Shown: positions 1-64,000 of the stretch, in pieces
Position numbering within the stretch: position 1 is the stretch's first letter
Layout of the letters: every line of letters begins with the position of its first letter
NCBI GenBank assembly: GCA_023251075.1
Contig: JAHEZM010000007.1
Coordinates: forward strand, 1 to 64,000
Length of the DNA stretch: 64,000 nt
Direction: 5' to 3'
Source of the DNA: Flavobacteriales bacterium
GTDB taxonomy: Bacteria; Bacteroidota; Bacteroidia; Flavobacteriales_C; GCA-002722245
Notes under the pieces: generated by a model
What the model saw: the letters and a program-made list of their open reading frames with translations, nothing else
What the model was told of the DNA's origin: nothing
Database searches by the model: none
Made by a program: the position numbers and the translations under genes

Positions 1-2586
1 AGTGCCTACTGTTGTTAAGCCATTTACTGTGGCATTAGTTCCCGATGCATCCAGTTTCCACTGGTAGGTCACCGAACCGCCTCCTGTTACTGTGCTCGAA
101 GCTGTTAAAGTATGTGCCTCACCCTTGCAATATTGTGCCTTGTTCGGATTTAACGTAATCGTAGGAGTCGTTGGCATAGGCTTAATCACAACCACTGCGG
201 AGTCGGATGTTTTTTTACACGTACTTAAATTTCCTACTGAAGAAGCTATCACAATTCTGTACCAACCAGTGGCCGATACGTTTGCTAAAGTCACTTTACC
301 TCCACCCACTGTTCCTGTTGCTCCTGTTGAATCGGTCCAGGTTGTTCCGTTATTATGACTCACCTGCCATTTGTATGAAAGTCCGTTAGTTAATGCTTGA
401 GTAACGATGGTAGCTTTATTAGGAGAACATACACTTAAAGTACTAGCATTAACATCTATTTTAGGATTATCGGTAGGTGCAGTACAACATGGTCCAACCG
501 GAATTAAAGCTCCTTGAGTACAAGTCACCGGGTTGTTTTCAACCATGTGAGAAATATTGAATCCAACAGCTCTACCATTGGTAACCGATACTGCTCCAGA
601 AGTAAAAGTATTACTGGTAAGAGTACCAATATTTGCTCCACTTGGAACAGAAGTTACTGTTAAAGAATAAGTACCTGCCGGAAGAACCCAGCCTGGAGAA
701 AATGTTGTTGTAAAACTACCTCCACCTTGGGGTTGATTAACCGCAACTACAATAGCATTGCCAATCAGATTATTACTTCCATCGCGCAATTCAACGGTAA
801 GATTTCCGCTAATGGCAGGATAATTAGAATAGTATCCTATTTTAAAGGAGTTAACAACACCTAGTCCGCTTGAAATAGTAATCGATGTTGCACCGGTAGC
901 ATTACCATAACCTTGATTGGTTCTGCTATCTGTAACAGTAGTAGAGGTAACTGAACCCGCAGGTTCAACCCATACATTCGAATTTGGTGCTGCATTATAA
1001 GTTGCTCCTATTCCCAGTAAAGTACCACCAAGTGCAGGATCTGCAGTATACCATTTATAATTATTTGAAGTACTACCACTACCGGTTAACTTAGGAGTTG
1101 GACAAGTAGAATAATCCACTGTAGCATTAGCAACAACATAATCAGAAACAAGCACCTGAACAGTATCAAACTTATCTCTACCGCAAACATCTTTTACACG
1201 AACGGTAACTGCATAAGTACCGGCAGTATTCCATGTATGAGAACTAGTTTTTGTTGTAGCTGTAGCAGCCGGAGAACCCGTAGCAGTAGCTGTATTAAAA
1301 AATTGCCATAATCTATCGGGAGGAGTTTGTTCACTGCCACTGATAGTGAAATCGAAATTAATAGGCTGACCTTTACATGCAGAACCAGCTTTAATAGTTA
1401 CTACGTTAGAAACCAAAGATGCCGGAAAACTAGGAATTCCCATTCCAATAATTGAATTGGGTATAGAGACTCCTTGGGGATTAAATGCACCTCCACCATC
1501 GGGATTAGAAATAACACCTAAATAATTCTGACCTGGAGTTCCATTCCAATCTTTTAAACCAGCAACATAAATATTTCCATCAGGTCCCAATTGCATTGCT
1601 CCCCCCCTGGTTACGTTCATGCTTCCTATAGCGGTTGGAGAACCCAAGGTAGATCCGGATAATCCTCCGGGAGAAACAGGAATTTTATAAATATTATGAG
1701 GAGTTTGTCCTCCATTGGTACCGGTACTTACGTACACATTTTTTCCATTCGGTGAAAACTCAATACCATATGCTTGTGTTATAGGGCCAACCTGATTTCC
1801 ATTGGTAAAAGAGATATTACCTGTTTGAGAATTGAAATCAAATAAATAAACATCATCTCCATGTGAAAAGGCAAATTGATTGTAACAACCGTTCGATTTG
1901 AAATAAGCAATATCGTCTAATCCATTACAATCGGTAGTCATAAGAGGACCAGCCGTAATCGTTCTGTTATAAACAATACCTGCTGCAGTTATATCATACA
2001 AATAATAATCACTACTATTTCTTTTATGCTGAACCAACCAATGTTCTCCTGTAGGATTTCCATTCACGTCAGTCTTAGGTAAAATCATTTGGCCGTGACT
2101 AACATTGTTGGTGGGTAAATTTGTAACTGGACCAATAGTAATATTATTGCCAGATATACCATTTACCGTAACTTTCAACCAAGCCGGTGAAGTAGAAGTA
2201 CAGCCACTACCTCTGGGAATAGTTGAAACATAATATTGATTTGAGCTACCCGGAACAGGTATAATCATTGCTCCTTGAGCAGTTTCCTCATAAGTTCCAT
2301 TGGGTAGAACCCCTCGCTTAACTAAATCTGCCGAATAAATATCCTTACCATTAATACCAAATAAAAAATTTCCATTGGCATCAGAAATAGAAGTAGCCGT
2401 TTCCATAAGATTGGTAGCTCCTTCCACACCGCTCATACCGCTAATTACAGTAGGTGGTTGAGTGGAGAAATCCAATCCGGCATTTTCACCAAAATACCAA
2501 ACATTGGCCTGACCTTGGCCATATATATTAATCGAGGATAAAAGACATAAAGATGTCGTAAAGACAATAGTTCTCAGTAATTTCAT
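1..2586 (-). CDS. Secreted beta-propeller/Ig/PKD-type surface protein (3' end outside window)
   Basis: The frame is open from the ATG complementary to 2584-2586 down to base 1, giving 862 codons with no stop, so the C-terminus lies outside the window. Residues 1 to about 23 form a signal peptide (MKLLRTIVFTTSLCLLSS...). The segment that follows, beginning NVWYFGENAGLDF, is a common N-terminus of Bacteroidota secreted proteins and leads into a WD40/PQQ-like propeller (GPDGNIYVAG). After that come a PKD-like domain (SSHTWNTAGTYAVTVRVKD) and several Ig-like domains (YKWYTADP, YKWQVSHNNG). No sorting domain is seen, but the family is normally exported by T9SS through a C-terminal signal that would lie in the missing part. 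Its substrate is unknown; adhesion or matrix structure is an inference. Confidence 0.85.
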   Translation of the reverse strand, partial: MKLLRTIVFTTSLCLLSSINIYGQGQANVWYFGENAGLDFSTQPPTVISGMSGVEGATNLMETATSISDANGNFLFGINGKDIYSADLVKRGVLPNGTYEETAQGAMIIPVPGSSNQYYVSTIPRGSGCTSTSPAWLKVTVNGISGNNITIGPVTNLPTNNVSHGQMILPKTDVNGNPTGEHWLVQHKRNSSDYYLYDITAAGIVYNRTITAGPLMTTDCNGLDDIAYFKSNGCYNQFAFSHGDDVYLFDFNSQTGNISFTNGNQVGPITQAYGIEFSPNGKNVYVSTGTNGGQTPHNIYKIPVSPGGLSGSTLGSPTAIGSMNVTRGGAMQLGPDGNIYVAGLKDWNGTPGQNYLGVISNPDGGGAFNPQGVSIPNSIIGMGIPSFPASLVSNVVTIKAGSACKGQPINFDFTISGSEQTPPDRLWQFFNTATATGSPAATATTKTSSHTWNTAGTYAVTVRVKDVCGRDKFDTVQVLVSDYVVANATVDYSTCPTPKLTGSGSTSNNYKWYTADPALGGTLLGIGATYNAAPNSNVWVEPAGSVTSTTVTDSRTNQGYGNATGATSITISSGLGVVNSFKIGYYSNYPAISGNLTVELRDGSNNLIGNAIVVAVNQPQGGGSFTTTFSPGWVLPAGTYSLTVTSVPSGANIGTLTSNTFTSGAVSVTNGRAVGFNISHMVENNPVTCTQGALIPVGPCCTAPTDNPKIDVNASTLSVCSPNKATIVTQALTNGLSYKWQVSHNNGTTWTDSTGATGTVGGGKVTLANVSATGWYRIVIASSVGNLSTCKKTSDSAVVVIKPMPTTPTITLNPNKAQYCKGEAHTLTASSTVTGGGSVTYQWKLDASGTNATVNGLTTVGT

Positions 2587-2607
2587 AATCCCAGTTATAG
2601 TAAAACC

Positions 2608-2657
2608 GTGGCGAAAATAACAAATTCAGAGGTACTGAGCTAAATAATTTTCGCCAC
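2608..2657. promoter_or_regulatory. 11-bp inverted repeat between divergent genes (putative operator)
   Basis: GTGGCGAAAAT at 2608-2618 is exactly inverted as ATTTTCGCCAC at 2647-2657, with 28 bp between the arms. It lies in the 73-bp gap between the divergent genes at 2586 (-) and 2660 (+). The right arm ends two bases before the first ATG of the plus-strand gene. This could be a repressor site or an RNA stem; which of these cannot be told by eye. Confidence 0.35.
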
Positions 2658-2659
2658 AA

Positions 2660-3034
2660 ATGATGATGCTAGAACAATCGAAGAAAGGAAATGTTACAGA
2701 AAAAAAACATTATTTTAGCAGACGAATGAGAAAACAAAAAAATACTTTAAAGCTACTTAGCCATTTAATGCTGGCGCTTTATTTATTTGTGTTTGTTGGT
2801 TCTGTTTATTTACATGATCACCATTCAGAAAGAGGTGTAAACGAATCGAGTGTACAAACCGATCATAGCTGTAAACTGTGTAAAGTATCTCCTTCTAAAT
2901 TGTTCATCGGCACTTCTGCTTACACTACACCAGTTCAATATCAGAAGCTAGTTGTAGTTAATGAACCGCTAACATCAATCCTTCATACTTGGAAGGATAT
3001 TCCTTTAAACAAAGCCCCTCCCATTATAACTTAA
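2660..3034 (+). CDS. Small membrane-anchored His/Cys-rich protein preceding a TonB receptor
   Basis: I recognise no named family. Three ATGs lie at 2660-2668 and another at 2726. The 2726 start gives MRKQKNTLKLLSH followed directly by a hydrophobic segment (LMLALYLFVFVGSVYL), the usual form of a signal anchor, so the shorter form may be real. After the membrane segment comes a metal-ligand-like stretch, HDHHSE...DHSCKLCKV, with several His residues and a CxxC. The gene lies 59 bp upstream of a TonB-dependent receptor on the same strand. Small His/Cys exported proteins of this layout (DUF2946-like) often precede metal receptors, so a role in metal binding or delivery is a reasonable inference. 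Confidence 0.6.
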   Translation: MMMLEQSKKGNVTEKKHYFSRRMRKQKNTLKLLSHLMLALYLFVFVGSVYLHDHHSERGVNESSVQTDHSCKLCKVSPSKLFIGTSAYTTPVQYQKLVVVNEPLTSILHTWKDIPLNKAPPIIT

Positions 3035-3093
3035 TTCAGTTATTTTTTTTCCCGAAACAATCGGGATAGTTGTAATTAAAAATTAAGTTGTTT

Positions 3094-5574
3094 ATGAAAA
3101 TCCGTTTATTCATTCTACTCTCCGTTTGGAGCACCATATCAATTGTAGCAAATTCTGATACTTCTGCTTTCTGCGGACAAGTGGTTAGAAAAGATAGTAA
3201 TCAAGCACTGGAAGGTGTTAGCATTTATTTTCCCGATTTAAAAATGGGTACCATCACCAATAAGAATGGTAATTTTTGTATCTCCCATCTCCCTTCAGCC
3301 AAAGTTTTGATAGAAATTAAAATGGTGGGCTACCAAACACAAACATTGGAAGTAGATTTAAAAAGCAAAGAATTCCACCAATTTCAATTAGAAATTTCCG
3401 TTTTAGAATTAAAAGAAGTGTTAATTACAGGTGGTACAAAAGCAACTGCTTTTAAAGAAAACCCTTTGGCATCTGCAACCATTAAAAACAATCAATTGCA
3501 AGAAAACAGTTCATCGAACATCATTGATGCTTTACAAATACTTCCCGGATTGAGTGCACTGAATAGCGGACCCAATGTTTCAAAACCCAGCATTAGAGGC
3601 TTAGGTGGAAACAGAGTTTTAACCATGTTTGATGGTGTTCGGCAAGACGGGCAACAATGGGGCGAAGAGCATGGAGTAGAAATTGATCAATTCTTAATCG
3701 ATCGTATTGAAGTAATTAAAGGTCCGGCCAGCTTGCTTTACGGATCAGATGCCCTGGCCGGTGTAATCAATTTAATCCCTAAAAACCCTGCACCCGCCGG
3801 AAGTGTTAAAGGTCATTTGATTAATAACTATCAGAGTAACAATCATCAAATTGCGAATTCACTATTCCTGCAAGGAAATAAAAATGGTATTTCTTGGAGC
3901 ATCACAGGATCGCACAAACAAGCAATGGATTATCAAAATAAAATTGATGGGAGAGTTTATGGTACCAAATTCAATGAAAATGATTTGAATGCAAACATCG
4001 GAGTATATAAATCATGGGGATATAGTTATGTAAACTGTAGCTATTTCAACAGTTTACAGGAAATTCCCGACGGAAGCAGAGATTCTGCAACGAGAAAATT
4101 CACTCATCAAATTAATGAAATCGATGGTGTGAGGGGGATAGTAAGCAATGGAACTTTAAACTCATACAACATAGATCCATTGCACCAAAACATTCAACAC
4201 TTTAGAATTTATAGCGCCAACAATTTCAATTTAGGTAAAAACAAACTGGCATTTAAAGCAGGATTACAACAAAGTACGCGACAGGAAATGGGACATCCTG
4301 AATTCACTAATATTCCGGCACTTTCACTACAATTAAGAAGCTATACTTACGATTTAAAATTTTACTTTAAAGAATGGAAAGGATGGGAAAATACCATTGG
4401 ATTAAATGGCGTTTATCAGCAAAATAAAAATGTAGCCGCTACAGAATTTGTGATACCTAATTACCAGTCGTTTGATATTGGCCCGTTTATACATTTCGAA
4501 AAATCCATTCAAAAATTTCATTTATCGGGAGGGGTGCGCTACGATTACAGGTATTTTAGCAATGATGCCATGTATACCACTATCAATGCAAACAACGGAT
4601 TTTCTGAAGAAACACCTTTTGATGGCAGTAATTCTAATTTAACAAAACAATTCAGCGCATACAGCAATCATTTCAAAGGCCTTAGCGCAAGTTTTGGATC
4701 TACGTACAATCCTAATAAAAACTGGTGTTTCAAAAGCAATATCGCAAGAGGATACAGAGCACCTAATATTGCTGAAATTTCAGCATTAGGGGTTCATCCC
4801 GGAACAGGATTTCAACAATTGGGCGACGCCAATTTAAAACCTGAATTCAGTGAGCAAATTGATTTAGGTATTTTTCATAGTGATGAACATATTTCATTCA
4901 GTATTGAATTATTTGCCAACAGAATTGAAAACTATATTTTCAATCAAAAACTAAACAGTGTTTTAGGAGGTGATTCTATTTTTCATCAGGGAGGAAATGA
5001 TTACAGTGTTTATCAATTTCACCAAACCACTAGTTTGCTTTATGGTGGAGAAATTAGCGTTGACATTCACCCTCACCCACTCCACTGGCTACATATAGAA
5101 AACTCAGCATCCTTTGTGAATGCCTTGAATTTAGGAGGCAATGGAGTGATCATTAGCGACAGCACGAAATATTTACCTTTCATTCCTCCTTTTCACAGCA
5201 ACACAGAATTAAGAGCCGAAATTCCAAACTTCAGCAAATATTTCAGCAATGTATACTTCAAATGTGGAATTCAATTTTATGCTACACAAAATCGAATTTA
5301 TAGCGCTAATAATACTGAAACCAAAACCAATGGCTATTACTTAATTGATGCTGGTTTGGGAACCAAAATCAAAAACACCAAAGGCAATTCCTTCATGGAG
5401 CTTATTGTTTCAGCAAATAATATCACAGATGTAGCTTACCAATCGAATATGAGTAGATTGAAGTATATGGATAATTACCCTAACAACTATACCGGAAAAA
5501 GCGGTATTTATGCGATGGGCAGAAATATTAGTGTAAAAGTTATTGTACCCTTAAATATTAAAAAAGCAACTTAA
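3094..5574 (+). CDS. TonB-dependent outer-membrane receptor with carboxypeptidase-regulatory-like N-terminus
   Basis: The ATG at 3094 gives a signal peptide (MKIRLFILLSVWSTISIVA) and a protein of 826 residues. Residues about 25-105 form a CarboxypepD_reg-like beta-sandwich (CGQVVRKDSNQALEGVSIYF). A plug domain follows, with PSIRGLGGNRVLTMFDGVRQ and IEVIKGPASLLYGSDALAGV, and the rest is a 22-strand-type barrel with typical alternating aromatic strands. It imports a substrate across the outer membrane using TonB energy. The GEEHG stretch in the plug and the preceding His/Cys-rich small protein point to a metal or metal complex, but the substrate cannot be read from sequence. It probably forms an operon with the preceding gene. 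Confidence 0.88.
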   Translation: MKIRLFILLSVWSTISIVANSDTSAFCGQVVRKDSNQALEGVSIYFPDLKMGTITNKNGNFCISHLPSAKVLIEIKMVGYQTQTLEVDLKSKEFHQFQLEISVLELKEVLITGGTKATAFKENPLASATIKNNQLQENSSSNIIDALQILPGLSALNSGPNVSKPSIRGLGGNRVLTMFDGVRQDGQQWGEEHGVEIDQFLIDRIEVIKGPASLLYGSDALAGVINLIPKNPAPAGSVKGHLINNYQSNNHQIANSLFLQGNKNGISWSITGSHKQAMDYQNKIDGRVYGTKFNENDLNANIGVYKSWGYSYVNCSYFNSLQEIPDGSRDSATRKFTHQINEIDGVRGIVSNGTLNSYNIDPLHQNIQHFRIYSANNFNLGKNKLAFKAGLQQSTRQEMGHPEFTNIPALSLQLRSYTYDLKFYFKEWKGWENTIGLNGVYQQNKNVAATEFVIPNYQSFDIGPFIHFEKSIQKFHLSGGVRYDYRYFSNDAMYTTINANNGFSEETPFDGSNSNLTKQFSAYSNHFKGLSASFGSTYNPNKNWCFKSNIARGYRAPNIAEISALGVHPGTGFQQLGDANLKPEFSEQIDLGIFHSDEHISFSIELFANRIENYIFNQKLNSVLGGDSIFHQGGNDYSVYQFHQTTSLLYGGEISVDIHPHPLHWLHIENSASFVNALNLGGNGVIISDSTKYLPFIPPFHSNTELRAEIPNFSKYFSNVYFKCGIQFYATQNRIYSANNTETKTNGYYLIDAGLGTKIKNTKGNSFMELIVSANNITDVAYQSNMSRLKYMDNYPNNYTGKSGIYAMGRNISVKVIVPLNIKKAT

Positions 5575-5629
5575 TCAAAATGGTTGTAGATTTAAAGACA
5601 AAATAATTGAATTTTCGTATATTAGTGAC

Positions 5630-5854
5630 ATGGATTTACAAGCAAGAAAATTAAGCATTATTGATTGGGTTCTTCATCTACACGATGAGGATTCAATAAG
5701 GCAATTAGAAAAATTATACAATAAATTTTCTTACATACATCCTCCTACCCTCTCGAACGAAGAGATGTACGCTCGCCACAAAAAATCTGTGAAACAGATC
5801 GAAAAAGGCAAATTAAGAAGTCACAATGAAGTAAAAAAACATTTCGGGCTTTAA
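5630..5854 (+). CDS. Putative antitoxin of a type II toxin-antitoxin pair
   Basis: A 74-residue, charged, helical protein (MDLQARKLSIIDWVLHLHDE...). It matches the general form of small Bacteroidota addiction-module antitoxins encoded directly before ParE/RelE-like toxins: a short N-terminal oligomerisation part and a Lys-rich C-terminal tail (ARHKKSVKQIEKGKLRSHNE) that would wrap the toxin. The stop overlaps the ATG of the next gene by one base (TAATG), which implies coupled translation. The identification rests mainly on the partner gene. Confidence 0.65.
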   Translation: MDLQARKLSIIDWVLHLHDEDSIRQLEKLYNKFSYIHPPTLSNEEMYARHKKSVKQIEKGKLRSHNEVKKHFGL

Positions 5855-6168
5855 TGGCAGGAAAATACAAATTAGATTGGACTGACTTGGCTTTTGAAGC
5901 CCTAGAAGAAATTCACGACTTTATCATCCAGCAAGCACAATCAGAAATACCGGCTAAAAAAGTGGTGAAGAAAATTTTTAAAAGTGCTGAGATTTTAAAA
6001 ACAAATCCCCTTTCATTCCAAGAAGAACCATTCCTCAAAGAAAAAGGACTGTCTGCAAGATATTTAGTGGTTGGAATGTATAAAATCATCTATGTCATTA
6101 AAGGTAAAACCGTTATTATCACGGATGTATTCAACACTTATCAACATCCTTCCGAAATCAACAAATAG
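5854..6168 (+). CDS. RelE/ParE-family toxin
   Basis: 104 residues with the ParE/RelE layout. The N-terminus (YKLDWTDLAFEALEEIHDFI) carries the strand and first helix of the family, followed by a helix ending KSAEILKTNPLSFQEEP. The C-terminal strands include ARYLVVGMYKIIYVIKGKTV and ITDVFNTYQHP. In ParE-type members the target is DNA gyrase and in RelE-type members it is ribosome-bound mRNA; the catalytic residues do not decide between them here. It overlaps the antitoxin stop by one base. No sign of truncation. Confidence 0.78.
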   Translation: MAGKYKLDWTDLAFEALEEIHDFIIQQAQSEIPAKKVVKKIFKSAEILKTNPLSFQEEPFLKEKGLSARYLVVGMYKIIYVIKGKTVIITDVFNTYQHPSEINK

Positions 6169-6245
6169 TTCCTTTCTTAAAATTCACACATCAATGACAA
6201 ATTAACCCTTTCCTATTCTTAAATTAGCATCTAAAATTTTACCTT

Positions 6246-7220
6246 ATGCAAATCCGTCCTCGTCGCAGAAGAGTTTCCTCAGGAATAAGAGAATTAAGCA
6301 AAGAAACTTATTTAGATGTTTCCAATTTAGTGTACCCTCTTTTTTTGGTAGATGGTGCAAATATCAAAAATGAAATACATTCTTTGCCGGGTAATTACCG
6401 CTTATCCATTGAAAATATTTTGAAGGAAATTGATAGTTGCATGAAACTAGGATTGAAATCATTCATTCTATTTCCGAGTGTTGAAGAAAAACACAAAGAC
6501 AAAACCGCTACCTACAGCTATAGCTCTAAAAATTTTTATTTGCGTGCCATTCGCGAAATCAAAAAACGATTTCCTGAATGTGTATTGATTAGTGATGTGG
6601 CGATGGATCCCTATAGCAGCGACGGACACGATGGATTGGTGAAAAACGATTATGTAGTGAACGATGAAACACTTCCTATTTTATCAAGAATGGCTATCGC
6701 TCAGGCAGAAGCTGGTATTGATTTAATTGGCCCTTCAGATATGATGGATGGAAGAATTGGCTACTTGCGTGATGAATTGGATGCAAGTGGTTTTGAAAAT
6801 ACAGGAATCATGGCTTACACCGCCAAATATGCCAGCGCTTTTTACGGGCCCTTTCGCGATGCTTTAAACTCTGCACCTAAAAAGGGAGATAAAAAAACCT
6901 ACCAAATGGACCCCCGAAACACAAGAGAAGCATTGTTAGAAGCCGAATTGGATTATAACGAAGGGGCCGACTTTTTAATGGTTAAACCGGCCTTGCATTA
7001 CATGGATGTAATTAAATCATTGAAAGATAATTTCAATATTCCTATTGCTGCCTACCACGTGAGTGGTGAATGTGCCATGCTGAGCGCTGCTTGTAAAAAT
7101 GGCTGGCTGGATTTCAATAAAGCAATGCCCGAAACGTTGTATAGCTTACGTAGAGCTGGTGCCGATATTATTCTCACCTACTTTGCTAAAGACTATGCAA
7201 AATTGGCCAAAAAATTGTAG
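6246..7220 (+). CDS. hemB: Delta-aminolevulinic acid dehydratase (porphobilinogen synthase)
   Basis: Condenses two 5-aminolevulinate molecules into porphobilinogen in cytoplasmic haem synthesis. It has the full family length of 324 residues. The Schiff-base lysines are K194 (YTAKYAS) and K247 (MVKPAL). The metal-site motif reads SDVAMDPYSSDGHDG (about 116-130), in which the Cys ligands of zinc enzymes are replaced by Asp/Ala. This is the Mg-type, cysteine-free site known from many bacteria. The start MQIRPRRRRVSSGIRELSKE matches the family N-terminus (RxRRxR). It is followed 10 bp downstream by an unrelated T9SS gene, so read-through transcription is possible. Confidence 0.96.
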   Translation: MQIRPRRRRVSSGIRELSKETYLDVSNLVYPLFLVDGANIKNEIHSLPGNYRLSIENILKEIDSCMKLGLKSFILFPSVEEKHKDKTATYSYSSKNFYLRAIREIKKRFPECVLISDVAMDPYSSDGHDGLVKNDYVVNDETLPILSRMAIAQAEAGIDLIGPSDMMDGRIGYLRDELDASGFENTGIMAYTAKYASAFYGPFRDALNSAPKKGDKKTYQMDPRNTREALLEAELDYNEGADFLMVKPALHYMDVIKSLKDNFNIPIAAYHVSGECAMLSAACKNGWLDFNKAMPETLYSLRRAGADIILTYFAKDYAKLAKKL

Positions 7221-7230
7221 TGTTCTAAAA

Positions 7231-8484
7231 ATGAAACAACTCATTTTATTTTTTGTTTGTCCCTTACTTTCCTTTGCTCAAACAAATGGAGCAATATTCG
7301 AAAACAAAATCTACAAAACAAATATTCACACCGTACTATTGCATCCCCGCGATTTTGAATTATCGTCTCCCATCATCGCACTTAATTCTGGCGAACAACT
7401 CAAATTAAGTTTCGATGATTTTAGTTCAACTATCAATTCCTACACTTATACTTTACAACATTGCACTCCTGATTGGAAAAGCTCAACGATATGGCAATCC
7501 GACTACCTCAAAGGATTTTACGATTTTGCTATTTCTAATTATGAATTCTCCTTCAACACCTTTCAGAAATATATTCATTTCTCAGAAAATTTTCCGAACG
7601 AAAATATGCAAATCACTAAATCGGGAAACTACATTATTAAAGTTTACCAGGATGGTGATCCAGAGAATGCGGTTTTAACTATGCGCTTTATGGTGGTTGA
7701 CAATCAGCTAGGAATTGAAGTAAACGAACACCCTTCCAGTATTCCTGGCGATCAATATACGCGACACGAAGTAGATTTCAACATACTTCCCCAACAAGTA
7801 AACGTTACCGATCCTTATTCGGAACTAAAAGTAGTTTTATTGCAAAATTACAATTGGAATAGCGCCATTACCACACTAAAACCTAAATTCAATAATGGTG
7901 AAGTTTTTAGTTACAATTACGACGGAGAAAATAATTTTGATGCAGGAAATGAATTTCGATATTTCGATATACGGTCTCTTCGCTTTCAGTCGGAGAGAAT
8001 TTCAGATTACGTACAAATTGATGGATTGTATCACACCATTTTAAAACCAGACGAAAAAAGAAATTTCTTACAATACAGATTATATACCGATTTCGATGGT
8101 ATGCGCACCATTGATGTTCAGGAAGGAAGCAAAGATGCAGTGGAAGCAGATTATTCTCCGGTGCATTTCACGTTAAAATCCGACTCGATAGCTAACGCAG
8201 AAATTTATGTGTATAGTGCACTCACCAATTGGCAAATTATACCAGAAGCGAAAATGAAATTCAATGCCGAGGAAAAAACTTATACACATACTCTTTTGTG
8301 CAAACAAGGCTACTACAACTACAAATACGCTGTTGTTAAAAACGGAAAGTTTGATGAGAATTATTTAGAAGGTAACTTTTATGCTACAGAGAATGTATAT
8401 CAGGTATTGGTTTACTTTAAAAGTGTGATTGGAGATTATTGGCAATTAATGGGAACCTCTTTGGTAAAAAGCACGTTGAAATAA
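7231..8484 (+). CDS. Type IX secretion system plug protein (DUF5103 family)
   Basis: The ATG at 7231 gives a short signal peptide (MKQLILFFVCPLLSFAQ) and 417 residues, the usual family length. The conserved N-terminal block (IHTVLLHPRDFELSSP, LKLSFDDFSS, YTLQHCTPDW, then NYIIKVYQDGD and LTMRFMVVD) matches the DUF5103/T9SS plug family. In the Flavobacterium SprA translocon a protein of this family (Plug) sits at the periplasmic side and closes the open channel. The gene is isolated from other T9SS genes here, but the window carries several T9SS cargo proteins. An in-frame extension upstream would overlap hemB and lacks a signal peptide, so it is rejected. Confidence 0.88.
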   Translation: MKQLILFFVCPLLSFAQTNGAIFENKIYKTNIHTVLLHPRDFELSSPIIALNSGEQLKLSFDDFSSTINSYTYTLQHCTPDWKSSTIWQSDYLKGFYDFAISNYEFSFNTFQKYIHFSENFPNENMQITKSGNYIIKVYQDGDPENAVLTMRFMVVDNQLGIEVNEHPSSIPGDQYTRHEVDFNILPQQVNVTDPYSELKVVLLQNYNWNSAITTLKPKFNNGEVFSYNYDGENNFDAGNEFRYFDIRSLRFQSERISDYVQIDGLYHTILKPDEKRNFLQYRLYTDFDGMRTIDVQEGSKDAVEADYSPVHFTLKSDSIANAEIYVYSALTNWQIIPEAKMKFNAEEKTYTHTLLCKQGYYNYKYAVVKNGKFDENYLEGNFYATENVYQVLVYFKSVIGDYWQLMGTSLVKSTLK

Positions 8485-8492
8485 TCACAATT

Positions 8493-8879
8493 ATGGTTAG
8501 TCAAATCACTCACAACATAGAAGTCACGGTAGAATCGATCTACAAAGACCGTCATTCCATGCCTCGCGAAGGTATATTCGTGTACGGTTATAGAATCACC
8601 ATAAGAAATTTAGGAGAACATCGCGTTCAGTTATTAAGCCGCGAATGGCATATTATTGATTCGGTTGGAGAAGAGTTAGTGGTAGAAGGCGACGGTGTGG
8701 TAGGGCAACAACCTATTATCGACCCGGGCGATTCCTACACCTACGAATCGGGAACCGATTTAAAAACGGGCATTGGAACTATGGAAGGTCATTACAATAT
8801 GGTGAATTTGGTTACGATGGATGAATTTGAAGTAATCATTCCTAAGTTTGAATTACTCGCGAAATTTGTGTTGAATTAA
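8493..8879 (+). CDS. apaG: ApaG-domain protein
   Basis: 128 residues from the ATG at 8493. The sequence shows the ApaG fold: ITHNIEVTVESIYKD, YGYRITIRNLG, VQLLSREWHIID, the glycine-rich GDGVVGQQPIIDPG loop, YESGTDLKTGIGTMEGHY, and a closing FELLAKFVLN. ApaG is a fibronectin-III-like cytoplasmic protein linked to Co2+/Mg2+ handling and Ap4A metabolism in enterobacteria; its exact role in Bacteroidota is not settled. The gene starts 8 bp after the T9SS plug gene and ends overlapping by four bases the 3' end of the convergent receptor gene. Confidence 0.93.
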   Translation: MVSQITHNIEVTVESIYKDRHSMPREGIFVYGYRITIRNLGEHRVQLLSREWHIIDSVGEELVVEGDGVVGQQPIIDPGDSYTYESGTDLKTGIGTMEGHYNMVNLVTMDEFEVIIPKFELLAKFVLN

Positions 8880-11278
8880 CGACCTCCTCCCGATGGAGAG
8901 TGATTCTTATCCTCTTTATCAATAAACCATTTCGATCCTAATTTCCAATTGAAAGACAAGTACACTACTCTATTGTCCCAATAGTACAAATAACTTCTTT
9001 CAAATCCATTTACATTGCTGATTCCAGAATATCTAAGGGTGTGGAATAAATCCTGACAATTTACTTTGATGGAACCTCTGCCAGTGAAAATATCTTTCTT
9101 AATTGATAAACCCACACTTCCCAATTGGTTGTTGATGGTATAACCCGCCAAATGTTTCATTTGATAAAAACCTGTTAATTCAATCGACCATTTTTTAGGT
9201 AAAGTAAAAGTTTGTGTGGTACTAAAATTAGCACTGGTATAACTATAATCTACTGTTGCTTTCATATTACTCAAATAGCCAGCTATCCTATTGTTATTTA
9301 CCATTCCAAAAAACTGAATAGTCCACCATTTTTTTACCGGCACATATAAAGAAGTAGATAAGCTTATACTTTCACTTAAAGGAATATTGATGGTAGTCAT
9401 ATCTAAAATGTTAGAAGAATCTCGCTGACTAATAGCCCATTCTTGTATAGCGTTTATTGCTTTGCTATAGCCTAATGTAGTAATGAGCGCACCATCGCGA
9501 TAGCTGTGCGACAATTCAAAATTATTACTAATGCACGGCAACACTTTTGGATTTCCACTGAACAAAGAATAAGGATCGGTGAAATAACTTACCGGAGACA
9601 TCATTTGTCCATCCGGGCGACGAATTCTTTTATTGTAAGCAAAACTGATATTGTGTTTTTCAGTAGCATTAAAATTTACCGACGCAGAAGGAAAAAACTG
9701 AAGAAAATTTCTATCAAATGAAGAACCCGATAATTTTTCCTTTCCGTTGGCCAACCAATATTCAGATCTCAATCCACCCCTCACTCCCCATTTTTTTTCA
9801 TTCCAGGCACCTTGTATATAAGCAGCGCTTATGTGCTCTTTAAAACTATACAATAAAGATGCAGGCACTGCGGGAACAAATGCTATTTTTTGTGCAATAC
9901 CATAATCTAAATCAAAATCATTTTGATTGTAATAGTATTTCACGCCCGATTCCACTTTTAATTTTTGGAAGTACTTTTTTTCAAAATCAACTTTAGCAGA
10001 AAAATTATTCGATATTCCCGGAAGGCTACTGGTGAAATAAGCTGTATCTCTAGCTCCATTCAATGAGCGCTCAATAGTAGCATCTAAATTACTGGTACCA
10101 AATTCAACGTTATGATTTAGTCCACCACTTACCGAACCTGTAGAATCTAATTTATAATTGAAATCAGCTCCTGTAGAAAAGGAATAACCATAATAAGGTT
10201 CAATAGCTCTTGTTTCGTTGGCCTGACTAATATTTTGAAGCGAATCACGAATAGTACTTCCATCATTCGAATTCCATTTACCATCCCACAAAACACCAAA
10301 GTGAGAAACACCTATATTCAATTTTGAATTTACATCGTAATTCCCTCCGAAAGAATACGATTGGGAATTGTTGTGTGATTCATATATTGCTTTTTGATCG
10401 TAATGCATTGCAGAATCAGGAGAACCGAAAGTTCTGTAATTATTACTTACCGAACGATTGTGATTTTTATTCAAATTCAAAGATGCATTCCAATTCCATT
10501 TCCCCGCATTGTAAGCCAGGTTCACTCCACCATTCATCTTCGTGTAAAAACCTTGTCCGAAAGTACCCTGAACGTTTCCATAAAATCCTTTTTTGGCCGA
10601 TTTTTTAAGATTAATATTAATGATACCACCCACTCCCTGAGCATCATATTTCGCAGAAGGAGTACTTATAATTTCAATATTATCAATCTCTGTGGCCGGC
10701 ATAGATTTAAGAATCATTGCCACTTGTTTAGTAGACATGTAAATCATCTTGTTATTGAACATCACCGACACATTACTTTTTCCTTTCAAAGTAATATTGT
10801 CGTTATTATCCACCATAACTCCAGGCATCCTGCGCAATAAATCCAAAGCCATCAAACCGGTGGTAGATGTCATTTCCTTAACATCTACTGTGGTTTTTCC
10901 GGCTTCTTGCTGAATGATACTTTTCTTAGCTTGTATAGTAATTGTATTGGTTTGCTTAACCTCCTGCTTCAAAAAAACATCGTGTTGAATATTTACTGAA
11001 TCTGCTAAAACAAGGGATGATTTATACTCACCATACCCTACAAAAGAAACTTTAATAGAGTATTCTCCTTTCTCTAATTTGCTGAATTTATAAAATCCAC
11101 GGGCATCTGTAGTTACAGAATTCAACGCTATGGTATCACTGATTTTGCTAACAGAAACAACAGCAAATTCTAAAGGCGTTTTTAAAGTATCACTGAAAAC
11201 AAATCCTGAAATTTGTTGCGAAAAACTGATTTGCTGAATAAGCAAAAACAGCAGAGTGAAGGAGAAATATCTTCTCAT
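8876..11278 (-). CDS. Outer-membrane beta-barrel protein, TonB-receptor-like with carboxypeptidase-regulatory-like domain
   Basis: 800 residues. The signal peptide is MRRYFSFTLLFLLIQQISFS. Residues about 22-105 are a CarboxypepD_reg-like domain (ISGFVFSDTLKTPLEFAVVS). A plug-like region follows (GLMALDLLRRMPGVMVDNN, TEIDNIEIISTPSAKYDAQG), where the usual GP-x-LLYG loop is replaced by TPSAKYDAQGVGGIININL. The long C-terminal barrel fits the outer membrane beta-barrel family 14 type. Such proteins are related to TonB receptors, but no substrate can be named. The last residues (NHSPSGGGR) lie beyond the barrel. A LytS/LytTR operon is divergent from it, so that system may control it (inference). 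Confidence 0.85.
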   Translation of the reverse strand: MRRYFSFTLLFLLIQQISFSQQISGFVFSDTLKTPLEFAVVSVSKISDTIALNSVTTDARGFYKFSKLEKGEYSIKVSFVGYGEYKSSLVLADSVNIQHDVFLKQEVKQTNTITIQAKKSIIQQEAGKTTVDVKEMTSTTGLMALDLLRRMPGVMVDNNDNITLKGKSNVSVMFNNKMIYMSTKQVAMILKSMPATEIDNIEIISTPSAKYDAQGVGGIININLKKSAKKGFYGNVQGTFGQGFYTKMNGGVNLAYNAGKWNWNASLNLNKNHNRSVSNNYRTFGSPDSAMHYDQKAIYESHNNSQSYSFGGNYDVNSKLNIGVSHFGVLWDGKWNSNDGSTIRDSLQNISQANETRAIEPYYGYSFSTGADFNYKLDSTGSVSGGLNHNVEFGTSNLDATIERSLNGARDTAYFTSSLPGISNNFSAKVDFEKKYFQKLKVESGVKYYYNQNDFDLDYGIAQKIAFVPAVPASLLYSFKEHISAAYIQGAWNEKKWGVRGGLRSEYWLANGKEKLSGSSFDRNFLQFFPSASVNFNATEKHNISFAYNKRIRRPDGQMMSPVSYFTDPYSLFSGNPKVLPCISNNFELSHSYRDGALITTLGYSKAINAIQEWAISQRDSSNILDMTTINIPLSESISLSTSLYVPVKKWWTIQFFGMVNNNRIAGYLSNMKATVDYSYTSANFSTTQTFTLPKKWSIELTGFYQMKHLAGYTINNQLGSVGLSIKKDIFTGRGSIKVNCQDLFHTLRYSGISNVNGFERSYLYYWDNRVVYLSFNWKLGSKWFIDKEDKNHSPSGGGR

Positions 11279-11328
11279 AATAGTCAGGCGATTAAAGTTT
11301 CGAAAAGTTGATATTTCATCCTACCCTC

Positions 11329-11340
11329 TGCAAATTTGCA
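11329..11340. promoter_or_regulatory. 12-bp perfect palindrome upstream of the receptor gene
   Basis: TGCAAATTTGCA is a perfect 12-bp palindrome lying about 50 bp upstream of the receptor start at 11278. It may be a dimeric regulator site; in AT-rich DNA it could also be chance. Confidence 0.2.
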
Positions 11341-11374
11341 AAAGAAAACTGAATATTAAATTGTGATTCATAAA

Positions 11375-11482
11375 TTAATTGTTCCAAGTTTTTTCTTCTT
11401 GATTAACTACGGTTAAAGTATTAAGGCGAAGTTCTGTACTCGTTACAATAAAAACACAAATTAATATCAAAGTCTTTTTCAT
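11375..11482 (-). CDS. Possible 35-residue secreted peptide
   Basis: A short frame starting at the ATG complementary to 11480-11482 reads MKKTLILICVFIVTSTELRL and ends in EEKTWNN. The first 14 residues have the charge-then-hydrophobic pattern of a signal peptide, leaving a mature part of about 20 polar residues. It lies in the otherwise empty 407-bp gap between the receptor (-) and the kinase operon (+), reading in the same direction as the receptor and ending about 97 bp before it. There is no homology to name. A chance frame is possible at this length. Confidence 0.3.
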   Translation of the reverse strand: MKKTLILICVFIVTSTELRLNTLTVVNQEEKTWNN

Positions 11483-11592
11483 AGCTTAAATTTTAGTTCT
11501 GCAAATCAGCTGAATTTATAGTGGCTAAAGAATCGAAATCTTCAGAAAGCCCAAATACACCTATACTTCGGTATTTTTATCAGACCAAAGGG

Positions 11593-11628
11593 TTGGTAGA
11601 TAAATACAGAGTGTTCGTAGGTAAATAC
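11593..11628 (+). promoter_or_regulatory. Direct repeat with 21-bp period, candidate LytTR binding site
   Basis: TTGGTAGATAAATAC at 11593-11607 recurs as TTCGTAGGTAAATAC at 11614-11628 (13 of 15 bases the same), with starts 21 bp apart, two helical turns. LytTR-family regulators bind imperfect direct repeats with a period of about 21-22 bp. The repeat ends about 57 bp upstream of the kinase start in an operon that ends with a LytTR regulator, so autoregulation is likely. No binding data are implied. Confidence 0.5.
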
Positions 11629-11685
11629 CCTATTTGAACAGGCAAGTGTTTACTGAGAAAAAGGCTTTTAGTACATTTGATCAGA

Positions 11686-12693
11686 ATGAATAAAATCATT
11701 AAAATCATACTGCACTGTTTTTATTGGTTAAGCTATCTCAGCTTCAGTTTTATTCTGTACACATTGCCTTACTATAAAAAAGAAAACGTTGTTCAATTCG
11801 TAGTTTATTATGCTTGCCAAGTGGCCGTTTACCTTATTGCGTTTTATATTAACTACAGCATATTAATTCCTAAATTCTTATTTCAAAAAAAATATTTTCA
11901 CTACTTAATTTCATTAGCTCTGCTTTTAATACTTTTTCATCTGGGATTAATTCAATCTTGGGGAGGCTATTACAGCGGACAAATTTTACCCAGAAACGAC
12001 CAAATAGAATCATTGATTGGAGCCACTACACAAATGCTTTTTGTGAGTGCCGCTTTTAAATTTATTGATTATTGGATGGAGAGTGAAAAGAAAAAAAGAG
12101 AACTTGAAATCGAAGTAAAACAAGCAGAGTTACTTTTCTTGAAATCACAAATAAGTCCGCATTTCTTATTCAATACCTTAAATAACATTTACGGACTGGC
12201 TTTAACAGAATCGAAAAACACTGGTTCAGCAATTGCTCAGTTGAGAAACTTAATGAATTATATAGATAATTTTAGCACTACTAGTCGTACTTCTATAAAG
12301 AATGAAATTCTTCAAATGCAAAACTTCATTCAACTCAATCTTTTAAGATATAGCGTTAAAGTAAATTTTAATTCAAATTGTACTCCGGAAATGGAAAGCT
12401 ATTTAATTGAATCGATGCTTTTTTTACCCTTTATAGAGAATGCATTTAAACACGGAAATATCAATAACAATGCTGTTATCGACATTAACTTTTCAGCAAA
12501 AAACAATCACATTTATTTCTCAGTTACCAACGAAATAAACCCTAACAAAAGAATTGATGATGTTGGAGGAATTGGAATCGCTAATATTAAACGACGCCTG
12601 GAATTAGTGTACGACAAGCAGTTTAAAATTGATATTGAAAAATCGGAATCAAGATACAGCACCCATTTACAAATAGATTTACTTGAAAAATAA
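11686..12693 (+). CDS. LytS-type membrane sensor histidine kinase
   Basis: 335 residues from the ATG at 11686. Four hydrophobic segments fill residues about 5-115, followed by a charged helix (ESEKKKRELEIEVKQAELLF). The His_kinase (PF06580) H-box is SQISPHFLFNTLNNI, with the phosphoacceptor His intact. The ATPase part has LPFIENAFKHG (N-box) and GGIGIANIKRRLELVY (G-box). It should autophosphorylate and signal to the LytTR regulator encoded two genes downstream. The stop overlaps the next gene by 11 bp. The ligand is unknown, and no periplasmic sensor domain is present. Confidence 0.92.
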   Translation: MNKIIKIILHCFYWLSYLSFSFILYTLPYYKKENVVQFVVYYACQVAVYLIAFYINYSILIPKFLFQKKYFHYLISLALLLILFHLGLIQSWGGYYSGQILPRNDQIESLIGATTQMLFVSAAFKFIDYWMESEKKKRELEIEVKQAELLFLKSQISPHFLFNTLNNIYGLALTESKNTGSAIAQLRNLMNYIDNFSTTSRTSIKNEILQMQNFIQLNLLRYSVKVNFNSNCTPEMESYLIESMLFLPFIENAFKHGNINNNAVIDINFSAKNNHIYFSVTNEINPNKRIDDVGGIGIANIKRRLELVYDKQFKIDIEKSESRYSTHLQIDLLEK

Positions 12694-13507
12694 ATTATTC
12701 ATATTGATTCACCTCTCATTTTGGGTTTTAAACATCCTTAACCTTGCTTTTCTATCCAAGCTATCGTTAAATGTTTCACTCCTTTTACATTCCCTTTTCA
12801 TTCCTCTGTTCTACTTAAATTATTTCATTTTCATACCATACTTTTTTAAAAAGAAAAAAATACATTTCTACACTTTATGGGTAGTCACATACTTCATCAC
12901 CTATTGCTTTTCTTACGCTCCTTTTAGAATATTTTTATGGGGCGATCCCAGCAAAACTTTTGCGGAACAAATGCCCTTCAGCATTTGGATATCTTTTACC
13001 GTTGCCATTTATTTCGGAGCCATTTGCCTGTTTAGCAGATTGGTATATGATTCTTATCAAAACACCCAAAAAACAGAACATTTAGAAAGAGAAAAACAAA
13101 AGCAACAAATTGAATCGCTCCGTTCATATATCAACATCCCTTTTATGCTTTCGTCATTATCTTTAGCCGAAGAACAAACAAAAGAGTCGTTTGAAAAAAC
13201 ACAAAGCACCATCCTTCAGCTATCCAATATTTTGAAACACAATTTATATTACAACAACATCAAAAACACGAATGAAAATATAGAATTCATAAAAGATTTG
13301 GCTTGTTTAATTGCCAATCTAAATCACTTGAAGTTTGATTTAACCATTAGCGATAATCATATTTCAATGTTGTTCTTATCAAAAAACGACACCCATAAAT
13401 TTCTTTGTTCACTAAAGGAAAATTTTAGAAAACCCTTAACCTATTCTATTAACGAAACAGGCTGTAAAGTCAACCTAAATATTCCTAAATTTAACCATCA
13501 TGATTAA
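12683..13507 (+). CDS. Degenerate LytS-like pseudokinase
   Basis: 274 residues, apparently starting at TTG 12683: an in-frame stop lies just upstream (12674-12676) and there is no ATG until deep inside the protein. The start MKNKLFILIHLSFWVLN resembles that of the kinase before it, and about four membrane segments follow. Where the partner has ISPHFLFN, this protein has INIPFMLS, so the phosphoacceptor His has become Pro. The N- and G-boxes of the ATPase domain are missing and the C-terminus is short. It is therefore a membrane protein with kinase ancestry but no kinase chemistry. It overlaps both neighbours (11 bp and 8 bp), which implies balanced, coupled synthesis; a dimer with the active kinase is an inference. 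Confidence 0.75.
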   Translation: MKNKLFILIHLSFWVLNILNLAFLSKLSLNVSLLLHSLFIPLFYLNYFIFIPYFFKKKKIHFYTLWVVTYFITYCFSYAPFRIFLWGDPSKTFAEQMPFSIWISFTVAIYFGAICLFSRLVYDSYQNTQKTEHLEREKQKQQIESLRSYINIPFMLSSLSLAEEQTKESFEKTQSTILQLSNILKHNLYYNNIKNTNENIEFIKDLACLIANLNHLKFDLTISDNHISMLFLSKNDTHKFLCSLKENFRKPLTYSINETGCKVNLNIPKFNHHD

Positions 13508-14210
13508 CTGCATTGCCATCGACGACGAACCTCTAGCTTTAGAAGTGATTGAAAGTCACTTAAGTAAAATACCTTTTGTGAATTTGGTGGCCAAGGTGCG
13601 TAATCCACTTCAAGCCATTGAAATCATTAACAATAACGATATCCATTTCATTCTTTTAGATATACAAATGCCCGAGTTAACAGGCATTGAGTTTTTAAAA
13701 ATTCTACAAAAAAAACCTATGGTGATTTTCACCACCGCTTATCCCAACTATGCTGTAGAAAGTTACGATTTAGATGCTATTGATTATTTGGTTAAACCCA
13801 TCCCTTTCGATCGAATGCTGAAAGCTATTTTGAAAGTGAAAGCAAAAACAAGCTCTGCTACACTTGTTGTTTCTACTACCAACCCTGTTGCTCCCGATTT
13901 CATTTTTGTTAAAACGGAATATAAAACCATTAAAATTTTCTTAAACGATATTTTACATATTGAAAGCCTAAAAGATTATGTTGTTTTTCATCTTGAAAAT
14001 GAAAAAATCTCCTCTTTATTAAGTTTATCTTATGTAGAAGAACAACTTCCTAAAGAACAATTTATGCGCATTCACCGATCCTTTATTGTAGCCATCAACA
14101 AAATAAAGGAGATAGAAAGAAACACTATACTGGTGGGGAATTCAAGAATAAGTATTGGCGAAAACTACCGCAATGAATTCAAAAAAATTATTGAGAACAA
14201 TAAAATGTAA
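13500..14210 (+). CDS. LytTR-family response regulator
   Basis: 236 residues. The receiver domain occupies about 1-120, with the acidic pair DDE at the N-terminus, the phosphoacceptor Asp in FILLDIQMPELTG, a conserved Thr in MVIFTTAYPNYA and the Lys in DYLVKPI. The C-terminal LytTR DNA-binding domain runs from about 140 to 236 (FIFVKTEYKTIKIFLNDILH, IESLKDYVVFHLE, FMRIHRSFIVAINKI). It is the output partner of the LytS kinase, and its ATG overlaps the pseudokinase stop by 8 bp. The direct repeat at 11593-11628 is a candidate target. Confidence 0.94.
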   Translation: MINCIAIDDEPLALEVIESHLSKIPFVNLVAKVRNPLQAIEIINNNDIHFILLDIQMPELTGIEFLKILQKKPMVIFTTAYPNYAVESYDLDAIDYLVKPIPFDRMLKAILKVKAKTSSATLVVSTTNPVAPDFIFVKTEYKTIKIFLNDILHIESLKDYVVFHLENEKISSLLSLSYVEEQLPKEQFMRIHRSFIVAINKIKEIERNTILVGNSRISIGENYRNEFKKIIENNKM

Positions 14211-14240
14211 CACCCTTCTATTTTTACCACTAATACAACT

Positions 14241-14452
14241 TTAACCACAGAGGGCACAGAGACTCAGAGTTCAAGAAATAATTTCTCTTATTCATTCGAT
14301 CACAGAGACACTGCGTTTTAATTAAGTTCACAGAGAGTAGTAACCAAAAATGTAATGGGTATATTTTAGTTCTGCCCACTGTGAACTCTGTAAAGCAAAG
14401 CGACTTTGTGTTCTAAATCGATCTCTGTGAAACTCTAAGCCTCTGTGGTTAA
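14241..14452. repeat. MITE/REP-like palindromic element built from CACAGAG units
   Basis: TTAACCACAGAGG at 14241-14253 is matched in inverted form by CCTCTGTGGTTAA at 14440-14452. Between them are further CACAGAG / CTCTGTG units in opposite orientations (for example GTTCACAGAG near 14328 and CTGTGAACTCTG near 14380), so the element can fold into a long imperfect hairpin. It fills most of the 311-bp gap between the regulator and pruA. There is no coding frame. Sequences with this AACCACAGAG..CACAGAG pattern are spread through many bacterial genomes; the mechanism of spread is not visible here. Confidence 0.7.
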
Positions 14453-14521
14453 AAAATTGTGTTTGATTTCATTCAATCCTTAAAATTCTTACATTAGATT
14501 TAAACATTGAATTATCACCCT

Positions 14522-16135
14522 ATGCAATTTCCTATTCCACAAAACGAAGCTACTCTTTCCTTTGCTCCGGGAACCAAAGAAAGAGAATTATTACAAAAAG
14601 AATTAGCGACTTTAAGAAGTCAGAAAATTGATATTCCTCTTTACATAGGCAACAAAGAAATTTTTACAGAAAATAAAATCACTGTTCAACCCCCACATGA
14701 TATTCATCATTCCCTGGGTACTTTTAGCATGGGAACCAAAGAACATGTGCAACAAGCTATTGATGCTGCACTGGCTGCCAAAACTGCTTGGAGCTCAACA
14801 CCATGGCAAGAAAGAGCAAAAATATTTTTAAAAGCAGCCGATTTAATTGCAGGAAAATACCGTTACAAAATATTGGCAAGTACCATGTTGGGACAAAGCA
14901 AAAATGCCTATCAGGCAGAGATTGATGCCGCTTGTGAATTGGCCGATTTTCTTCGATTCAACGTTTATTTCATGGAGAAAATTTATGCCGATCAACCCAG
15001 CTCCACTAATGAAGTAAGTAATAAAGTTGAATACCGTGCATTGGAAGGATTTGTGTTTGCCATTACTCCATTCAACTTCACTGCCATTGCCGGCAATCTT
15101 TTTGCTGCTCCTGCTTTAATGGGAAATACAGTAGTTTGGAAACCCAATGAAGCACAAGCTTATTCGGCTTACTTCACCATGGAGATTTTTAAAGAAGCAG
15201 GCTTACCTGCCGGTGTGGTAAATATGATTATTGCCGACGGACCGGAAACCGGAGATGTTGTTTTCAATCACAAAGATTTTGCTGGCTTGCATTTCACAGG
15301 CTCTACCAAAGTATTTAAATCGCTATGGAAAACCATTGGTGGCAATATCGATAAATACAAAAGCTATCCAAGAATCGTGGGAGAAACCGGCGGAAAAGAT
15401 TTTGTATTGGTGCATCCTTCAGCCGATGTAAAAGTAGTTTCCACTGCTTTATCTCGCGGTGCCTTTGAATATCAAGGACAAAAATGCTCAGCTGCTTCAC
15501 GCGCCTACATCCCGAAATCATTATGGCCTCAGGTAAAAGAACAATTATTGAAAGATGTAAATTCTTTTAAAATTGGCGGAACAGAAAACTTCGAAAATTT
15601 TGTAAATGCTGTTATCGATAAAAAAGCTTTCGATAGAATTGTATCTTACATTGAATACATCAAAACATCGAAAGAAGTAGAAATATTGGCCGGAGGAAAT
15701 TACGATTCAAGCAAAGGATATTTTATCGATCCAATGATTGTGTTAACTACTAATCCTCAGTACAGAACCATGTGTGAAGAAATTTTCGGACCGGTTTTAA
15801 CGATTTACGTTTATGCCGACAAAGATTTTGATGCAACATTAAAACTCATAGATAGCACCAGTGAATATGCATTAACAGGTGCAGTTATTTCTCAGGATAA
15901 AACAGCATTAGCTCATGCTTTAAAAGTTTTAGAACATGCCGCTGGAAATATATACATCAATGATAAACCTACAGGAGCCGTAGTAAACCAACAACCATTT
16001 GGTGGAGGAAGAGCATCGGGAACCAATGATAAAGCAGGTTCTTACATCAATCTATTGCGTTGGGTGAGCCCGCGTACCATTAAAGAAAATTTAAATCCAC
16101 CTACGGATTATAGATATCCGTTTATGGATAAATAA
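14522..16135 (+). CDS. pruA: L-glutamate gamma-semialdehyde (1-pyrroline-5-carboxylate) dehydrogenase
   Basis: 537 residues from the ATG at 14522. It oxidises glutamate semialdehyde, formed from proline via pyrroline-5-carboxylate, to glutamate with NAD+ in the cytoplasm. The aldehyde dehydrogenase signatures are present: FAITPFNFTAIAGN (cofactor and oxyanion region, about 179-192), VWKPNE, HFTGSTKVFKSLW, catalytic-base Glu288 in GETGGKD and nucleophile Cys322 in EYQGQKCSAASRAY. The C-terminal PFGGGRASGTNDKAG and SPRTIKENLNPPTDYRYP match the PutA/pruA clade. No proline dehydrogenase gene is adjacent. An in-frame TTG at 14507 is a possible but less likely start. Confidence 0.95.
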   Translation: MQFPIPQNEATLSFAPGTKERELLQKELATLRSQKIDIPLYIGNKEIFTENKITVQPPHDIHHSLGTFSMGTKEHVQQAIDAALAAKTAWSSTPWQERAKIFLKAADLIAGKYRYKILASTMLGQSKNAYQAEIDAACELADFLRFNVYFMEKIYADQPSSTNEVSNKVEYRALEGFVFAITPFNFTAIAGNLFAAPALMGNTVVWKPNEAQAYSAYFTMEIFKEAGLPAGVVNMIIADGPETGDVVFNHKDFAGLHFTGSTKVFKSLWKTIGGNIDKYKSYPRIVGETGGKDFVLVHPSADVKVVSTALSRGAFEYQGQKCSAASRAYIPKSLWPQVKEQLLKDVNSFKIGGTENFENFVNAVIDKKAFDRIVSYIEYIKTSKEVEILAGGNYDSSKGYFIDPMIVLTTNPQYRTMCEEIFGPVLTIYVYADKDFDATLKLIDSTSEYALTGAVISQDKTALAHALKVLEHAAGNIYINDKPTGAVVNQQPFGGGRASGTNDKAGSYINLLRWVSPRTIKENLNPPTDYRYPFMDK

Positions 16136-17626
16136 TTACCTGATTGCTAAAAATGTTTTCCCGATATTCTCTATCATTTTACCGGCCGTTAAAGCTTCTT
16201 CAGAAATTTCTGTAGCACTAATATCGCCTGATAAACCGTGAAGAAAAACGCCCAAGCAAGCTGCATTCACTGGAGTATATCCTTGCGCTAAAAGAGAAGT
16301 AATTAATCCGGTAAGTACATCGCCTGAACCCGCAGTTGCCATTCCTGGATTTCCGGTGGTATTGAAAAAACATTTTCCTTCAGGAGTACAAACAATAGAA
16401 TTGGCTCCTTTCAAAACAGTAACTACAGAATATGTTTTACAAAATTCTTTGAGCTTTTGAAAAGCTTCATAACTGTTGTTAAAATCGCCTACCAATCTTT
16501 TGAACTCTCCGGGATGTGGAGTTAGTACAGAATTTTTTGGAAGTAATTTCAATAATTTTTTATTGGCTGAAATAATGTTGAGCGCATCGGCATCCAGCAC
16601 TATGGGAGAACTCACCAATTTCAATATTTGAGAAAGTAGTTTTTCTGCTTTTTTGAAAGTCCCTAAACCTGGCCCTACCCCCACCGCATCAAATTGTTCT
16701 AAAGAGGTGATGTATTCTATTTCATAACCTTCACCACCCGGAAATGCCATTACTTCGGGCACTGCGGTTTGAATAATATTTAATCCTTTTCCGGGAACTA
16801 AAGCAGTTACCAATCCGGCACCGCCATGAATACAACTTTTAGAAGCCAATACTGCTGCTCCCATTTTTCCTTCCGATCCGGCAATGATTAAAGCGTGTCC
16901 GTAAGTTCCTTTGTGCCCGAATTTCTCTCTCTTTTTATGCAGCAATTTTGCGTCGCTCAATTCTATCGTTTCATGATCTTTGAATGAACCAATAAATTTC
17001 TGATTCAAACCAATGCTTACTATTTTTATTTCGCCGATGAAGGGAGCACTTTCTTTGAAAAAGAAACACAATTTCAGGCGTTCAAAAGTAAGTGTGATAT
17101 CCGCTTCAATCACTTCCAGAGAAGAAATATTTTCACACAATAAACCAGAAGGAAGATCAACAGAAACCACTGTATTGTCTCCCGCATTAACCTTTTGAAT
17201 CACCTGTAACCACTCACCTTCCAGCGGTCGACTTAAACCAATCCCAAAAAGAGCATCAATAATAATTGCTCCTGGATATAAGAAAAAATCATTGCAGTTT
17301 TTATACTCATGAAAAGAAATAGAACTCTCTTTTAATCTTTTGAAATTGATAGTGAAATCTTCAGAAGTTTTTTGAGAGAAACGAAATATTTCTACTTCAA
17401 CATTGTATCCATCGGCTTTCAATAATCGGGCTAAGGCCAAACCGTCGCCACCGTTATTTCCTGTACCGCAAAGAATTTGAAAAACAGAATCTTTAGAGAA
17501 TCGAGTGATCAATTCAGCTTTTAAAGCAAGAGCTGCATTTTCCATCAAATCGACTGATGCAACACCTTTGTAATCGAGGTATTGAAGATCGGCTAAATGC
17601 ATTTGTGTGGGAGAAAGGATTTCCAT
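16136..17626 (-). CDS. nnr: Bifunctional NAD(P)H-hydrate epimerase / ADP-dependent NAD(P)H-hydrate dehydratase
   Basis: 496 residues with two domains. The N-terminal YjeF_N epimerase domain (1 to about 210) has the N-terminal helix ADLQYLDYKG, CGTGNNGGDGLALARLL and VVSVDLPSGL. The C-terminal carbohydrate-kinase-like dehydratase (about 225-496) has KGTYGHALIIAGSEGKMGAA, VGPGLG, LDADALN, TPHPGEF and NTTGNPGMATAGSGDVLTG. The enzyme repairs hydrated NAD(P)H made by heat or by side reactions. It is the last gene of the nusB-to-nnr block. A large hairpin element lies between it and coaE. It meets pruA tail to tail with no spacer. Confidence 0.95.
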   Translation of the reverse strand: MEILSPTQMHLADLQYLDYKGVASVDLMENAALALKAELITRFSKDSVFQILCGTGNNGGDGLALARLLKADGYNVEVEIFRFSQKTSEDFTINFKRLKESSISFHEYKNCNDFFLYPGAIIIDALFGIGLSRPLEGEWLQVIQKVNAGDNTVVSVDLPSGLLCENISSLEVIEADITLTFERLKLCFFFKESAPFIGEIKIVSIGLNQKFIGSFKDHETIELSDAKLLHKKREKFGHKGTYGHALIIAGSEGKMGAAVLASKSCIHGGAGLVTALVPGKGLNIIQTAVPEVMAFPGGEGYEIEYITSLEQFDAVGVGPGLGTFKKAEKLLSQILKLVSSPIVLDADALNIISANKKLLKLLPKNSVLTPHPGEFKRLVGDFNNSYEAFQKLKEFCKTYSVVTVLKGANSIVCTPEGKCFFNTTGNPGMATAGSGDVLTGLITSLLAQGYTPVNAACLGVFLHGLSGDISATEISEEALTAGKMIENIGKTFLAIR

Positions 17627-17644
17627 GATTTTGTTTTTTTATTG

Positions 17645-17727
17645 GTACATCGTAGGGGCAGCCCTTGCGGCTGCCCAACATGATTTATGGATTTTGGGCA
17701 GCCGCAAGGGCAGCCCCTACGATGCAC
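17645..17727. repeat. Palindromic REP-like hairpin between coaE and nnr
   Basis: Two 32-bp arms at 17645-17676 and 17696-17727 are inverted copies differing at two positions, with a 19-bp loop. The core is GTAGGGGCAGCCCTTGCGG, far richer in G+C than the surroundings. The right arm runs into coaE: the coaE stop at 17717-17719 and its last few codons are made of element sequence. The motif resembles GTAGGGGCnnCCCTTG-type palindromes that recur in many bacterial genomes. It could also act as a transcription attenuator between coaE and nnr. Confidence 0.8.
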
Positions 17728-18310
17728 TTAATGTTTTGTGTATTTCTAATATTTGTGGAATCAACATTTTAATGCCATCATTCACAATTACAAAATCGGC
17801 ATATTTTAATTTTTCTTCCGATGGCATTTGATGCTTGATTCTCGCTCGTATTTGCTCTTCCGTGGCCTTATCTCTTTGCTTCACTCTTTCAATTGCTACA
17901 GCTTCAGGAACAGTCACCACAATTATTTTATCGCAATTTTTATGACTACCACTTTCTATTAAAATAGCAGCCTCTTTCATCACATAAGAGCAATTTTGAG
18001 CATTGAACCATTTGTTGTAATCATCAGCTACCAAGGGATGTAAAATTGAATTCAATTTATGGAGTTCATGAGGATTATTAAAAACAATATCGGCCAACGC
18101 TTTAGTGCTGAGTTTTCCCTCAGAATCAAAAATTAATTCACCCCAATTTTCCTTTAATTTTTCTTGTACAGCGCTATCATTCTGCAAAATATATTTCGAA
18201 CGGTTATCGGCATAATACAGGGGAACTCGAAGTAATTCAAAAATTTTTGCCACCGTAGATTTTCCGCTACCAATGCCGCCCGTGAGTCCTATTTGTAATG
18301 GTTTACTCAT
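17717..18310 (-). CDS. coaE: Dephospho-CoA kinase
   Basis: 197 residues, the normal family length. It phosphorylates the ribose 3'-OH of dephospho-CoA in the last step of CoA synthesis. The P-loop is GLTGGIGSGKSTVAKIF (about 8-24), followed by the substrate-site Asp in YYADNRSK, LADIVF, LHPLV and VKQRDKATEEQIRARIKHQ of the lid. The C-terminal residues (LSAS) are encoded by the palindromic element inserted at the gene's end, so the native terminus was probably altered slightly. The ATG overlaps the preceding YbbR gene stop by four bases (ATGA). Confidence 0.95.
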   Translation of the reverse strand: MSKPLQIGLTGGIGSGKSTVAKIFELLRVPLYYADNRSKYILQNDSAVQEKLKENWGELIFDSEGKLSTKALADIVFNNPHELHKLNSILHPLVADDYNKWFNAQNCSYVMKEAAILIESGSHKNCDKIIVVTVPEAVAIERVKQRDKATEEQIRARIKHQMPSEEKLKYADFVIVNDGIKMLIPQILEIHKTLSAS

Positions 18311-19293
18311 TTACGTAAAATGTATTCCACCTTAGCGGGTGATATTTTGGGCAGTTCAATTTCTTCAGGAAAACGTTTCAATTCAATTTCAATTTTGTCC
18401 TGACTAAACACCAAATCTCTGTAATCGGCCACCACAGAAAAATCGGTATTGGAAAGATTTTTAAACACCGTATCGGTAGCTAAAAAAGTTAATTCAACAC
18501 TACCTGGTAATAATTTTAATTCTTCACCAACCGGTACATTGGTTGCTCTTATTACTAAATCTAACTTACGAGGTTTAAGTGCTTCCACCCAATATTTTAC
18601 TTTTACCATTTCTCCTTCTTCTACTGACGTTCCGAGAGGTAATTTCAATTTAACCCTGTCTTCAACCAATCCTTCTTTGTTCATTAATTCCAAAGAATCA
18701 ACATACACTACTTTATAGTTTTTCAATAAAATTTTTCCTCCTACCACATGCACCGAGTCGGGAAATATTTTAGGCTCCCCTATCACCTTCAATTTTGGAA
18801 AGCGAGAACTTTTTCCGGAATACTGCACTTTCAAAACTTTACTCACTTTTTCATCCATTTCAATAGGAATAGTATCGGGGAAAATATTGAGTACTGTTAT
18901 GCGGCTCTCACCATTTTCGTTCAGCTCATTTAAGTGCTGAGAACTTATCCATTTAGAAACAAAAAAATCGCCTTGCTTGGTGAATTTCAGAGAACTTGCA
19001 TCTACCTCAATTTGATCGTTTGAAAAACCTGTTTTAATACCTAACAATTTAAAACCTTCTGCTTTCACCAAAACATTTACCTGAGAGGGCAAAGGGTTAA
19101 TTAGCACTTTATTATTAGGCAAATTAATATACTTTACTTTTAAGGTAATTTGCTCTTGAAAATCTTCTGATAAAGACAAAAGAACCCAGAAAACACCCGA
19201 CAATAATAAGCATGCCAAAAAGATGACAGCGCTTTTACGATCGGTAAAAACCTTTAATTTAAAACCAGTATTTTTTCTTTCGTGAGTTTCCAT
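18307..19293 (-). CDS. YbbR-like domain protein
   Basis: 328 residues. One membrane anchor lies near the N-terminus (SAVIFLACLLLSGVFWVLLSL, shown by the hydrophobic run), followed by YbbR-type beta-rich repeats (EQITLKVKYINLPNNKVLIN, NVLVKAEGFKLLGIKTGFSN, ...VKLKLPLGTSVEEGEMVKVKYW). YbbR proteins in Firmicutes stimulate the cyclic-di-AMP cyclase CdaA, but in Bacteroidota the gene usually stands, as here, between yajC and coaE, and its function there is not established. It overlaps coaE by four bases and lies 62 bp after yajC. Confidence 0.85.
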   Translation of the reverse strand: METHERKNTGFKLKVFTDRKSAVIFLACLLLSGVFWVLLSLSEDFQEQITLKVKYINLPNNKVLINPLPSQVNVLVKAEGFKLLGIKTGFSNDQIEVDASSLKFTKQGDFFVSKWISSQHLNELNENGESRITVLNIFPDTIPIEMDEKVSKVLKVQYSGKSSRFPKLKVIGEPKIFPDSVHVVGGKILLKNYKVVYVDSLELMNKEGLVEDRVKLKLPLGTSVEEGEMVKVKYWVEALKPRKLDLVIRATNVPVGEELKLLPGSVELTFLATDTVFKNLSNTDFSVVADYRDLVFSQDKIEIELKRFPEEIELPKISPAKVEYILRK

Positions 19294-19355
19294 AAAAAAA
19301 AGAAGCAGTGGTTAAAAATACCACTGCCTCGCCACAAGTACAAAAAATACTATTA

Positions 19356-19673
19356 TTATTTTGGTTGGTTTGCCATTTGTGAGTTGGCATCCATGGATAC
19401 TGCTGATTTTTCAAATCTTATTTTAGCACCACTTTCTATGGTAACCACTACCGTACTGTCATCAACAGAAACTACGTTTCCGTGAACACCACCAATGGTA
19501 ATAATTTTATCGCCTTCTTTCAATCCTTCACGGAATTTACGCGCTTCTTTTTGTTTCTTTTGTTGCGGACGAATCATGAAGAAATAAAACACGGCAATCA
19601 TTGCGATGATCATTACCCAATTACCAATTCCGAACCCTGGTGCTGCCGCTGCTTCTAATAAATGCATTTTCAT
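19356..19673 (-). CDS. yajC: Preprotein translocase accessory subunit YajC
   Basis: 105 residues. One transmembrane helix (NWVMIIAMIAVFYFFMIRP) is followed at once by the diagnostic RPQQKKQKEARKFREGLKEG and then the DKIITIGGVHGNVVSVDDSTV domain. It belongs to the SecDF-YajC complex of the inner membrane, which assists Sec export. Two possible ATGs at the N-terminus (19673 and 19667) make no difference to the domain. It lies within the conserved nusB-DUF1573-yajC-ybbR-coaE block. Confidence 0.95.
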   Translation of the reverse strand: MKMHLLEAAAAPGFGIGNWVMIIAMIAVFYFFMIRPQQKKQKEARKFREGLKEGDKIITIGGVHGNVVSVDDSTVVVTIESGAKIRFEKSAVSMDANSQMANQPK

Positions 19674-19705
19674 TTGTTTTTGTTTATGATGATTGATATA
19701 AAATA

Positions 19706-20143
19706 CTACTCTGCAATTTGTCCGTAAATTCTCAACACTTTCGCTCCTGATTTAGCATCAGAATCAACTGTAATACGAACATCTTTTTTTGTTTTTGCGC
19801 TAGGCGCTACAATTCTTGCGGTGATAACACTGGTTTCACCCGGAGCAATGGGGCCATCAGGTTTATTAGGAATGGTACATCCGCAACTTGCACTTACATT
19901 AGCAATATGCAAAGGTTGATCTCCTGTGTTTTTAAATTTAAATTGATGAACAATAGTATCCTTTCCTTTAGCGGTTCCGAAATCAAAACTTTCTTCTTCG
20001 AAAACGATTTCCGGTCCACCAGTGGTTGTTTTAGTGTCGGATAAATTTACTTTTTCTTCTGATGCTCCTTCCGCTGATGCTCCCTCTCCTGAACAAGCAA
20101 AGAGTGTTAACGAAGCACAAAATAAAATTCCAATGTATTTCAT
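19706..20143 (-). CDS. DUF1573 lipoprotein
   Basis: 145 residues. A lipoprotein signal ends at LFAC (Cys17), followed by a low-complexity Gly/Ala/Glu linker. The rest is a DUF1573 immunoglobulin-like domain: ESFDFGTAKGKDTIVHQFKF, NTGDQPLHIANVSASCGCT, GPIAPGETSVITARIVAPS. The CGC pair is typical of the family. It is expected on the periplasmic or outer-membrane face; the function of the domain is unknown. Its place between nusB and yajC is conserved in the phylum. Confidence 0.88.
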   Translation of the reverse strand: MKYIGILFCASLTLFACSGEGASAEGASEEKVNLSDTKTTTGGPEIVFEEESFDFGTAKGKDTIVHQFKFKNTGDQPLHIANVSASCGCTIPNKPDGPIAPGETSVITARIVAPSAKTKKDVRITVDSDAKSGAKVLRIYGQIAE

Positions 20144-20176
20144 ATGTATATAATTTTTACAAAAATATAAAACCTT

Positions 20177-21124
20177 TTATTCCTTCAAACCTCTTCCGGT
20201 TTTCTTTATTTTACCTTCTGATTTTAAAGAGGGAATTAATTTATCTAAAATACCGTTGATAAACAATTTACTTTTTGGGGTACTGTAGCTTTTAGAAAGC
20301 TCTATGTATTCGTTTAAAGTTACTTTAACCGGTACTGTTGGAAATTCCTCTAATTCACACACGGCCATTTTCATTAAAAGAAAATCCATAAAAGCAATAC
20401 GATCTTCTTCCCAGTTTTTGGCTTGTTTCAAAATAACTGCATGATATTCATCATTATTCACGATGGTTTTTCTGAATAGATTTTTAACAAAATCTAAATC
20501 ATCATCTTCATCTTTAAATAAAGAAGGCAATGGTTTTTCTGCCGAATCGGAAGCCTGAATTTCTTTTAAATAATTTAACACATAACCATTGATGAAATAC
20601 CAATCATCCGACCAGTGGATATTTAGTTCTTCAAAACGATGTAAAATCAATTCCTCATCGGCGATATAACTCTTATAAATACGAATCACCAACTCGCGAT
20701 CTTCTTCATAAGAACCTTCACCAGAAGTCATGTATTCTGTGTAAGATTCTGAAGTTTTTATTTTAGAATAGAGCTTCTTCATGAGCTCCTCGTATTCAGT
20801 CCAGTTTACTTTAAAAGTGTGCAAGGATTTTTTTAAACCTTCGTTGTTTTCCAACTGCTGAAGAACACGGTTGTTAACAAACTTAAGATTGGGGTTTAGA
20901 TCCTCTTTGGTTGGGAGACGTTTCGATTTGGCTTCTTCCAGAGTTTTTTCAGCACAATTTCTGATTTCCATTAACGCAGAAAGGAAATACACAAACAGTT
21001 CTTCGGTTTTGTAAATGCTCTTTAACAATTCCTTTTCGTGCAACGGAATATTATCTGCTTCGGCCTGATTGTAGGCATATAGCGCTTGCATTACTTTTAT
21101 CCTGAGGTGTCTTCTGCTTAACAT
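20177..21124 (-). CDS. nusB: Transcription antitermination factor NusB (long Bacteroidota form)
   Basis: 315 residues from the ATG at 21124 (MLSRRHLRIKVMQALYAYNQ), the standard NusB start; the frame is open for 20 more residues upstream, but these do not match the family. NusB binds boxA RNA with NusE (S10) to prevent termination in rRNA operons. The C-terminal NusB fold holds FMDFLLMKMAVCELEEFPTV and VTLNEYIELSKSYSTPKSK...FINGILDKL. The long middle insertion is usual in this phylum. A Lys-rich tail (GKIKKTGRGLKE) follows. It is first in the nusB-nnr transcription unit and divergent from the ABC transporter. Confidence 0.92.
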   Translation of the reverse strand: MLSRRHLRIKVMQALYAYNQAEADNIPLHEKELLKSIYKTEELFVYFLSALMEIRNCAEKTLEEAKSKRLPTKEDLNPNLKFVNNRVLQQLENNEGLKKSLHTFKVNWTEYEELMKKLYSKIKTSESYTEYMTSGEGSYEEDRELVIRIYKSYIADEELILHRFEELNIHWSDDWYFINGYVLNYLKEIQASDSAEKPLPSLFKDEDDDLDFVKNLFRKTIVNNDEYHAVILKQAKNWEEDRIAFMDFLLMKMAVCELEEFPTVPVKVTLNEYIELSKSYSTPKSKLFINGILDKLIPSLKSEGKIKKTGRGLKE

Positions 21125-21217
21125 ATTGGAAAGACCGTATTTAATTATGAAGTGCAAACGTACGGCATTTTTTGCGAATGACAATAATGATTGAACATTT
21201 TGTACATTTGGCCAGCA

Positions 21218-23017
21218 ATGAAATCTCTACGCTACTTAAATAAATTCATTTTCAAGTACAAGTTCAAAATGTTCTGGGGAGTTGTATTTATTGCGCTTTC
21301 CAACTGGCTAAGTATTTTTCCTGCTCAAATTTTCAGAAATGTACTGGATGCCATTTTAGAGTCGGTGGATTTAATCAATTTATTTAAAGGAAGCTCTTCG
21401 GAAGATATTGTAAAAAATTTATTTATTTCATCGGCTATTTGGTTTGCCGTAGGTTTATTTGCCTTTGCTATTGCCAGGGGTATTTTTGTTTTTTTTATGC
21501 GACAAACCATCATCATGGTATCGCGCTATATAGAGTATGATTTAAAAAATGAGATATATGCCCAATACCAACGCTTAGATATTTCCTTTTATAAGAACAA
21601 CAACACGGGCGACATTATGAATCGTATTAGTGAAGATGTAAGTAATGTGCGTATGTATCTTGGTCCGGCCATCATGTATTTCATAAACATCGTTATCCTT
21701 TTTATTTTGGTGGTGATTACCATGTTAAATATTAACGTTGAATTGTCGATGTATGTTCTGCTGCCTTTACCCGTTCTTACCATCTTGGTTTATCTAGTAA
21801 GTAGAAAAATGACCAAACTAAGTGGCGAAGTTCAAGATCAGCTCTCCACTATTTACAATACTACACAAGAATCATTCGCAGGAATAAGGGTGATAAAAGC
21901 GTACACAAAAGAAAAATCAACGGTAAAACATTTTAATGAGGAAGCCGAGCTGTATAAAGAAAAAGCGTTGAAATTGGCTATGGCCGATTCAATGTTCAAC
22001 CCACTCATATTTCTGCTTCCCGTATTCAGTACCATACTAACAGTATTCGTGGGCGGAATGGAAGTCATTAAAGGAAACATCACTTATGGCAATATTGCCG
22101 AATTTGTAATTTACATCAACTTACTCACTTGGCCGGTTGCCTCTTTAGGGTGGATTACCTCCTTAACACAAAAAGCAATCGCTTCTCAAAAAAGAATCAA
22201 TCAGTTTTTAAATGAAGTGCCTAAAATTCAAAACAACAGCAGCGAGCCCTTCCACATGGAAGGAAGCATTGAATTTAGAAATGTATCGTTTACTTATCCC
22301 GAATCGGGAATAAAGGCATTACAAAATGTTTCGTTTATTGTACCCAATAAAACATCATTGGCGATAATGGGGAAAACCGGTGCCGGTAAATCTACTATAG
22401 CCCAACTCCTCACCAGAATGTATGATCCTGATTCTGGAGAGATTCTTATTGATGGTAAAAACATTAAGAATATTAACTTACATGATCTCAGAAAACAAAC
22501 CGGAATAGTTCCTCAGGAGGTTTTCTTATTTAGCGATACTATTGAAGGAAACATTGCTTTTGGATCATTTTCCGGTGGAGAATTAAGTTCTGCGGAAAAA
22601 GAGTTGGTTAAAAAAGCGGCAGAGGAAGCCGACATTCATAACAACATTATGAGTTTTCCTAATCAATATGAAACCATTGTAGGGGAAAGAGGAATTACAT
22701 TGAGTGGCGGACAAAAGCAGCGGGTTTCTATTGCCAGAGGATTATTGAAAGATCCAAAGATTTTAATATTCGATGACTGCCTGAGTGCTGTTGATACAGA
22801 AACAGAAGAGAAAATATTGAACAATTTAAAAAATGCTACTGCAGGTAAATCAACCGTGATTATCAGCCATAGGGTTTCATCGGTAAAAAACTGCAAACAA
22901 ATTATTGTTTTAGATCATGGAGTTATTGTTGAACGTGGAAACCACGAAGAACTAATGAAACATAAAGGATTCTATTTTGAACTGTACGAACAACAGCTCA
23001 GCGAAGACGAGAAATAA
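21218..23017 (+). CDS. ABC transporter, fused permease-ATPase (MsbA-like exporter)
   Basis: 599 residues from the ATG at 21218. The six-helix ABC membrane domain spans about 15-310 (FYKNNNTGDIMNRISEDVSN is the first coupling helix). The ATPase domain follows, with Walker A GKTGAGKST, Q-loop IVPQEVFLF, signature LSGGQKQRVSIARGLL, Walker B ILIFDDCLSAVD and H-loop ISHRVSS. The Walker B is followed by Asp (DDC) where Glu is usual, so the catalytic base is conservatively replaced. Family members export lipids or drugs as homodimers; the substrate is not clear. TACATTTG at 21203-21210 resembles a Bacteroidota -7 element very close to the start codon. Confidence 0.92.
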   Translation: MKSLRYLNKFIFKYKFKMFWGVVFIALSNWLSIFPAQIFRNVLDAILESVDLINLFKGSSSEDIVKNLFISSAIWFAVGLFAFAIARGIFVFFMRQTIIMVSRYIEYDLKNEIYAQYQRLDISFYKNNNTGDIMNRISEDVSNVRMYLGPAIMYFINIVILFILVVITMLNINVELSMYVLLPLPVLTILVYLVSRKMTKLSGEVQDQLSTIYNTTQESFAGIRVIKAYTKEKSTVKHFNEEAELYKEKALKLAMADSMFNPLIFLLPVFSTILTVFVGGMEVIKGNITYGNIAEFVIYINLLTWPVASLGWITSLTQKAIASQKRINQFLNEVPKIQNNSSEPFHMEGSIEFRNVSFTYPESGIKALQNVSFIVPNKTSLAIMGKTGAGKSTIAQLLTRMYDPDSGEILIDGKNIKNINLHDLRKQTGIVPQEVFLFSDTIEGNIAFGSFSGGELSSAEKELVKKAAEEADIHNNIMSFPNQYETIVGERGITLSGGQKQRVSIARGLLKDPKILIFDDCLSAVDTETEEKILNNLKNATAGKSTVIISHRVSSVKNCKQIIVLDHGVIVERGNHEELMKHKGFYFELYEQQLSEDEK

Positions 23018-23097
23018 ATTCAATTCTACTTCCCTTTAAAAGCAAATACAACGAAGCTATAATAAGGGATTATACCGATTATAATTCAAATAAATAA

Positions 23098-23130
23098 TTT
23101 GGTTTTCTCAAAAAATTACCTTTATATTTA
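23098..23130 (+). promoter_or_regulatory. Bacteroidota-type promoter of the DUF3276 gene
   Basis: TTTG at 23098-23101 and TATATTTA at 23123-23130 are 21 bp apart, close to the phylum's TTTG-N19-21-TAnnTTTG pattern with one mismatch in the -7 element. A start near 23135 would leave a leader of about 40 bases before the ATG at 23175. Confidence 0.4.
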
Positions 23131-23174
23131 GATTCTCAGCAATGAGTAAAGAAGTTTAATTTAAAACTGTGAAA

Positions 23175-23543
23175 ATGGAAAACAAATCATTTGAAAGAGG
23201 GGAAGACAGAGATGAGATCTTCTCAAAACCAGTAAGAGCAGGAAAAAGAACGTACTTTTTCGATGTTAAAGCAACAAAAGGTGACGATTACTACCTAACT
23301 GTTACTGAAAGTAAGAAGAGATTTAGTGATGATGGTAAATTCTTCTTCGAAAAACACAAACTTTTCTTGTACAAAGAAGATTTTGAAAAATTTGCAAATG
23401 GCTTAAAAGAAGCAATTGACTTTATTCAAAAAGAAAAAGGAGTTTATGTTCCGCCAGTGGCTGAAACAACTCAAGAGCTGGAAGAAGTAGGTACTACTGC
23501 TGAATTTGCAGAAGTTAGCTTCGACGACTTAGGTTCTAAATAA
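23175..23543 (+). CDS. DUF3276 family protein (PUR-alpha-like nucleic-acid-binding)
   Basis: 122 residues from the ATG at 23175. The core has the PUR-repeat form: DEIFSKPVRAGKRTYFFDVK, KGDDYYLTVTESKKRF, FEKHKLFLYKEDFEKFANGL and AIDFIQ, with an acidic tail. Family members are small single-strand DNA/RNA-binding proteins found across Bacteroidota. It is likely cytoplasmic and well expressed: it is monocistronic, with a promoter-like site in front and a strong terminator behind. Confidence 0.92.
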   Translation: MENKSFERGEDRDEIFSKPVRAGKRTYFFDVKATKGDDYYLTVTESKKRFSDDGKFFFEKHKLFLYKEDFEKFANGLKEAIDFIQKEKGVYVPPVAETTQELEEVGTTAEFAEVSFDDLGSK

Positions 23544-23565
23544 GATATACCTAGATTAAAAATAA

Positions 23566-23596
23566 AAAGGACTGCTTGAAAAGGCAGTCTTTTTTG
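23566..23596 (+). terminator. Rho-independent terminator after the DUF3276 gene
   Basis: GACTGC (23570-23575) pairs with GCAGTC (23584-23589) around an eight-base loop, and a run of T follows. It lies just after the stop codon at 23543. Confidence 0.8.
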
Positions 23597-23638
23597 TTGT
23601 GTTATATTCCCCTCATCGATTGATACCCCAAATAAAAT

Positions 23639-26600
23639 TTAATTGATCTTAAATTCTATTTCTTTTAGTGATTTTATTTCCTTCAAAAACTCATTACTAA
23701 TGCTTACCTTCTTGCTACGCGATGGCATATCCACTTTTATTCTTTCTATGGGATCCATCACATTTAATTGTAAGCGACAAGAACCCGGGTGTTTATCGAT
23801 CACCAAGTTCAATTGATTGACTAAATCCTGAGTAAGTGAATGTAAATTAACTTTAAGAGTTACCGATTTGGTAAACTTTTCTCGAATTTCAGAAAGCAAT
23901 TCAATATGATTTACTTTTAATTCCTGCTCATCATCTTTGGCGAATTTTCGAGTTTGTACTTTTCCTTTGATGTACAAATACGAACCCATTACCAAATACC
24001 TTCTGAATTTTAAATAATCTTCAGCGAACAAGAAAAATTTATACGACGAAGTGAAATCCTCAATGGTTAAAACACCAAATAAATTACCATTTTTACTGGT
24101 TCTTTCCACAGCTTCTGTTACCACCCCGGCAAAAGACAAATCTCTGCCTCTAAACTTCGTAATATCTTCATTTAAACTTTGAAAAGTGCCATTTACAAAA
24201 TGATCAATCTCTAATTTAAAATCGTTGAGTGGATGGCCAGAAATAAAAATTCCCACCACTTCTTTTTCTTTATTCAGAGCCTGAATATTACTCCATTGCT
24301 CACATTTAGGCATGGGTGGTGCGGGAACTTCTTCGTTATTCCCCATATCGAAAAGTGAAACCTGAGTAGTATCTGCTTCACCTTGTGATTGAACCCCGTA
24401 CTTGATGGCCTTCTCTAAAAAAGTAGAATCTTTTTCGTTCGTTTTAAAAAAATACTGAGCACGATGTGTTCCTGTAAAGCTGTCGAAAGCGCCTGCCAAC
24501 ACAAGATTTTCCATACATTTTTTATTGGCAGCACGTAAATTAATTCGCTTGGTTAAATCGAAAACACTTTTGTACGAACCATTGTTTTTTCTTTCTTCCA
24601 CAATCGATTCTACAGCGCCCTCTCCTACCCCTTTGATTGCTCCTAAACCAAAACGAATTTGTCCTTTTGAATTTACAGTAAACTTATGTAATGACTCATT
24701 TACATCAGGACCTAAAACTGAAATTCCGCCACGTACACATTCTTCCATGAAGAAGGAAACATCGGTGATATTGCCCATATTATTACTCAGCACGGAAGCC
24801 ATATATTCTGCTGGATAGTGTGCTTTTAAATACGCAGTTTGATAACCAATTAAAGCATAACAGGTAGAGTGTGATTTATTGAAAGCATAGGAGGCAAAAG
24901 CTTCCCAGTCTTTCCATATCTTATTGAGTTTTTCTTCGTTGTGTCCTTTTTCTTTTCCTTTCTCGATAAATTTCGGACGCATTTTATCCAACACATCTTT
25001 TTGTTTTTTACCCATCGCCTTACGCAATACATCGGCCTCACCTTTACTGAATCCAGCCAACTTTTGCGATAACAACATCACCTGCTCTTGATATACGGTA
25101 ATGCCATAAGTTTCTTCCAAATACTCCTGCATCCCATCTAAATCATAAGTAATTTCTTCTACACCGTGTTTACGTTTAATGAAAGAAGGAATGTATTCTA
25201 ATGGGCCCGGACGGTACAAAGCATTCATGGCAATCAAATCGGCAAACACTGTAGGTTTTAAATCCTTCATATGTTTTTGCATACCCGGACTCTCATATTG
25301 GAATATACCCACCGTTTCGCCGCGTTGAAAAAGCTCATAGGTTTTTACATCATCAAGCGGAATTAAATCAATATCTATTTCAATATTGTGTTTGTCTTTA
25401 ATGATAGCAATGGCATCTTTAATTAAGGTCAGTGTTTTTAAACCCAAGAAGTCCATTTTCAATAATCCTGCACTTTCCACCACCGAGTTATCGAACTGTG
25501 TACACCACATTTCAGAATCTTTGGCGGTGGCTACAGGAAGCAATTCACGAATATCACTTGGCGTAATAATTACGCCGCAGGCATGAATACCGGTATTACG
25601 CACAGAACCTTCCAGGATTTTTGCTTGTCGCAAAGTTTGCCCCTCCAAATCATCGCTCTTGTATATATCCTGAAGGCGCTTAGCCATCTCAAACTCATCA
25701 GCACTCAACACCTCTTTCAACTGTTTTTCATCCATGCCAAAAAGCTTGTTGAGCTTAAGGTTTGGAACGAGCTTGGAAATTCTATCGGTATCGGGCAATG
25801 GCAATTCCAGCACACGACCGGTATCGCGAATACTCGATTTCGCGGCCATAGTACCGTAAGTAATAATTTGGGCAACTTGCGACGAACCGTATTTGTTAAT
25901 TACATAATCAATCACACGTTGGCGACCTTCATCATCGAAGTCGATATCGATATCGGGCATCGACACCCTTTCCGGATTTAAGAAACGCTCAAAAAGGAGG
26001 TCGTACTTGATTGGATCTACGTTGGTAATTCCAGTACAATAAGCCACCGCAGAGCCAGCAGCAGAACCCCTTCCCGGACCAACCGCAACACCCATTTCAC
26101 GAGCCTTAGCTATGAAATCCTGTACAATTAAAAAATAGCCAGGGTAACCTGATTTTGCAATAATATCCAACTCGAAATCCAATCTGTCGCGAATTTCCTC
26201 TGCCATTTCAGGGTATCGTTTTTCGGCACCTTTATAAGTTAAAAATCTCAAGAAAGAATTCTCTCCACGTTTACCTCCATCGGCAATATCTTCTTCATTT
26301 TTATATTCATTAGGAATATCAAATTTAGGTAAGAGAACATTTGCATTGAGCGAATAATCTTCAATCTTTTCAATAATTTCATTGGTGGTAATGATCGCTT
26401 CCGGTAAATCTTTAAAAAGATCTTTCATTTCCTCTGCCGACTTAAAATAATACTCGTCGTTAGGGAAACCAAAACGATAACCACGACCTCTACCAATAGG
26501 TGTTGATTTTTTCTCACCTTCTTTCACACACAACAAAATATCGTGTGCATTGGCATCTTCTTTATTAAGATAAAATGTATCGTTGGCCGCAAAATATTTT

Positions 26601-28006
26601 ACGTTGTGAAGCTTACAAAACTTAAGTAAAGTTTCGTTCACGCGATTTTCTTCTTCTAAACCATGACGCAATAATTCTACATAGAAATCATCACCAAATT
26701 GTTCTTTCCACCACAAGAAAGCCTCTTCGGCCTGGCGCTCACCCACGTTAAGAATAAGGTCGCCCACTTCACCACGCAATCCGCCTGAAAAGGCAATTAC
26801 ATCATCTTTAAACTGAAGCAATATATTTTTATCGATACGTGGTACATAGTAGAATCCGTCGATATATGCAGCTGATGATAACTTGGCTAGATTATGATAG
26901 CCTTTTTTGTTTTTGGCAATCAATGGAATTTGATAGCCATTGTCTTTATTGGTTTTGCTCTTATGATCTTTACACACAAAAAACTCACAACCTAAAACAC
27001 CCTTAAGTGGAGTTTTCATGAAAGGTTCACCTGCTTCTTCAGCCTTCTTTTTTTCGTCGGAAATGCCTTTGTTGTATTTATTTATGGCGCTCACAAAATC
27101 GAAAGCCGCCATCATATTTCCTAAATCAGTCAACGCTACAGCTGGCATATTCATTTTCGCTGCTTTCTTCACCAAATCTTCTACCTCAGTGGTAGATTGA
27201 AGAATAGAATATTGAGAGTGATTGTGTAAATGTGCAAAAGGAACACCAATTAAAATCGACTCGTCGATTTTAGTTTCGGGAGTGAGGCTTGAGGTTTGAT
27301 TTCTGGCTTTTAACTTTTGGCTTTCTTCTTTGAGATTGAGATGCGTGAGGCCTAGTGTTGCAATCTCCGAGGTATTTATTTCACGGAATTTTTCGATGTA
27401 ATCGCTATGTGCTTTTAAAGAATCAATAGAAAAATGCCCCAAACGAAGCAACTCTAAAAAGCAGCGAGTGGTAGCTTCCACATCGGCAGTAGCGTTGTGC
27501 GCCTCATCAAATTTTTGTTTAAAGAGATATTCGTGCAATTCGGTAAGAGTGGGCAATTTGAATTTACCTCCACGTCCGCCGGGCAAGCGACAAAGCTCAG
27601 CTGTATATTCTGTACAAGTATCTAATACAGGAAGGAGAGCGAGATTTGAGTTTACAGATTGACGGTGAAATTCACAGCCCATGATGTTGAGATCGAAACC
27701 AATATTTTGCCCTACAACGAATTTCGCCTGTGCCAAAACACGATTAAAATCTTCCAGCACAAAATTCAAATCCACACCTTGCTCCTCTGCCAACTCAGTA
27801 GAAATTCCATGAATACGCTCTGCATCGAAAGGAATATTAAAACCATTAGGTTTAACCAGATAATCTTTGTGCTCAATCAAGCGCCCCATCTCATCATGCA
27901 ACTGCCAGGCAATTTGAATACAACGCGGCCAGTTATCGGTATCGGTAATGGGCGCGTTCCAGTTGCGTGGTAAGCCGGTGGTTTCTGTATCGAATATTAA
28001 GTACAT
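23639..28006 (-). CDS. dnaE: DNA polymerase III alpha subunit with N-terminal proofreading exonuclease domain
   Basis: 1455 residues, about 300 longer than common DnaE. Residues 1 to about 195 are a DnaQ-type DEDDh exonuclease: FDTETTGLP (D6, E8), VGQNIGFDLN (D105) and AHNATADVEATTRCF (H170, D175), so all acidic and His ligands are present. A linker leads to a PHP domain from about 257 (AHLHNHSQYSIL). The polymerase core has GPGRGSAAGSAVAYCTGI, PDIDIDFDDEGR (catalytic Asp) and GLLKMDFLGLKTL. An OB fold (LSFAGVVTEAVERTSKNG) lies in the C-terminal part. It is the replicative polymerase, here carrying its own proofreading subunit in cis. It stands alone. Confidence 0.95.
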   Translation of the reverse strand: MYLIFDTETTGLPRNWNAPITDTDNWPRCIQIAWQLHDEMGRLIEHKDYLVKPNGFNIPFDAERIHGISTELAEEQGVDLNFVLEDFNRVLAQAKFVVGQNIGFDLNIMGCEFHRQSVNSNLALLPVLDTCTEYTAELCRLPGGRGGKFKLPTLTELHEYLFKQKFDEAHNATADVEATTRCFLELLRLGHFSIDSLKAHSDYIEKFREINTSEIATLGLTHLNLKEESQKLKARNQTSSLTPETKIDESILIGVPFAHLHNHSQYSILQSTTEVEDLVKKAAKMNMPAVALTDLGNMMAAFDFVSAINKYNKGISDEKKKAEEAGEPFMKTPLKGVLGCEFFVCKDHKSKTNKDNGYQIPLIAKNKKGYHNLAKLSSAAYIDGFYYVPRIDKNILLQFKDDVIAFSGGLRGEVGDLILNVGERQAEEAFLWWKEQFGDDFYVELLRHGLEEENRVNETLLKFCKLHNVKYFAANDTFYLNKEDANAHDILLCVKEGEKKSTPIGRGRGYRFGFPNDEYYFKSAEEMKDLFKDLPEAIITTNEIIEKIEDYSLNANVLLPKFDIPNEYKNEEDIADGGKRGENSFLRFLTYKGAEKRYPEMAEEIRDRLDFELDIIAKSGYPGYFLIVQDFIAKAREMGVAVGPGRGSAAGSAVAYCTGITNVDPIKYDLLFERFLNPERVSMPDIDIDFDDEGRQRVIDYVINKYGSSQVAQIITYGTMAAKSSIRDTGRVLELPLPDTDRISKLVPNLKLNKLFGMDEKQLKEVLSADEFEMAKRLQDIYKSDDLEGQTLRQAKILEGSVRNTGIHACGVIITPSDIRELLPVATAKDSEMWCTQFDNSVVESAGLLKMDFLGLKTLTLIKDAIAIIKDKHNIEIDIDLIPLDDVKTYELFQRGETVGIFQYESPGMQKHMKDLKPTVFADLIAMNALYRPGPLEYIPSFIKRKHGVEEITYDLDGMQEYLEETYGITVYQEQVMLLSQKLAGFSKGEADVLRKAMGKKQKDVLDKMRPKFIEKGKEKGHNEEKLNKIWKDWEAFASYAFNKSHSTCYALIGYQTAYLKAHYPAEYMASVLSNNMGNITDVSFFMEECVRGGISVLGPDVNESLHKFTVNSKGQIRFGLGAIKGVGEGAVESIVEERKNNGSYKSVFDLTKRINLRAANKKCMENLVLAGAFDSFTGTHRAQYFFKTNEKDSTFLEKAIKYGVQSQGEADTTQVSLFDMGNNEEVPAPPMPKCEQWSNIQALNKEKEVVGIFISGHPLNDFKLEIDHFVNGTFQSLNEDITKFRGRDLSFAGVVTEAVERTSKNGNLFGVLTIEDFTSSYKFFLFAEDYLKFRRYLVMGSYLYIKGKVQTRKFAKDDEQELKVNHIELLSEIREKFTKSVTLKVNLHSLTQDLVNQLNLVIDKHPGSCRLQLNVMDPIERIKVDMPSRSKKVSISNEFLKEIKSLKEIEFKIN

Positions 28007-28148
28007 CTACTTCCTTTTCCTCTTAATTTGATTCTAAAAATAAGGAAGAAAGAAGGAAGAGAAAAGAGATGTTGAAAAGTAGTGGGAAGTGAGTTTAATA
28101 TTAGCTATTCTGTGATTTGAATCCAGTAAATAAAACATGCCATACAGT

Positions 28149-29486
28149 TCATTCACTATTGTACAGAGAAAATAGAGGAACCCTTCGATGTCTAACTTCT
28201 TGTGCCATTAAGTAACCAACAACAATATACTCCAAAGCCGTTAACACTAAGTTCTCTTGATAAGATGGTGTTATATAGGTATAGTATGAAAGTAGAGCCA
28301 ATCCCGACCATGCCATTTGAAACCTATATGAAGTGAATAATCCTAAAGCCACGAGTACGCTTAAATACCAGGGATGAACAATGGTTGCAAACAAGTAGTA
28401 AATCCCTAAAATAAAAAGCATTGAAGTGAAAAAATGATAATTACTTTTAACATCGCGGTAAAATGAAATCGCAATTATTGAAATAAAAGCGCAAACAAAT
28501 AGCAGAGGGCCAATAAAATAAATCATATTGTATCCCGAAAATTCAATTCCAATCCATCTTAAAACGTAATATACACTTGCATTAAATTCAAACTTTCTGA
28601 AATACAAATCTATGCTCGAAAAAAAATTAAAAAAAAGACTTTTCTCTATAAATGGTATAAACAACACAAGAAAAACTCCCCCTGCTATCAATCCATATAC
28701 AATCGATTTGAGAAAACCAATTTTTCTAATTAATAGTGGGAGAAATATCAAAGGAATTAATTTCGTTGCTACTGATAATCCAAAAAAAACAGCCGACACA
28801 TTCAGTTTATTTTTTACTAAGAACCAAATTGCCCCTAAAAGAAAAAATATCAATACTGCTTCGAAATGAAGATTTCCTGTTAGCTCTATGATGACCATTG
28901 GATTCAAAGCATACAGCAGCACCTTTTTTAAAGGAAGATTAAATTCCTTCAATAACTTTACAATAATGTAAAAAGAGCCGATTTCGGCAAGTATGATCAC
29001 ACTTCTCATTACTAGAATACTTCCTAAAATATTATCGGGAAATATTTTTGTCGATAAAGCAAAAATAAATTGCAGCACAGGAGGGTAAACGGTGAAATAT
29101 TGTTTTGAATTTAACCCGTTATATAATTCTTGATTTAATCCGGCCTTTATTGCATCCGATGTAGCAATAAATTTTTCAGGAAAAACAACAAAAGGGTTAA
29201 TGCCGTGAGATAACAGTCGGCCATCCCATATAAATCGGAAATAATCATCTGATAAATTAGGAATCATTAACAGTAATGATACACGCACCAAAATTGCAAA
29301 CCACAGCATTTTTTTAACCATGCTATCGGTGTTTGCCTGCCGATATAGATAGTACATGGCGACGAACAAAGCAGCGAAGAGGGAAATCAATAAATAGAAA
29401 TTATTTCGGGGTGTGAAGTATCCTAAAAACACATAAGCCATGGCTGACAGAAAAACTAGACTTAGTAAAGTAATTTTAGAGCGCAT
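28149..29486 (-). CDS. Multi-spanning GT-C-type glycosyltransferase (mannosyltransferase-like)
   Basis: 445 residues with about eleven hydrophobic segments. The first large loop carries the acidic motif SDDYFRFIWDGRLLSHGINPF, of which DD and WDG are typical of GT-C enzymes that use polyprenol-phosphate sugars (GT87/PIG-M-like). YPPVLQFIFAL and ATKLIPLIFLPLL are also characteristic. It would transfer a sugar from a lipid carrier on the outer face of the inner membrane. The gene preceding it in the operon, 2 bp away, encodes a polyprenol-phosphate sugar synthase-like GT2, which fits as donor maker. The acceptor is unknown. Confidence 0.8.
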   Translation of the reverse strand: MRSKITLLSLVFLSAMAYVFLGYFTPRNNFYLLISLFAALFVAMYYLYRQANTDSMVKKMLWFAILVRVSLLLMIPNLSDDYFRFIWDGRLLSHGINPFVVFPEKFIATSDAIKAGLNQELYNGLNSKQYFTVYPPVLQFIFALSTKIFPDNILGSILVMRSVIILAEIGSFYIIVKLLKEFNLPLKKVLLYALNPMVIIELTGNLHFEAVLIFFLLGAIWFLVKNKLNVSAVFFGLSVATKLIPLIFLPLLIRKIGFLKSIVYGLIAGGVFLVLFIPFIEKSLFFNFFSSIDLYFRKFEFNASVYYVLRWIGIEFSGYNMIYFIGPLLFVCAFISIIAISFYRDVKSNYHFFTSMLFILGIYYLFATIVHPWYLSVLVALGLFTSYRFQMAWSGLALLSYYTYITPSYQENLVLTALEYIVVGYLMAQEVRHRRVPLFSLYNSE

Positions 29487-29488
29487 TT

Positions 29489-30181
29489 TTAAAGGTATTT
29501 AAAAATGGTTGTTATTATTTTATACCCTGCCATAAAAGTACCCTTTACAGTACCGCTAATTTTTGAATGGCCAATTCTTCGTCTGTAGCGAACGGGAATT
29601 TCGGAGGCTTTCATTTTATACTTTGCTGCTTTCAACTGCATCTCAACCGTCCAGCCATAAGTAGTGTCTTGCATTCTTAATTCCAGTAATTTATCGAATT
29701 TTATTGCTCTAAACGGACCCAAGTCGGTGTATTTCACACCATACAGTACCTTCAATAAAGAGGTAGCTAACCAATTACCAAAAATTTGCTGTGGAGTCAT
29801 GGAGCCTTTTTCTTTATTGCCTAAAGCCCGCGAACCTATCACCATGTCAACATCATTCTCGAAGATAGGTTTTATTAATTCATTCATTTCTTCGGGATAA
29901 TCAGAATAATCAGCGTCGATGAACACTATGATTGCTGTGTCTTTTCTGTTTTCTTTCACATACTCAATACCTTTTAAGCAAGCGTATCCGTAGCCTTGTC
30001 GCAATTCATCAAGCACCGTTGCGCCTTCATTCACAGCGTTTTTTCTTGTAGCATCATTTGAATTGTTATTCACTACAACTACTTCTGAAATCAGGTTTTT
30101 AGGAATATCCCTAATCACCTTAGCCACCGAGTTTTCTTCGTTGTAAGCAGGAATAATAACTACTACCTTTTTATCAATCAT
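29489..30181 (-). CDS. Family 2 glycosyltransferase (polyprenol-phosphate glycosyl synthase-like)
   Basis: 230 residues, a single GT-A domain without membrane helices. Motifs: VVIIPAYNEENSVAKVIRDI, VVVNNNSNDATRKNA, the DxD-like IVFIDADYSDYPEEM, MVIGSRALG, and the acceptor region DLGPFRAIKFDKLLEL...YGWTVEMQLKAA. The C-terminal RYRRRIGHSKISGTVKGT matches DPM1/dolichyl-phosphate glucosyltransferase-like enzymes. It probably charges a polyprenyl phosphate with a hexose for the GT-C enzyme encoded directly downstream. Sugar identity cannot be read from sequence. Confidence 0.87.
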   Translation of the reverse strand: MIDKKVVVIIPAYNEENSVAKVIRDIPKNLISEVVVVNNNSNDATRKNAVNEGATVLDELRQGYGYACLKGIEYVKENRKDTAIIVFIDADYSDYPEEMNELIKPIFENDVDMVIGSRALGNKEKGSMTPQQIFGNWLATSLLKVLYGVKYTDLGPFRAIKFDKLLELRMQDTTYGWTVEMQLKAAKYKMKASEIPVRYRRRIGHSKISGTVKGTFMAGYKIITTIFKYL

Positions 30182-30263
30182 GCTATAAAGAAACGAAATA
30201 GAAGCGGGAAGTTTTGTCTTTCTGGCGACAAATTACAATGCGTTAGAATCAATTTAAAATAAG

Positions 30264-30288
30264 AAAGACGAACCCTTGGCTCGCCTTT
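30264..30288 (-). terminator. Terminator hairpin downstream of the DM13 gene
   Basis: On the minus strand AAAGGCGA pairs with TCGTCTTT (one G-T pair), with a further GCC/GGT inner stem, followed by a T-rich stretch. It lies 23 bp after the DM13 gene's stop and before the glycosyltransferase pair. Confidence 0.55.
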
Positions 30289-30310
30289 CAATATTGACTA
30301 AATGATAGTG

Positions 30311-30979
30311 CTAAACATAAAACTTCAATACGGTAGTTTTTTCATTTCCATTAACGTGTATAAAATACAATCCGCTTTGAAGCTGTGCCAAAGCCAAATT
30401 GTTTTTTCCTTGATTAAGTGTTACACCCGACCACGACATTATCTTACTGCCTTGAATATCATACAAACTGATAGACACATTGTCTAAATTTTGTAAAGAA
30501 GTAAAAACAATTTCATTGTTGCTGCGGTTAAAAAAAGGTGAAAATATTTCTTTATTTTCTTCAACACCTAGTGTTGTGCAATCTGTTCCGCTCTGCGCTC
30601 CAAGCATAACATATCCATAGTGGTGGTTGTATTGGGTGCAATGCACAATTACATAATTGTATGATGTTAAAGTAACTCCTGGGGTAGTAACCACATAACT
30701 TTGTGCGCCAGATAAACTATTTAGTGCGTGAATATTTATGCTGCTGTTCGTTTTTCCAGAAGTATTAGAGAGATAAACATCTAAATCGGGGCCGGCATCG
30801 GTCAAAAAATCAGAAGAGAATTCGATCACTAATTCATTATTGCTATTGTATTTAAGAGTTATCGATCCTTTGATATCGATGTCGTTGGGTTTAACGAATG
30901 TACCCATTCGTTGGCAATCTGTTGCCATTATTGATGTTCCAATGAACAGTAATAAAAATAGTAAAGAAAGTTTTTTCAT
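30311..30979 (-). CDS. Secreted DM13-domain protein with T9SS type A sorting domain
   Basis: 222 residues: signal peptide MKKLSLLFLLLFIGTSIMA, then a DM13 domain at about 25-120 (GTFVKPNDIDIKGSITLKY, DFLTDAGPDLDVYLSNTSG, YNYVIVHCTQYNHHYGYVML). A C-terminal T9SS sorting domain follows (about 150-222: VSISLYDIQGSKIMSW, LQSGLYFIHVNGNEKTTVLK). DM13 is thought to be a redox or metal-linked cytochrome b561-associated domain in eukaryotes; in bacteria it is uncharacterised. The protein is probably exported through T9SS and either attached to the surface or released. It is encoded 19 bp downstream of the Crp regulator, probably as its operon partner. Confidence 0.85.
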   Translation of the reverse strand: MKKLSLLFLLLFIGTSIMATDCQRMGTFVKPNDIDIKGSITLKYNSNNELVIEFSSDFLTDAGPDLDVYLSNTSGKTNSSINIHALNSLSGAQSYVVTTPGVTLTSYNYVIVHCTQYNHHYGYVMLGAQSGTDCTTLGVEENKEIFSPFFNRSNNEIVFTSLQNLDNVSISLYDIQGSKIMSWSGVTLNQGKNNLALAQLQSGLYFIHVNGNEKTTVLKFYV

Positions 30980-30998
30980 AGTTGAATGTTTGGTGGTT

Positions 30999-31661
30999 TT
31001 ATATTAAAAATTGGGGATTACGAATTATTATTTGACTACGGTCATAAGTTAATTGCCCCTTGGTGCGCCACAAGTTCAGTAATGAACTTACCATTTGTCG
31101 GGTAGTATTGGCAATAGTAGCCATCTCCTGATGTTGTAAATTTTGTCTTAAAACATATTCACCATTGAGCATTTTTTTTCCTGCTTTTAGAATCAATTCT
31201 TTCAAAACACTTTGAACACGTTGTTCGGCTTTTAAGGAAAGGTTTCTTTCCATAATCTTTTCCATTCGTTGATTTCTTTCCATCACTTGTTGAAAGAAGG
31301 AAATAAAAAACTGGGGGTTTTCTCGTACAATATTTTGAAACTCATAAACCGATATTTCTTCTACTACAGCTTTATTACTAAGCACGTGGTATTGATTTTC
31401 ATTCGTCGCAAGAGCTTGCAGAGCTTCTTCTCCGAAATAGTCTCCTGGGTAAAACAAATTCTTCACTATACTTTTGCCGTCATCACTAAAGGCGAAACAC
31501 ATCACTATGCCTTCCTTAATGCAGTAAATCTTTTTGAAACGTTGAGCAGACACCACATTTTCGCCCTTTTCCAGCGATCTTGCTTTCCACTGATCGTTGC
31601 CGGATTTTAACACTACCAAATGTTGATTGATATGGCTGGGATACTTAGCTAGATTCATCAT
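30999..31661 (-). CDS. Crp/Fnr-family transcriptional regulator
   Basis: 220 residues. The N-terminal cyclic-nucleotide-binding-type beta-roll (about 10-120) has GENVVSAQRFKKIYCIKEG, FYPGDYFGEEAL and VEEISVYEFQNIVR. A long dimer helix follows (NQRMEKIMERNLSLKAEQRV), then a winged helix (LQHQEMATIANTTRQMVSSL). There is no Fnr-type Cys cluster, so oxygen sensing by Fe-S is unlikely. The ligand is unknown. Two tandem 11-bp repeats lie about 30 bp upstream of its start. Two ATGs, 31661 and 31658, are equally possible. Confidence 0.9.
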   Translation of the reverse strand: MMNLAKYPSHINQHLVVLKSGNDQWKARSLEKGENVVSAQRFKKIYCIKEGIVMCFAFSDDGKSIVKNLFYPGDYFGEEALQALATNENQYHVLSNKAVVEEISVYEFQNIVRENPQFFISFFQQVMERNQRMEKIMERNLSLKAEQRVQSVLKELILKAGKKMLNGEYVLRQNLQHQEMATIANTTRQMVSSLLNLWRTKGQLTYDRSQIIIRNPQFLI

Positions 31662-31692
31662 TTTACTTTGCTTTTAGTAAAGCTAAACTTCA

Positions 31693-31714
31693 AGTATCAC
31701 GAAAGTATCACGAA
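31693..31714. promoter_or_regulatory. Tandem 11-bp repeat upstream of the Crp-family gene
   Basis: AGTATCACGAA occurs twice head to tail at 31693-31703 and 31704-31714, in the 73-bp gap before the Crp-family gene. The 11-bp period equals one helical turn, which suits a regulator binding one DNA face. No regulator is identified. Confidence 0.35.
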
Positions 31715-31734
31715 AGAATAAAGAGAGTATAAAA

Positions 31735-33213
31735 TCAGTTTTTTTCTATTGGGAGTTCAAACGAGAAAGTACTACCCTTTCCTTTTTCAGAAACAAGATG
31801 AACAACCACTTTGTGTAAGTCTAGCACCCTTTTTACAATAGCCAAACCTAAACCTTGTCCGCTTGTATTTTCGTTCCCATCTACTTTTTTATATCGGTCG
31901 AAAACAAAGGCCAGTTGATCATCAGCAATACCAATTCCAGAGTCGCTTACTGAGAATCGAACTTTTTCAGCTTCAATCAATTCTACTTTCACAGCTACAT
32001 TTCCTTGTTCGGGCGTGTACTTGATTGCGTTATCAATTAAATTTTGTAGTACTCTATCCATCATGGCTACATCTACCACAACATAAACGCAATCATTTGC
32101 CTTCACGCTAAAGTTTATTTTTTTTTGCTGTGCCAGCAAATCAAATTTTTGCTTTTGTGCATTCACCAATTCGCTGAAATTAATCACTTCTTTATGCAAA
32201 GAAATTTGATCAGATTCTAACCTCGTTAATTCAAACAAATCGGATACAAGCTTTTCTAATTTCTGTGTACTTGCCAATATTGCATGAATGTATTTTGCTT
32301 TTTCTTCTTCACTTAAATTCTGTTCCTTCATCAACAGCGTTTCAACATATCCTCTCACCACTGCGATAGGTGTACGCAAATCGTGTGATACATTCGCTAC
32401 CAATTCCTTTCTTAATTTTTCTACCGATCTAATCTGTTCAATATTTTTAGAAATGGTATCGGCCATCTCGTTAATGGTAGAAGCCAATTTACTTAGTTCT
32501 CCTTTCGAGTTGAGTTGAATGCGGGTTGAGAAATCGCCTTCTGCAAAATGATTGACTTCTTCAGAAATTACTCTTAGATTTTTAGTGAGGTACCAAATCA
32601 CTAACAAGCCAATCACCAATGAAAAAACAAGAGTGATAATAAAAGATTCTATGCCTACTTGCACAAAGAAGCTATTGTATATAAATTCAGAATAATCATT
32701 ATAGCCCAATCCGGCCAAAATCACATAGACATAGCCGCGCAGTTGATTGTTTTGATAAACCGGTGCAGCAGAAAAAATCGCTTCTCGAGTTTTTGAGCAG
32801 TAACCCTTAGGATTATCACCAATGATAAATAGCTCGCCTTTAGCTGCAATAAATTCTTTGATATAGCTTGTATGTACAACCGGAGTTTTTATTTCATTGG
32901 GTTTGGCATCATACATTAACACTTTACCATTGGTATCCAATAAATACACTTCTGCCGACGGATTGACTTTCATGTGATGCGCCATTATTTTTTTCATGCC
33001 CTCTACATTCACTTCAGCATTGGTGAAAGGATGCACCTCTTCTAATACTTGTGCTGCAACATCTTTATACAATTTCTGGCGAGTTTCTAAATAGAATTTT
33101 TCTGATCCTTCAAGTGTGATAAAAGTATAGGCAAATGCTAAAAACAAAAGCACAACAAGAAAAACAGCAGAGATGGTCCAGTAAAATTTATTTGCATTTA
33201 TTTTATTGTTCAT
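31735..33213 (-). CDS. Sensor histidine kinase with periplasmic sensor and HAMP domain
   Basis: 492 residues from the ATG at 33213. Layout: a membrane helix at about 10-35 and a periplasmic region at about 35-175 with a PAS/Cache-like core (SAEVYLLDTNGKVLMYDAKP, AIFSAAPVYQNNQLRGYVYV). A second helix (IESFIITLVFSLVIGLLVIW) follows, then HAMP. HisKA carries NVSHDLRTPIAVVRGYVET, and the ATPase has LIDNAIKYTP, SDSGIGI and GQGLGLAIVKRV. All catalytic boxes are intact. It should phosphorylate the OmpR-type regulator encoded 1 bp upstream. The periplasmic part has a Cys (KGYCSKTRE) that might matter for sensing, but the signal is unknown. Confidence 0.93.
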   Translation of the reverse strand: MNNKINANKFYWTISAVFLVVLLFLAFAYTFITLEGSEKFYLETRQKLYKDVAAQVLEEVHPFTNAEVNVEGMKKIMAHHMKVNPSAEVYLLDTNGKVLMYDAKPNEIKTPVVHTSYIKEFIAAKGELFIIGDNPKGYCSKTREAIFSAAPVYQNNQLRGYVYVILAGLGYNDYSEFIYNSFFVQVGIESFIITLVFSLVIGLLVIWYLTKNLRVISEEVNHFAEGDFSTRIQLNSKGELSKLASTINEMADTISKNIEQIRSVEKLRKELVANVSHDLRTPIAVVRGYVETLLMKEQNLSEEEKAKYIHAILASTQKLEKLVSDLFELTRLESDQISLHKEVINFSELVNAQKQKFDLLAQQKKINFSVKANDCVYVVVDVAMMDRVLQNLIDNAIKYTPEQGNVAVKVELIEAEKVRFSVSDSGIGIADDQLAFVFDRYKKVDGNENTSGQGLGLAIVKRVLDLHKVVVHLVSEKGKGSTFSFELPIEKN

Positions 33214-33214
33214 T

Positions 33215-33901
33215 TTATTCTTCGTTGAATGAATAGCCAATACCCCACACCGTTTTAATGTAAATAGGTTGATTGATATCTGGTTCGATTTTCGAGCGCA
33301 GTCGGTTGATATGCGAATTTACAGTATGCTCATAGCCATTGAATTCGTATCCCCAAACCAATTTTAAAAGTTGTTCGCGCGAATAGCTTTTTCCGGGGTG
33401 CGATGCCAGTTCATACAACAAATCAAACTCCTTAAGAGTAAGTTCAATTTTTTTACCATCGATTTCCACTTTCCTTTTGTTTGCATCAATACTCAGGCTA
33501 TTTCTGGTAATGATATTTGTGTCGTTTTCTATACCAATAGCACTTCTACGCATTAAAGCTTTGCAACGCGCCACCAACTCTCTCATGCTAAATGGCTTGG
33601 TTAAATAGTCGTCGGCACCCACTTCCAGTCCCATCACTTTATCAATTTCTTCCGATTTTGAAGTTAGCATAAGAATGGGGGTTTGAACGTTTTTCTTGCG
33701 CAATATTTTACAAATTTCCATGCCATTTATATTGGGTAGCATCACGTCTAAAACAATCAAAGAGCACGAATTTTCTAAAGCAGCTTTTAACCCTTGCTCG
33801 CCATCATTCACTACCATGGTAGTATAATTTTGGTCTTTGAGGTGTAAACTCAACAATTCCGAAATATCAAGATCGTCTTCTATGATTAATACTGAATTCA
33901 T
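33215..33901 (-). CDS. OmpR-family response regulator
   Basis: 228 residues from the ATG at 33901 (MNSVLIIEDDLDISE); a TTG five codons upstream is less likely. The receiver domain has the acidic EDD, phosphoacceptor Asp in LIVLDVMLPNINGME, Thr/Ser in LMLTSKSEEID and Lys in DYLTKPFSMRE. The C-terminal winged helix matches Trans_reg_C (ELTLKEFDLLYELASHPGKS, YSREQLLKLVWGY, RTV-type ending IYIKTVWGIGYSF). It pairs with the downstream kinase (1-bp gap) and follows the MORN lipoprotein gene by 7 bp, so the three form one unit. Confidence 0.95.
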   Translation of the reverse strand: MNSVLIIEDDLDISELLSLHLKDQNYTTMVVNDGEQGLKAALENSCSLIVLDVMLPNINGMEICKILRKKNVQTPILMLTSKSEEIDKVMGLEVGADDYLTKPFSMRELVARCKALMRRSAIGIENDTNIITRNSLSIDANKRKVEIDGKKIELTLKEFDLLYELASHPGKSYSREQLLKLVWGYEFNGYEHTVNSHINRLRSKIEPDINQPIYIKTVWGIGYSFNEE

Positions 33902-33908
33902 CTGCTTA

Positions 33909-34520
33909 TCACTCAATGTTTTCTTGATTAATTAATTTTCCATCTGTGTCATAATACTTCCAGGTTCCCCACTTTTTGTTGTGAATATACTTGCCTTCTG
34001 ATTCAAGATTTCCATTTTTATAAGTTTTATGATAGCCTTCCTTAACGCCTAAATGATATTCACCTTCATTGATCAATTGTGGCGATTCGTTATAGTTGTA
34101 GCACCAACCTTCAATTTTATCATTTTTAAATTCAGCATGTTGTTTCAAAGAACCATCGGAATAATAAAACCACCAATAGCCATCGCGTTTTCCATTAACA
34201 TAGGTGCCCTGTGCTTTCCTAATACCATCGGCATAAAATTCTTCCCACCATTCTGATTTAAGATTATTTTTATACAAACCTTGTTCTCTAATTTGTTCAG
34301 CATCATAGAAATATTTCCAATAGCCATTTTTTTCTCCGTTGATGATCGGTCCGCCCGATTCATAAGAACTATCTAAAAAGTACGTAATACAAAACGTACT
34401 GTCTTGGCTAGTGTATTTCTTTGCCTCTTGTTCGAACGATGGCTGCACAACTTTATCAGCATCGCATGTACACGAGTACATAAAAATAATTAGAGCGATT
34501 AATTTGATTAAATTTTTCAT
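33909..34520 (-). CDS. MORN/YwqK-repeat lipoprotein
   Basis: 203 residues from the ATG at 34520, giving a lipoprotein signal (MKNLIKLIALIIFMYSC). After it come about six MORN-like repeats of the YwqK type (GEKNGYWKYFYDAEQIREQG, GYWWFYYSDGSLKQHAEF, GTWKYYDTDGKLINQ). Such proteins are common in Bacteroidota; the name YwqK antitoxin comes from a Bacillus toxin pair and probably does not apply here. It is probably anchored in the outer membrane facing the periplasm. It leads the operon with the two-component system, perhaps as accessory sensor (inference). Confidence 0.8.
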   Translation of the reverse strand: MKNLIKLIALIIFMYSCTCDADKVVQPSFEQEAKKYTSQDSTFCITYFLDSSYESGGPIINGEKNGYWKYFYDAEQIREQGLYKNNLKSEWWEEFYADGIRKAQGTYVNGKRDGYWWFYYSDGSLKQHAEFKNDKIEGWCYNYNESPQLINEGEYHLGVKEGYHKTYKNGNLESEGKYIHNKKWGTWKYYDTDGKLINQENIE

Positions 34521-34614
34521 GCTATACAAGTATACGCAATATGATAATATCAATTTGTCAGCATCACGACAAAGTTATTAAATTCAATTTCCGTAGTTTG
34601 AAAAAAAGTAAAAC

Positions 34615-35502
34615 ATGAAAATACTGCTTCCCTTATTTTTCGTTTTGTTAAGTGCAAGATTGTTCGCTCAAGATACTTCAGCGACAGAAAGTTTTAACGA
34701 TTTTAATGCGCAAACTTATACGCCTTCAAATTTACTGAGTAAAGGGCAAGTTAATGTTCAGCTCTTTAATAACTTGTACACCCAAACTGCTTTTAGAGAT
34801 AATGAAGGCAATTTGGTTAAACTAAACAATCGATCAAATTACTTTGGTTCATTGTTGCAAGTATTTGTGGGCGTGGATAAAAAAAATAGAATTAACGTGG
34901 GCTTCGATGTTAACTTTAAATCGGTGCGCATTGATGCCAACGAAAATAGCTCCCCCTTTAAAGTTTTACTTTTCGAAAGCAATAATTTTTCTAGAACTGC
35001 AATTACATCAGTTGGGCCGAAAATAAAATGGGCGCCCTTTAAAAAATTACCCGATTTCTCGGTACAAACTTCTTTTTGGATACCTCTAAAATCCAATAGT
35101 GAAAGTAATCCTTGGTTAGATTACAACAGATACACCTCATGGACGCAAATATTTTACAGCCATATGCTCAATAGCAAATTTCAGTTCTTTTATGAGCTCG
35201 ATGCCTTTGCGCGAATCAAGAAAGAGAGCGCTCAAAACAATCAATTATCAACTCCTGCTACGTTTATTGTTAGTTATTTTCCAACCTCAAAGCTTACCTT
35301 TTATAGTTTATTGCAATATTCTCCTTTTTACACTTACAACAAAGGAGTGAAAATTAATTCTTACTATGCCCAAGCAGGATTGGGCGCAAAATATCAAATC
35401 AGTAAAACACTGCAGTTGGAATTGTTGTACACCGATTTCTTTGCCTCACGTGGCAATGGTGCAGGCACAACATACAATTTAGGAATTAGGTATTTACATT
35501 AG
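34615..35502 (+). CDS. Outer-membrane beta-barrel protein of unknown function
   Basis: 295 residues: signal peptide MKILLPLFFVLLSARLFAQ, then alternating hydrophobic/polar strands with aromatic girdles (INVGFDVNFKSVRID, FSVQTSFWIPLKSNSES, KFQFFYELDAFARI, LGIRYLH at the end), the pattern of a 10-14-strand barrel. I do not recognise a named family; it resembles the general transporter-like outer-membrane proteins of the phylum. It is divergent from the MORN gene and convergent with arsM, so its link to either is unclear. Confidence 0.65.
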   Translation: MKILLPLFFVLLSARLFAQDTSATESFNDFNAQTYTPSNLLSKGQVNVQLFNNLYTQTAFRDNEGNLVKLNNRSNYFGSLLQVFVGVDKKNRINVGFDVNFKSVRIDANENSSPFKVLLFESNNFSRTAITSVGPKIKWAPFKKLPDFSVQTSFWIPLKSNSESNPWLDYNRYTSWTQIFYSHMLNSKFQFFYELDAFARIKKESAQNNQLSTPATFIVSYFPTSKLTFYSLLQYSPFYTYNKGVKINSYYAQAGLGAKYQISKTLQLELLYTDFFASRGNGAGTTYNLGIRYLH

Positions 35503-35515
35503 TAATTTGATACTC

Positions 35516-36484
35516 TTAACAACACCCACCACCATCATAAAACCAAGTACTATCGCTCACAAAAATATCTTCGCGGTTTAAGTTCTTTATTGACGATGCT
35601 GTTTTATCGCAAACCGAAAGCGGTTGATTGTTCATTAGAACGTGTCCTTTTTTGTCGTCGAAATATTCTTCTTTACCAAAATAAATCGCCGATTTTCCAG
35701 TGAATACACAGGGGCCATCGGCAGGCACAGGGTCTTTTATGGCGCACACTTCCGCACTTTCAATAAAAATGTTTTCGGGGGTTTGGTAATGCATAGGAGA
35801 TAAGACTCTATATGGTCTTCTAGCACGAATCTCAATAGTGCCAAACCCAGCATCGGTTAACATTTTAATGTACACTTCTAAAGGCAAAGCTCCACTTAAA
35901 CACAAAGCGCGTAAGCGATCATCTTGTTTTAAATTTTGAGGCATGGCTGTTTTACAAACAGGATCACTCAACACCAATCGGCCATGGGGCTTTAAAACGC
36001 GGTACATTTCTGCAATCGCCTTTTTTAAATCGGCATGTGTAAAAATATTGAACAAACAATTTTGAGCTGCTACATCAATCGAGTTATCGGCAACAGGCAA
36101 TTGTAAAGCATCGCCTTTTTTTAAATCAACAAATTCTGCTTTAAACCAATCGTTTTCTTTCTCTGCTTGTTTGAAATTATTTTTGCTGGCATTGAGCATT
36201 TCATCTACCACATCAACACCTATCACACCGCCAACTTTTCTGCTGAAATAAGCAAACTGCAACAATTCCATTCCGCCACCTACTCCTACATACAAGATAT
36301 TGGGATTGTTCACCAAGTCGCGAGGGTGCACAGTGCTACCACAACCATAATTCATTTCCTGCATAATTTTGGGAATGCTTAATCCTGGCAACTGCCAAAC
36401 AGGTGTAGTAGTGCAGCACAAACCAACATCAGGTTTTAACGCAGCTTCTTTATAAACATCTTTGGTAACTTCTAAATAACCCAT
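35516..36484 (-). CDS. arsM: Arsenosugar-type arsenite methyltransferase ArsM
   Basis: 322 residues. It transfers methyl groups from S-adenosylmethionine to trivalent arsenic in the cytoplasm, giving dimethylarsenite for arsenosugar synthesis. The N-terminal block PDVGLCCTTTPVWQLPGL...MNYGCGSTVHPRDL, with its conserved Cys residues, is diagnostic of the arsenosugar-associated clade. SAM motifs follow (ILYVGVGGGMELLQFAYF, GVIGVDVV, DALQLPVADNSIDVAAQNC). The C-terminus has the added domain with PADGPCVFTGKSAIYFG and the ending DGGGCC, a Cys pair that probably binds arsenic. It is the last gene of a six-gene operon (PiT to arsM), 2 bp after the glycosyltransferase gene. Confidence 0.92.
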   Translation of the reverse strand: MGYLEVTKDVYKEAALKPDVGLCCTTTPVWQLPGLSIPKIMQEMNYGCGSTVHPRDLVNNPNILYVGVGGGMELLQFAYFSRKVGGVIGVDVVDEMLNASKNNFKQAEKENDWFKAEFVDLKKGDALQLPVADNSIDVAAQNCLFNIFTHADLKKAIAEMYRVLKPHGRLVLSDPVCKTAMPQNLKQDDRLRALCLSGALPLEVYIKMLTDAGFGTIEIRARRPYRVLSPMHYQTPENIFIESAEVCAIKDPVPADGPCVFTGKSAIYFGKEEYFDDKKGHVLMNNQPLSVCDKTASSIKNLNREDIFVSDSTWFYDGGGCC

Positions 36485-36486
36485 AA

Positions 36487-37989
36487 CTATTGATTTGAAT
36501 ATTTTGATTGAAATACCGAGTAATAAAATACAATTGAAAAACCAACGAATAGCATTGCATGATAAATGAGTAAACTAAAATCGCGTAAAAGCAACCCTTT
36601 AATAATACCAAATAAAAAATACAAAGCTAAAACTCCTTCCATCACAGTTAATAACGAAATTCGATACCCTATATAGTTGTTGTTCTCCCATTTGTCATTT
36701 TTCGATAACACATTGAATTTAGGAGTGCGGATAAAGGGTGATTTTCTTCCAACATATCCTTCTATTACGGCTATAGCATTATGTAAAGACAATCCCATGC
36801 TAACCATTAGAAACATCGGGAATGTTTTAAAAAAATACCTAACCCCTCCTTCATTTTTTTTAGCAGTGGATAACGACGATACAAAATATAAAAAACCTAT
36901 CACTACAAAGCTGAAAAGAAAAATCCCTAAAGCATTCAATAGCTGTTTATATTCTGGAAAAACAGGCTTTAATAATAACATTGGAACACTAAGTAAGGCC
37001 GAAAGAATAATACTGATAAAAACAGCACTATTCATCAAATGGAAAAAGGCGTGAAATTTGGTGTTTAAAGAAATGTCAGATTTCATTACTTTCCACAATA
37101 ATTTGCGTGCATTTTCCGCACCACCTTTAGTCCAGCGATACTGCTGCGATTTTATAGCTCCCATCACCGGAGGTAATTCTGCCGGAGAAGTAATGTCTTC
37201 TAAATACACAAATTTCCATCCATTCAATTGCGCTCTATAACTCAAATCAAAATCTTCTGTTAAGGTATCAGCGTGCCAGTTGCCCGCATCGTAAATGCAC
37301 GATTTTCTCCATATCCCTGCAGTGCCATTAAAATTAATGAAAGAGCCGCCTACATTTCGTCCTTTTTGCTCAATGGTAAAATGTGCATCTAAGCCAAATG
37401 CTTGTAATTTGGTAAGTAAAGAATATTCTTTGTTGAGATGTTCCCATCGAGTTTGAACCATCCCTATTTTATCATTAGTAAAATGAGATAAAGTGTTTCT
37501 TAAAAAGAAAGCATCGGGAATAAAATCAGCATCGAAAATCGCAATAAATTCCCCTTTTGCTATGTCCATTGCTTCTTTTAATGCTCCCGCTTTATAACCC
37601 ACTCGATTAACACGGTGAATGTGAACGATATCAAAACCATTTTCTCTTGCTGCTTGAATTTTATCGGAAATAATTGAGGTGGTATCATCGGTAGAATCAT
37701 CTAATACTTGAATTTCCAATTTGTTTTTTGGGTAATTCATTTTCAAAACAGCATCAATCAGTCGTTCTACCACATAGCGTTCATTATATACAGGTAGTTG
37801 AATAGTTACAAGGGGTTCTATGTTTACAGTTAATGGATTAGCTTTTTTTCTTTTTGCCTTTATATACCGAAACACCAATTGTGCTTGAGCAATACTGTAC
37901 AAGAAAATAAACAACATTGAAATACAAAAAAGCACAATGATAGTAATCATAATAATTTTCAAAAATCCGAAACGAACAATATTCTCCAT
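36487..37989 (-). CDS. Cellulose-synthase-like processive family 2 glycosyltransferase
   Basis: 500 residues. An N-terminal membrane helix (about 10-35) is followed by a cytoplasmic GT-A domain with PLVTIQLPVYNERYVVERLI, VLDDSTDDTTSII, the DxD in IFDADFIP, TEDFDLSYRAQLNGW and the QxxRW motif (QQYRWTKGGAEN). About four further helices close the protein. D, DxD, ED and QxxRW together are those of CESA/CslA-type enzymes that build beta-linked chains and push them through the membrane. Its place between the Fe-S protein and arsM (gaps 1 and 2 bp) ties it to arsenosugar metabolism; whether it glycosylates an arsenical or builds a polysaccharide is open. Confidence 0.88.
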   Translation of the reverse strand: MENIVRFGFLKIIMITIIVLFCISMLFIFLYSIAQAQLVFRYIKAKRKKANPLTVNIEPLVTIQLPVYNERYVVERLIDAVLKMNYPKNKLEIQVLDDSTDDTTSIISDKIQAARENGFDIVHIHRVNRVGYKAGALKEAMDIAKGEFIAIFDADFIPDAFFLRNTLSHFTNDKIGMVQTRWEHLNKEYSLLTKLQAFGLDAHFTIEQKGRNVGGSFINFNGTAGIWRKSCIYDAGNWHADTLTEDFDLSYRAQLNGWKFVYLEDITSPAELPPVMGAIKSQQYRWTKGGAENARKLLWKVMKSDISLNTKFHAFFHLMNSAVFISIILSALLSVPMLLLKPVFPEYKQLLNALGIFLFSFVVIGFLYFVSSLSTAKKNEGGVRYFFKTFPMFLMVSMGLSLHNAIAVIEGYVGRKSPFIRTPKFNVLSKNDKWENNNYIGYRISLLTVMEGVLALYFLFGIIKGLLLRDFSLLIYHAMLFVGFSIVFYYSVFQSKYSNQ

Positions 37990-37990
37990 T

Positions 37991-39373
37991 TTACAAATTC
38001 AATGTTTTATTTTTTATATCAATTGGTCCGCTAGAAATTCGTCCTTCTTCGGATCCATTTTCTAACTTTAATACTCCACGCGGACAAACAGCCGAGCACA
38101 CGCCACAACCCACACACGAAGCTCGTACAATGTTTTCTCCTTTTTGAGCGTAGGCACGCACATCAATTCCTTGTTCACAATAAGTAGAACAATTTCCACA
38201 AGAAATGCATTGGCCGCCATTGGTAGTAATTCTGAATCGAGATTTAAAACGTTGAAACAAACCCATGTATCCGGCCATCGGGCAACCGAATCGGCACCAA
38301 ACTCTATTGCCCAACACAGGATAAAATCCAACACCAATTACACCCGAGAATGCAGAGCCAATTAAAAAGCCGTAGGGCTGGCGCAAGTAATCGTAAATAC
38401 TTAATCCGAAAATTTCGCTAACACCTGCAAAGTATCCGTAAAGAACTCCTGCTGTCATTAAAAAAACAAACACCATCACCGAATGAATCATCCATCTTTC
38501 AAGCTTCCATGCCGACAATTTTTTCGATGACAATTGACGGAAAGAATCTCCCGCTGTTTCAGCCAAGCCGCCGCAACCACACACCCAACTGCAATACCAT
38601 CTTTTGCCAACGTAGTAGGTAATAACAGGCGTTATAATTAAGAAACCAGCAATGCCCCACACCAAATAAAACATGCCCATTGAGCCACTTTGCTGCATAT
38701 TATTTAAGTGCCACTCATCAAAAAAATAGTAGTTCAAGGGCCAGAAATTTTTTAAATCTTTGGTGAAATATGCTTGCTCTTGATTCAGTCCTTCCAATAT
38801 TTCAGGAATAAAATAAGCCAGGAAAAACTGAGCGATGATGACTACCGTTGTTCTGATTAATTGGTAACGATTGTGTCGATACTTCAACATGAACTTTATT
38901 CCCAAAGCAACAATACAAACTGTATAAATTGTACCGTAAACAAACCATTGAGAAGCCGCTTGATTTTTAAACCACATCGACAAAGGATCAAACAATGCAA
39001 TTAATCCACGATTGGTATTTCCATTTTCTCCCAAGCCCAAAAATTCAGGAAACCAATACAAAAAAATATAAAAAGAAGTTAATACAATTCCTATTATCCA
39101 ACCTACCACACCTCTCGATGATAAAGAGGAATGATACACTCCATTGTTTTTAATTCCCTCAAGTTGGGTTAAATATTTTCTTGCAGAAAAAACAACTGTA
39201 CCCAATACAATGCTACTAATAGAAACAGTAAGAAACAGAGCGTTGTTTTCAAAAGTATAGCCGAACCAAGTCGCCAATAAGATGATAATTCCCACTGAGG
39301 CTAATGCCAACCCCAGCTTTTCAAACACATCTATTTTAGGATGCGGATTCGATATCGATAAATCGTTACTCAT
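37991..39373 (-). CDS. Membrane 4Fe-4S ferredoxin-type protein (NapH/NosR-like)
   Basis: 460 residues with about seven membrane segments. The NapH-type cysteine motifs RWYCSWVCGCGGLAE and RVWCRFGCPMAGYMG lie at membrane edges. The C-terminal domain has two ferredoxin clusters, CISCGNCSTYCEQGIDV and CVGCGVCSAVCPRGVLK. Such proteins carry electrons between the quinone pool or reduced carriers and periplasmic or cytoplasmic partners. It overlaps the FAD oxidoreductase by four bases (ATGA), so the two probably form an electron-transfer pair. Their acceptor in this operon is unknown; arsenic redox change is one possibility. Confidence 0.9.
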   Translation of the reverse strand: MSNDLSISNPHPKIDVFEKLGLALASVGIIILLATWFGYTFENNALFLTVSISSIVLGTVVFSARKYLTQLEGIKNNGVYHSSLSSRGVVGWIIGIVLTSFYIFLYWFPEFLGLGENGNTNRGLIALFDPLSMWFKNQAASQWFVYGTIYTVCIVALGIKFMLKYRHNRYQLIRTTVVIIAQFFLAYFIPEILEGLNQEQAYFTKDLKNFWPLNYYFFDEWHLNNMQQSGSMGMFYLVWGIAGFLIITPVITYYVGKRWYCSWVCGCGGLAETAGDSFRQLSSKKLSAWKLERWMIHSVMVFVFLMTAGVLYGYFAGVSEIFGLSIYDYLRQPYGFLIGSAFSGVIGVGFYPVLGNRVWCRFGCPMAGYMGLFQRFKSRFRITTNGGQCISCGNCSTYCEQGIDVRAYAQKGENIVRASCVGCGVCSAVCPRGVLKLENGSEEGRISSGPIDIKNKTLNL

Positions 39374-40650
39374 GACAGTTGATTTTGAAAAGCATTATTA
39401 ATTTCTTTTTCGTGGTATTTATAAAACTCTGGATCAAAGTTCGCCGCCGCCAATTTATTCATCACGTCTTTCACTGCTGTTTTATTCGTAATCCATTTGT
39501 CGCATACTTCGTGTCGCATTCTAATGCCAAAAGCGTTGAACCCTAAAACAGCTTGTGTAGTTTTATCGAAAACAATTCTAAACGATTTTTTGCCGTCTTG
39601 GTGTTCCCAATAAAAGGTGGCTTCATTTTCTTTTAAGGATGCATTTACCATTCCATAGGTTTGGTATTCGATATCGAAAAATTTTGCAGAATTAAACCAG
39701 TTTCCTGGCGCATAGGCTTTTTTATTTCCTAAAATAGTGTGCGCTACAGTTTCACCATGTTCTTTACCAGTGTACCAAACTTGCTCTAAATTTCTTCTTC
39801 CTGGCAATGCTTGTTTAAATTGAGCGCAATCTCCAATGGCATAAACATCAGAGACATTGGTTTCAAAATATTCGTTAATAAGTATGCCTCTATCAAGAGG
39901 AATAGCGCTCGATTTCAAAAATTCAATATTCGGACTCACACCCACTGTTAATCCCACAAAAGAGCAAGGTATTTCTTGTTCTTTACTGGTAGTGATGGCG
40001 TTTACTTTTTCACTTCCTTTGATTTCCTTTAGTTCGGTTTCCATTTGCAAATCGATACCATATTCGCGAATATGTCGCTCAATCATTTTCGATTCTTCTT
40101 TGGGTAGAACAGCTCCCCAAAAATCTTTTTCACGAACCAAAAACGAAACATGAATTCCTCTTGAATGAAGCATCTCAGCCATTTCAACGCCAATGAGTCC
40201 GCCACCCACCACCACCGCAGAGGAAATACCTTTTGTATTTTCTTCCATTGCTAATAAATCCTGATAATTAAACAAGCCTTGAACTCCTTTCAAATCTTGT
40301 CCGGGCCAACCAAACTTATTCGATTTAGATCCACAAGCCAAAACCAAACTATCGTAAAACAGAGCAGTACCATCTGAGAAATGAAGTTGTTTTTTTGAAG
40401 TATCTATTTTTTGTACGAAACGATGCACCAACTCTATTCTGTTTTTCTCCCAAAACCAATTTTCGTAAGGCTGAGTATTTTCAAAAGGCATGTGGCCCAT
40501 ATACACATACATCAATGCCGTACGCGAATAAAAGTATTTAGTCTCGGCAGAGATTAACGTGATTTTACAGGCACTATCGAGTTTGCGCAATGAACGCGCG
40601 CACGTAACGCCTGATATCCCATTCCCTATAATTACAATATTTCTACTCAT
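39370..40650 (-). CDS. FAD-dependent pyridine-nucleotide-type oxidoreductase
   Basis: 426 residues. The FAD dinucleotide-binding motif is IVIIGNGISGVTCARSLRK (about 4-22), followed by SLVLACGSKSN, a second GxGxxG for NAD(P)H (SAVVVGGGLIGVEMAEML) and YAIGDCAQFKQ near the flavin. The fold is that of NirB-N/rubredoxin reductase-like proteins. The C-terminal part is less typical and ends with DUF-like helices. It would oxidise NAD(P)H and pass electrons to a redox protein; the co-transcribed Fe-S membrane protein is the natural candidate. It overlaps DUF547 by 8 bp and the Fe-S gene by 4 bp. Confidence 0.9.
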   Translation of the reverse strand: MSRNIVIIGNGISGVTCARSLRKLDSACKITLISAETKYFYSRTALMYVYMGHMPFENTQPYENWFWEKNRIELVHRFVQKIDTSKKQLHFSDGTALFYDSLVLACGSKSNKFGWPGQDLKGVQGLFNYQDLLAMEENTKGISSAVVVGGGLIGVEMAEMLHSRGIHVSFLVREKDFWGAVLPKEESKMIERHIREYGIDLQMETELKEIKGSEKVNAITTSKEQEIPCSFVGLTVGVSPNIEFLKSSAIPLDRGILINEYFETNVSDVYAIGDCAQFKQALPGRRNLEQVWYTGKEHGETVAHTILGNKKAYAPGNWFNSAKFFDIEYQTYGMVNASLKENEATFYWEHQDGKKSFRIVFDKTTQAVLGFNAFGIRMRHEVCDKWITNKTAVKDVMNKLAAANFDPEFYKYHEKEINNAFQNQLS

Positions 40651-41389
40651 TCAAATTCCAATTGTATGTTAAGTAGTTAACCTTTGCTTTATCGTTAATT
40701 TTCACTTTCGAATATTTGTTTAAAAAAGCGATAATGGTTCCGTCCTTAGTGAAGTCGGCAGTAAACCATGAAAATATTTCCGACAATTGTACTTTATCGG
40801 CTGTTATAATATTTCTTTTAGGGTCGTTAATAAAATCTATAGCTGCGGTTTCCAATTGCTTTTCAATGTTGACGGAGGCAAAAGCAGTATTTAATAATTT
40901 CGGACATGAATACGATGCACAAACGATAGCAAAGTGAATACGGGGCTCGGCAAATTTTTTACGAAGTATATCGTTCTCAATATTGTTTAAAGTCATTTTA
41001 TTTTTTCCGACCATAAAAAACTTTTCATCCCAGGGCGTTGTAATGTTTTTAATACTTTTGATTGGGTAATTCTTCAAAATCAATTTTATAGTAAAGGCAT
41101 TGTAAGCATTAATCCAATAAGCCAATTTTTCGTTATTGTTCCAAGTACTATCATTAGGTGGATTTTTGCTTAAAAGCGATAAGTATTTCTCAAAAGCAAC
41201 GCTATCTTTTTTAAACCCTTTGTAATTTACTTTACCGTCGATACTAACATGCTTTCTAAGCAGCGTATCAAATCCAACGTGAGATATAGGTTTAGTAAGC
41301 GTTCCTGCAAAATGTTCTGCTGGCGAAAAAGAATAGGTAATTAAAAGCATACCTGCTATTACTATAAACGAAAAAATAATTATTCTCAT
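40643..41389 (-). CDS. DUF547 domain protein, exported or membrane-anchored
   Basis: 248 residues from the ATG at 41389, which gives an N-terminal hydrophobic anchor (MRIIIFSFIVIAGMLLITYS). The DUF547 core follows, with FDTLLRKHVSIDGKVNYKGF, EKLAYWINAYNAFTIKLIL, EKFFMVGKNKMTLNNIENDI and the Cys-His stretch PRIHFAIVCASYSCPKL. The domain has a papain-like look (Cys and His conserved) but no proven activity. It is often found near arsenosugar and redox genes in this phylum, from memory. Its ATG overlaps the PiT stop by four bases. Confidence 0.85.
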   Translation of the reverse strand: MRIIIFSFIVIAGMLLITYSFSPAEHFAGTLTKPISHVGFDTLLRKHVSIDGKVNYKGFKKDSVAFEKYLSLLSKNPPNDSTWNNNEKLAYWINAYNAFTIKLILKNYPIKSIKNITTPWDEKFFMVGKNKMTLNNIENDILRKKFAEPRIHFAIVCASYSCPKLLNTAFASVNIEKQLETAAIDFINDPKRNIITADKVQLSEIFSWFTADFTKDGTIIAFLNKYSKVKINDKAKVNYLTYNWNLNE

Positions 41390-42495
41390 AACATCAATTT
41401 TAAAAATAGATAAAACATTGTACTCAGTAATGCTGCTGAAGGTAAAGTAAGTAGCCATGATAAGGCTATTTCTTTTATTACTTTCCAATTTGCTTTTTTA
41501 TTCGCAATTCCTATACCCGTTAATGCTCCCACAGAAACATGAGTAGTAGAAGCTGGCAAACCATGAACACTCGCCGTTGACACCAATATTGCAGTTGTTA
41601 AATTTGCTGTAAAACCCTGTCCGTCGTTCATTTTTGTGATTTTTTCGCTCATTGTTTCTGCTACTTTTTTAGCGTTTAAAATTCCGCCTATGGCAATAAA
41701 AGCAGCAATAGCCAAAATAGATATAGAAGAATTAAGGGTAGATATCAATAAAAGTATGCCCGCCATTTTAGGTGTATCATTCAATCCACGAGAAAAACTC
41801 ACCACTCCGGCACTTAAACAGTGTAATAGATTTAGAGTAAAGACAGCTGAAATTCCTACAAAATTTCCAGTATAATTTTCTTTACAAACAGCCGAGCTGT
41901 TTATTTTAATTTGCACATTTTTTTTTGCATCCATCGCTAACGAATGGCTCTGCGCATTACATTCTATAGTTTCACCAACGCAAACACAAGTTTCTTTATT
42001 AACCCCCATTTTTAATCTCAAGCTAGAAAAAACAAGATATAGAAGGTAAGCTATGGCTAAAGCAATGAATGGACTTACAAGTAAAGGCACAAAAAAAGTT
42101 GATCCTAATTTTGTAAAATTAAAATCACCCCTTGAGGCTACAATACCAACACCGCTCAACGCACCCACTAAACTGTGTGTAGTTGAAATTGGCATTCCAA
42201 TACGTGTAGCCAAAAACACTGTTGAAGCAGCACCCAAAGCCACAGAAACAGCAAATTCAGGTGCATACAATAAGGCGTCATCAATCAGGCCTTTTCCTGA
42301 AAAGTTCTTAAGTAATACTTCCGCAAAAAAAACAGAAGCGATGGAACCCAATAGTGTTGAGAAAGTAGCCCATGCAATAGCTTTCTTGTAATTTAAAGTA
42401 CCACTACCCAACAAGGTGGCAACACCTTTGAAATTATCGTTAGCTCCATTCGAGAAAGCTAAAAACAAAACAGCAATAAAACTTAGAAAAATCAT
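41386..42495 (-). CDS. PiT-family inorganic phosphate transporter
   Basis: 369 residues, about ten membrane helices in two inverted repeats. The PiT signatures are SNGANDNFKGVATLLGSG in the first half and SRGLNDTPKMAGILLL in the second, plus paired PISTTHSLVGALSGVG and PASTTHVSVGALTGIG loops. PiT carriers import phosphate with a cation and also take up arsenate, which they hardly distinguish. It is the first gene of the operon that ends in arsM, so it may bring in arsenate as substrate or restore phosphate uptake when arsenate competes (inference). The central loop has Cys residues (KETCVCVGETIECNAQSH). Confidence 0.92.
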   Translation of the reverse strand: MIFLSFIAVLFLAFSNGANDNFKGVATLLGSGTLNYKKAIAWATFSTLLGSIASVFFAEVLLKNFSGKGLIDDALLYAPEFAVSVALGAASTVFLATRIGMPISTTHSLVGALSGVGIVASRGDFNFTKLGSTFFVPLLVSPFIALAIAYLLYLVFSSLRLKMGVNKETCVCVGETIECNAQSHSLAMDAKKNVQIKINSSAVCKENYTGNFVGISAVFTLNLLHCLSAGVVSFSRGLNDTPKMAGILLLISTLNSSISILAIAAFIAIGGILNAKKVAETMSEKITKMNDGQGFTANLTTAILVSTASVHGLPASTTHVSVGALTGIGIANKKANWKVIKEIALSWLLTLPSAALLSTMFYLFLKLML

Positions 42496-42652
42496 GCATC
42501 TAAGGTAGGTTTAGGGAATTGAATTAAATGTCTGCTAAGCGACAAAATAGAATTTAAAAAACACATACTTTTTTTAAAAAAAATAACTAATTGTCTTCTA
42601 TAAGACTTTTTTTCGCCTTGTTGTTTTCCATTTTTACAACAAATAAATCATC

Positions 42653-43159
42653 ATGATTAAACATCTGCAAAATAATTTATCTGAAATTTCTCAGTTGATT
42701 CAAAAACTAAACAACAAACAGTATTCAGAAAAACAAGAAGTGCTATCATTTGCATCTATTGGGCAGCATGTTCGACACGTGCTGGAATTTTACATTTGCT
42801 TGCTTTTTGAGGTGAAAGCAGGAGTGGTTTCATATGAGAAACGAAAGCGAGACCTTCGCATTGAAAACGATATTCATTTCGCTATTCAAACGATTGACTC
42901 AATCAACGCTGAGCTTTCAGAAATCACCCAAGATTTACCGCTTAAGCTAACTTTTATTTTTGCCTTGGAACCCTCATGCTTAGAAATAATTAACACGACT
43001 TTGTATCGAGAATTAGCTTACAATATGGAACATTGTGTTCATCACCAAGCTTTAATAAAAATCGGACTAAACAATCTTACAGAGGATATAAAAATAAGCG
43101 ATTCATTTGGTGTTTCAGCCGCCACCATTCAATACCGAAATTTGCAATGTGCACAGTAA
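42653..43159 (+). CDS. DinB-like four-helix metal-site protein
   Basis: 168 residues, all-helical. His residues lie where the DinB/YfiT superfamily places its metal triad: ASIGQHVRHVLEFYICL in helix 2 and EHCVHHQALIKIGLN in helix 4. DinB-type proteins are thiol- or metal-dependent transferases (bacillithiol, mycothiol) or have no known activity. It starts a five-gene plus-strand operon divergent from the arsM operon (157-bp gap). Its stop lies 13 bp inside the NRDE gene. A thiol-transferase role would fit arsenic chemistry, but this is inference. Confidence 0.7.
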   Translation: MIKHLQNNLSEISQLIQKLNNKQYSEKQEVLSFASIGQHVRHVLEFYICLLFEVKAGVVSYEKRKRDLRIENDIHFAIQTIDSINAELSEITQDLPLKLTFIFALEPSCLEIINTTLYRELAYNMEHCVHHQALIKIGLNNLTEDIKISDSFGVSAATIQYRNLQCAQ

Positions 43160-43890
43160 CTTTTATTCCGAATAAATCGGGTTTTTATTTGAGCTCGAAC
43201 AGAGACGAAATAATCACAAGGCAAACCATAAAACCTATGGAATATAGGGTGAAAGGCAAAAATCTTATTTTTCCAAAAGATATTCTTTCTAATGGTTCAT
43301 GGATTGCTATGGATGAAAACGGAAATGTTTCGTGCTTGCTAAACGGTGCTTTTGTAAAGCATAAAAAAGATAAAGTGTACAGTAAAAGTCGCGGACAAGT
43401 TTTACTCGAAAGTCTTTTGTTCGACTCAGTAGAATTTTTTGTTAACGCCGTTCTACTTGAAAATGTTGAACCATTTACACTGCTCATTCTTAAGAATAAC
43501 GCTAACGAATTATTCTTTTATGAGCTTAAGTGGGATGGGAAAAACAAGCACATAAAGAAATTAGATAATCACAGTGCGCAAATATGGTCATCGGTCACTT
43601 TGTATTCCAACGAAATCATTGCCCGTAAAAATAAACACTTTGAAGAATTTTTGCTGAATTTTTCAAACCCTAATGCAAGTGAAATATTTAATTTTCATCA
43701 ATCTAACAAAGATATTAATGATGGGGGACTGTTGTTAAAAAATGAAGTACTTAGAACGGTAAGTATTAGTCAGATTTGCCTTGATAATGAAAAAACAATT
43801 TTTACTTACCAAGACTTGTTGTTAAATGAACGATCTGAAATTGAAAATACTCTTTCCTATTCTACAAAAAACCAAGACCAAACATTATGA
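43147..43890 (+). CDS. NRDE/TANGO2-family protein
   Basis: 247 residues from the ATG at 43147. The start MCTVTFIPNKSGFYLSSNRDE carries the diagnostic Cys2 and NRDE motif of the family (the Ntn-hydrolase-like fold). PMEYRVKGKNLIFPKDILSN, GSWIAMDENGNVSCLLNGAF and ILKNNANELFFYELKWDG follow. TANGO2 relatives have been linked to haem handling and acyl-CoA metabolism; the bacterial function is unknown. It overlaps the DinB-like gene by 13 bp and the next gene by 4 bp, so the operon is tightly coupled. Confidence 0.87.
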   Translation: MCTVTFIPNKSGFYLSSNRDEIITRQTIKPMEYRVKGKNLIFPKDILSNGSWIAMDENGNVSCLLNGAFVKHKKDKVYSKSRGQVLLESLLFDSVEFFVNAVLLENVEPFTLLILKNNANELFFYELKWDGKNKHIKKLDNHSAQIWSSVTLYSNEIIARKNKHFEEFLLNFSNPNASEIFNFHQSNKDINDGGLLLKNEVLRTVSISQICLDNEKTIFTYQDLLLNERSEIENTLSYSTKNQDQTL

Positions 43891-44726
43891 AAAATATTAT
43901 TATTATTCCACTTTTCTTATTATCAACTATTGTATTTGCTGGGGGAGGATGGGTACCCAATAAAGGTGAAGGTTTCTTTATGTTGTCGCAACGCTCCATT
44001 TCGGGAAATTATTATTTCTCGGAAAAAGGTACAGCAGTAAATTCGCCCAATTTTTCAATCTTAACAACTAATGTTTTTGCGGAGTATGGCTTAGGTAAAA
44101 AATGGGCTGCTTTACTATACAGTCCATTTATCACCATTGCCCAACAGGGCTCAGGCATCGACCAACTTGGAAATAATTTCACAGCTGATAAAGCATTGGG
44201 ATTAGGTGACATTGATTTAGGATTGAAATACAATTTTTACAATAAAACATTTGTAGCATCGGCTTCATTATACATTGGCATTCCCAGCGGTAACTATAAC
44301 GCTGGCAACACCAAAAATCTTCATTTGGGCGATGGCGATTTAAGTCAGCTATTTCGATTAGATGCTAGCCAATCTTTCGGTAAAAATTACGCCAATATTT
44401 ATGCTGGATTCAACAATAGAAACGCCTATTTCTCAGATGATGTTCAATTTGGCGCCGAGGCAGGTCGTCGATTTCCATCTTTGTACCTCATACTAAAAAT
44501 TGATGCAAGATTGCCTTTGTACAACGGCAGCAGAAATGAAACAGAAAGTTTTGGTATTTATTCAAACAACTTAAGTTACCTGGGTATAACACCGCAAATT
44601 CTTTATGAATTTAAAAATAACTTCGGACTTTCATTAGAAGCTGGTTTCGCGGCATTTGGCAAAAATATTATTGCCGCTCCTTCTATCACTGCCGGACTTT
44701 TTTACAAACTAAAAAAGAAAAATTAA
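43887..44726 (+). CDS. Outer-membrane beta-barrel protein of unknown function
   Basis: 279 residues: signal peptide MKNIIIIPLFLLSTIVFA, then GGGWVPNKGEGFFMLSQRS and a chain of short amphipathic strands (KWAALLYSPFITIAQQ, LGLGDIDLGLKYNFYN, LEAGFAAFGKNIIA). LGLGDIDLGLKY is typical of the Phenol_MetA_deg/transporter-like barrel group. It could form a small channel in the outer membrane. ATGA overlap with the NRDE gene and 1-bp gap to the ATP-grasp gene. The substrate is unknown. Confidence 0.72.
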   Translation: MKNIIIIPLFLLSTIVFAGGGWVPNKGEGFFMLSQRSISGNYYFSEKGTAVNSPNFSILTTNVFAEYGLGKKWAALLYSPFITIAQQGSGIDQLGNNFTADKALGLGDIDLGLKYNFYNKTFVASASLYIGIPSGNYNAGNTKNLHLGDGDLSQLFRLDASQSFGKNYANIYAGFNNRNAYFSDDVQFGAEAGRRFPSLYLILKIDARLPLYNGSRNETESFGIYSNNLSYLGITPQILYEFKNNFGLSLEAGFAAFGKNIIAAPSITAGLFYKLKKKN

Positions 44727-44727
44727 G

Positions 44728-45726
44728 ATGCGTAATTTATGGAAAACCATTAGTGCCTTTGAGTTTTGGCCCTCTTATGTTTTCTATGCTCCTTTCTTTT
44801 TTGTTTGGGTATATTATTGCCTAAGGTCGCGCAGCATACTTTATTTTTCGGTGGTTAACCATCACGTTGCTTTTGGCGGACTTCTTAGGTATTCAAAGTA
44901 CGAGATGATTAAGAATTTAAAAAAGGAAAGTGTAGTTTTTTCAAAATTGTACGAAGAAAAACCTAGCGATATTTTTTTTTACCAAAGTGATTTTAATTTC
45001 CCTTTTATCATTAAACCTAATGCCGGAGAAAGAGGAAAAGACGTTCATCTGGTTCGTAATATAGAGCAATGGCAAAGTATCTATCAGCACATTAACCAAT
45101 CCTTTATTTTGCAAGAGTACAATGACAGCGCTATTGAACTGGGCATACTATATTACCGCTATCCATCAGGTTATTCAAACATAAGTTCTATAGTAATAAA
45201 AGAATTTTTAAAGGTTAAAGGCGATGGAAAAAAAACACTTAAAAGTTTGGTGGAAGAAAATTTGCGCGCCAAAAAAAGAGCAAACTATTTTCAACAAAAA
45301 TTTGCTACGCTTTGGTTAACTATACTTCCCGATGGAAAAGAATTACTGCTGGAAGAAATAGGTAATCACTGCCGAGGCACCGTATTTAAAGATGCCAATC
45401 ATTTAATAAACAAAAAGCTAGTGACGGTGTTTGATGACATTGTGCGCAACGATGCCCATTTTCATTATGGTAGATTCGATTTAAAAGTAAATTCAATCGA
45501 GGAAATGTACGAAGGAAAAGGGATTCAAATTTTTGAATTAAATGGCGTTAACTCAGAGGCGGCACATATTTATCAACCCGGACAATCATTGCTTAAAGCC
45601 TATAGAGATGTGCTGTTTCATTATACTGTGGTTTACACAATTTCCAAAGAACTTCGCTCACGCGGGCTTAAACCAAAAGAGAGTATTGGCGAATTCTACA
45701 ACGCTTTCAAATTACATTACAGTTAA
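44728..45726 (+). CDS. ATP-grasp-fold ligase-like protein
   Basis: 332 residues. An N-terminal hydrophobic stretch (FWPSYVFYAPFFFVWVYY) suggests membrane contact. The ATP-grasp core shows NFPFIIKPNAGERGKDVHLV (nucleotide-binding Lys), FILQEYNDSAIELGILYYRY (adenine hinge and Glu), DAHFHYGRFDLKV and the Mg-binding IQIFELNGVNSEAAHI. It therefore probably joins a carboxylate to an amine or thiol with ATP. Database names such as D-Ala-D-Ala ligase would be over-precise. Its place in this operon hints at a peptide or conjugate made in the arsenosugar region, without proof. Confidence 0.8.
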   Translation: MRNLWKTISAFEFWPSYVFYAPFFFVWVYYCLRSRSILYFSVVNHHVAFGGLLRYSKYEMIKNLKKESVVFSKLYEEKPSDIFFYQSDFNFPFIIKPNAGERGKDVHLVRNIEQWQSIYQHINQSFILQEYNDSAIELGILYYRYPSGYSNISSIVIKEFLKVKGDGKKTLKSLVEENLRAKKRANYFQQKFATLWLTILPDGKELLLEEIGNHCRGTVFKDANHLINKKLVTVFDDIVRNDAHFHYGRFDLKVNSIEEMYEGKGIQIFELNGVNSEAAHIYQPGQSLLKAYRDVLFHYTVVYTISKELRSRGLKPKESIGEFYNAFKLHYS

Positions 45727-45737
45727 AATAAAAAATT

Positions 45738-46193
45738 ATGTTACACTTAAAAACTATCCTTATTTCTTTGGCTGCCGTAGCTGTTCTTTTAACCATAGAA
45801 GAAAAACATTTTAACCACCAAAAAAATATTTTTATAGAAGGTTATGATGTGGTTTCCTACTTCAGTCAAAAACCAACAAAAGGAACAAAAGCAAATGAAG
45901 TAATTTATAATGGTTTGCACTTTTATTTTGCAAATGCAACAAACAAAGAAAAATTCAATAAAAATCCAAACAGCTACTTGCCCCAGTACGGCGGTTGGTG
46001 TGCTTATGCTATGGCGCTTAATGCAGAAAAAGTAAGCGTTGATCCTAAAACCTACAAGATAGTAAACGGAAAGTTGCTTTTATTTTACAACAGCTTTGGA
46101 ACAAATACTCTAGAGAAATGGAACGCATGGAAAAACGATGGGCTACACATTACAAAAGCAGATGCCAATTGGAAATTGATTTTGCAAAAATAA
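45738..46193 (+). CDS. Exported YHS-domain protein
   Basis: 151 residues with an N-terminal hydrophobic anchor (LHLKTILISLAAVAVLLTI). The YHS-type domain then reads FIEGYDVVSYFSQKPTKGT, IYNGLHFYFANATNKEKF, NPNSYLPQYGGWCAYAMALN, the form of YHS-domain (seleno)proteins. The conserved Cys in GGWCAYAM is normal Cys (TGT). YHS domains often bind metals. It is the last gene of the divergent operon, 11 bp after the ATP-grasp gene. Its exact role is unknown. Confidence 0.85.
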   Translation: MLHLKTILISLAAVAVLLTIEEKHFNHQKNIFIEGYDVVSYFSQKPTKGTKANEVIYNGLHFYFANATNKEKFNKNPNSYLPQYGGWCAYAMALNAEKVSVDPKTYKIVNGKLLLFYNSFGTNTLEKWNAWKNDGLHITKADANWKLILQK

Positions 46194-46263
46194 TATTGGC
46201 CGTATTCTTAACTTCAACCCCTCAAGGAAAATGTTTACTAATTGCACTGAACTAGTGCAGTAC

Positions 46264-46331
46264 TAGCACTGAACTTCATAAAAAGTACAGAACTTAGATT
46301 TAGCACTTCACTTTCATAGAAGTACTGAACC
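46264..46331. repeat. Degenerate tandem repeat downstream of the DHFR-family gene
   Basis: A unit of about 32 bp at 46264-46295 (TAGCACTGAACTTCATA...) recurs in altered form at 46300-46331 (TAGCACTTCACTTTCATA...). A further GCACTGAACT lies at 46244-46253. The 187-bp gap between the YHS gene and the DHFR-family gene holds nothing else coding. The composition differs from nearby gaps, so this may be a recombination or insertion border. Confidence 0.45.
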
Positions 46332-46380
46332 TCCACTTGCGTGTAGGCGCTGTTGGCAGTTCGGACTTCTTGTCCCGTGT

Positions 46381-46923
46381 TTATATCTTGTCTGCACGTT
46401 TGTAATATAGTTGTGCAAGTCCAGATTTAAACTGCTTTACTGAAACAAGTGTTAACTCTTGTTCAGGCCTACCGTCCTTGAAAAGTCGTGTGCCTTCACC
46501 AAGTAATACCGGAATGATTGAAATTATAACCTCATCAATTAGTTGCTCTTTGAGAAGTTCTGTAACAATTTCTGCACCACCATCACAATAAATGTTTTTA
46601 CCTTTTTCTTCCTTTAGATTGCGAACAAGTTCACTCAAGTTTTCAGTATAAAATTTTGTTTTCCCGATGTCTGGTCGTTTTGTTCGTGTAATAACGTATG
46701 TGTCAGTGTCGGGATGTGGCACTCCGCCAATTTGTTTCATTACCCAGTCAAAAGTTTTCCGCCCCATTATTACCGTGTCAATAGATTTTTTTAAATCATC
46801 ATAACCATAATCTTCTCCTGTGCTTTGAATAAGCGAAAGGAAACTTAGGTCGTCATTTGGTTTGGCGATGTAACCGTCCAAACTTGCTGCGATGTATAAA
46901 ATTACTTTTCTGTCTTTTGTCAT
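46381..46923 (-). CDS. Dihydrofolate reductase family protein (RibD C-terminal-like)
   Basis: 180 residues. The fold shows KVILYIAASLDGYIAKPND (N-terminal strand and substrate loop), DTVIMGRKTFDWVMKQ, DTYVITRTKRPDIG, GKNIYCDGGAEIVTELL and IISIIPVLLGEGTRLFKDG. It belongs to the RibD_C/YyaP group, pyridine-nucleotide reductases without proven folate activity. It sits alone on the minus strand between the two arsenosugar operons and is flanked on both sides by repeat-rich noncoding DNA, as expected for a gene acquired as a cassette. Resistance function is not implied. Confidence 0.88.
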   Translation of the reverse strand: MTKDRKVILYIAASLDGYIAKPNDDLSFLSLIQSTGEDYGYDDLKKSIDTVIMGRKTFDWVMKQIGGVPHPDTDTYVITRTKRPDIGKTKFYTENLSELVRNLKEEKGKNIYCDGGAEIVTELLKEQLIDEVIISIIPVLLGEGTRLFKDGRPEQELTLVSVKQFKSGLAQLYYKRADKI

Positions 46924-46979
46924 TTTGTTTAATAGTCTATTTGTTGCTGTGTCTTTTTAGCCTGACCGCTAACATCTGT

Positions 46980-47090
46980 ACTTACGCATTGCATAAGTTG
47001 TTGCTAATATATTGAATTTAGTAATCAATCAAAACAGCTTTTTATGGTTAAACTTACGCATTGCGTCAATCTTGTGAAATTGCGTCAATC
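46980..47090. repeat. Short direct repeats upstream of the DHFR-family gene
   Basis: ACTTACGCATTGC occurs at 46980-46992 and again at 47052-47064, and ATTGCGTCAATC at 47060-47071 and 47079-47090. They fill the 207-bp gap between the DHFR-family gene and the desaturase gene. With the repeats on the far side of the gene, they mark its flanks. I see no gene in this stretch. Confidence 0.45.
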
Positions 47091-47130
47091 GGCAATTTAA
47101 GAATAGGTGATGCATTTCGAGTCTACTTAA

Positions 47131-47994
47131 CTAAAACGGATTTTTAAATTGCGATAAAAAACCTTTAGGAAATTTTTCTACTCCTTTAAAACCTAGTTTT
47201 ATGCTTCCTTTTTCATCGGGAATATAGGCTGTGTGAAATAGATAATCCCAAATGCTTAACGACAAACCGAAATTCACTCCCTGCTCGCGCCCTTTAGGCA
47301 TTTCGTAAGCGTGATGCCACAAATGCATCACTGGATTATTGAATACATATTTCAACGGACCATAAGTGAGTTTAATATTGGCATGATTCAAATGACCTAT
47401 TGCCAAAGTAAAAATATGCACAATGAAAAAATCTTCTAAGCCAAAACCAATCATCGCCAAAGGCACATACTGTATGCTTTTGTAAATTACACTTTCCATC
47501 CAATGAAAACGCAAATGCGCAGCAAATCCCATTTCTTCCACCGAATGATGTACTTTGTGAAAACGCCATAAAAAAGGAAAGCGATGTAGCATGCGGTGAA
47601 TGTTCCACTGAATGAAGTCGGCCACCACAAAAATCGTAATAAACTTTGCCCAACGAGGCCAATGTTCAATATGCAAGGCAACAATATTTTTGTACCCAAA
47701 GAGTGATAAGAAATCGTGAAAAAGATTTACACCCACATTCGATAAGGCATTAAATCCAGTCAAGGAAAAAAGAAAGAAATTGAAAAGCATATAAAAGGCA
47801 TCGAGCCAAAAATCTTTACGAAAGGCAGCTTGCTCTTTTCGCCAAGGAAAAAGAAGCTCTATAAGCCAAACCAATAAAGAAAGACCTATAAGCCAATACA
47901 AATAGTTGTGCCAAGACAAATTAGACAACTCAAAATAAAGATAGTTTGCGTAGTCAAAAAAAGAGTGTTCGATAATATCGAAATACTTATCCAT
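47131..47994 (-). CDS. Sterol-desaturase/fatty-acid-hydroxylase family membrane di-iron protein
   Basis: 287 residues with about five membrane segments. The eight-His di-iron signature is complete: HRMLHRFPFLWRFHKVHH (HxxxH and HxxHH), then HLRFHWME, NHANIKL and MHLWHHAYEMP. Family members hydroxylate or desaturate lipids, or act on carotenoids or ether lipids, using O2 in the membrane. The gene follows the TIGR04282-type glycosyltransferase with a 3-bp gap, so it is co-transcribed with arsS. An action on the lipid part of an arsenolipid is an attractive but untested idea. Confidence 0.88.
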   Translation of the reverse strand: MDKYFDIIEHSFFDYANYLYFELSNLSWHNYLYWLIGLSLLVWLIELLFPWRKEQAAFRKDFWLDAFYMLFNFFLFSLTGFNALSNVGVNLFHDFLSLFGYKNIVALHIEHWPRWAKFITIFVVADFIQWNIHRMLHRFPFLWRFHKVHHSVEEMGFAAHLRFHWMESVIYKSIQYVPLAMIGFGLEDFFIVHIFTLAIGHLNHANIKLTYGPLKYVFNNPVMHLWHHAYEMPKGREQGVNFGLSLSIWDYLFHTAYIPDEKGSIKLGFKGVEKFPKGFLSQFKNPF

Positions 47995-47997
47995 ATT

Positions 47998-48603
47998 CTA
48001 ATTAACCTTTCTCCTTTTTTCAAGCATTATATAATCTCTTTCTTCATCAATATCATTCAAGATGGGCAATAATTCAAAACTTAATTCATCGTTAATAATA
48101 TCTTGTATAGTTGCTGCCATCACTGTATCACATCCCCAAATTTTATTTCCAAACAAAGAAGGATGTAATTTTTTCATGCCCAATAAATAATAACCACCGT
48201 CGGCAGCAGGTCCAAGCACCACATCTTTATAATCTAAAATAGAAAAAGCATTTTCAATTATATCACTTGTTAATTCCAAGCAATCGCTGCCGATGATAAT
48301 CACTTTAGAAAACCCCGCAGCAAACTGTTCTTGAAAAGCATTTTTCATTCTTTCTCCCAAATCACTGCCACGCTGTATTTTTTGCTCAAACCCTTCGCTC
48401 AACCACGCATCATTTTCTTCCAACTTATCAGAATAATACACTACCTTTTGAGCACTTATTTCTTTAGTTATATTTCTGGTGTAGAGCAGCAAATTCAAAT
48501 ATATTTCTAGTGCTTTTTGTTCTCCCATAGTAGCCGCCAATCGGGTTTTTACTTTACCCAAAACCGCATTGCGAACAAAAACCATTAGCACTTTACTTGT
48601 CAT
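47998..48603 (-). CDS. TIGR04282-family arsenosugar-associated glycosyltransferase
   Basis: 201 residues of the DUF2064/GT-A-like group: LMVFVRNAVLGKVKTRLAAT at the start, QRGSDLGERMKNAFQEQF, KVIIIGSDCLELTSDIIENA with the Asp motif, and VVLGPAADGGYYLLGMKKL. This family is defined by its linkage to radical SAM arsenosugar genes. It probably transfers a sugar to or from an arsenoribose intermediate in the cytoplasm. It lies 36 bp after arsS and 3 bp before the desaturase gene. Confidence 0.9.
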   Translation of the reverse strand: MTSKVLMVFVRNAVLGKVKTRLAATMGEQKALEIYLNLLLYTRNITKEISAQKVVYYSDKLEENDAWLSEGFEQKIQRGSDLGERMKNAFQEQFAAGFSKVIIIGSDCLELTSDIIENAFSILDYKDVVLGPAADGGYYLLGMKKLHPSLFGNKIWGCDTVMAATIQDIINDELSFELLPILNDIDEERDYIMLEKRRKVN

Positions 48604-48639
48604 AAGTTTTCTTCATTTTGGCTTTTGATTTTTAACTTT

Positions 48640-49686
48640 TTACTTGCTAGTAATAGCGCCCTGACAACTGCTTCCGGCTCCTGCCGTGCAACCGTAGCAA
48701 TGCTGACCCAAAACGATATTTCTTTTGTTTAAAACCTCTAAATTATATTGTGAAATATGTTGAGAAGAAGAAGTCTCCACTTCCAATTCCAACATTTGAT
48801 TAAAATCGCAATCATATAAATAACCATCCCAACTTACAGACAAAGTGTTTCTACACATTAAGCCATTAATAGCTTGTGGATTGAAAGAGCTAGCCAATAA
48901 ACGCATATAATTTTCATATTTTTCAGTCGCCAAAAGATACTCTAAAAACCGACTAATGGGCATATTCGTTATCGTGTACAAATGATTAAAAATAACTTCA
49001 TGCTTTTCACTTAAAATTCGCTTGTAATCAAGTTCCAACTTCATCTGATCTCCTGGCAAGCTGGCTCCACCTGGGTTAAATACAAAATCCAATTCCAAAC
49101 CAGTATTTTCTTTGCCATATCCCAAATCGTTCAGCAGCTTAATAGCTTCAATTGATTTTTTAAAAACACCATCACCTCTTTGTTTATCGGTATTTTCTTC
49201 GGTATAGCAGGGTAAAGACGCAATTACTTTAATGTTGTTCTCTGCAAAAAACGCAGGGTACTCTCGGTACTTTTTGTTGGCAACCAAAATGGTTAAATTG
49301 CATCGAACTATTACCTGTTTACCTAATGCTCTAATTTCTTTAACAAACCATTGGAAATCAGGATTCATTTCGGGTGCGCCTCCGGTAAGGTCCACAATGG
49401 TGATGGAGGGCGTTTGTTTTAAAGCATTTATACATTGCTGCATTGTTTCTTTAGTCATGATTTCTTCACGATCCGGACCAGCATCAACATGGCAATGCTC
49501 ACAAACCTGATTACACATCTTTCCTACATTTACTTGCATTATTTCTAGAACGGTGGGCGTAAAAGGAAAACGATTTAATGTTTTTATCTGTTCATGAAAA
49601 GGGGGAACATGCGTTGTTTCCTTCAATCTTTTAAGCTGATAGGAAGTATCGGCAACAATATTTTTTTTAGCTTTTAATGTTTTCAT
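48640..49686 (-). CDS. arsS: Arsenosugar biosynthesis radical SAM protein ArsS
   Basis: 348 residues. The radical SAM cluster motif is CNQVCEHCHVDAGPDRE (about 58-74), followed by TIVDLTGGAPEMNPDFQWFV (the GGE-like strand). The C-terminal DUF3641 region has NGLMCRNTLSVSWDGYLYDCDFNQML and the closing LGQHCYGCTAGAGSSCQGAI, rich in Cys. ArsS adds a 5'-deoxyadenosyl group to dimethylarsenite, making the precursor of oxo-arsenosugars. With arsM 12 kb away on the same strand, the pathway core is complete in this window. It is first in its operon; the closest upstream gene is divergent. Confidence 0.94.
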   Translation of the reverse strand: MKTLKAKKNIVADTSYQLKRLKETTHVPPFHEQIKTLNRFPFTPTVLEIMQVNVGKMCNQVCEHCHVDAGPDREEIMTKETMQQCINALKQTPSITIVDLTGGAPEMNPDFQWFVKEIRALGKQVIVRCNLTILVANKKYREYPAFFAENNIKVIASLPCYTEENTDKQRGDGVFKKSIEAIKLLNDLGYGKENTGLELDFVFNPGGASLPGDQMKLELDYKRILSEKHEVIFNHLYTITNMPISRFLEYLLATEKYENYMRLLASSFNPQAINGLMCRNTLSVSWDGYLYDCDFNQMLELEVETSSSQHISQYNLEVLNKRNIVLGQHCYGCTAGAGSSCQGAITSK

Positions 49687-49912
49687 TTTCCTGCAATAAG
49701 ATACGGCGCTAAGTTGAGAAATAATTTAAGAATAAAATGTCGTGAAACCGACAAGTAGAATTTTTTTAAGAACTTGTTTCAATACTTTAGTTTCTACTCC
49801 ATAAAATACTACCAAATCCCTATCCAATTATAATGTTTTGCTTTATTTAACAACCTCTGTAACTAAATCCATTTTAAAAGATCTAAGAGATATAAACCAA
49901 TTAAATTATACT

Positions 49913-50305
49913 ATGAAAATCAAACTTTTTTCTGTGGCTGTAGCTTCTGCAATTATTGCGTTAGCCTCGTGCAAAAGCGAAGGCGTAACGTATGAGCAAG
50001 TGGTAGTAAACCATACCGATACCATCATTACTATTAATGAAGGTAGTGCATCATGTGGATCTCATACCTTTGTACTCAATCCAAATGAAGAGAAAATTAT
50101 TCACTCGAATAGAGTGGTTAATGCTCCTAGCACCTGTGAAGATCACCATTATCAGTATGTTAGTGGCCCTACAAATGTTCCTGATATAAGTAGTCTTGAA
50201 AATTGGCAAAAAATTGAACAAGACGATAAAGTAAGATGTGAGTTTGTTTTCGAAAGAAGAGCAGACTGCCATACTACTACACAGCCACAAGGGCATGTTC
50301 ATTAA
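49913..50305 (+). CDS. Small Cys/His-containing lipoprotein
   Basis: 130 residues from the ATG at 49913, giving the lipoprotein signal MKIKLFSVAVASAIIALASC. The mature part has ITINEGSASCGSHTFVLNP, STCEDHHYQYVSG and RCEFVFERRADCHTTTQPQG with several Cys and His, ending in HVH. I recognise no family. It is divergent from arsS, 226 bp apart, and followed directly by a strong terminator, so it is monocistronic. A metal- or arsenic-binding role is possible from the residues only. Confidence 0.7.
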   Translation: MKIKLFSVAVASAIIALASCKSEGVTYEQVVVNHTDTIITINEGSASCGSHTFVLNPNEEKIIHSNRVVNAPSTCEDHHYQYVSGPTNVPDISSLENWQKIEQDDKVRCEFVFERRADCHTTTQPQGHVH

Positions 50306-50310
50306 AACAA

Positions 50311-50342
50311 AAAAGGCATCCTTCACTGAGGGATGCCTTTTT
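50311..50342 (+). terminator. Rho-independent terminator after the Cys/His lipoprotein
   Basis: AAAAGGCATCC (50311-50321) pairs with GGATGCCTTTT (50331-50341) around a nine-base loop, with a T run at its end. It begins six bases after the stop codon. Confidence 0.85.
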
Positions 50343-50362
50343 AATAACAAAAAATTCTAACG

Positions 50363-50570
50363 TTAATTAACGTGAGTTCGACGCAAAAATAAAAGTAATA
50401 TCAACAATTTTCGTAGGACGATAGTTCCTTCGTACCTCAGGATGACAATCAAGCTAAATACAGAGTGAGAGTGAGTTTTGAGAGTGATTGTCATCCTGAG
50501 GTACGAAGGAACTATCGTCCTAAACTTAAAATACGACTCGGAATTCTTATATCGAACTCGCATTAATTAA
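50363..50570. repeat. Large palindromic MITE-like element
   Basis: A perfect 38-bp inverted repeat lies at 50414-50451 and 50485-50522 (core GTTCCTTCGTACCTCAGG), with a 33-bp loop. Outside it a second pair, TTAATTAACGTGAGTTCGA at 50363-50381 and its inverse at 50552-50570 (17 of 19), frames the whole element. There is no coding frame. The right edge contains the stop codon (50567-50569) of the next minus-strand gene. The CATCCTGAGG..GAAGGA core is a repeat type seen across many bacteria. Confidence 0.8.
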
Positions 50571-52048
50571 TTTTCTTTCGCCCACTCCACCAAATCAACC
50601 ATAGAAATTTCAACTGTTTTATCGCCGGCAATTTTCTTTTTTGAAACTTCCTTCAAAAATAAATTACATAGTTCCTTTTTATGTGGAGTATGTTTAATCA
50701 GTAAGTGCAAAAGCATTTTTCGTTGTTCAAAAATGAGTTCATTTTGCTTAATATACTGTACATGTTTTTTTGCTAAATAAACAGCACTATCAATATTATT
50801 CATATCAACATGACACAATATTTTAAGCATTGTATGCTCGTGATGAATAACGGATTGTTGTTCAGAAAAAAGTTCTACTGCATTTAAAACCTTAATTGCG
50901 GCCTCATATTTTTTATTGAAAAAATTGAAAACACTTTCGTAATAAAATGAAGTAGCTTTATTGCCATCTATGGCATCATCAACCTCCTCCTTGGCCGTTC
51001 TAATTCTGACTATAATAGCCAATCCATTTTTAAAATCTTTTTTCCTAAAATAATATTCCAATAAAAATTTATGGTATGAATTGGTACAATGTAAATAATT
51101 CTCTAGGTCATTCTCTTTTATAAACTCCAGCGTTTTTTCAATGTGCTTTACGCAACGCTCCACTATTTCCCCATCACCCATCAACAAACTCAAAGAGGCA
51201 AGATTATTAAGATAGCCAACAATTAACTTAGTAGTGAACGATTTTTCAGTAATTGGATGAGCTAAAAAATCGAGATGTTCATGAGCGTACTGATTAAATT
51301 CGCTTTTCTTTTCCTGAAGAAAAAAGTACTGATAATAGGTTAAATTTCTATACAAATCTATCTTCACACCTTTATATTTCTGATAAGAAATAAACTGAGC
51401 ATCTTTTATTATTTCATCGGCTTTAAGTATCAATTCACTTCTGTTTTTTTTGGAGATCTGACACAATAAATTAAACAATTCACTCATTGCTTCGCGATAA
51501 TAATGACGCACCGTATCCAACTGTTGATAATGGTGTAATTCATCACGCAATTGTTGCATTTTCATTAAATATTCTTCAGAAGAAAAATCGAAGGTTTTAA
51601 CCATTTTTCCTTCCAGCACTACTACATCCATCAATATAGTATTCCATTCCCTTTCTAAAGCCTCACTTTTTATTTTTTTTAATATTGATTGTGCTTCAGA
51701 ATACAATCTTTTTTTGCGCAGTAAATCGGCATCCAGCAAAGCAACACGAATACTGTTCCAGTCATCTTTCTCAGCATGATATACGCGCATTGCCCGTATA
51801 ATCAATTCATATAAATAATGTTTGGTTTTAGCCTGATATGTTGTAAATTTTTCTTTTTGAATCAGCTTTTCAATTTTGTTTTTACTATACTCTTTTTGGG
51901 AATTATAAATATCGAAAAGACGAAGACTATTGGCATTATCACCAATATGAAGAGAAGCAAATTTTTTTATAAATCCTTTTTCCGATTTATCCAATACAGC
52001 AATAAGTCGAAATAACTTATCGGGCTTAATGCTCGGGACACTGTTCAT
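50567..52048 (-). CDS. Helical-repeat (TPR-like) protein of unknown function
   Basis: 493 residues, nearly all predicted helix, with pairs such as RLYSEAQSILKKIKSEALER, FKNGLAIIVRIRTAKEEVDD and KKYEAAIKVLNAVELFSEQQ spaced like TPR units. The N-terminus (PDKLFRLIAVLDKSEKGFIK, YNSQKEYSKNKIEKLI) recurs in an uncharacterised Bacteroidota family of about 500 residues. No signal peptide or membrane helix, so cytoplasmic. It is probably a protein-protein scaffold. The stop codon falls inside the terminal repeat of a MITE-like element, so its natural C-terminus may have been replaced. Confidence 0.72.
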   Translation of the reverse strand: MNSVPSIKPDKLFRLIAVLDKSEKGFIKKFASLHIGDNANSLRLFDIYNSQKEYSKNKIEKLIQKEKFTTYQAKTKHYLYELIIRAMRVYHAEKDDWNSIRVALLDADLLRKKRLYSEAQSILKKIKSEALEREWNTILMDVVVLEGKMVKTFDFSSEEYLMKMQQLRDELHHYQQLDTVRHYYREAMSELFNLLCQISKKNRSELILKADEIIKDAQFISYQKYKGVKIDLYRNLTYYQYFFLQEKKSEFNQYAHEHLDFLAHPITEKSFTTKLIVGYLNNLASLSLLMGDGEIVERCVKHIEKTLEFIKENDLENYLHCTNSYHKFLLEYYFRKKDFKNGLAIIVRIRTAKEEVDDAIDGNKATSFYYESVFNFFNKKYEAAIKVLNAVELFSEQQSVIHHEHTMLKILCHVDMNNIDSAVYLAKKHVQYIKQNELIFEQRKMLLHLLIKHTPHKKELCNLFLKEVSKKKIAGDKTVEISMVDLVEWAKEN

Positions 52049-52109
52049 AGCTATAGTTAATTTGCAGTTAAAGTAAATAGAAGCTACTTGAACAACAAAT
52101 AATAATGTA

Positions 52110-52727
52110 CTATTTCTGGTATTTCCAATTTCTGATTTTGCCTTCCGATAACCACAGCAATGTTGTTTTCATTCTTTCATTTCTAGTTTTTTCTGTTTTG
52201 GCTTCAGTTACCCAATTAAGGTATTCTCTTCTCTGACTTAAAGAAAAAATTTGAAATGTTTCCAATGCTTTGTCATTAGTATTTAAAGCTTCGGTAAAAT
52301 AATCGGGAATATCTAGTGTTTTAGGTTTAGGCTCTAACTCTTTCTTTGTAAGCTTGATCCCTTTTTCATTCAGTACCATCGCCTCTTGTATATACTTAAT
52401 CAAAATCTTATCAGAAGGTAAATCTTTTAAAGAGGTAATTTTACCAAAATGCCCCATTGCAGTAGCTTCCTCTCCTTTCAATAATATTTTTGAATGATCT
52501 TTCAACAATGATGCTTTCCAAAAACCAAAGGCGCAATGATATTTGAAAGCCGCCATGCTGCACATCATTTCTCCTTTGTAATCGAAATGAGGAAAACTCC
52601 ATTTCATTTTTTCTTCTACCTCCGGACAAACGGCATGAGTCAACTCTCGCAAATGAATGAGTATAGGTTGTGCAAAATCTTGTGATTTTAAAATATATTG
52701 ATCTATTTGAAGTATTCTTTTTGACAT
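52110..52727 (-). CDS. YdeI/OmpD-associated family protein (DUF1801 + OmdA)
   Basis: 205 residues from the ATG at 52727; a TTG six codons upstream is less likely. The DUF1801 domain at about 10-110 has MKWSFPHFDYKGEMMCSMAA and CAFGFWKASLL. The C-terminal OmdA region has IPDYFTEALNTNDKALETF and SLSQRREYLNWVTEAKTEKT. The family is linked in Salmonella to resistance to cationic peptides with OmpD, but its molecular role is unknown. It is 22 bp downstream of a second YdeI-like gene, suggesting duplication and an operon. Confidence 0.87.
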   Translation of the reverse strand: MSKRILQIDQYILKSQDFAQPILIHLRELTHAVCPEVEEKMKWSFPHFDYKGEMMCSMAAFKYHCAFGFWKASLLKDHSKILLKGEEATAMGHFGKITSLKDLPSDKILIKYIQEAMVLNEKGIKLTKKELEPKPKTLDIPDYFTEALNTNDKALETFQIFSLSQRREYLNWVTEAKTEKTRNERMKTTLLWLSEGKIRNWKYQK

Positions 52728-52749
52728 ATTTATAAATGTTTTCAAAACG

Positions 52750-53400
52750 TCATTCTTTCACTCCTTTAACAAACTTATGCGATCCATCACAGGCAGGCAT
52801 TTTTTTCGAAAGCCCGCAAACACAATCGGTAATTCCTTTTCCTTTAAGAATTCGCGAGATATATTTTTCAATTCTTGCTTCGCGCGTGGTGGCATTTTGC
52901 GAACCCGAAAAATAAAGAAGATAGCCTCTTTGTCGACCTGGAGTTAAGGCTTCAAATGCTTTTTTAAGTACAGCATTTTCTTTGAATTTATTTTTCAATT
53001 CTTCAGGAAAATTAAACTCCTCAGTTTTTTTATGCTCTACTTTCAATCCTGCTTTTTCTACTTCAATAGCTTCAAAAATATAAGCTTTTAAAACAACTTC
53101 CATCTTCTTAATTTCTTTGAGGGAGCTGAAACGAATTTGTCGGCCCGACTGCACATTTTCTGTTTGCTGAATAAGAATACCTTCGGTATCGGCCAGCAAC
53201 GCTCCCTTCATAAAAAGTAGTGCACAATACTCTTTAAATCCATGAATTAAAACAATATTTTTTTTCTCAAAAGTGTAGCAGGGATGCATCCATTTAAAAT
53301 CTTCTGTTAGTCCGCAATCAAGAATAATACTCCTCAATTGTTCTAATTCTTCTTGCCATTGTGTGACGTTAGAAAGAAAGGTATCGACTTTTGGGTTCAT
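52750..53400 (-). CDS. YdeI/DUF1801-family protein with C-terminal CDGSH motif
   Basis: 216 residues. The DUF1801/YdeI body (FKWMHPCYTFEKKNIVLIHG, YCALLFMKGALLADTEGILI) is followed by the OmdA-like helix region (ALTPGRQRGYLLYFSGSQNA). The C-terminus then has CVCGLSKKMPACDGSH, an exact CxCxxSxxxPxCDGSH motif of CDGSH 2Fe-2S proteins. A Cys3-His1 cluster is therefore likely, adding a redox or sensor function not present in the neighbouring paralogue. Cytoplasmic, no signal peptide. Expected to be co-transcribed with the next gene. Confidence 0.85.
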   Translation of the reverse strand: MNPKVDTFLSNVTQWQEELEQLRSIILDCGLTEDFKWMHPCYTFEKKNIVLIHGFKEYCALLFMKGALLADTEGILIQQTENVQSGRQIRFSSLKEIKKMEVVLKAYIFEAIEVEKAGLKVEHKKTEEFNFPEELKNKFKENAVLKKAFEALTPGRQRGYLLYFSGSQNATTREARIEKYISRILKGKGITDCVCGLSKKMPACDGSHKFVKGVKE

Positions 53401-53465
53401 GTTATTTATAAGTGTATGTTGCTATGTTCAATGAGATAATCCATGGTTTTATTCACAGTGTAGCA

Positions 53466-53822
53466 CTAGGCAGTTTTCATAAATATCTCCGCAGGCAATT
53501 GAAAATAATCTTTTAACCGTTGAGCCATTTTTAGTGTTAATTCACGTCTTCCAGAAAGGATAGAAGAAACATGACCTTTAGAACCAATGATAGGTTCAAG
53601 ATCTTTATTTTTCATTCCTCTTTCGGCCATTTTTAATTTAATTACTTCAATTGGATCAACTTCAGGTAAGTGAATATATTTGTATTCATAATCTCTCACC
53701 AACACTAAAAGCAAAGCAAATTCATCGCCTTCGGGTGTTCCTTCTTCAGCATGAAAAATAGTCATCGTTCTTTTGATCGCTTTTTGATATGCAGCTTCTG
53801 TTTTTATTACTTTCCAAGTCAT
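53466..53822 (-). CDS. higA: HigA-type antitoxin
   Basis: 118 residues. The N-terminal region (VIKTEAAYQKAIKRTMTIFH) is the HigA type found with HigB of this class. The C-terminal helix-turn-helix (RGMKNKDLEPIIGSKGHVSS, ILSGRRELTLKMAQRLKDYF) is XRE-like and binds DNA for autorepression. It neutralises the HigB toxin encoded immediately upstream (1-bp gap, toxin first, as usual for hig systems). Confidence 0.9.
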   Translation of the reverse strand: MTWKVIKTEAAYQKAIKRTMTIFHAEEGTPEGDEFALLLVLVRDYEYKYIHLPEVDPIEVIKLKMAERGMKNKDLEPIIGSKGHVSSILSGRRELTLKMAQRLKDYFQLPAEIFMKTA

Positions 53823-53823
53823 A

Positions 53824-54153
53824 TTACTTCGCTTTGTAGTTTAAAATCTTAGTATCGAATTCTACTGTTTCTACTTTTATTTTGTCGTATTCTTTATGTG
53901 TGCCGAACCAAATAACGTAAGCTGCTAATTGTTTAAAGTTAACGGCTACCACTAATCTGTAATCGTTACCTTTAATGTTAAATACCACTCTGTTTTTACC
54001 AACAATACTGGCATTTCCATAAGTAGCTTTTAACTCGTTAAAGTTTTTAAATTCTTCTTTCAAGAACTCTTTATACCACGTTAATAGTGCTATTTGAGCT
54101 TGTGGATATTTATCTATATAAAATAAAACAGCCCTTTTAACAATAATATTCAC
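53824..54153 (-). CDS. higB: HigB-type mRNA interferase toxin
   Basis: 109 residues. The only suitable start is GTG at 54153. YPQAQIALLTWYKEFLKEEF, RVVFNIKGNDYRLVVAVNFK and AYVIWFGTHKEYDKI match the HigB family. These toxins cut mRNA on the ribosome; the conserved C-terminal HKEYDKI carries the active-site His. It pairs with HigA encoded 1 bp downstream. No truncation is seen. Confidence 0.9.
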   Translation of the reverse strand: MNIIVKRAVLFYIDKYPQAQIALLTWYKEFLKEEFKNFNELKATYGNASIVGKNRVVFNIKGNDYRLVVAVNFKQLAAYVIWFGTHKEYDKIKVETVEFDTKILNYKAK

Positions 54154-54356
54154 TGGATAAAGGTATATAAAATGTTTTCAGATTGCAAACATTTTATTTG
54201 TAAGTTGCAAAAGCATTTAATGTGACCGCCATACTGCAGTCGTTTTTCTTTTTCCATAAAATTAGATATTGTTCGTTTAGTTGGAGCGAAAATAAAAAAT
54301 AATTCGAAACTTCGCCCCTACAGAAGTTATGTACTTGTTTCACTATCTTCGCGTCA

Positions 54357-56843
54357 ATGATTAACCTCCAACAAACAAATCTTCCCATCTGTGATGTGCT
54401 TGATGAATTGCAGAATTCATTAACACAAAACACCACTGTAATTTTAAGTGCCCCTCCGGGTGCGGGGAAAAGTACTTTAGTACCTCTGACTTTACTAGAA
54501 GAAAGTTGGCTGAAGAACCAGAAAATAATTATGCTGGAACCGCGTCGATTGGCTGCAAAAACAGTAGCTACGCGAATGGCGGAATTACTGGGTGAACAAA
54601 TTGGCGAAACAGTAGGTTATCGCATTCGTTTTGAATCACGTGTTTCATCAAAAACCAAAATTGAAGTAGTAACAGAAGGTATTTTAACCCGAATGTTACA
54701 GCAAGATAATTCACTAGAAGGAATTGGTATTGTAATTTTCGATGAGTTTCACGAACGCAGTATTTTTGCCGATGTGGCTTTGGCTTTATGCAGAGACGCA
54801 CAACAAATTTTGCGCGATGATTTAAGAATTTTAGTAATGTCGGCAACACTCAATTTAGAAGAATTAAAAAATTTATTGCAGGCTCCTGTTGTTGAAAGCT
54901 CAGGAAAACAATATCCTGTAGATTTAATTTACACCGAACAGCAAGATTTATTTCTGTTGGCAGAAACTACTGCACACACGGTGAATCGTGCCTTGATCGA
55001 ACAAAAGGGAGATGTGTTGGTTTTTCTTCCCGGCGAAGCAGAGATTAGAAAATGTGAAGAGATTTTACAACGAACTTCCGGAATTGAAATTCATCCTTTG
55101 TATGGAAACTTACCACCGCATCAACAAATGGCGGCCATCATGACTTCTAAATCAGGAACCAGAAAAGTAGTGATTGCCACTTCCATTGCTGAAACTTCTT
55201 TAACCATTGAAGGCATTAAAGTAGTAGTAGATTCAGGTTATGGAAGAGTACAAAAATTTGATGCGCAATCGGGTTTATCAAAATTAGAAACCATACAAAT
55301 TTCAAAAGACAGTGCCGATCAACGTGCAGGTAGAGCCGGAAGATTATCGCCCGGAGTGTGTTACAGAATATGGTCGAAACCCATGCATGCAAAATTAGCA
55401 GAACATCGTACACCAGAAATTATGGAAGCCGATTTGGCTTCTTTTGTTTTAGACATGGCGGTGTGGGGAGTGCAAGATATTAATGCCTTAACCTGGCTTA
55501 CTCCTCCTCCTCTGCATCATATTATTACTGCCAAAGAATTACTGGAAGAATTAAATGCTTTGGAAAATGGAAAAATTACCGAGCATGGAAAAAAGATGCA
55601 CACCTTACCTTGTCACCCGCGCGTTGCGCACATGATGCTCATTGCAGCAGAAAACAATAAAGTGCATTTAGCAGCAGATATTGCCGCGCTACTGGAAGAA
55701 AGAGATCCTTTAGGCAAAGAAAGTGGAATAGATATAAATTTGAGAATTGAGGCTTTGCGTAGAGAAAGGGCGCGAAAATCTATAGGAAAAAAATTCAGTC
55801 GCATTGCCAAAATTGCCGAACAATATCGATCTATGTTCAGTGCTGAAGAAAACAATTCTCCGGTAGATCCTTATGAAACGGGAGTACTTTTAGTTCATGC
55901 TTATCCCGAAAGAATTGCTTGCGCAAGGCCGGGAAATAATGCGCAATTTCAACTCTCCGGAGGAAATCTGGCTATGGCCTCTCATAAAGATGATTTAGCA
56001 CATGAAGCCTGGCTGGCTATTGCCAATTTAGATGCACGCGATGGTATGGGGAAAATATTTTTAGCTTCATCACTCAACCCAAAAGATTTGATGCCTTTAT
56101 TAAAGGAAAAAGAAATTATTCAATGGAATTCTAAAAAGGGTGCGCTCGTGGCAGTTCGCGAAATGCGTTTGGGTAGCATTGTTTTAAAATCAACTCCTTT
56201 ACCTAAGCCCAACCCTGAAAAAATTCAACAAGTAATTTGTGAAGCCATTAAAAAAGATGGTAGCCATTTGCTCGATTGGAATAAAGAAGTAACACAATTT
56301 CAAAATAGAACTTTATCGTTGAAAAAATGGAATGAAGAACAAAATTGGCCAGATCTATCAACAGATAAATTATTGCAAAATGCAGAAGAATGGCTCATGC
56401 CTTATTTGATAAATATAAAGTCGAATGATGATTTAAAAAAATTGAATTTACACGATATTCTTTTTCACTTTTTAGATTACAACAAACAGCAGGAATTAAA
56501 TAAATTGGCACCTGCAAAAATGGAAGTACCCAGTGGTTCACATATCACTCTGGAGTATTTCGCCAATGCTTCGGCACCAGTAATAGCTGTGAGAATTCAG
56601 GAAGTTTTTGGTTTGGCCGAAACACCTAAAGTAAACCACAATAAAATATCTTTGTTGATGCATTTACTTTCTCCGGCTTACAAACCCGTTCAAATTACAG
56701 GCGACTTAAAAAGCTTTTGGGAGAATACCTATTTTGAAGTACGCAAAGAATTAAAACCTCGCTATCCAAAACACGCATGGCCTGATGATCCTTGGAATCA
56801 CCCCGCTATTCGTGGCACCAAAAAACAAAACGGATTGAAATAG
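54357..56843 (+). CDS. hrpB: ATP-dependent helicase HrpB
   Basis: 828 residues, full family length. DEAH/DExH helicase motifs: Walker A in LSAPPGAGKSTLVPL, LEPRRLAAKTVATRM, TEGILTRMLQ, the DExH box as DEFHERS and VMSATLN. The C-terminal half of the core has FLPGEAEIR, TSIAETSLTIEGI and the QRAGRAGRL motif. The HrpB-specific C-terminus includes AWLAIANLDARDGMGKIFLA, PSGSHITLEYFANASAPVIA and RYPKHAWPDDPW. It is an RNA helicase of uncertain substrate in most bacteria. It is divergent from higBA. Confidence 0.94.
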   Translation: MINLQQTNLPICDVLDELQNSLTQNTTVILSAPPGAGKSTLVPLTLLEESWLKNQKIIMLEPRRLAAKTVATRMAELLGEQIGETVGYRIRFESRVSSKTKIEVVTEGILTRMLQQDNSLEGIGIVIFDEFHERSIFADVALALCRDAQQILRDDLRILVMSATLNLEELKNLLQAPVVESSGKQYPVDLIYTEQQDLFLLAETTAHTVNRALIEQKGDVLVFLPGEAEIRKCEEILQRTSGIEIHPLYGNLPPHQQMAAIMTSKSGTRKVVIATSIAETSLTIEGIKVVVDSGYGRVQKFDAQSGLSKLETIQISKDSADQRAGRAGRLSPGVCYRIWSKPMHAKLAEHRTPEIMEADLASFVLDMAVWGVQDINALTWLTPPPLHHIITAKELLEELNALENGKITEHGKKMHTLPCHPRVAHMMLIAAENNKVHLAADIAALLEERDPLGKESGIDINLRIEALRRERARKSIGKKFSRIAKIAEQYRSMFSAEENNSPVDPYETGVLLVHAYPERIACARPGNNAQFQLSGGNLAMASHKDDLAHEAWLAIANLDARDGMGKIFLASSLNPKDLMPLLKEKEIIQWNSKKGALVAVREMRLGSIVLKSTPLPKPNPEKIQQVICEAIKKDGSHLLDWNKEVTQFQNRTLSLKKWNEEQNWPDLSTDKLLQNAEEWLMPYLINIKSNDDLKKLNLHDILFHFLDYNKQQELNKLAPAKMEVPSGSHITLEYFANASAPVIAVRIQEVFGLAETPKVNHNKISLLMHLLSPAYKPVQITGDLKSFWENTYFEVRKELKPRYPKHAWPDDPWNHPAIRGTKKQNGLK

Positions 56844-56863
56844 TTAATATAGCTACGCAAGCA

Positions 56864-57970
56864 ATGAAAATCAAACAAATTGAAGTTTATCAATCTCCCA
56901 TCAAATTAAAAGAACCATTTATAATTTCTTTAAGCCGACACGAATATGCAGAAAATGTGATCGTGGTAATTCGCACCAATGAAGGATTGGTAGGCTTTGG
57001 AGAATGTTGTCCGTTTAAAAGCATCAATGGAGAAGGGATGGAATCGGCATTTGAAGTAGGTAAATATTTAGCGCAACATTTAATAAATAAAAATCCTTTA
57101 GATATTGCTACATGCTCAACTATCATGGATACCGTAATCTATGGAAACTCTAGCATTAAAAGCGCTTTTGATATTGCATTGTATGATATTGCATCACAAA
57201 ACGCACAACTACCATTGTATGCTTTTTTAAAAGGAAACAACCATAAAAAAATTATTACTGATTATACTGTAAGTATTTCTGATGCTGATAAAATGGCTAG
57301 TGACGCACAAAAAATTGTAGCCAGCGGATTTCAATGTATTAAAGTAAAATTAGGTGGAAACAAAGAACAGGATATAGAAAGAATTCAAAAAATTCGTGAG
57401 GCAGTGGGTTATGAAATTCCATTGCGCATAGATGCCAATCAAGGATGGAAAGCTGAAGAAGCTCTTGATATTTTAAAAGCACTATCCCCTTTTAAAATTC
57501 AACATTGTGAAGAACCTATTCCACGTTGGGATTTTATGAAATTGCCTAAAATCAAAAAAGAGAGTCCGATTGAAATTATGGCCGATGAATCGTGTTGCGA
57601 TCATCATGATGCAGAACGATTAATAAACCTGAATGCTTGTCACCAAATTAATGTGAAGTTGGGTAAATCATCAGGAATTTTTAAGGCATTAAAAATTATT
57701 CAATTGGCCGAAGCTGCCAATATTAAAATGCAAGTAGGTGGATTTTTAGAATCGCGATTGGCTTTTACCGCATCGGCTCATTTGGCGCTAAGCAGCAACA
57801 ATATTATTCATTTCGATTTTGATTCTCCATTGATGTTAAAAGAAGATCATGTGGTGGATGGAATAAAATACACTGCAAAGGGAGAGATTATTATGCCTGA
57901 TAAGATTGGATTGGGAGCGAGTGTAGGAGAGAAATATTTGGAAGGATTAAAAAAAGTAGCTGTGGGTTAA
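56864..57970 (+). CDS. Enolase-superfamily dipeptide (L-Ala-D/L-Glu-type) epimerase
   Basis: 368 residues from the ATG at 56864. The enolase-superfamily catalytic set is complete: bases K160/K162 (CIKVKLGG) and K265 (INVKLGK), metal ligands D190 (RIDANQGW), E216 (HCEEP) and D241 (MADES). DFDSP near the C-terminus matches the dipeptide epimerase family. It interconverts Ala-Glu-type dipeptides from peptidoglycan recycling; the exact dipeptide is uncertain. It starts 20 bp after hrpB and ends overlapping the convergent PorP gene by four bases. Confidence 0.85.
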   Translation: MKIKQIEVYQSPIKLKEPFIISLSRHEYAENVIVVIRTNEGLVGFGECCPFKSINGEGMESAFEVGKYLAQHLINKNPLDIATCSTIMDTVIYGNSSIKSAFDIALYDIASQNAQLPLYAFLKGNNHKKIITDYTVSISDADKMASDAQKIVASGFQCIKVKLGGNKEQDIERIQKIREAVGYEIPLRIDANQGWKAEEALDILKALSPFKIQHCEEPIPRWDFMKLPKIKKESPIEIMADESCCDHHDAERLINLNACHQINVKLGKSSGIFKALKIIQLAEAANIKMQVGGFLESRLAFTASAHLALSSNNIIHFDFDSPLMLKEDHVVDGIKYTAKGEIIMPDKIGLGASVGEKYLEGLKKVAVG

Positions 57971-59460
57971 TTTTCTCTCAAAATAATAAACTCGATTCTT
58001 CTGTTCAGCGCTCTTCCTGCATCTGTTGTGTTTACATCTACCGGCATTGTTTCTCCATAACCACGATGCGATAAACGGGAAGCAGAAATTCCATGATCTA
58101 CCAAATATTTCACCACCGCTTTTGCTCTGGCTACAGATAATTTTTGATTGGCAGCATCGCTTCCTATAGCATCGGTGTGTCCATCTACTTCCATAATTAC
58201 ATTAGGATAAGCATTCAAATAAGTTACTACCTGATCTAAGGTGATTTCAGATTCCTTTTTAATTTTTGCTGAATTAAATTCGAAATGAATATTTTCAATT
58301 ACATAACGTTTTCCTTTTCGCATTTGCGGTGCTTGAACCTGATCAAGACTATCCTGAACAAACTTAACACGTGTTTGAATCATTCGAAGAATGGTAATCG
58401 AATCAACATATTGAATACTCATTTCCTCTAATTTCACCACACGTTTTTCCAAATCTTTATTTAGGGAATCTAGTTTTTTATTACGCCCATCTAAATCTTT
58501 TAGAGTCAATCCTAAACTATCAATTTGTCGGATCATCCATTCTTCTTTGTCTTTATCTTTTCCTCTCAACAACATTTGCAACATCACTTCATGTGTTCCC
58601 CCTGAATAGGCAGAAATACCTTGTAAACCGTAGCCATAGGAATAGGCAAAAGAAAACATATCATTGATTTTATAATACACCGAAGCAGAAACTGTTTCTT
58701 GTGTACGATACATCAATCCTACATTTACTTTATTCTTCCATTCCATAGCCACTCCTAAATCGGCTTGCATATAAACACCAGGTAAATATCTAAATCCAAT
58801 CCTGGGCAACATTGAAAAAGATTCGTTCAACATTTTTTTATAAGTGATATAGCCTCCGTAATGCGCTTGCATTCTATAAGAACTAAGGGTTGAATTAAAA
58901 TAAGATTGTTTTGAATTGTTAAACAACTGAGAATGATAAGCTCCGATTTGCCAATTTTTTACTTGATAATTTATACCGAAATCGGCACCTATCGCTAATG
59001 CTCGGTTGGCATTACCAATTAAAAGAATATCATCGGAATAGTCTTCCGCTTTAACGTTGGCGAAATTCAGATAAGTATCGTAAATCGCAGTATTGATCCC
59101 TACCGATAAATGTTGATTGTTTCTCAACTTCAATTTATAACGCGCAGAAATAGATCCTTTTACATTGCGCAAAAAACTGGTTTGATCAAACACCAAATTC
59201 ATCCCCACTCCTAACTTACCTTTAACGGGCATATCTAAAGCGAAGAAGGAAGTCATAGGTGCCGATTCAATATTCACCCACTGACGGCGATTCAACACTG
59301 CAAAGCGCGGACAGCCTGCATCACCCGCAGTGGCAGGATTTACAAAAAACAAATTATTGAAATACAAATCAGCAGCAGGTAATTGTTGCGCAAAAATAGA
59401 CGATGAAGCCATTAAGAACAGCAACAAAATAAAATGATATTTTATTGACTTCCTTTTCAT
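57967..59460 (-). CDS. PorP/SprF-family outer-membrane protein with C-terminal OmpA domain
   Basis: 497 residues from the ATG at 59460, giving signal peptide MKRKSIKYHFILLLFLMASS. The PorP/SprF barrel (about 25-300) has YFNNLFFVNPATAGDAGCPR, RRQWVNIESAPMTSFFALD and VGMNLVFDQTSFLRNVKGSI. A coiled-coil linker follows (about 320-385, LTLKDLDGRNKKLDSLNKDL). The OmpA-like peptidoglycan-binding domain (about 395-497) has IHFEFNSAKIKKESE, MEVDGHTDAIGSDAANQKLS and LSHRGYGETMPVDVNTTDAG. It is the likely partner for surface placing of the two preceding T9SS proteins. ATGA overlap with the PKD gene. Confidence 0.9.
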   Translation of the reverse strand: MKRKSIKYHFILLLFLMASSSIFAQQLPAADLYFNNLFFVNPATAGDAGCPRFAVLNRRQWVNIESAPMTSFFALDMPVKGKLGVGMNLVFDQTSFLRNVKGSISARYKLKLRNNQHLSVGINTAIYDTYLNFANVKAEDYSDDILLIGNANRALAIGADFGINYQVKNWQIGAYHSQLFNNSKQSYFNSTLSSYRMQAHYGGYITYKKMLNESFSMLPRIGFRYLPGVYMQADLGVAMEWKNKVNVGLMYRTQETVSASVYYKINDMFSFAYSYGYGLQGISAYSGGTHEVMLQMLLRGKDKDKEEWMIRQIDSLGLTLKDLDGRNKKLDSLNKDLEKRVVKLEEMSIQYVDSITILRMIQTRVKFVQDSLDQVQAPQMRKGKRYVIENIHFEFNSAKIKKESEITLDQVVTYLNAYPNVIMEVDGHTDAIGSDAANQKLSVARAKAVVKYLVDHGISASRLSHRGYGETMPVDVNTTDAGRALNRRIEFIILREN

Positions 59461-61499
59461 TCTCGAGAGCGTAAAATGGTTAATGCACCCGTAATCTCTT
59501 TTTTCATTCCCGTGCATGAAATAACATAATAGTAAGTTGCATCAGGCAATTCAAATCCATTACTGGCAACCCCACCCCAGTCGTTGTGATAACCTCCTAC
59601 AGATCGCCATACCTCTTCACCCCAACGATTGAAAACAATTACATCACAATCGGGATAAGCAGTGATATAATTGATTTTCCAAATATCATTTTTACCATCG
59701 TTGTTAGGCGTAATTAAATTGTTGGCTACTAAATGATAATCTTTAAAAACTTCCACATGAATTGGAAAAGTAGCAGAACAACCATCATCATTTTTTCCGG
59801 TAACGAAATAAGTTTGAGATTCAAGAGCTGTAATTTTTAGCAATGGGCTTTGAGCCAATAAATTATTGTTGGCATCCGTCCAGCTGAAATCAAAAAATCC
59901 ATCAGCCTGCAATGTAACAGGAGTTCCTAATTCAAGAGTAGTATCGGCAGAAAATTTGAATTGAGGAACTGGCACCATTTTAATATCTATTGAATCTTTA
60001 GCCGAACAATTATGGGCATCAAAAACAATTAATTCATACTCTCCACTTTCTTTTACATAAATACTTTCACCCACTGCCATGTTACTCCACAAATAGGTTT
60101 TACCCGCTAAATCCTGACCCACCAGTAAAACACTATCGCCGTCACACATTACTTCAGTGGAAGGAAAGATGTGTGCTTTAGGCAAAGAAAAAATTTCTAC
60201 ATTTTTTGAAAGAGAATCAATACATTCATTCACTGTTTCTACTTTCAAAGTAACTTTATAAATTCCTGATCCCACATATGTACGATGAGGATTAACAGAA
60301 CTGGACCCTATTCCATCACCAAAATTCCAAACATATCCTTTGATACTTTCAACGGAAGTAGATTGATTCGTAAAAGTATTGGTTTGATTTAAACACACAT
60401 CACTGGCAGTAAATTGTACTACAGGTAAAGGATGAATAACAATAGATTTTGAAATTGAATCAACACAATTAAACAAACTATTTACCTTTAATATAATTTG
60501 ATAATTACCTGCTACGCTGTAATTATACAAAGGAGTTTCGGCAGTTGAAGTATCACCATTTCCAAAATTCCAATAATAATTAAGAGCACCTATATCGGTA
60601 AAAGAAATATTATTAATCGTTAATGTTTGATTTTGGCAATTATTATCAATGATAAATGAAGCGTGCGGACGAGGATAAATCGCTATGGTTTTTAAAGTGT
60701 CATGATAACATCCGGCATTACTCACCGAACGCAAAGCCACAGGCCAGTTACCTGTAGAAAAAAACATGTAATCAGCTTCATGACCTTGATCATCATCATA
60801 CACTCCATCGCCATTAAAATCCCATAAAAAATTAACTATACCCCCCGAATTAATAGTGGTGTTTTGTAAAAATAAGGAGGAGTCGCCAATACAAGTATTA
60901 CTCACAAAAAAATCACTTAATGGCATTGGATTCACAAAAACATTTTTCAAAACCTTAGCAGTACATTTAGCGGTTGTAGTTATTTTTAATTGAATATCAT
61001 GTAATCCTTCTGTACTAAAAAAATGAGTAGGTGTGGTGGTAAAAGTATCTGCTAAATTAGTGATTCCATCAAAACTCCATTCATATTTATGAATAAATGA
61101 ACCATTTGGAATACTTGCATCTAAAGCATGTATGTTTTGATTTAAACAAACTTCCTGAACGGTAAAATCGGCTATAGGAACAGGATTCACTGTAACAGAC
61201 GTATTGCCATAAGCGGTATCATTATTAATGGTAATAATTCTAAGTTCCACTGGAAAGGAACCCAAACCCGGAAAAACATAAGAAATAATAGGTAAATGGG
61301 CGTCATCATATTGAGAGTCGTTATCTAAATCCCAATCGTAATTAACAATACTATCATTCCCTAAATTAACTACATAATTAATGGCAACAGGAGCATTTTC
61401 ACAACCAGGAACATAGCTAATATCAACTATGTTTTGAGCTTCCGTTCGATAACTCAATGTAATCAATAGTGCAAATAATATTTTAGTAAAAAACTTCAT
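59457..61499 (-). CDS. PKD-repeat protein with T9SS type B (CHU_C) sorting domain
   Basis: 680 residues. Signal peptide MKFFTKILFALLITLSYRTEA. About five PKD domains can be seen from their core strands (YDWDLDNDSQY, YEWSFDGITN, FLWDFNGDGVYDD, YYWNFGNGDT, YVWNFGDGIG). After further Ig-like segments the C-terminus (ANNLITPNNDGKNDIWKINY, VFNRWGEEVWRS, LPDATYYYVISCTGMKK) is the CHU_C/type B signal. It is secreted through T9SS to the cell surface. It overlaps both neighbours (by 1 and 4 bases). Likely adhesion or gliding; specificity unknown. Confidence 0.92.
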   Translation of the reverse strand: MKFFTKILFALLITLSYRTEAQNIVDISYVPGCENAPVAINYVVNLGNDSIVNYDWDLDNDSQYDDAHLPIISYVFPGLGSFPVELRIITINNDTAYGNTSVTVNPVPIADFTVQEVCLNQNIHALDASIPNGSFIHKYEWSFDGITNLADTFTTTPTHFFSTEGLHDIQLKITTTAKCTAKVLKNVFVNPMPLSDFFVSNTCIGDSSLFLQNTTINSGGIVNFLWDFNGDGVYDDDQGHEADYMFFSTGNWPVALRSVSNAGCYHDTLKTIAIYPRPHASFIIDNNCQNQTLTINNISFTDIGALNYYWNFGNGDTSTAETPLYNYSVAGNYQIILKVNSLFNCVDSISKSIVIHPLPVVQFTASDVCLNQTNTFTNQSTSVESIKGYVWNFGDGIGSSSVNPHRTYVGSGIYKVTLKVETVNECIDSLSKNVEIFSLPKAHIFPSTEVMCDGDSVLLVGQDLAGKTYLWSNMAVGESIYVKESGEYELIVFDAHNCSAKDSIDIKMVPVPQFKFSADTTLELGTPVTLQADGFFDFSWTDANNNLLAQSPLLKITALESQTYFVTGKNDDGCSATFPIHVEVFKDYHLVANNLITPNNDGKNDIWKINYITAYPDCDVIVFNRWGEEVWRSVGGYHNDWGGVASNGFELPDATYYYVISCTGMKKEITGALTILRSRE

Positions 61500-64000
61500 T
61501 AATGAATTACATCAAAAGGATAAATAATATTATTTTGTTTAGAATTAATTCTCAAAAAATATTTGCCATTACTAAATTTCGAAAGATCAATAACACCTGA
61601 AGATTTAAATTGATCTTGATACATTGATCTTCCCAGCATATCGAAAACTTCAATAGAAACAAATTCATTATCTAAAGAAAATACATTTGATTTAATATTT
61701 AATTGCTGATCGGCCGGATTAGGATAAACTGCAAACAAATTCTCGACATCCACTACTGAAATTGCAACTCCACCAATATTTACCAACTCACTTAAGGTAT
61801 CAGAATTACAAGTATTACTTGCAATTAATTTAACGGTATAAACACCATTACTTGAATACTGGTGAACAGGAATAGTTGCCAATGAACTGGCATTGTCTCC
61901 AAACAACCATTCGTAATTTAAAGCATTAAGAGAATGATTGTTAAATGTTATTGCTTTACCTGATATAAAAGAATTAAAATCAGCCTTCGCCAATTCCTTA
62001 TTGTAAGAGATACTTATAGCACTATCCATAGAACATAAATTCGCATCAACTACTTTAAGAGAATAATCACCTCCACCCAAACCCGAAAAATTACCATTGT
62101 TTTGAGATTGATTGTTAACCTTGAAAGAATAAGGCAATACACCTCCTATAGCATCCATCATTATATTTCCATTCAACTCATTTTTACAATCCACTGAGTT
62201 AGCGCTAACACTATTCCATTGTAATAATTGTGGTTGAGAAATATGCACCATAAGTGAATCTTTGCAACTATTTGCATCTTTCACACATACCGTAAAATCA
62301 CCTATGCCTAAATCTCTAAAAACTGAATCGCTTTGAAAAGAATTAAACATGCAAAACTTCTTGAACCCAGTACCCCCTTGTGCAAAAACCTGAATGGATG
62401 CATCGTGTGCACCAAAACATTTTACATCATCAATATCTACACTATCAATTTGCAAAACCTGATTGGGTTCCGTAACATTAACTGAAACAGAATCTAAACA
62501 TCCTTTTTCATCTTTTGAAAAGAATTTATGAATTCCTGCGGGTATCGATTCATAAATACTTTGTGTACCAAAAGCATTAGAATTTAAAGCAAACTCAACC
62601 ACCCCTGTTCCTCCATTACCATACAATCTAATAACCGCACTACTGTCTCCCTTACACGCAACATTCGATTGAATTACACTTTGTATTCTCAATGTATCGG
62701 TAGGTTCAACCAAATTAATTCCATACGATTTTCCACATCCATTAAAATCTTTAACATGTGCTATATAATTGCTAGCATTAAGATTATTGAAATAATTTGA
62801 TCCCTGATAAGTCAGTCCCCCATTCACAGAATAAGTGTAAGGCCCCACTCCACCATTGGCATTTAAAGTTAAATCTCCATCAGAAAAACCTTTACAACTA
62901 ATATTAGTTTGATTAATAGATAAAGCCAGTGCAGCGGGTTCATGAACATCAGAAGCAAAACGGAAACCACAACCATATATATCACTCACATACATCGGAT
63001 AAAGTTTAGCTGATAAATTGTAAAACACACCAGTATCCTGAGTATCATACTTGTATAAATTAGTATCATTATCCATTTTATTCATCCAATAAATATAAGG
63101 ATAGGTGCCACCGGAAACACCCACTTCTATAGAACCTGTAGCTGCAGTTGCACATTTAACATCTTCTATTAAATTGTAATTCATCATCAGTTTAGGAGGT
63201 TGAGTAATTTCAATGGTTTGTAGTGTTTTACAATTTCTTATATCCTGAACCAATATATGATAAACACTAGCCGGTAGTTTTTCAAAAACAGGATCTAAAG
63301 TAAAAAGACCTCCGTTTATTGAGTAAAAATAAGGTGCCTTACTTCCATCTGCAATAATGGAAAATGATCCGGTAGTTTCACCAAAACATTTCACGTTATC
63401 CTTTACAACATTAACACTAGGATTAGGATATACAATTACCGACTTCACAACACTATCAGCACAACCTTTATCGCTCCATACATACAATTGTACATTATAA
63501 GTTGCAGCTCCATCATATAAATGTATTGGATTAACATCATTATATACCGTATCGCCATCTCCCAAAATCCATCTATAATCGATGGTTCCCGAACTAATAG
63601 AACTTACACCTTGAAAAAGTGCTTCTGTACTATCGCAAATATTGTCAACCACAAAATTGGCAATAGGCGAAGGATTCACTGTTACTGTTTGGTTTTTAGA
63701 AGTACTACACCCTTTGTTGCTGGTAGATACCAAAGATAAAATATAGGAGTCTGTAGATACATATTTATGAGCCGGACTGGTAACTGATGAAGTAGAGCCA
63801 TCTCCAAAATTCCACAAACTACTTACCGTTCCAACATTAATAGTAGTAGTATTGAGTGGCTTTAATGAATCTACAAAACAAATGTCTCCAATAACGAAGT
63901 TGGTAAGGGGATAAGGATTTACAATTACCGATTGTACAACAGTATCAATGCAACCTAAATCACTTTCCGCAATTAATTGTACCTGAAAAGTTCCATCGTT
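61499..64000 (-). CDS. SprB-repeat/PKD surface protein with T9SS type A sorting domain (5' end outside window)
   Basis: The frame is open across the right edge (codons read NDGTFQVQLIAESDLG... at the border), so the start and signal peptide are outside. Seen here are PKD domains (LWNFGDGSTSS, YRWILGDGDTVYND), then about six SprB-type repeats with the C-x-G...GG-x-PY pattern (VKCATAATGSIEVGVSGGTY, ISCKGFSDGDLTLNANGGVG, VDCKNELNGNIMMDAIGGV). One more PKD (YEWLFGDNASS) and a type A sorting domain (FAVYPNPADQQLNIKSN, GKYFLRINSKQNNIIYP) close the protein. SprB is the mobile gliding adhesin in Flavobacterium. The TAATG junction with the next gene points to an operon. Confidence 0.9.
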   Translation of the reverse strand, partial: NDGTFQVQLIAESDLGCIDTVVQSVIVNPYPLTNFVIGDICFVDSLKPLNTTTINVGTVSSLWNFGDGSTSSVTSPAHKYVSTDSYILSLVSTSNKGCSTSKNQTVTVNPSPIANFVVDNICDSTEALFQGVSSISSGTIDYRWILGDGDTVYNDVNPIHLYDGAATYNVQLYVWSDKGCADSVVKSVIVYPNPSVNVVKDNVKCFGETTGSFSIIADGSKAPYFYSINGGLFTLDPVFEKLPASVYHILVQDIRNCKTLQTIEITQPPKLMMNYNLIEDVKCATAATGSIEVGVSGGTYPYIYWMNKMDNDTNLYKYDTQDTGVFYNLSAKLYPMYVSDIYGCGFRFASDVHEPAALALSINQTNISCKGFSDGDLTLNANGGVGPYTYSVNGGLTYQGSNYFNNLNASNYIAHVKDFNGCGKSYGINLVEPTDTLRIQSVIQSNVACKGDSSAVIRLYGNGGTGVVEFALNSNAFGTQSIYESIPAGIHKFFSKDEKGCLDSVSVNVTEPNQVLQIDSVDIDDVKCFGAHDASIQVFAQGGTGFKKFCMFNSFQSDSVFRDLGIGDFTVCVKDANSCKDSLMVHISQPQLLQWNSVSANSVDCKNELNGNIMMDAIGGVLPYSFKVNNQSQNNGNFSGLGGGDYSLKVVDANLCSMDSAISISYNKELAKADFNSFISGKAITFNNHSLNALNYEWLFGDNASSLATIPVHQYSSNGVYTVKLIASNTCNSDTLSELVNIGGVAISVVDVENLFAVYPNPADQQLNIKSNVFSLDNEFVSIEVFDMLGRSMYQDQFKSSGVIDLSKFSNGKYFLRINSKQNNIIYPFDVIH

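Follow-up and report, generated by a model that had tools for sequence, protein, structure and literature searches.

What do five tightly packed genes do when they lie between two runs of arsenic-related genes, and do their neighbours reveal their function? We addressed this question for positions 42653-46193 of a 64,000-nucleotide stretch of a Flavobacteriales genome (hereafter the window), where a preliminary description had proposed a single uncharacterised operon for a small-molecule or metal pathway. According to the window sequence and the open reading frame coordinates, all five genes lie on the plus strand.

The five-gene module and its arsenic-gene surroundings

The features of the module are as follows.

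42496..42652, no strand: intergenic stretch separating the module from the divergent PiT gene, from the coordinates; expected location of the module promoter
42653..43159, plus strand: DinB-superfamily protein, 168 aa (weak Pfam DinB score, alignment A4)
43147..43159, plus strand: DinB/NRDE overlap of 13 bp, ATGTGCACAGTAA, holding the DinB end (CAQ stop) and the NRDE start (MCTV)
43147..43890, plus strand: NRDE/TANGO2-family protein, 247 aa (PF05742, alignment, AlphaFold model)
43887..44726, plus strand: predicted secreted beta-barrel-like protein, 279 aa (the barrel is suggested by sequence)
44728..45726, plus strand: ATP-grasp carboxylate-amine ligase, 332 aa (RimK-like score, alignment, AlphaFold model)
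45738..46193, plus strand: YHS (seleno)protein-family protein, 151 aa (NF041384, alignment A5)

The close spacing described earlier was confirmed in every detail: the 13-bp overlap is followed by a 4-bp overlap between the NRDE and beta-barrel-like genes, a 1-bp gap before the ATP-grasp gene and an 11-bp gap before the YHS gene. The true NRDE start is the ATG at 43147; the protein begins MCTVTF, and the NRDE motif follows. The reported position of the module, opposite the arsM run and ahead of ArsS, also proved correct, as the module stands head to head with a PiT transporter gene, the first of the arsM-side run, and ArsS lies downstream at 48640-49686.

This placement between two ars gene runs would suit a module that is functionally part of the surrounding ArsM/ArsS genes, in an arsenosugar or arsenolipid pathway. 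We regard this as extremely improbable: ArsM or ArsS was found near the module in no other locus read, and genomes of the same family carry a compact DUF547-ArsS-GlyT-ArsM operon in which the module is absent. The arsenosugar link was rejected, as a conserved co-occurrence of the module with ArsM/ArsS was not found. The metal or arsenic part of the preliminary description is thus not supported, with no arsenosugar genes beside the module in the other loci read; its small-molecule part holds in kind, the genomic evidence pointing to membrane aminolipids.

Conservation of the module in Bacteroidota and Gammaproteobacteria

The Bacteroidota sample comprised 51 loci centred on the same ATP-grasp family, with neighbours counted within 6 kb. 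Within this distance DinB was found at 38/51 loci, NRDE at 28/51 and YHS at 23/51, the last two being the partners of ATP-grasp that the preliminary description had suggested looking for in this phylum. A first contig scan with the window protein as query gave no matches, and a broad alignment (A6) was too diverse to yield a pattern. The 13-bp DinB/NRDE overlap is present in 28 of the 30 pairs with both genes, including those of Salinivibrio and an Emticicia plasmid, and NRDE is fused to the ATP-grasp in two genomes (L076, L078). A LysE-like gene occurs in 22 Bacteroidota loci, and many modules of this phylum begin with peroxiredoxin-like, YHS and DoxX genes and a Crp/Fnr-type regulator. The beta-barrel gene, among the loci read, is confined to the window.

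In Gammaproteobacteria, the operon order is VTT(DedA)-ATP-grasp-DinB-NRDE-YHS-DoxX-OlsF. At 76 of the 80 loci the ATP-grasp has an OlsF-like ornithine-lipid synthase as a neighbour. These loci come from alignment A8, having been chosen for their resemblance to one Vibrio-led alignment, and are mutually related; the OlsF-like proteins score 379-440 bits against NF052615 OlsF, under its cut-off of 620. In a third lineage, a group of Bacteroidota of another class, the ATP-grasp is fused to VTT, and the order is an OlsB-type GNAT, an OlsA/PlsC-type acyltransferase, usually DinB, and the VTT-ATP-grasp fusion; the OlsB-type N-acyltransferase lies within 6 kb of the fusion in 30/30 genomes. There are therefore two synthase arrangements with the same ligase, OlsF in Gammaproteobacteria and OlsB/OlsA-type in the other-class Bacteroidota. 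Phylum-wide raw counts also associate PF13444 with the ATP-grasp (55/72 versus 115/323; Fisher p 4e-10, kinship ignored), the remaining 17 of the 72 ATP-grasp-bearing Bacteroidota genomes having no PF13444. Because this association weakens to p 0.004 once the fused family is removed, and kinship is ignored in both values, we prefer the adjacency as evidence.

The recurrence of the module across phyla indicates that the association is more than chance. Gene order, and even the 13-bp overlap, is kept across distant bacteria, contrary to the outcome that the preliminary description had named as its refutation, and the proposal of one uncharacterised pathway operon is strongly supported. Its core is the ATP-grasp, DinB, NRDE and YHS proteins, usually joined by a membrane partner of the DedA/VTT or LysE-like type; DoxX, the LysE-like or VTT membrane protein and the aminolipid synthase are parts of the module that are invisible from the window alone. 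We found no description of this gene combination in the literature.

The operon vca0646-0651 of Vibrio cholerae is probably orthologous to the Vibrio module operon. In V. metoecus and V. mimicus (L147, L140), both closely related to V. cholerae, the order is VTT, ATP-grasp, DinB, NRDE, YHS, DoxX and OlsF, and the published primers for VCA0649 and VCA0646 map in these loci to the start of DinB and the end of YHS. VCA0650-1 are annotated as a D-Ala-D-Ala ligase and a hypothetical protein. VCA0646 is a proven ornithine-lipid synthase, an OlsF (PMC12186959), and is the probable counterpart of the OlsF-like synthase of the gammaproteobacterial loci. In the papers on vca0646-0651 most of the genes have no assigned function, and the larger module is not described. 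Unlike this operon, the window lacks OlsF, VTT and DoxX and includes the barrel gene.

Overexpression of vca0646 together with vca0647 causes T6SS-independent death of V. cholerae cells (PMC11573629). This finding and the OlsF identity of VCA0646 would agree with lipid turnover or regulated envelope damage, in which the operon makes and moves membrane-permeabilising lysolipids or N-acyl amides, hence the vca0646-0649 cell death. However, deletion of vca0646-0649 leaves the death pattern unaltered (PMC11573629), the constructs did not include the ATP-grasp (VCA0650), and several module hosts have no OlsF-type genes, and we consider this explanation quite improbable.

Predicted activities of the module proteins

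The window ATP-grasp scores 21.5 bits against the RimK-like model (cut-off 21), its residues K96, D251, E270 and N272 are invariant in the alignment, and its AlphaFold model has a pLDDT of 92.7. Among the matches listed, its closest folds are cyanophycin and glutathione synthetases, ArgX and Ddl; the ATP-grasp fold and the Mg/ATP residues are both present, which places the protein among the ATP-grasp enzymes. Although it has this core and these residues in common with RimK, GshB, cyanophycin synthetase and D-Ala-D-Ala ligase, the TM-score (by query length) to them is at most 0.55 among the matches listed, and hydrophobic N-terminal helices take the place of the usual first domain of RimK/GshB/Ddl-type enzymes. 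D-Ala-D-Ala ligase, the annotation in some gammaproteobacterial genomes, is not supported for the window protein, which has no Ddl-type match above the cut-off.

The NRDE protein belongs to PF05742 TANGO2 (E 8e-14; 52.8 bits, cut-off 22.6) and opens with Met-Cys and the motif MCTV...SNRDE, with C2, R19 and D20 invariant in 33 aligned sequences. In a Foldseek search of the PDB, its AlphaFold model (pLDDT 91.8) matched TANGO2 best (TM 0.73), followed by bile salt hydrolases (TM 0.5-0.6) and penicillin V acylases. With its modelled Ntn fold and N-terminal Cys, it is predicted to be an N-terminal-Cys hydrolase, and the relatives of this fold are enzymes that cleave acyl-taurine and acyl-glycine amides. 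TANGO2/HtpA and the choloylglycine-hydrolase-type Cys-Ntn hydrolases share the fold, the N-terminal Cys2 and the conserved Arg/Asp, whereas the module protein falls in a divergent subfamily (scoring about 50-70 bits against PF05742 versus 200-275 for the canonical type) and is operon-bound to DinB and ATP-grasp. That divergence argues against haem trafficking, in which NRDE would be a haem chaperone like HtpA/TANGO2 and the other genes would aid haem or metal delivery. Shewanella HtpA (SO0126) has been reported to bind haem and to help cytochrome c synthesis (PMC10470608), but the human TANGO2 structure paper describes haem interactions as nonspecific (PMC13044924) and no haem gene was seen to recur in the module, which makes this role very unlikely.

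The DinB assignment is weaker, as the window protein falls below the cut-offs of both Pfam DinB (18.4 bits, cut-off 23) and DinB_2 (16 bits, cut-off 24.8); an Endozoicomonas protein matched by the same DinB profile clears the Pfam cut-off (28.4 bits). His 39, 42, 127, 130 and 131 are invariant among 24 sequences (alignment A4) and form a predicted metal site, and the DinB profile gave no matches in the PDB. The YHS protein matches NF041384 YHS (seleno)protein (112.4 bits, cut-off 70), lies slightly under the cut-off of Pfam YHS (27.9 bits, cut-off 30.3) and has an invariant Cys 88 (alignment A5). Because its N-terminus is hydrophobic, it is presumably secreted or membrane-anchored. Its profile retrieved from the PDB only short stretches of ciliary proteins, and the beta-barrel-like protein (43887..44726) matched no Pfam family.

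A role in redox or thiol stress also has to be weighed. DinB proteins acting as thiol-S-transferases have a precedent in the bacillithiol or mycothiol enzymes. In this reading the ATP-grasp, which has glutathione synthetases among its nearest sequence relatives, might make a small peptide thiol, DinB might be a thiol-S-transferase, NRDE might trim amides, and oxidised envelope thiols might be the concern of the peroxiredoxin-like neighbour together with YHS and DoxX. The redox genes and Crp/Fnr-type regulator at the front of many Bacteroidota modules favour this idea, as does a V. cholerae iurV mutant in which VCA0646-0651 drop jointly with genes for thioredoxin and glutaredoxin and with msrB and copG (PMC7600106). 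However, it does not account for the OlsF genes or OlsB-type genes that adjoin the ligase in two lineages, nor for the DedA fusion and the hydrophobic N-terminus, and peroxiredoxin was not seen as a constant member of the gammaproteobacterial loci; we consider it unlikely.

A possible role in membrane aminolipids

We tentatively prefer, at a little under an even chance, to read the five genes as the form taken in the window by a conserved membrane operon acting on lipids of the N-acyl-amino-acid type, for example ornithine or glycine lipids. In other lineages the module adjoins enzymes of amino-acid-lipid synthesis, and it therefore probably modifies, moves or recycles amino-acid-containing membrane lipids rather than handling arsenic. 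The most likely reaction of the ATP-grasp is amidation of the carboxylate group in an N-acyl-amino-acid lipid, and that of NRDE, with its TANGO2/bile-salt-hydrolase fold, is cleavage of such amides. The membrane-bound ATP-grasp would activate the free carboxylate as an acyl phosphate and then couple it to an amine, either an amino acid or taurine. The product would be a lipid with an extended head group, perhaps resembling the ornithine-taurine or glycine-serine lipids already known. Movement of this product or of the substrate across the membrane would fall to the VTT or LysE-like partner, such lipid amides would be hydrolysed or edited by the Cys-Ntn NRDE protein, DinB may be a metal-dependent helper, and YHS/DoxX could tie the system to redox or metal stress of the envelope.

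For the ornithine (OlsBA, OlsF, OlsHI) and glycine (GlsBA) lipid pathways, related synthase genes adjoin the ATP-grasp in gammaproteobacterial and other-class Bacteroidota loci. Adjacency does not amount to activity, and the chief weakness of the aminolipid reading is that the whole window genome has no OlsB/OlsF/GlsB-type N-acyltransferase: none of its proteins carries PF13444, and none matches OlsF. It does encode two GH3-like proteins; OlsH, which forms N-acyl-ornithine, is a GH3 member, but the family is widespread among Bacteroidota and thus not diagnostic. None of the literature found on aminolipid pathways includes ATP-grasp, DinB, NRDE, YHS or VTT. Lipids with extended heads exist, namely serine-glycine and taurine-ornithine lipids (PMC12493201; PMC4484230), and the Ser ligase of the serine-glycine lipid is stated to be unidentified (PMC12746155). 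From the acetic acid bacteria, a group with known producers of ornithine-taurine lipid, the only relatives of this ATP-grasp seen were those on Komagataeibacter plasmids. It is possible, but doubtful, that the ATP-grasp represents an undescribed family of membrane-bound aminolipid ligases, the enzyme type still missing for head extension, which would add, for instance, taurine to ornithine lipid or serine to glycine lipid. Its partners would be a dedicated transporter or flippase (DedA/VTT or LysE-like) and a reversing TANGO2-like amidase.

The module ties together widespread proteins of unknown function that are annotated as DinB, NRDE, YHS and ATP-grasp. It ties in a Vibrio quorum-sensing cell-death operon and a second ornithine-lipid synthase, as well as the orphan chemistry of ornithine-taurine and glycine-serine lipids, whose ligase, at least where serine is concerned, is described as unidentified. 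In addition, the bacterial operon offers a genetic test bed for the role of the TANGO2 family, which is disputed between haem and acyl-CoA/lipid.

The module and its surroundings in the window

Re-reading of the window sequence recovered exactly the five genes, overlaps and gaps of the preliminary description, with the NRDE gene starting at an ATG at 43147, within the 3' end of the DinB gene. The module and its neighbours are as follows:

35516-42495: arsenosugar genes, first part
42653-46193, + strand: module of DinB-like, NRDE, beta-barrel-like, ATP-grasp and YHS genes
46381-46923, opposite strand: dihydrofolate-reductase-like (RibD-type) gene, next after the YHS gene
47131-49686: arsenosugar genes, second part

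Family searches gave clear matches for the NRDE protein (NRDE/TANGO2) and the YHS protein (YHS (seleno)protein), weak matches for the ATP-grasp (RimK-like) and DinB-like proteins, and assigned no family to the barrel gene. The GC content of the module (0.345) is similar to that of the window (0.356), so composition gives no sign that the module arrived recently.

A link of the module with arsM and arsenic was not borne out, because G003 and G004, two genomes of the same family, carry DUF547, ArsS, glycosyltransferase and ArsM genes in one compact operon without the module. On present evidence, its place between the split arsenosugar genes is a local accident. Also lying between the two parts are genes for a GT2 glycosyltransferase, a NapH-like ferredoxin, an FAD oxidoreductase, a PiT transporter and a fatty-acid hydroxylase.

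Conservation in Bacteroidota and Gammaproteobacteria

Across 395 sampled Bacteroidota genomes, both the ATP-grasp and a divergent subfamily of NRDE proteins are widespread, and their genes are often adjacent. The ATP-grasp was found in none of nine other genomes sampled from the window's order; in a tree of ATP-grasp proteins, that of the window forms a long, weakly placed branch (support 0.54). The co-occurrence of ATP-grasp, NRDE and YHS genes raised in the preliminary description proved recurrent in Bacteroidota: within 6 kb of the ATP-grasp, DinB was present in 38, NRDE in 28, YHS in 23 and DoxX in 17 of 51 loci, the NRDE count being biased high since NRDE was the starting point from which many of these loci were found. 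The recurrent order, in gene maps drawn for 40 loci fetched around NRDE matches, is Crp/Fnr-type regulator, peroxiredoxin-like, YHS, DoxX, DinB, NRDE, ATP-grasp and LysE-like membrane protein. Two genomes (L076 and L078) encode NRDE and ATP-grasp as a single protein. Some modules hold two YHS genes (L060 7307-8245, L076 7425-8442, L070, L212, L168-L170); in several of these, the two genes belong to distinct subtypes whose C-terminal halves differ.

The 13-bp DinB/NRDE overlap is near-identical in sequence (mostly ATGTGYACAGTAA) in 28 of 30 pairs, including those of Salinivibrio and a conjugative Emticicia plasmid; in the larger gammaproteobacterial set, DinB and NRDE instead meet end to end, to within a few bases. 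On the plasmid, pEMTOL01 (L008 2795-8702), the run containing the pair also holds peroxiredoxin-like, thioredoxin, FAD oxidoreductase and GDCCVxC (seleno)protein genes, and the ATP-grasp is absent nearby.

Plasmid searches by tblastn led to Vibrionaceae. The order VTT-ATP-grasp-DinB-NRDE occurs in Salinivibrio and Vibrio, the Vibrio locus additionally carrying YHS, DoxX and a PlsC/GNAT fusion protein. Scanning genome contigs yielded 80 gammaproteobacterial loci, from Vibrio, Photobacterium, Marinomonas, Enterovibrio, Grimontia, Endozoicomonas, SAR86, OM182 and others, in which the ATP-grasp neighbours PlsC/GNAT (76/80), VTT and DinB (64/80 each), and NRDE and YHS (60/80 each). The PlsC/GNAT protein matches the OlsF model over most of its length at 379-440 bits; the curated cut-off is 620 bits, so that the protein is related to OlsF and not called OlsF by NCBI. 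The ATP-grasp-OlsF pair stands alone in 13 loci.

The Vibrio cholerae operon

The operon is present in V. metoecus (L147) and V. mimicus (L140). Published primers (PMC12186959) map to the DinB start (VCA0649; 15/18 bases, V. mimicus only) and the YHS end (VCA0646; 26/30 bases, V. metoecus), and VCA0650-1 are annotated as D-Ala-D-Ala ligase and hypothetical protein (PMC7600106). Judging from these relatives, primers and annotations, vca0646-0651 is very probably this operon. The VCA0646 forward primer lies at L147 9874-9903, the end of the YHS gene and not the OlsF start; hence DoxX may be either absent or unannotated in V. cholerae, and VCA0647 may be either YHS or DoxX. VCA0646 is an ornithine lipid producer expressed at low salinity (PMC12186959). 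The genes vca0646-0649, whose functions were described as unknown, are activated by HapR; when overexpressed, they cause cell death, for which 0646 and 0647 are required (PMC11573629). In an iurV mutant, all six genes, VCA0646-0651, fall together with methionine-sulfoxide reductase, copper and thiol-redox genes (PMC7600106).

A putative ligase/hydrolase pair acting on lipids

The closest structural matches of the ATP-grasp model, which is confident (pLDDT 92.7), are amide-forming ATP-grasp ligases; TM-scores reach at most 0.55 among the matches listed, and the expected catalytic residues are invariant in the alignment. The ATP-grasp has hydrophobic helices at its N-terminus and is fused to, or encoded next to, polytopic membrane proteins of either the VTT/DedA or the LysE-like family; both features point to a membrane-located substrate or product. 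The NRDE model (pLDDT 91.8) most closely resembles TANGO2; next come bile salt hydrolases and penicillin V acylases, whose fold it shares and which split acyl amides. The structure of human TANGO2 has itself been interpreted as that of a Cys-Ntn hydrolase with space for fatty acids (PMC13044924).

Applied to the window, the aminolipid reading extrapolates from relatives, because a search of the whole genome to which it belongs gave neither a PF13444 protein nor a match to OlsF, and the two GH3-like proteins of that genome are not a specific sign. The GH3-like family includes one proven N-acyl-ornithine synthetase, OlsH (PMC12493201).

In other Bacteroidota classes, the ATP-grasp occupies the C-terminus of a larger protein (~770-900 aa), in the centre of which lies a VTT domain. 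Our guess is that these classes are Balneolia/Rhodothermia. An OlsB-type PF13444 N-acyltransferase lies within 6 kb of the fusion in 30 of 30 genomes, and the loci read have the order OlsB-type, PlsC/OlsA-type acyltransferase, usually DinB, then the fusion. The large fusions adjoining OlsB- and OlsA-type acyltransferases at L204-L209 and L228-L231 represent a new-looking aminolipid gene cluster; in L088, the fusion protein has an alpha/beta hydrolase match at its N-terminus. Taken with the OlsF-type loci, these loci indicate that one ligase accompanies fused OlsF-type synthases as well as separate synthases of the OlsB/OlsA type. The case for a lipid substrate rests most strongly on this.

Known head groups include serine-glycine (PMC12493201) and taurine-ornithine (PMC4484230), and the ligase adding serine was reported as unidentified (PMC12746155). 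The simplest reading is a ligase/hydrolase pair, in which the ATP-grasp would form an amide between a lipid carboxylate and an unspecified amine partner, and the NRDE protein would break an amide at the lipid carboxylate.
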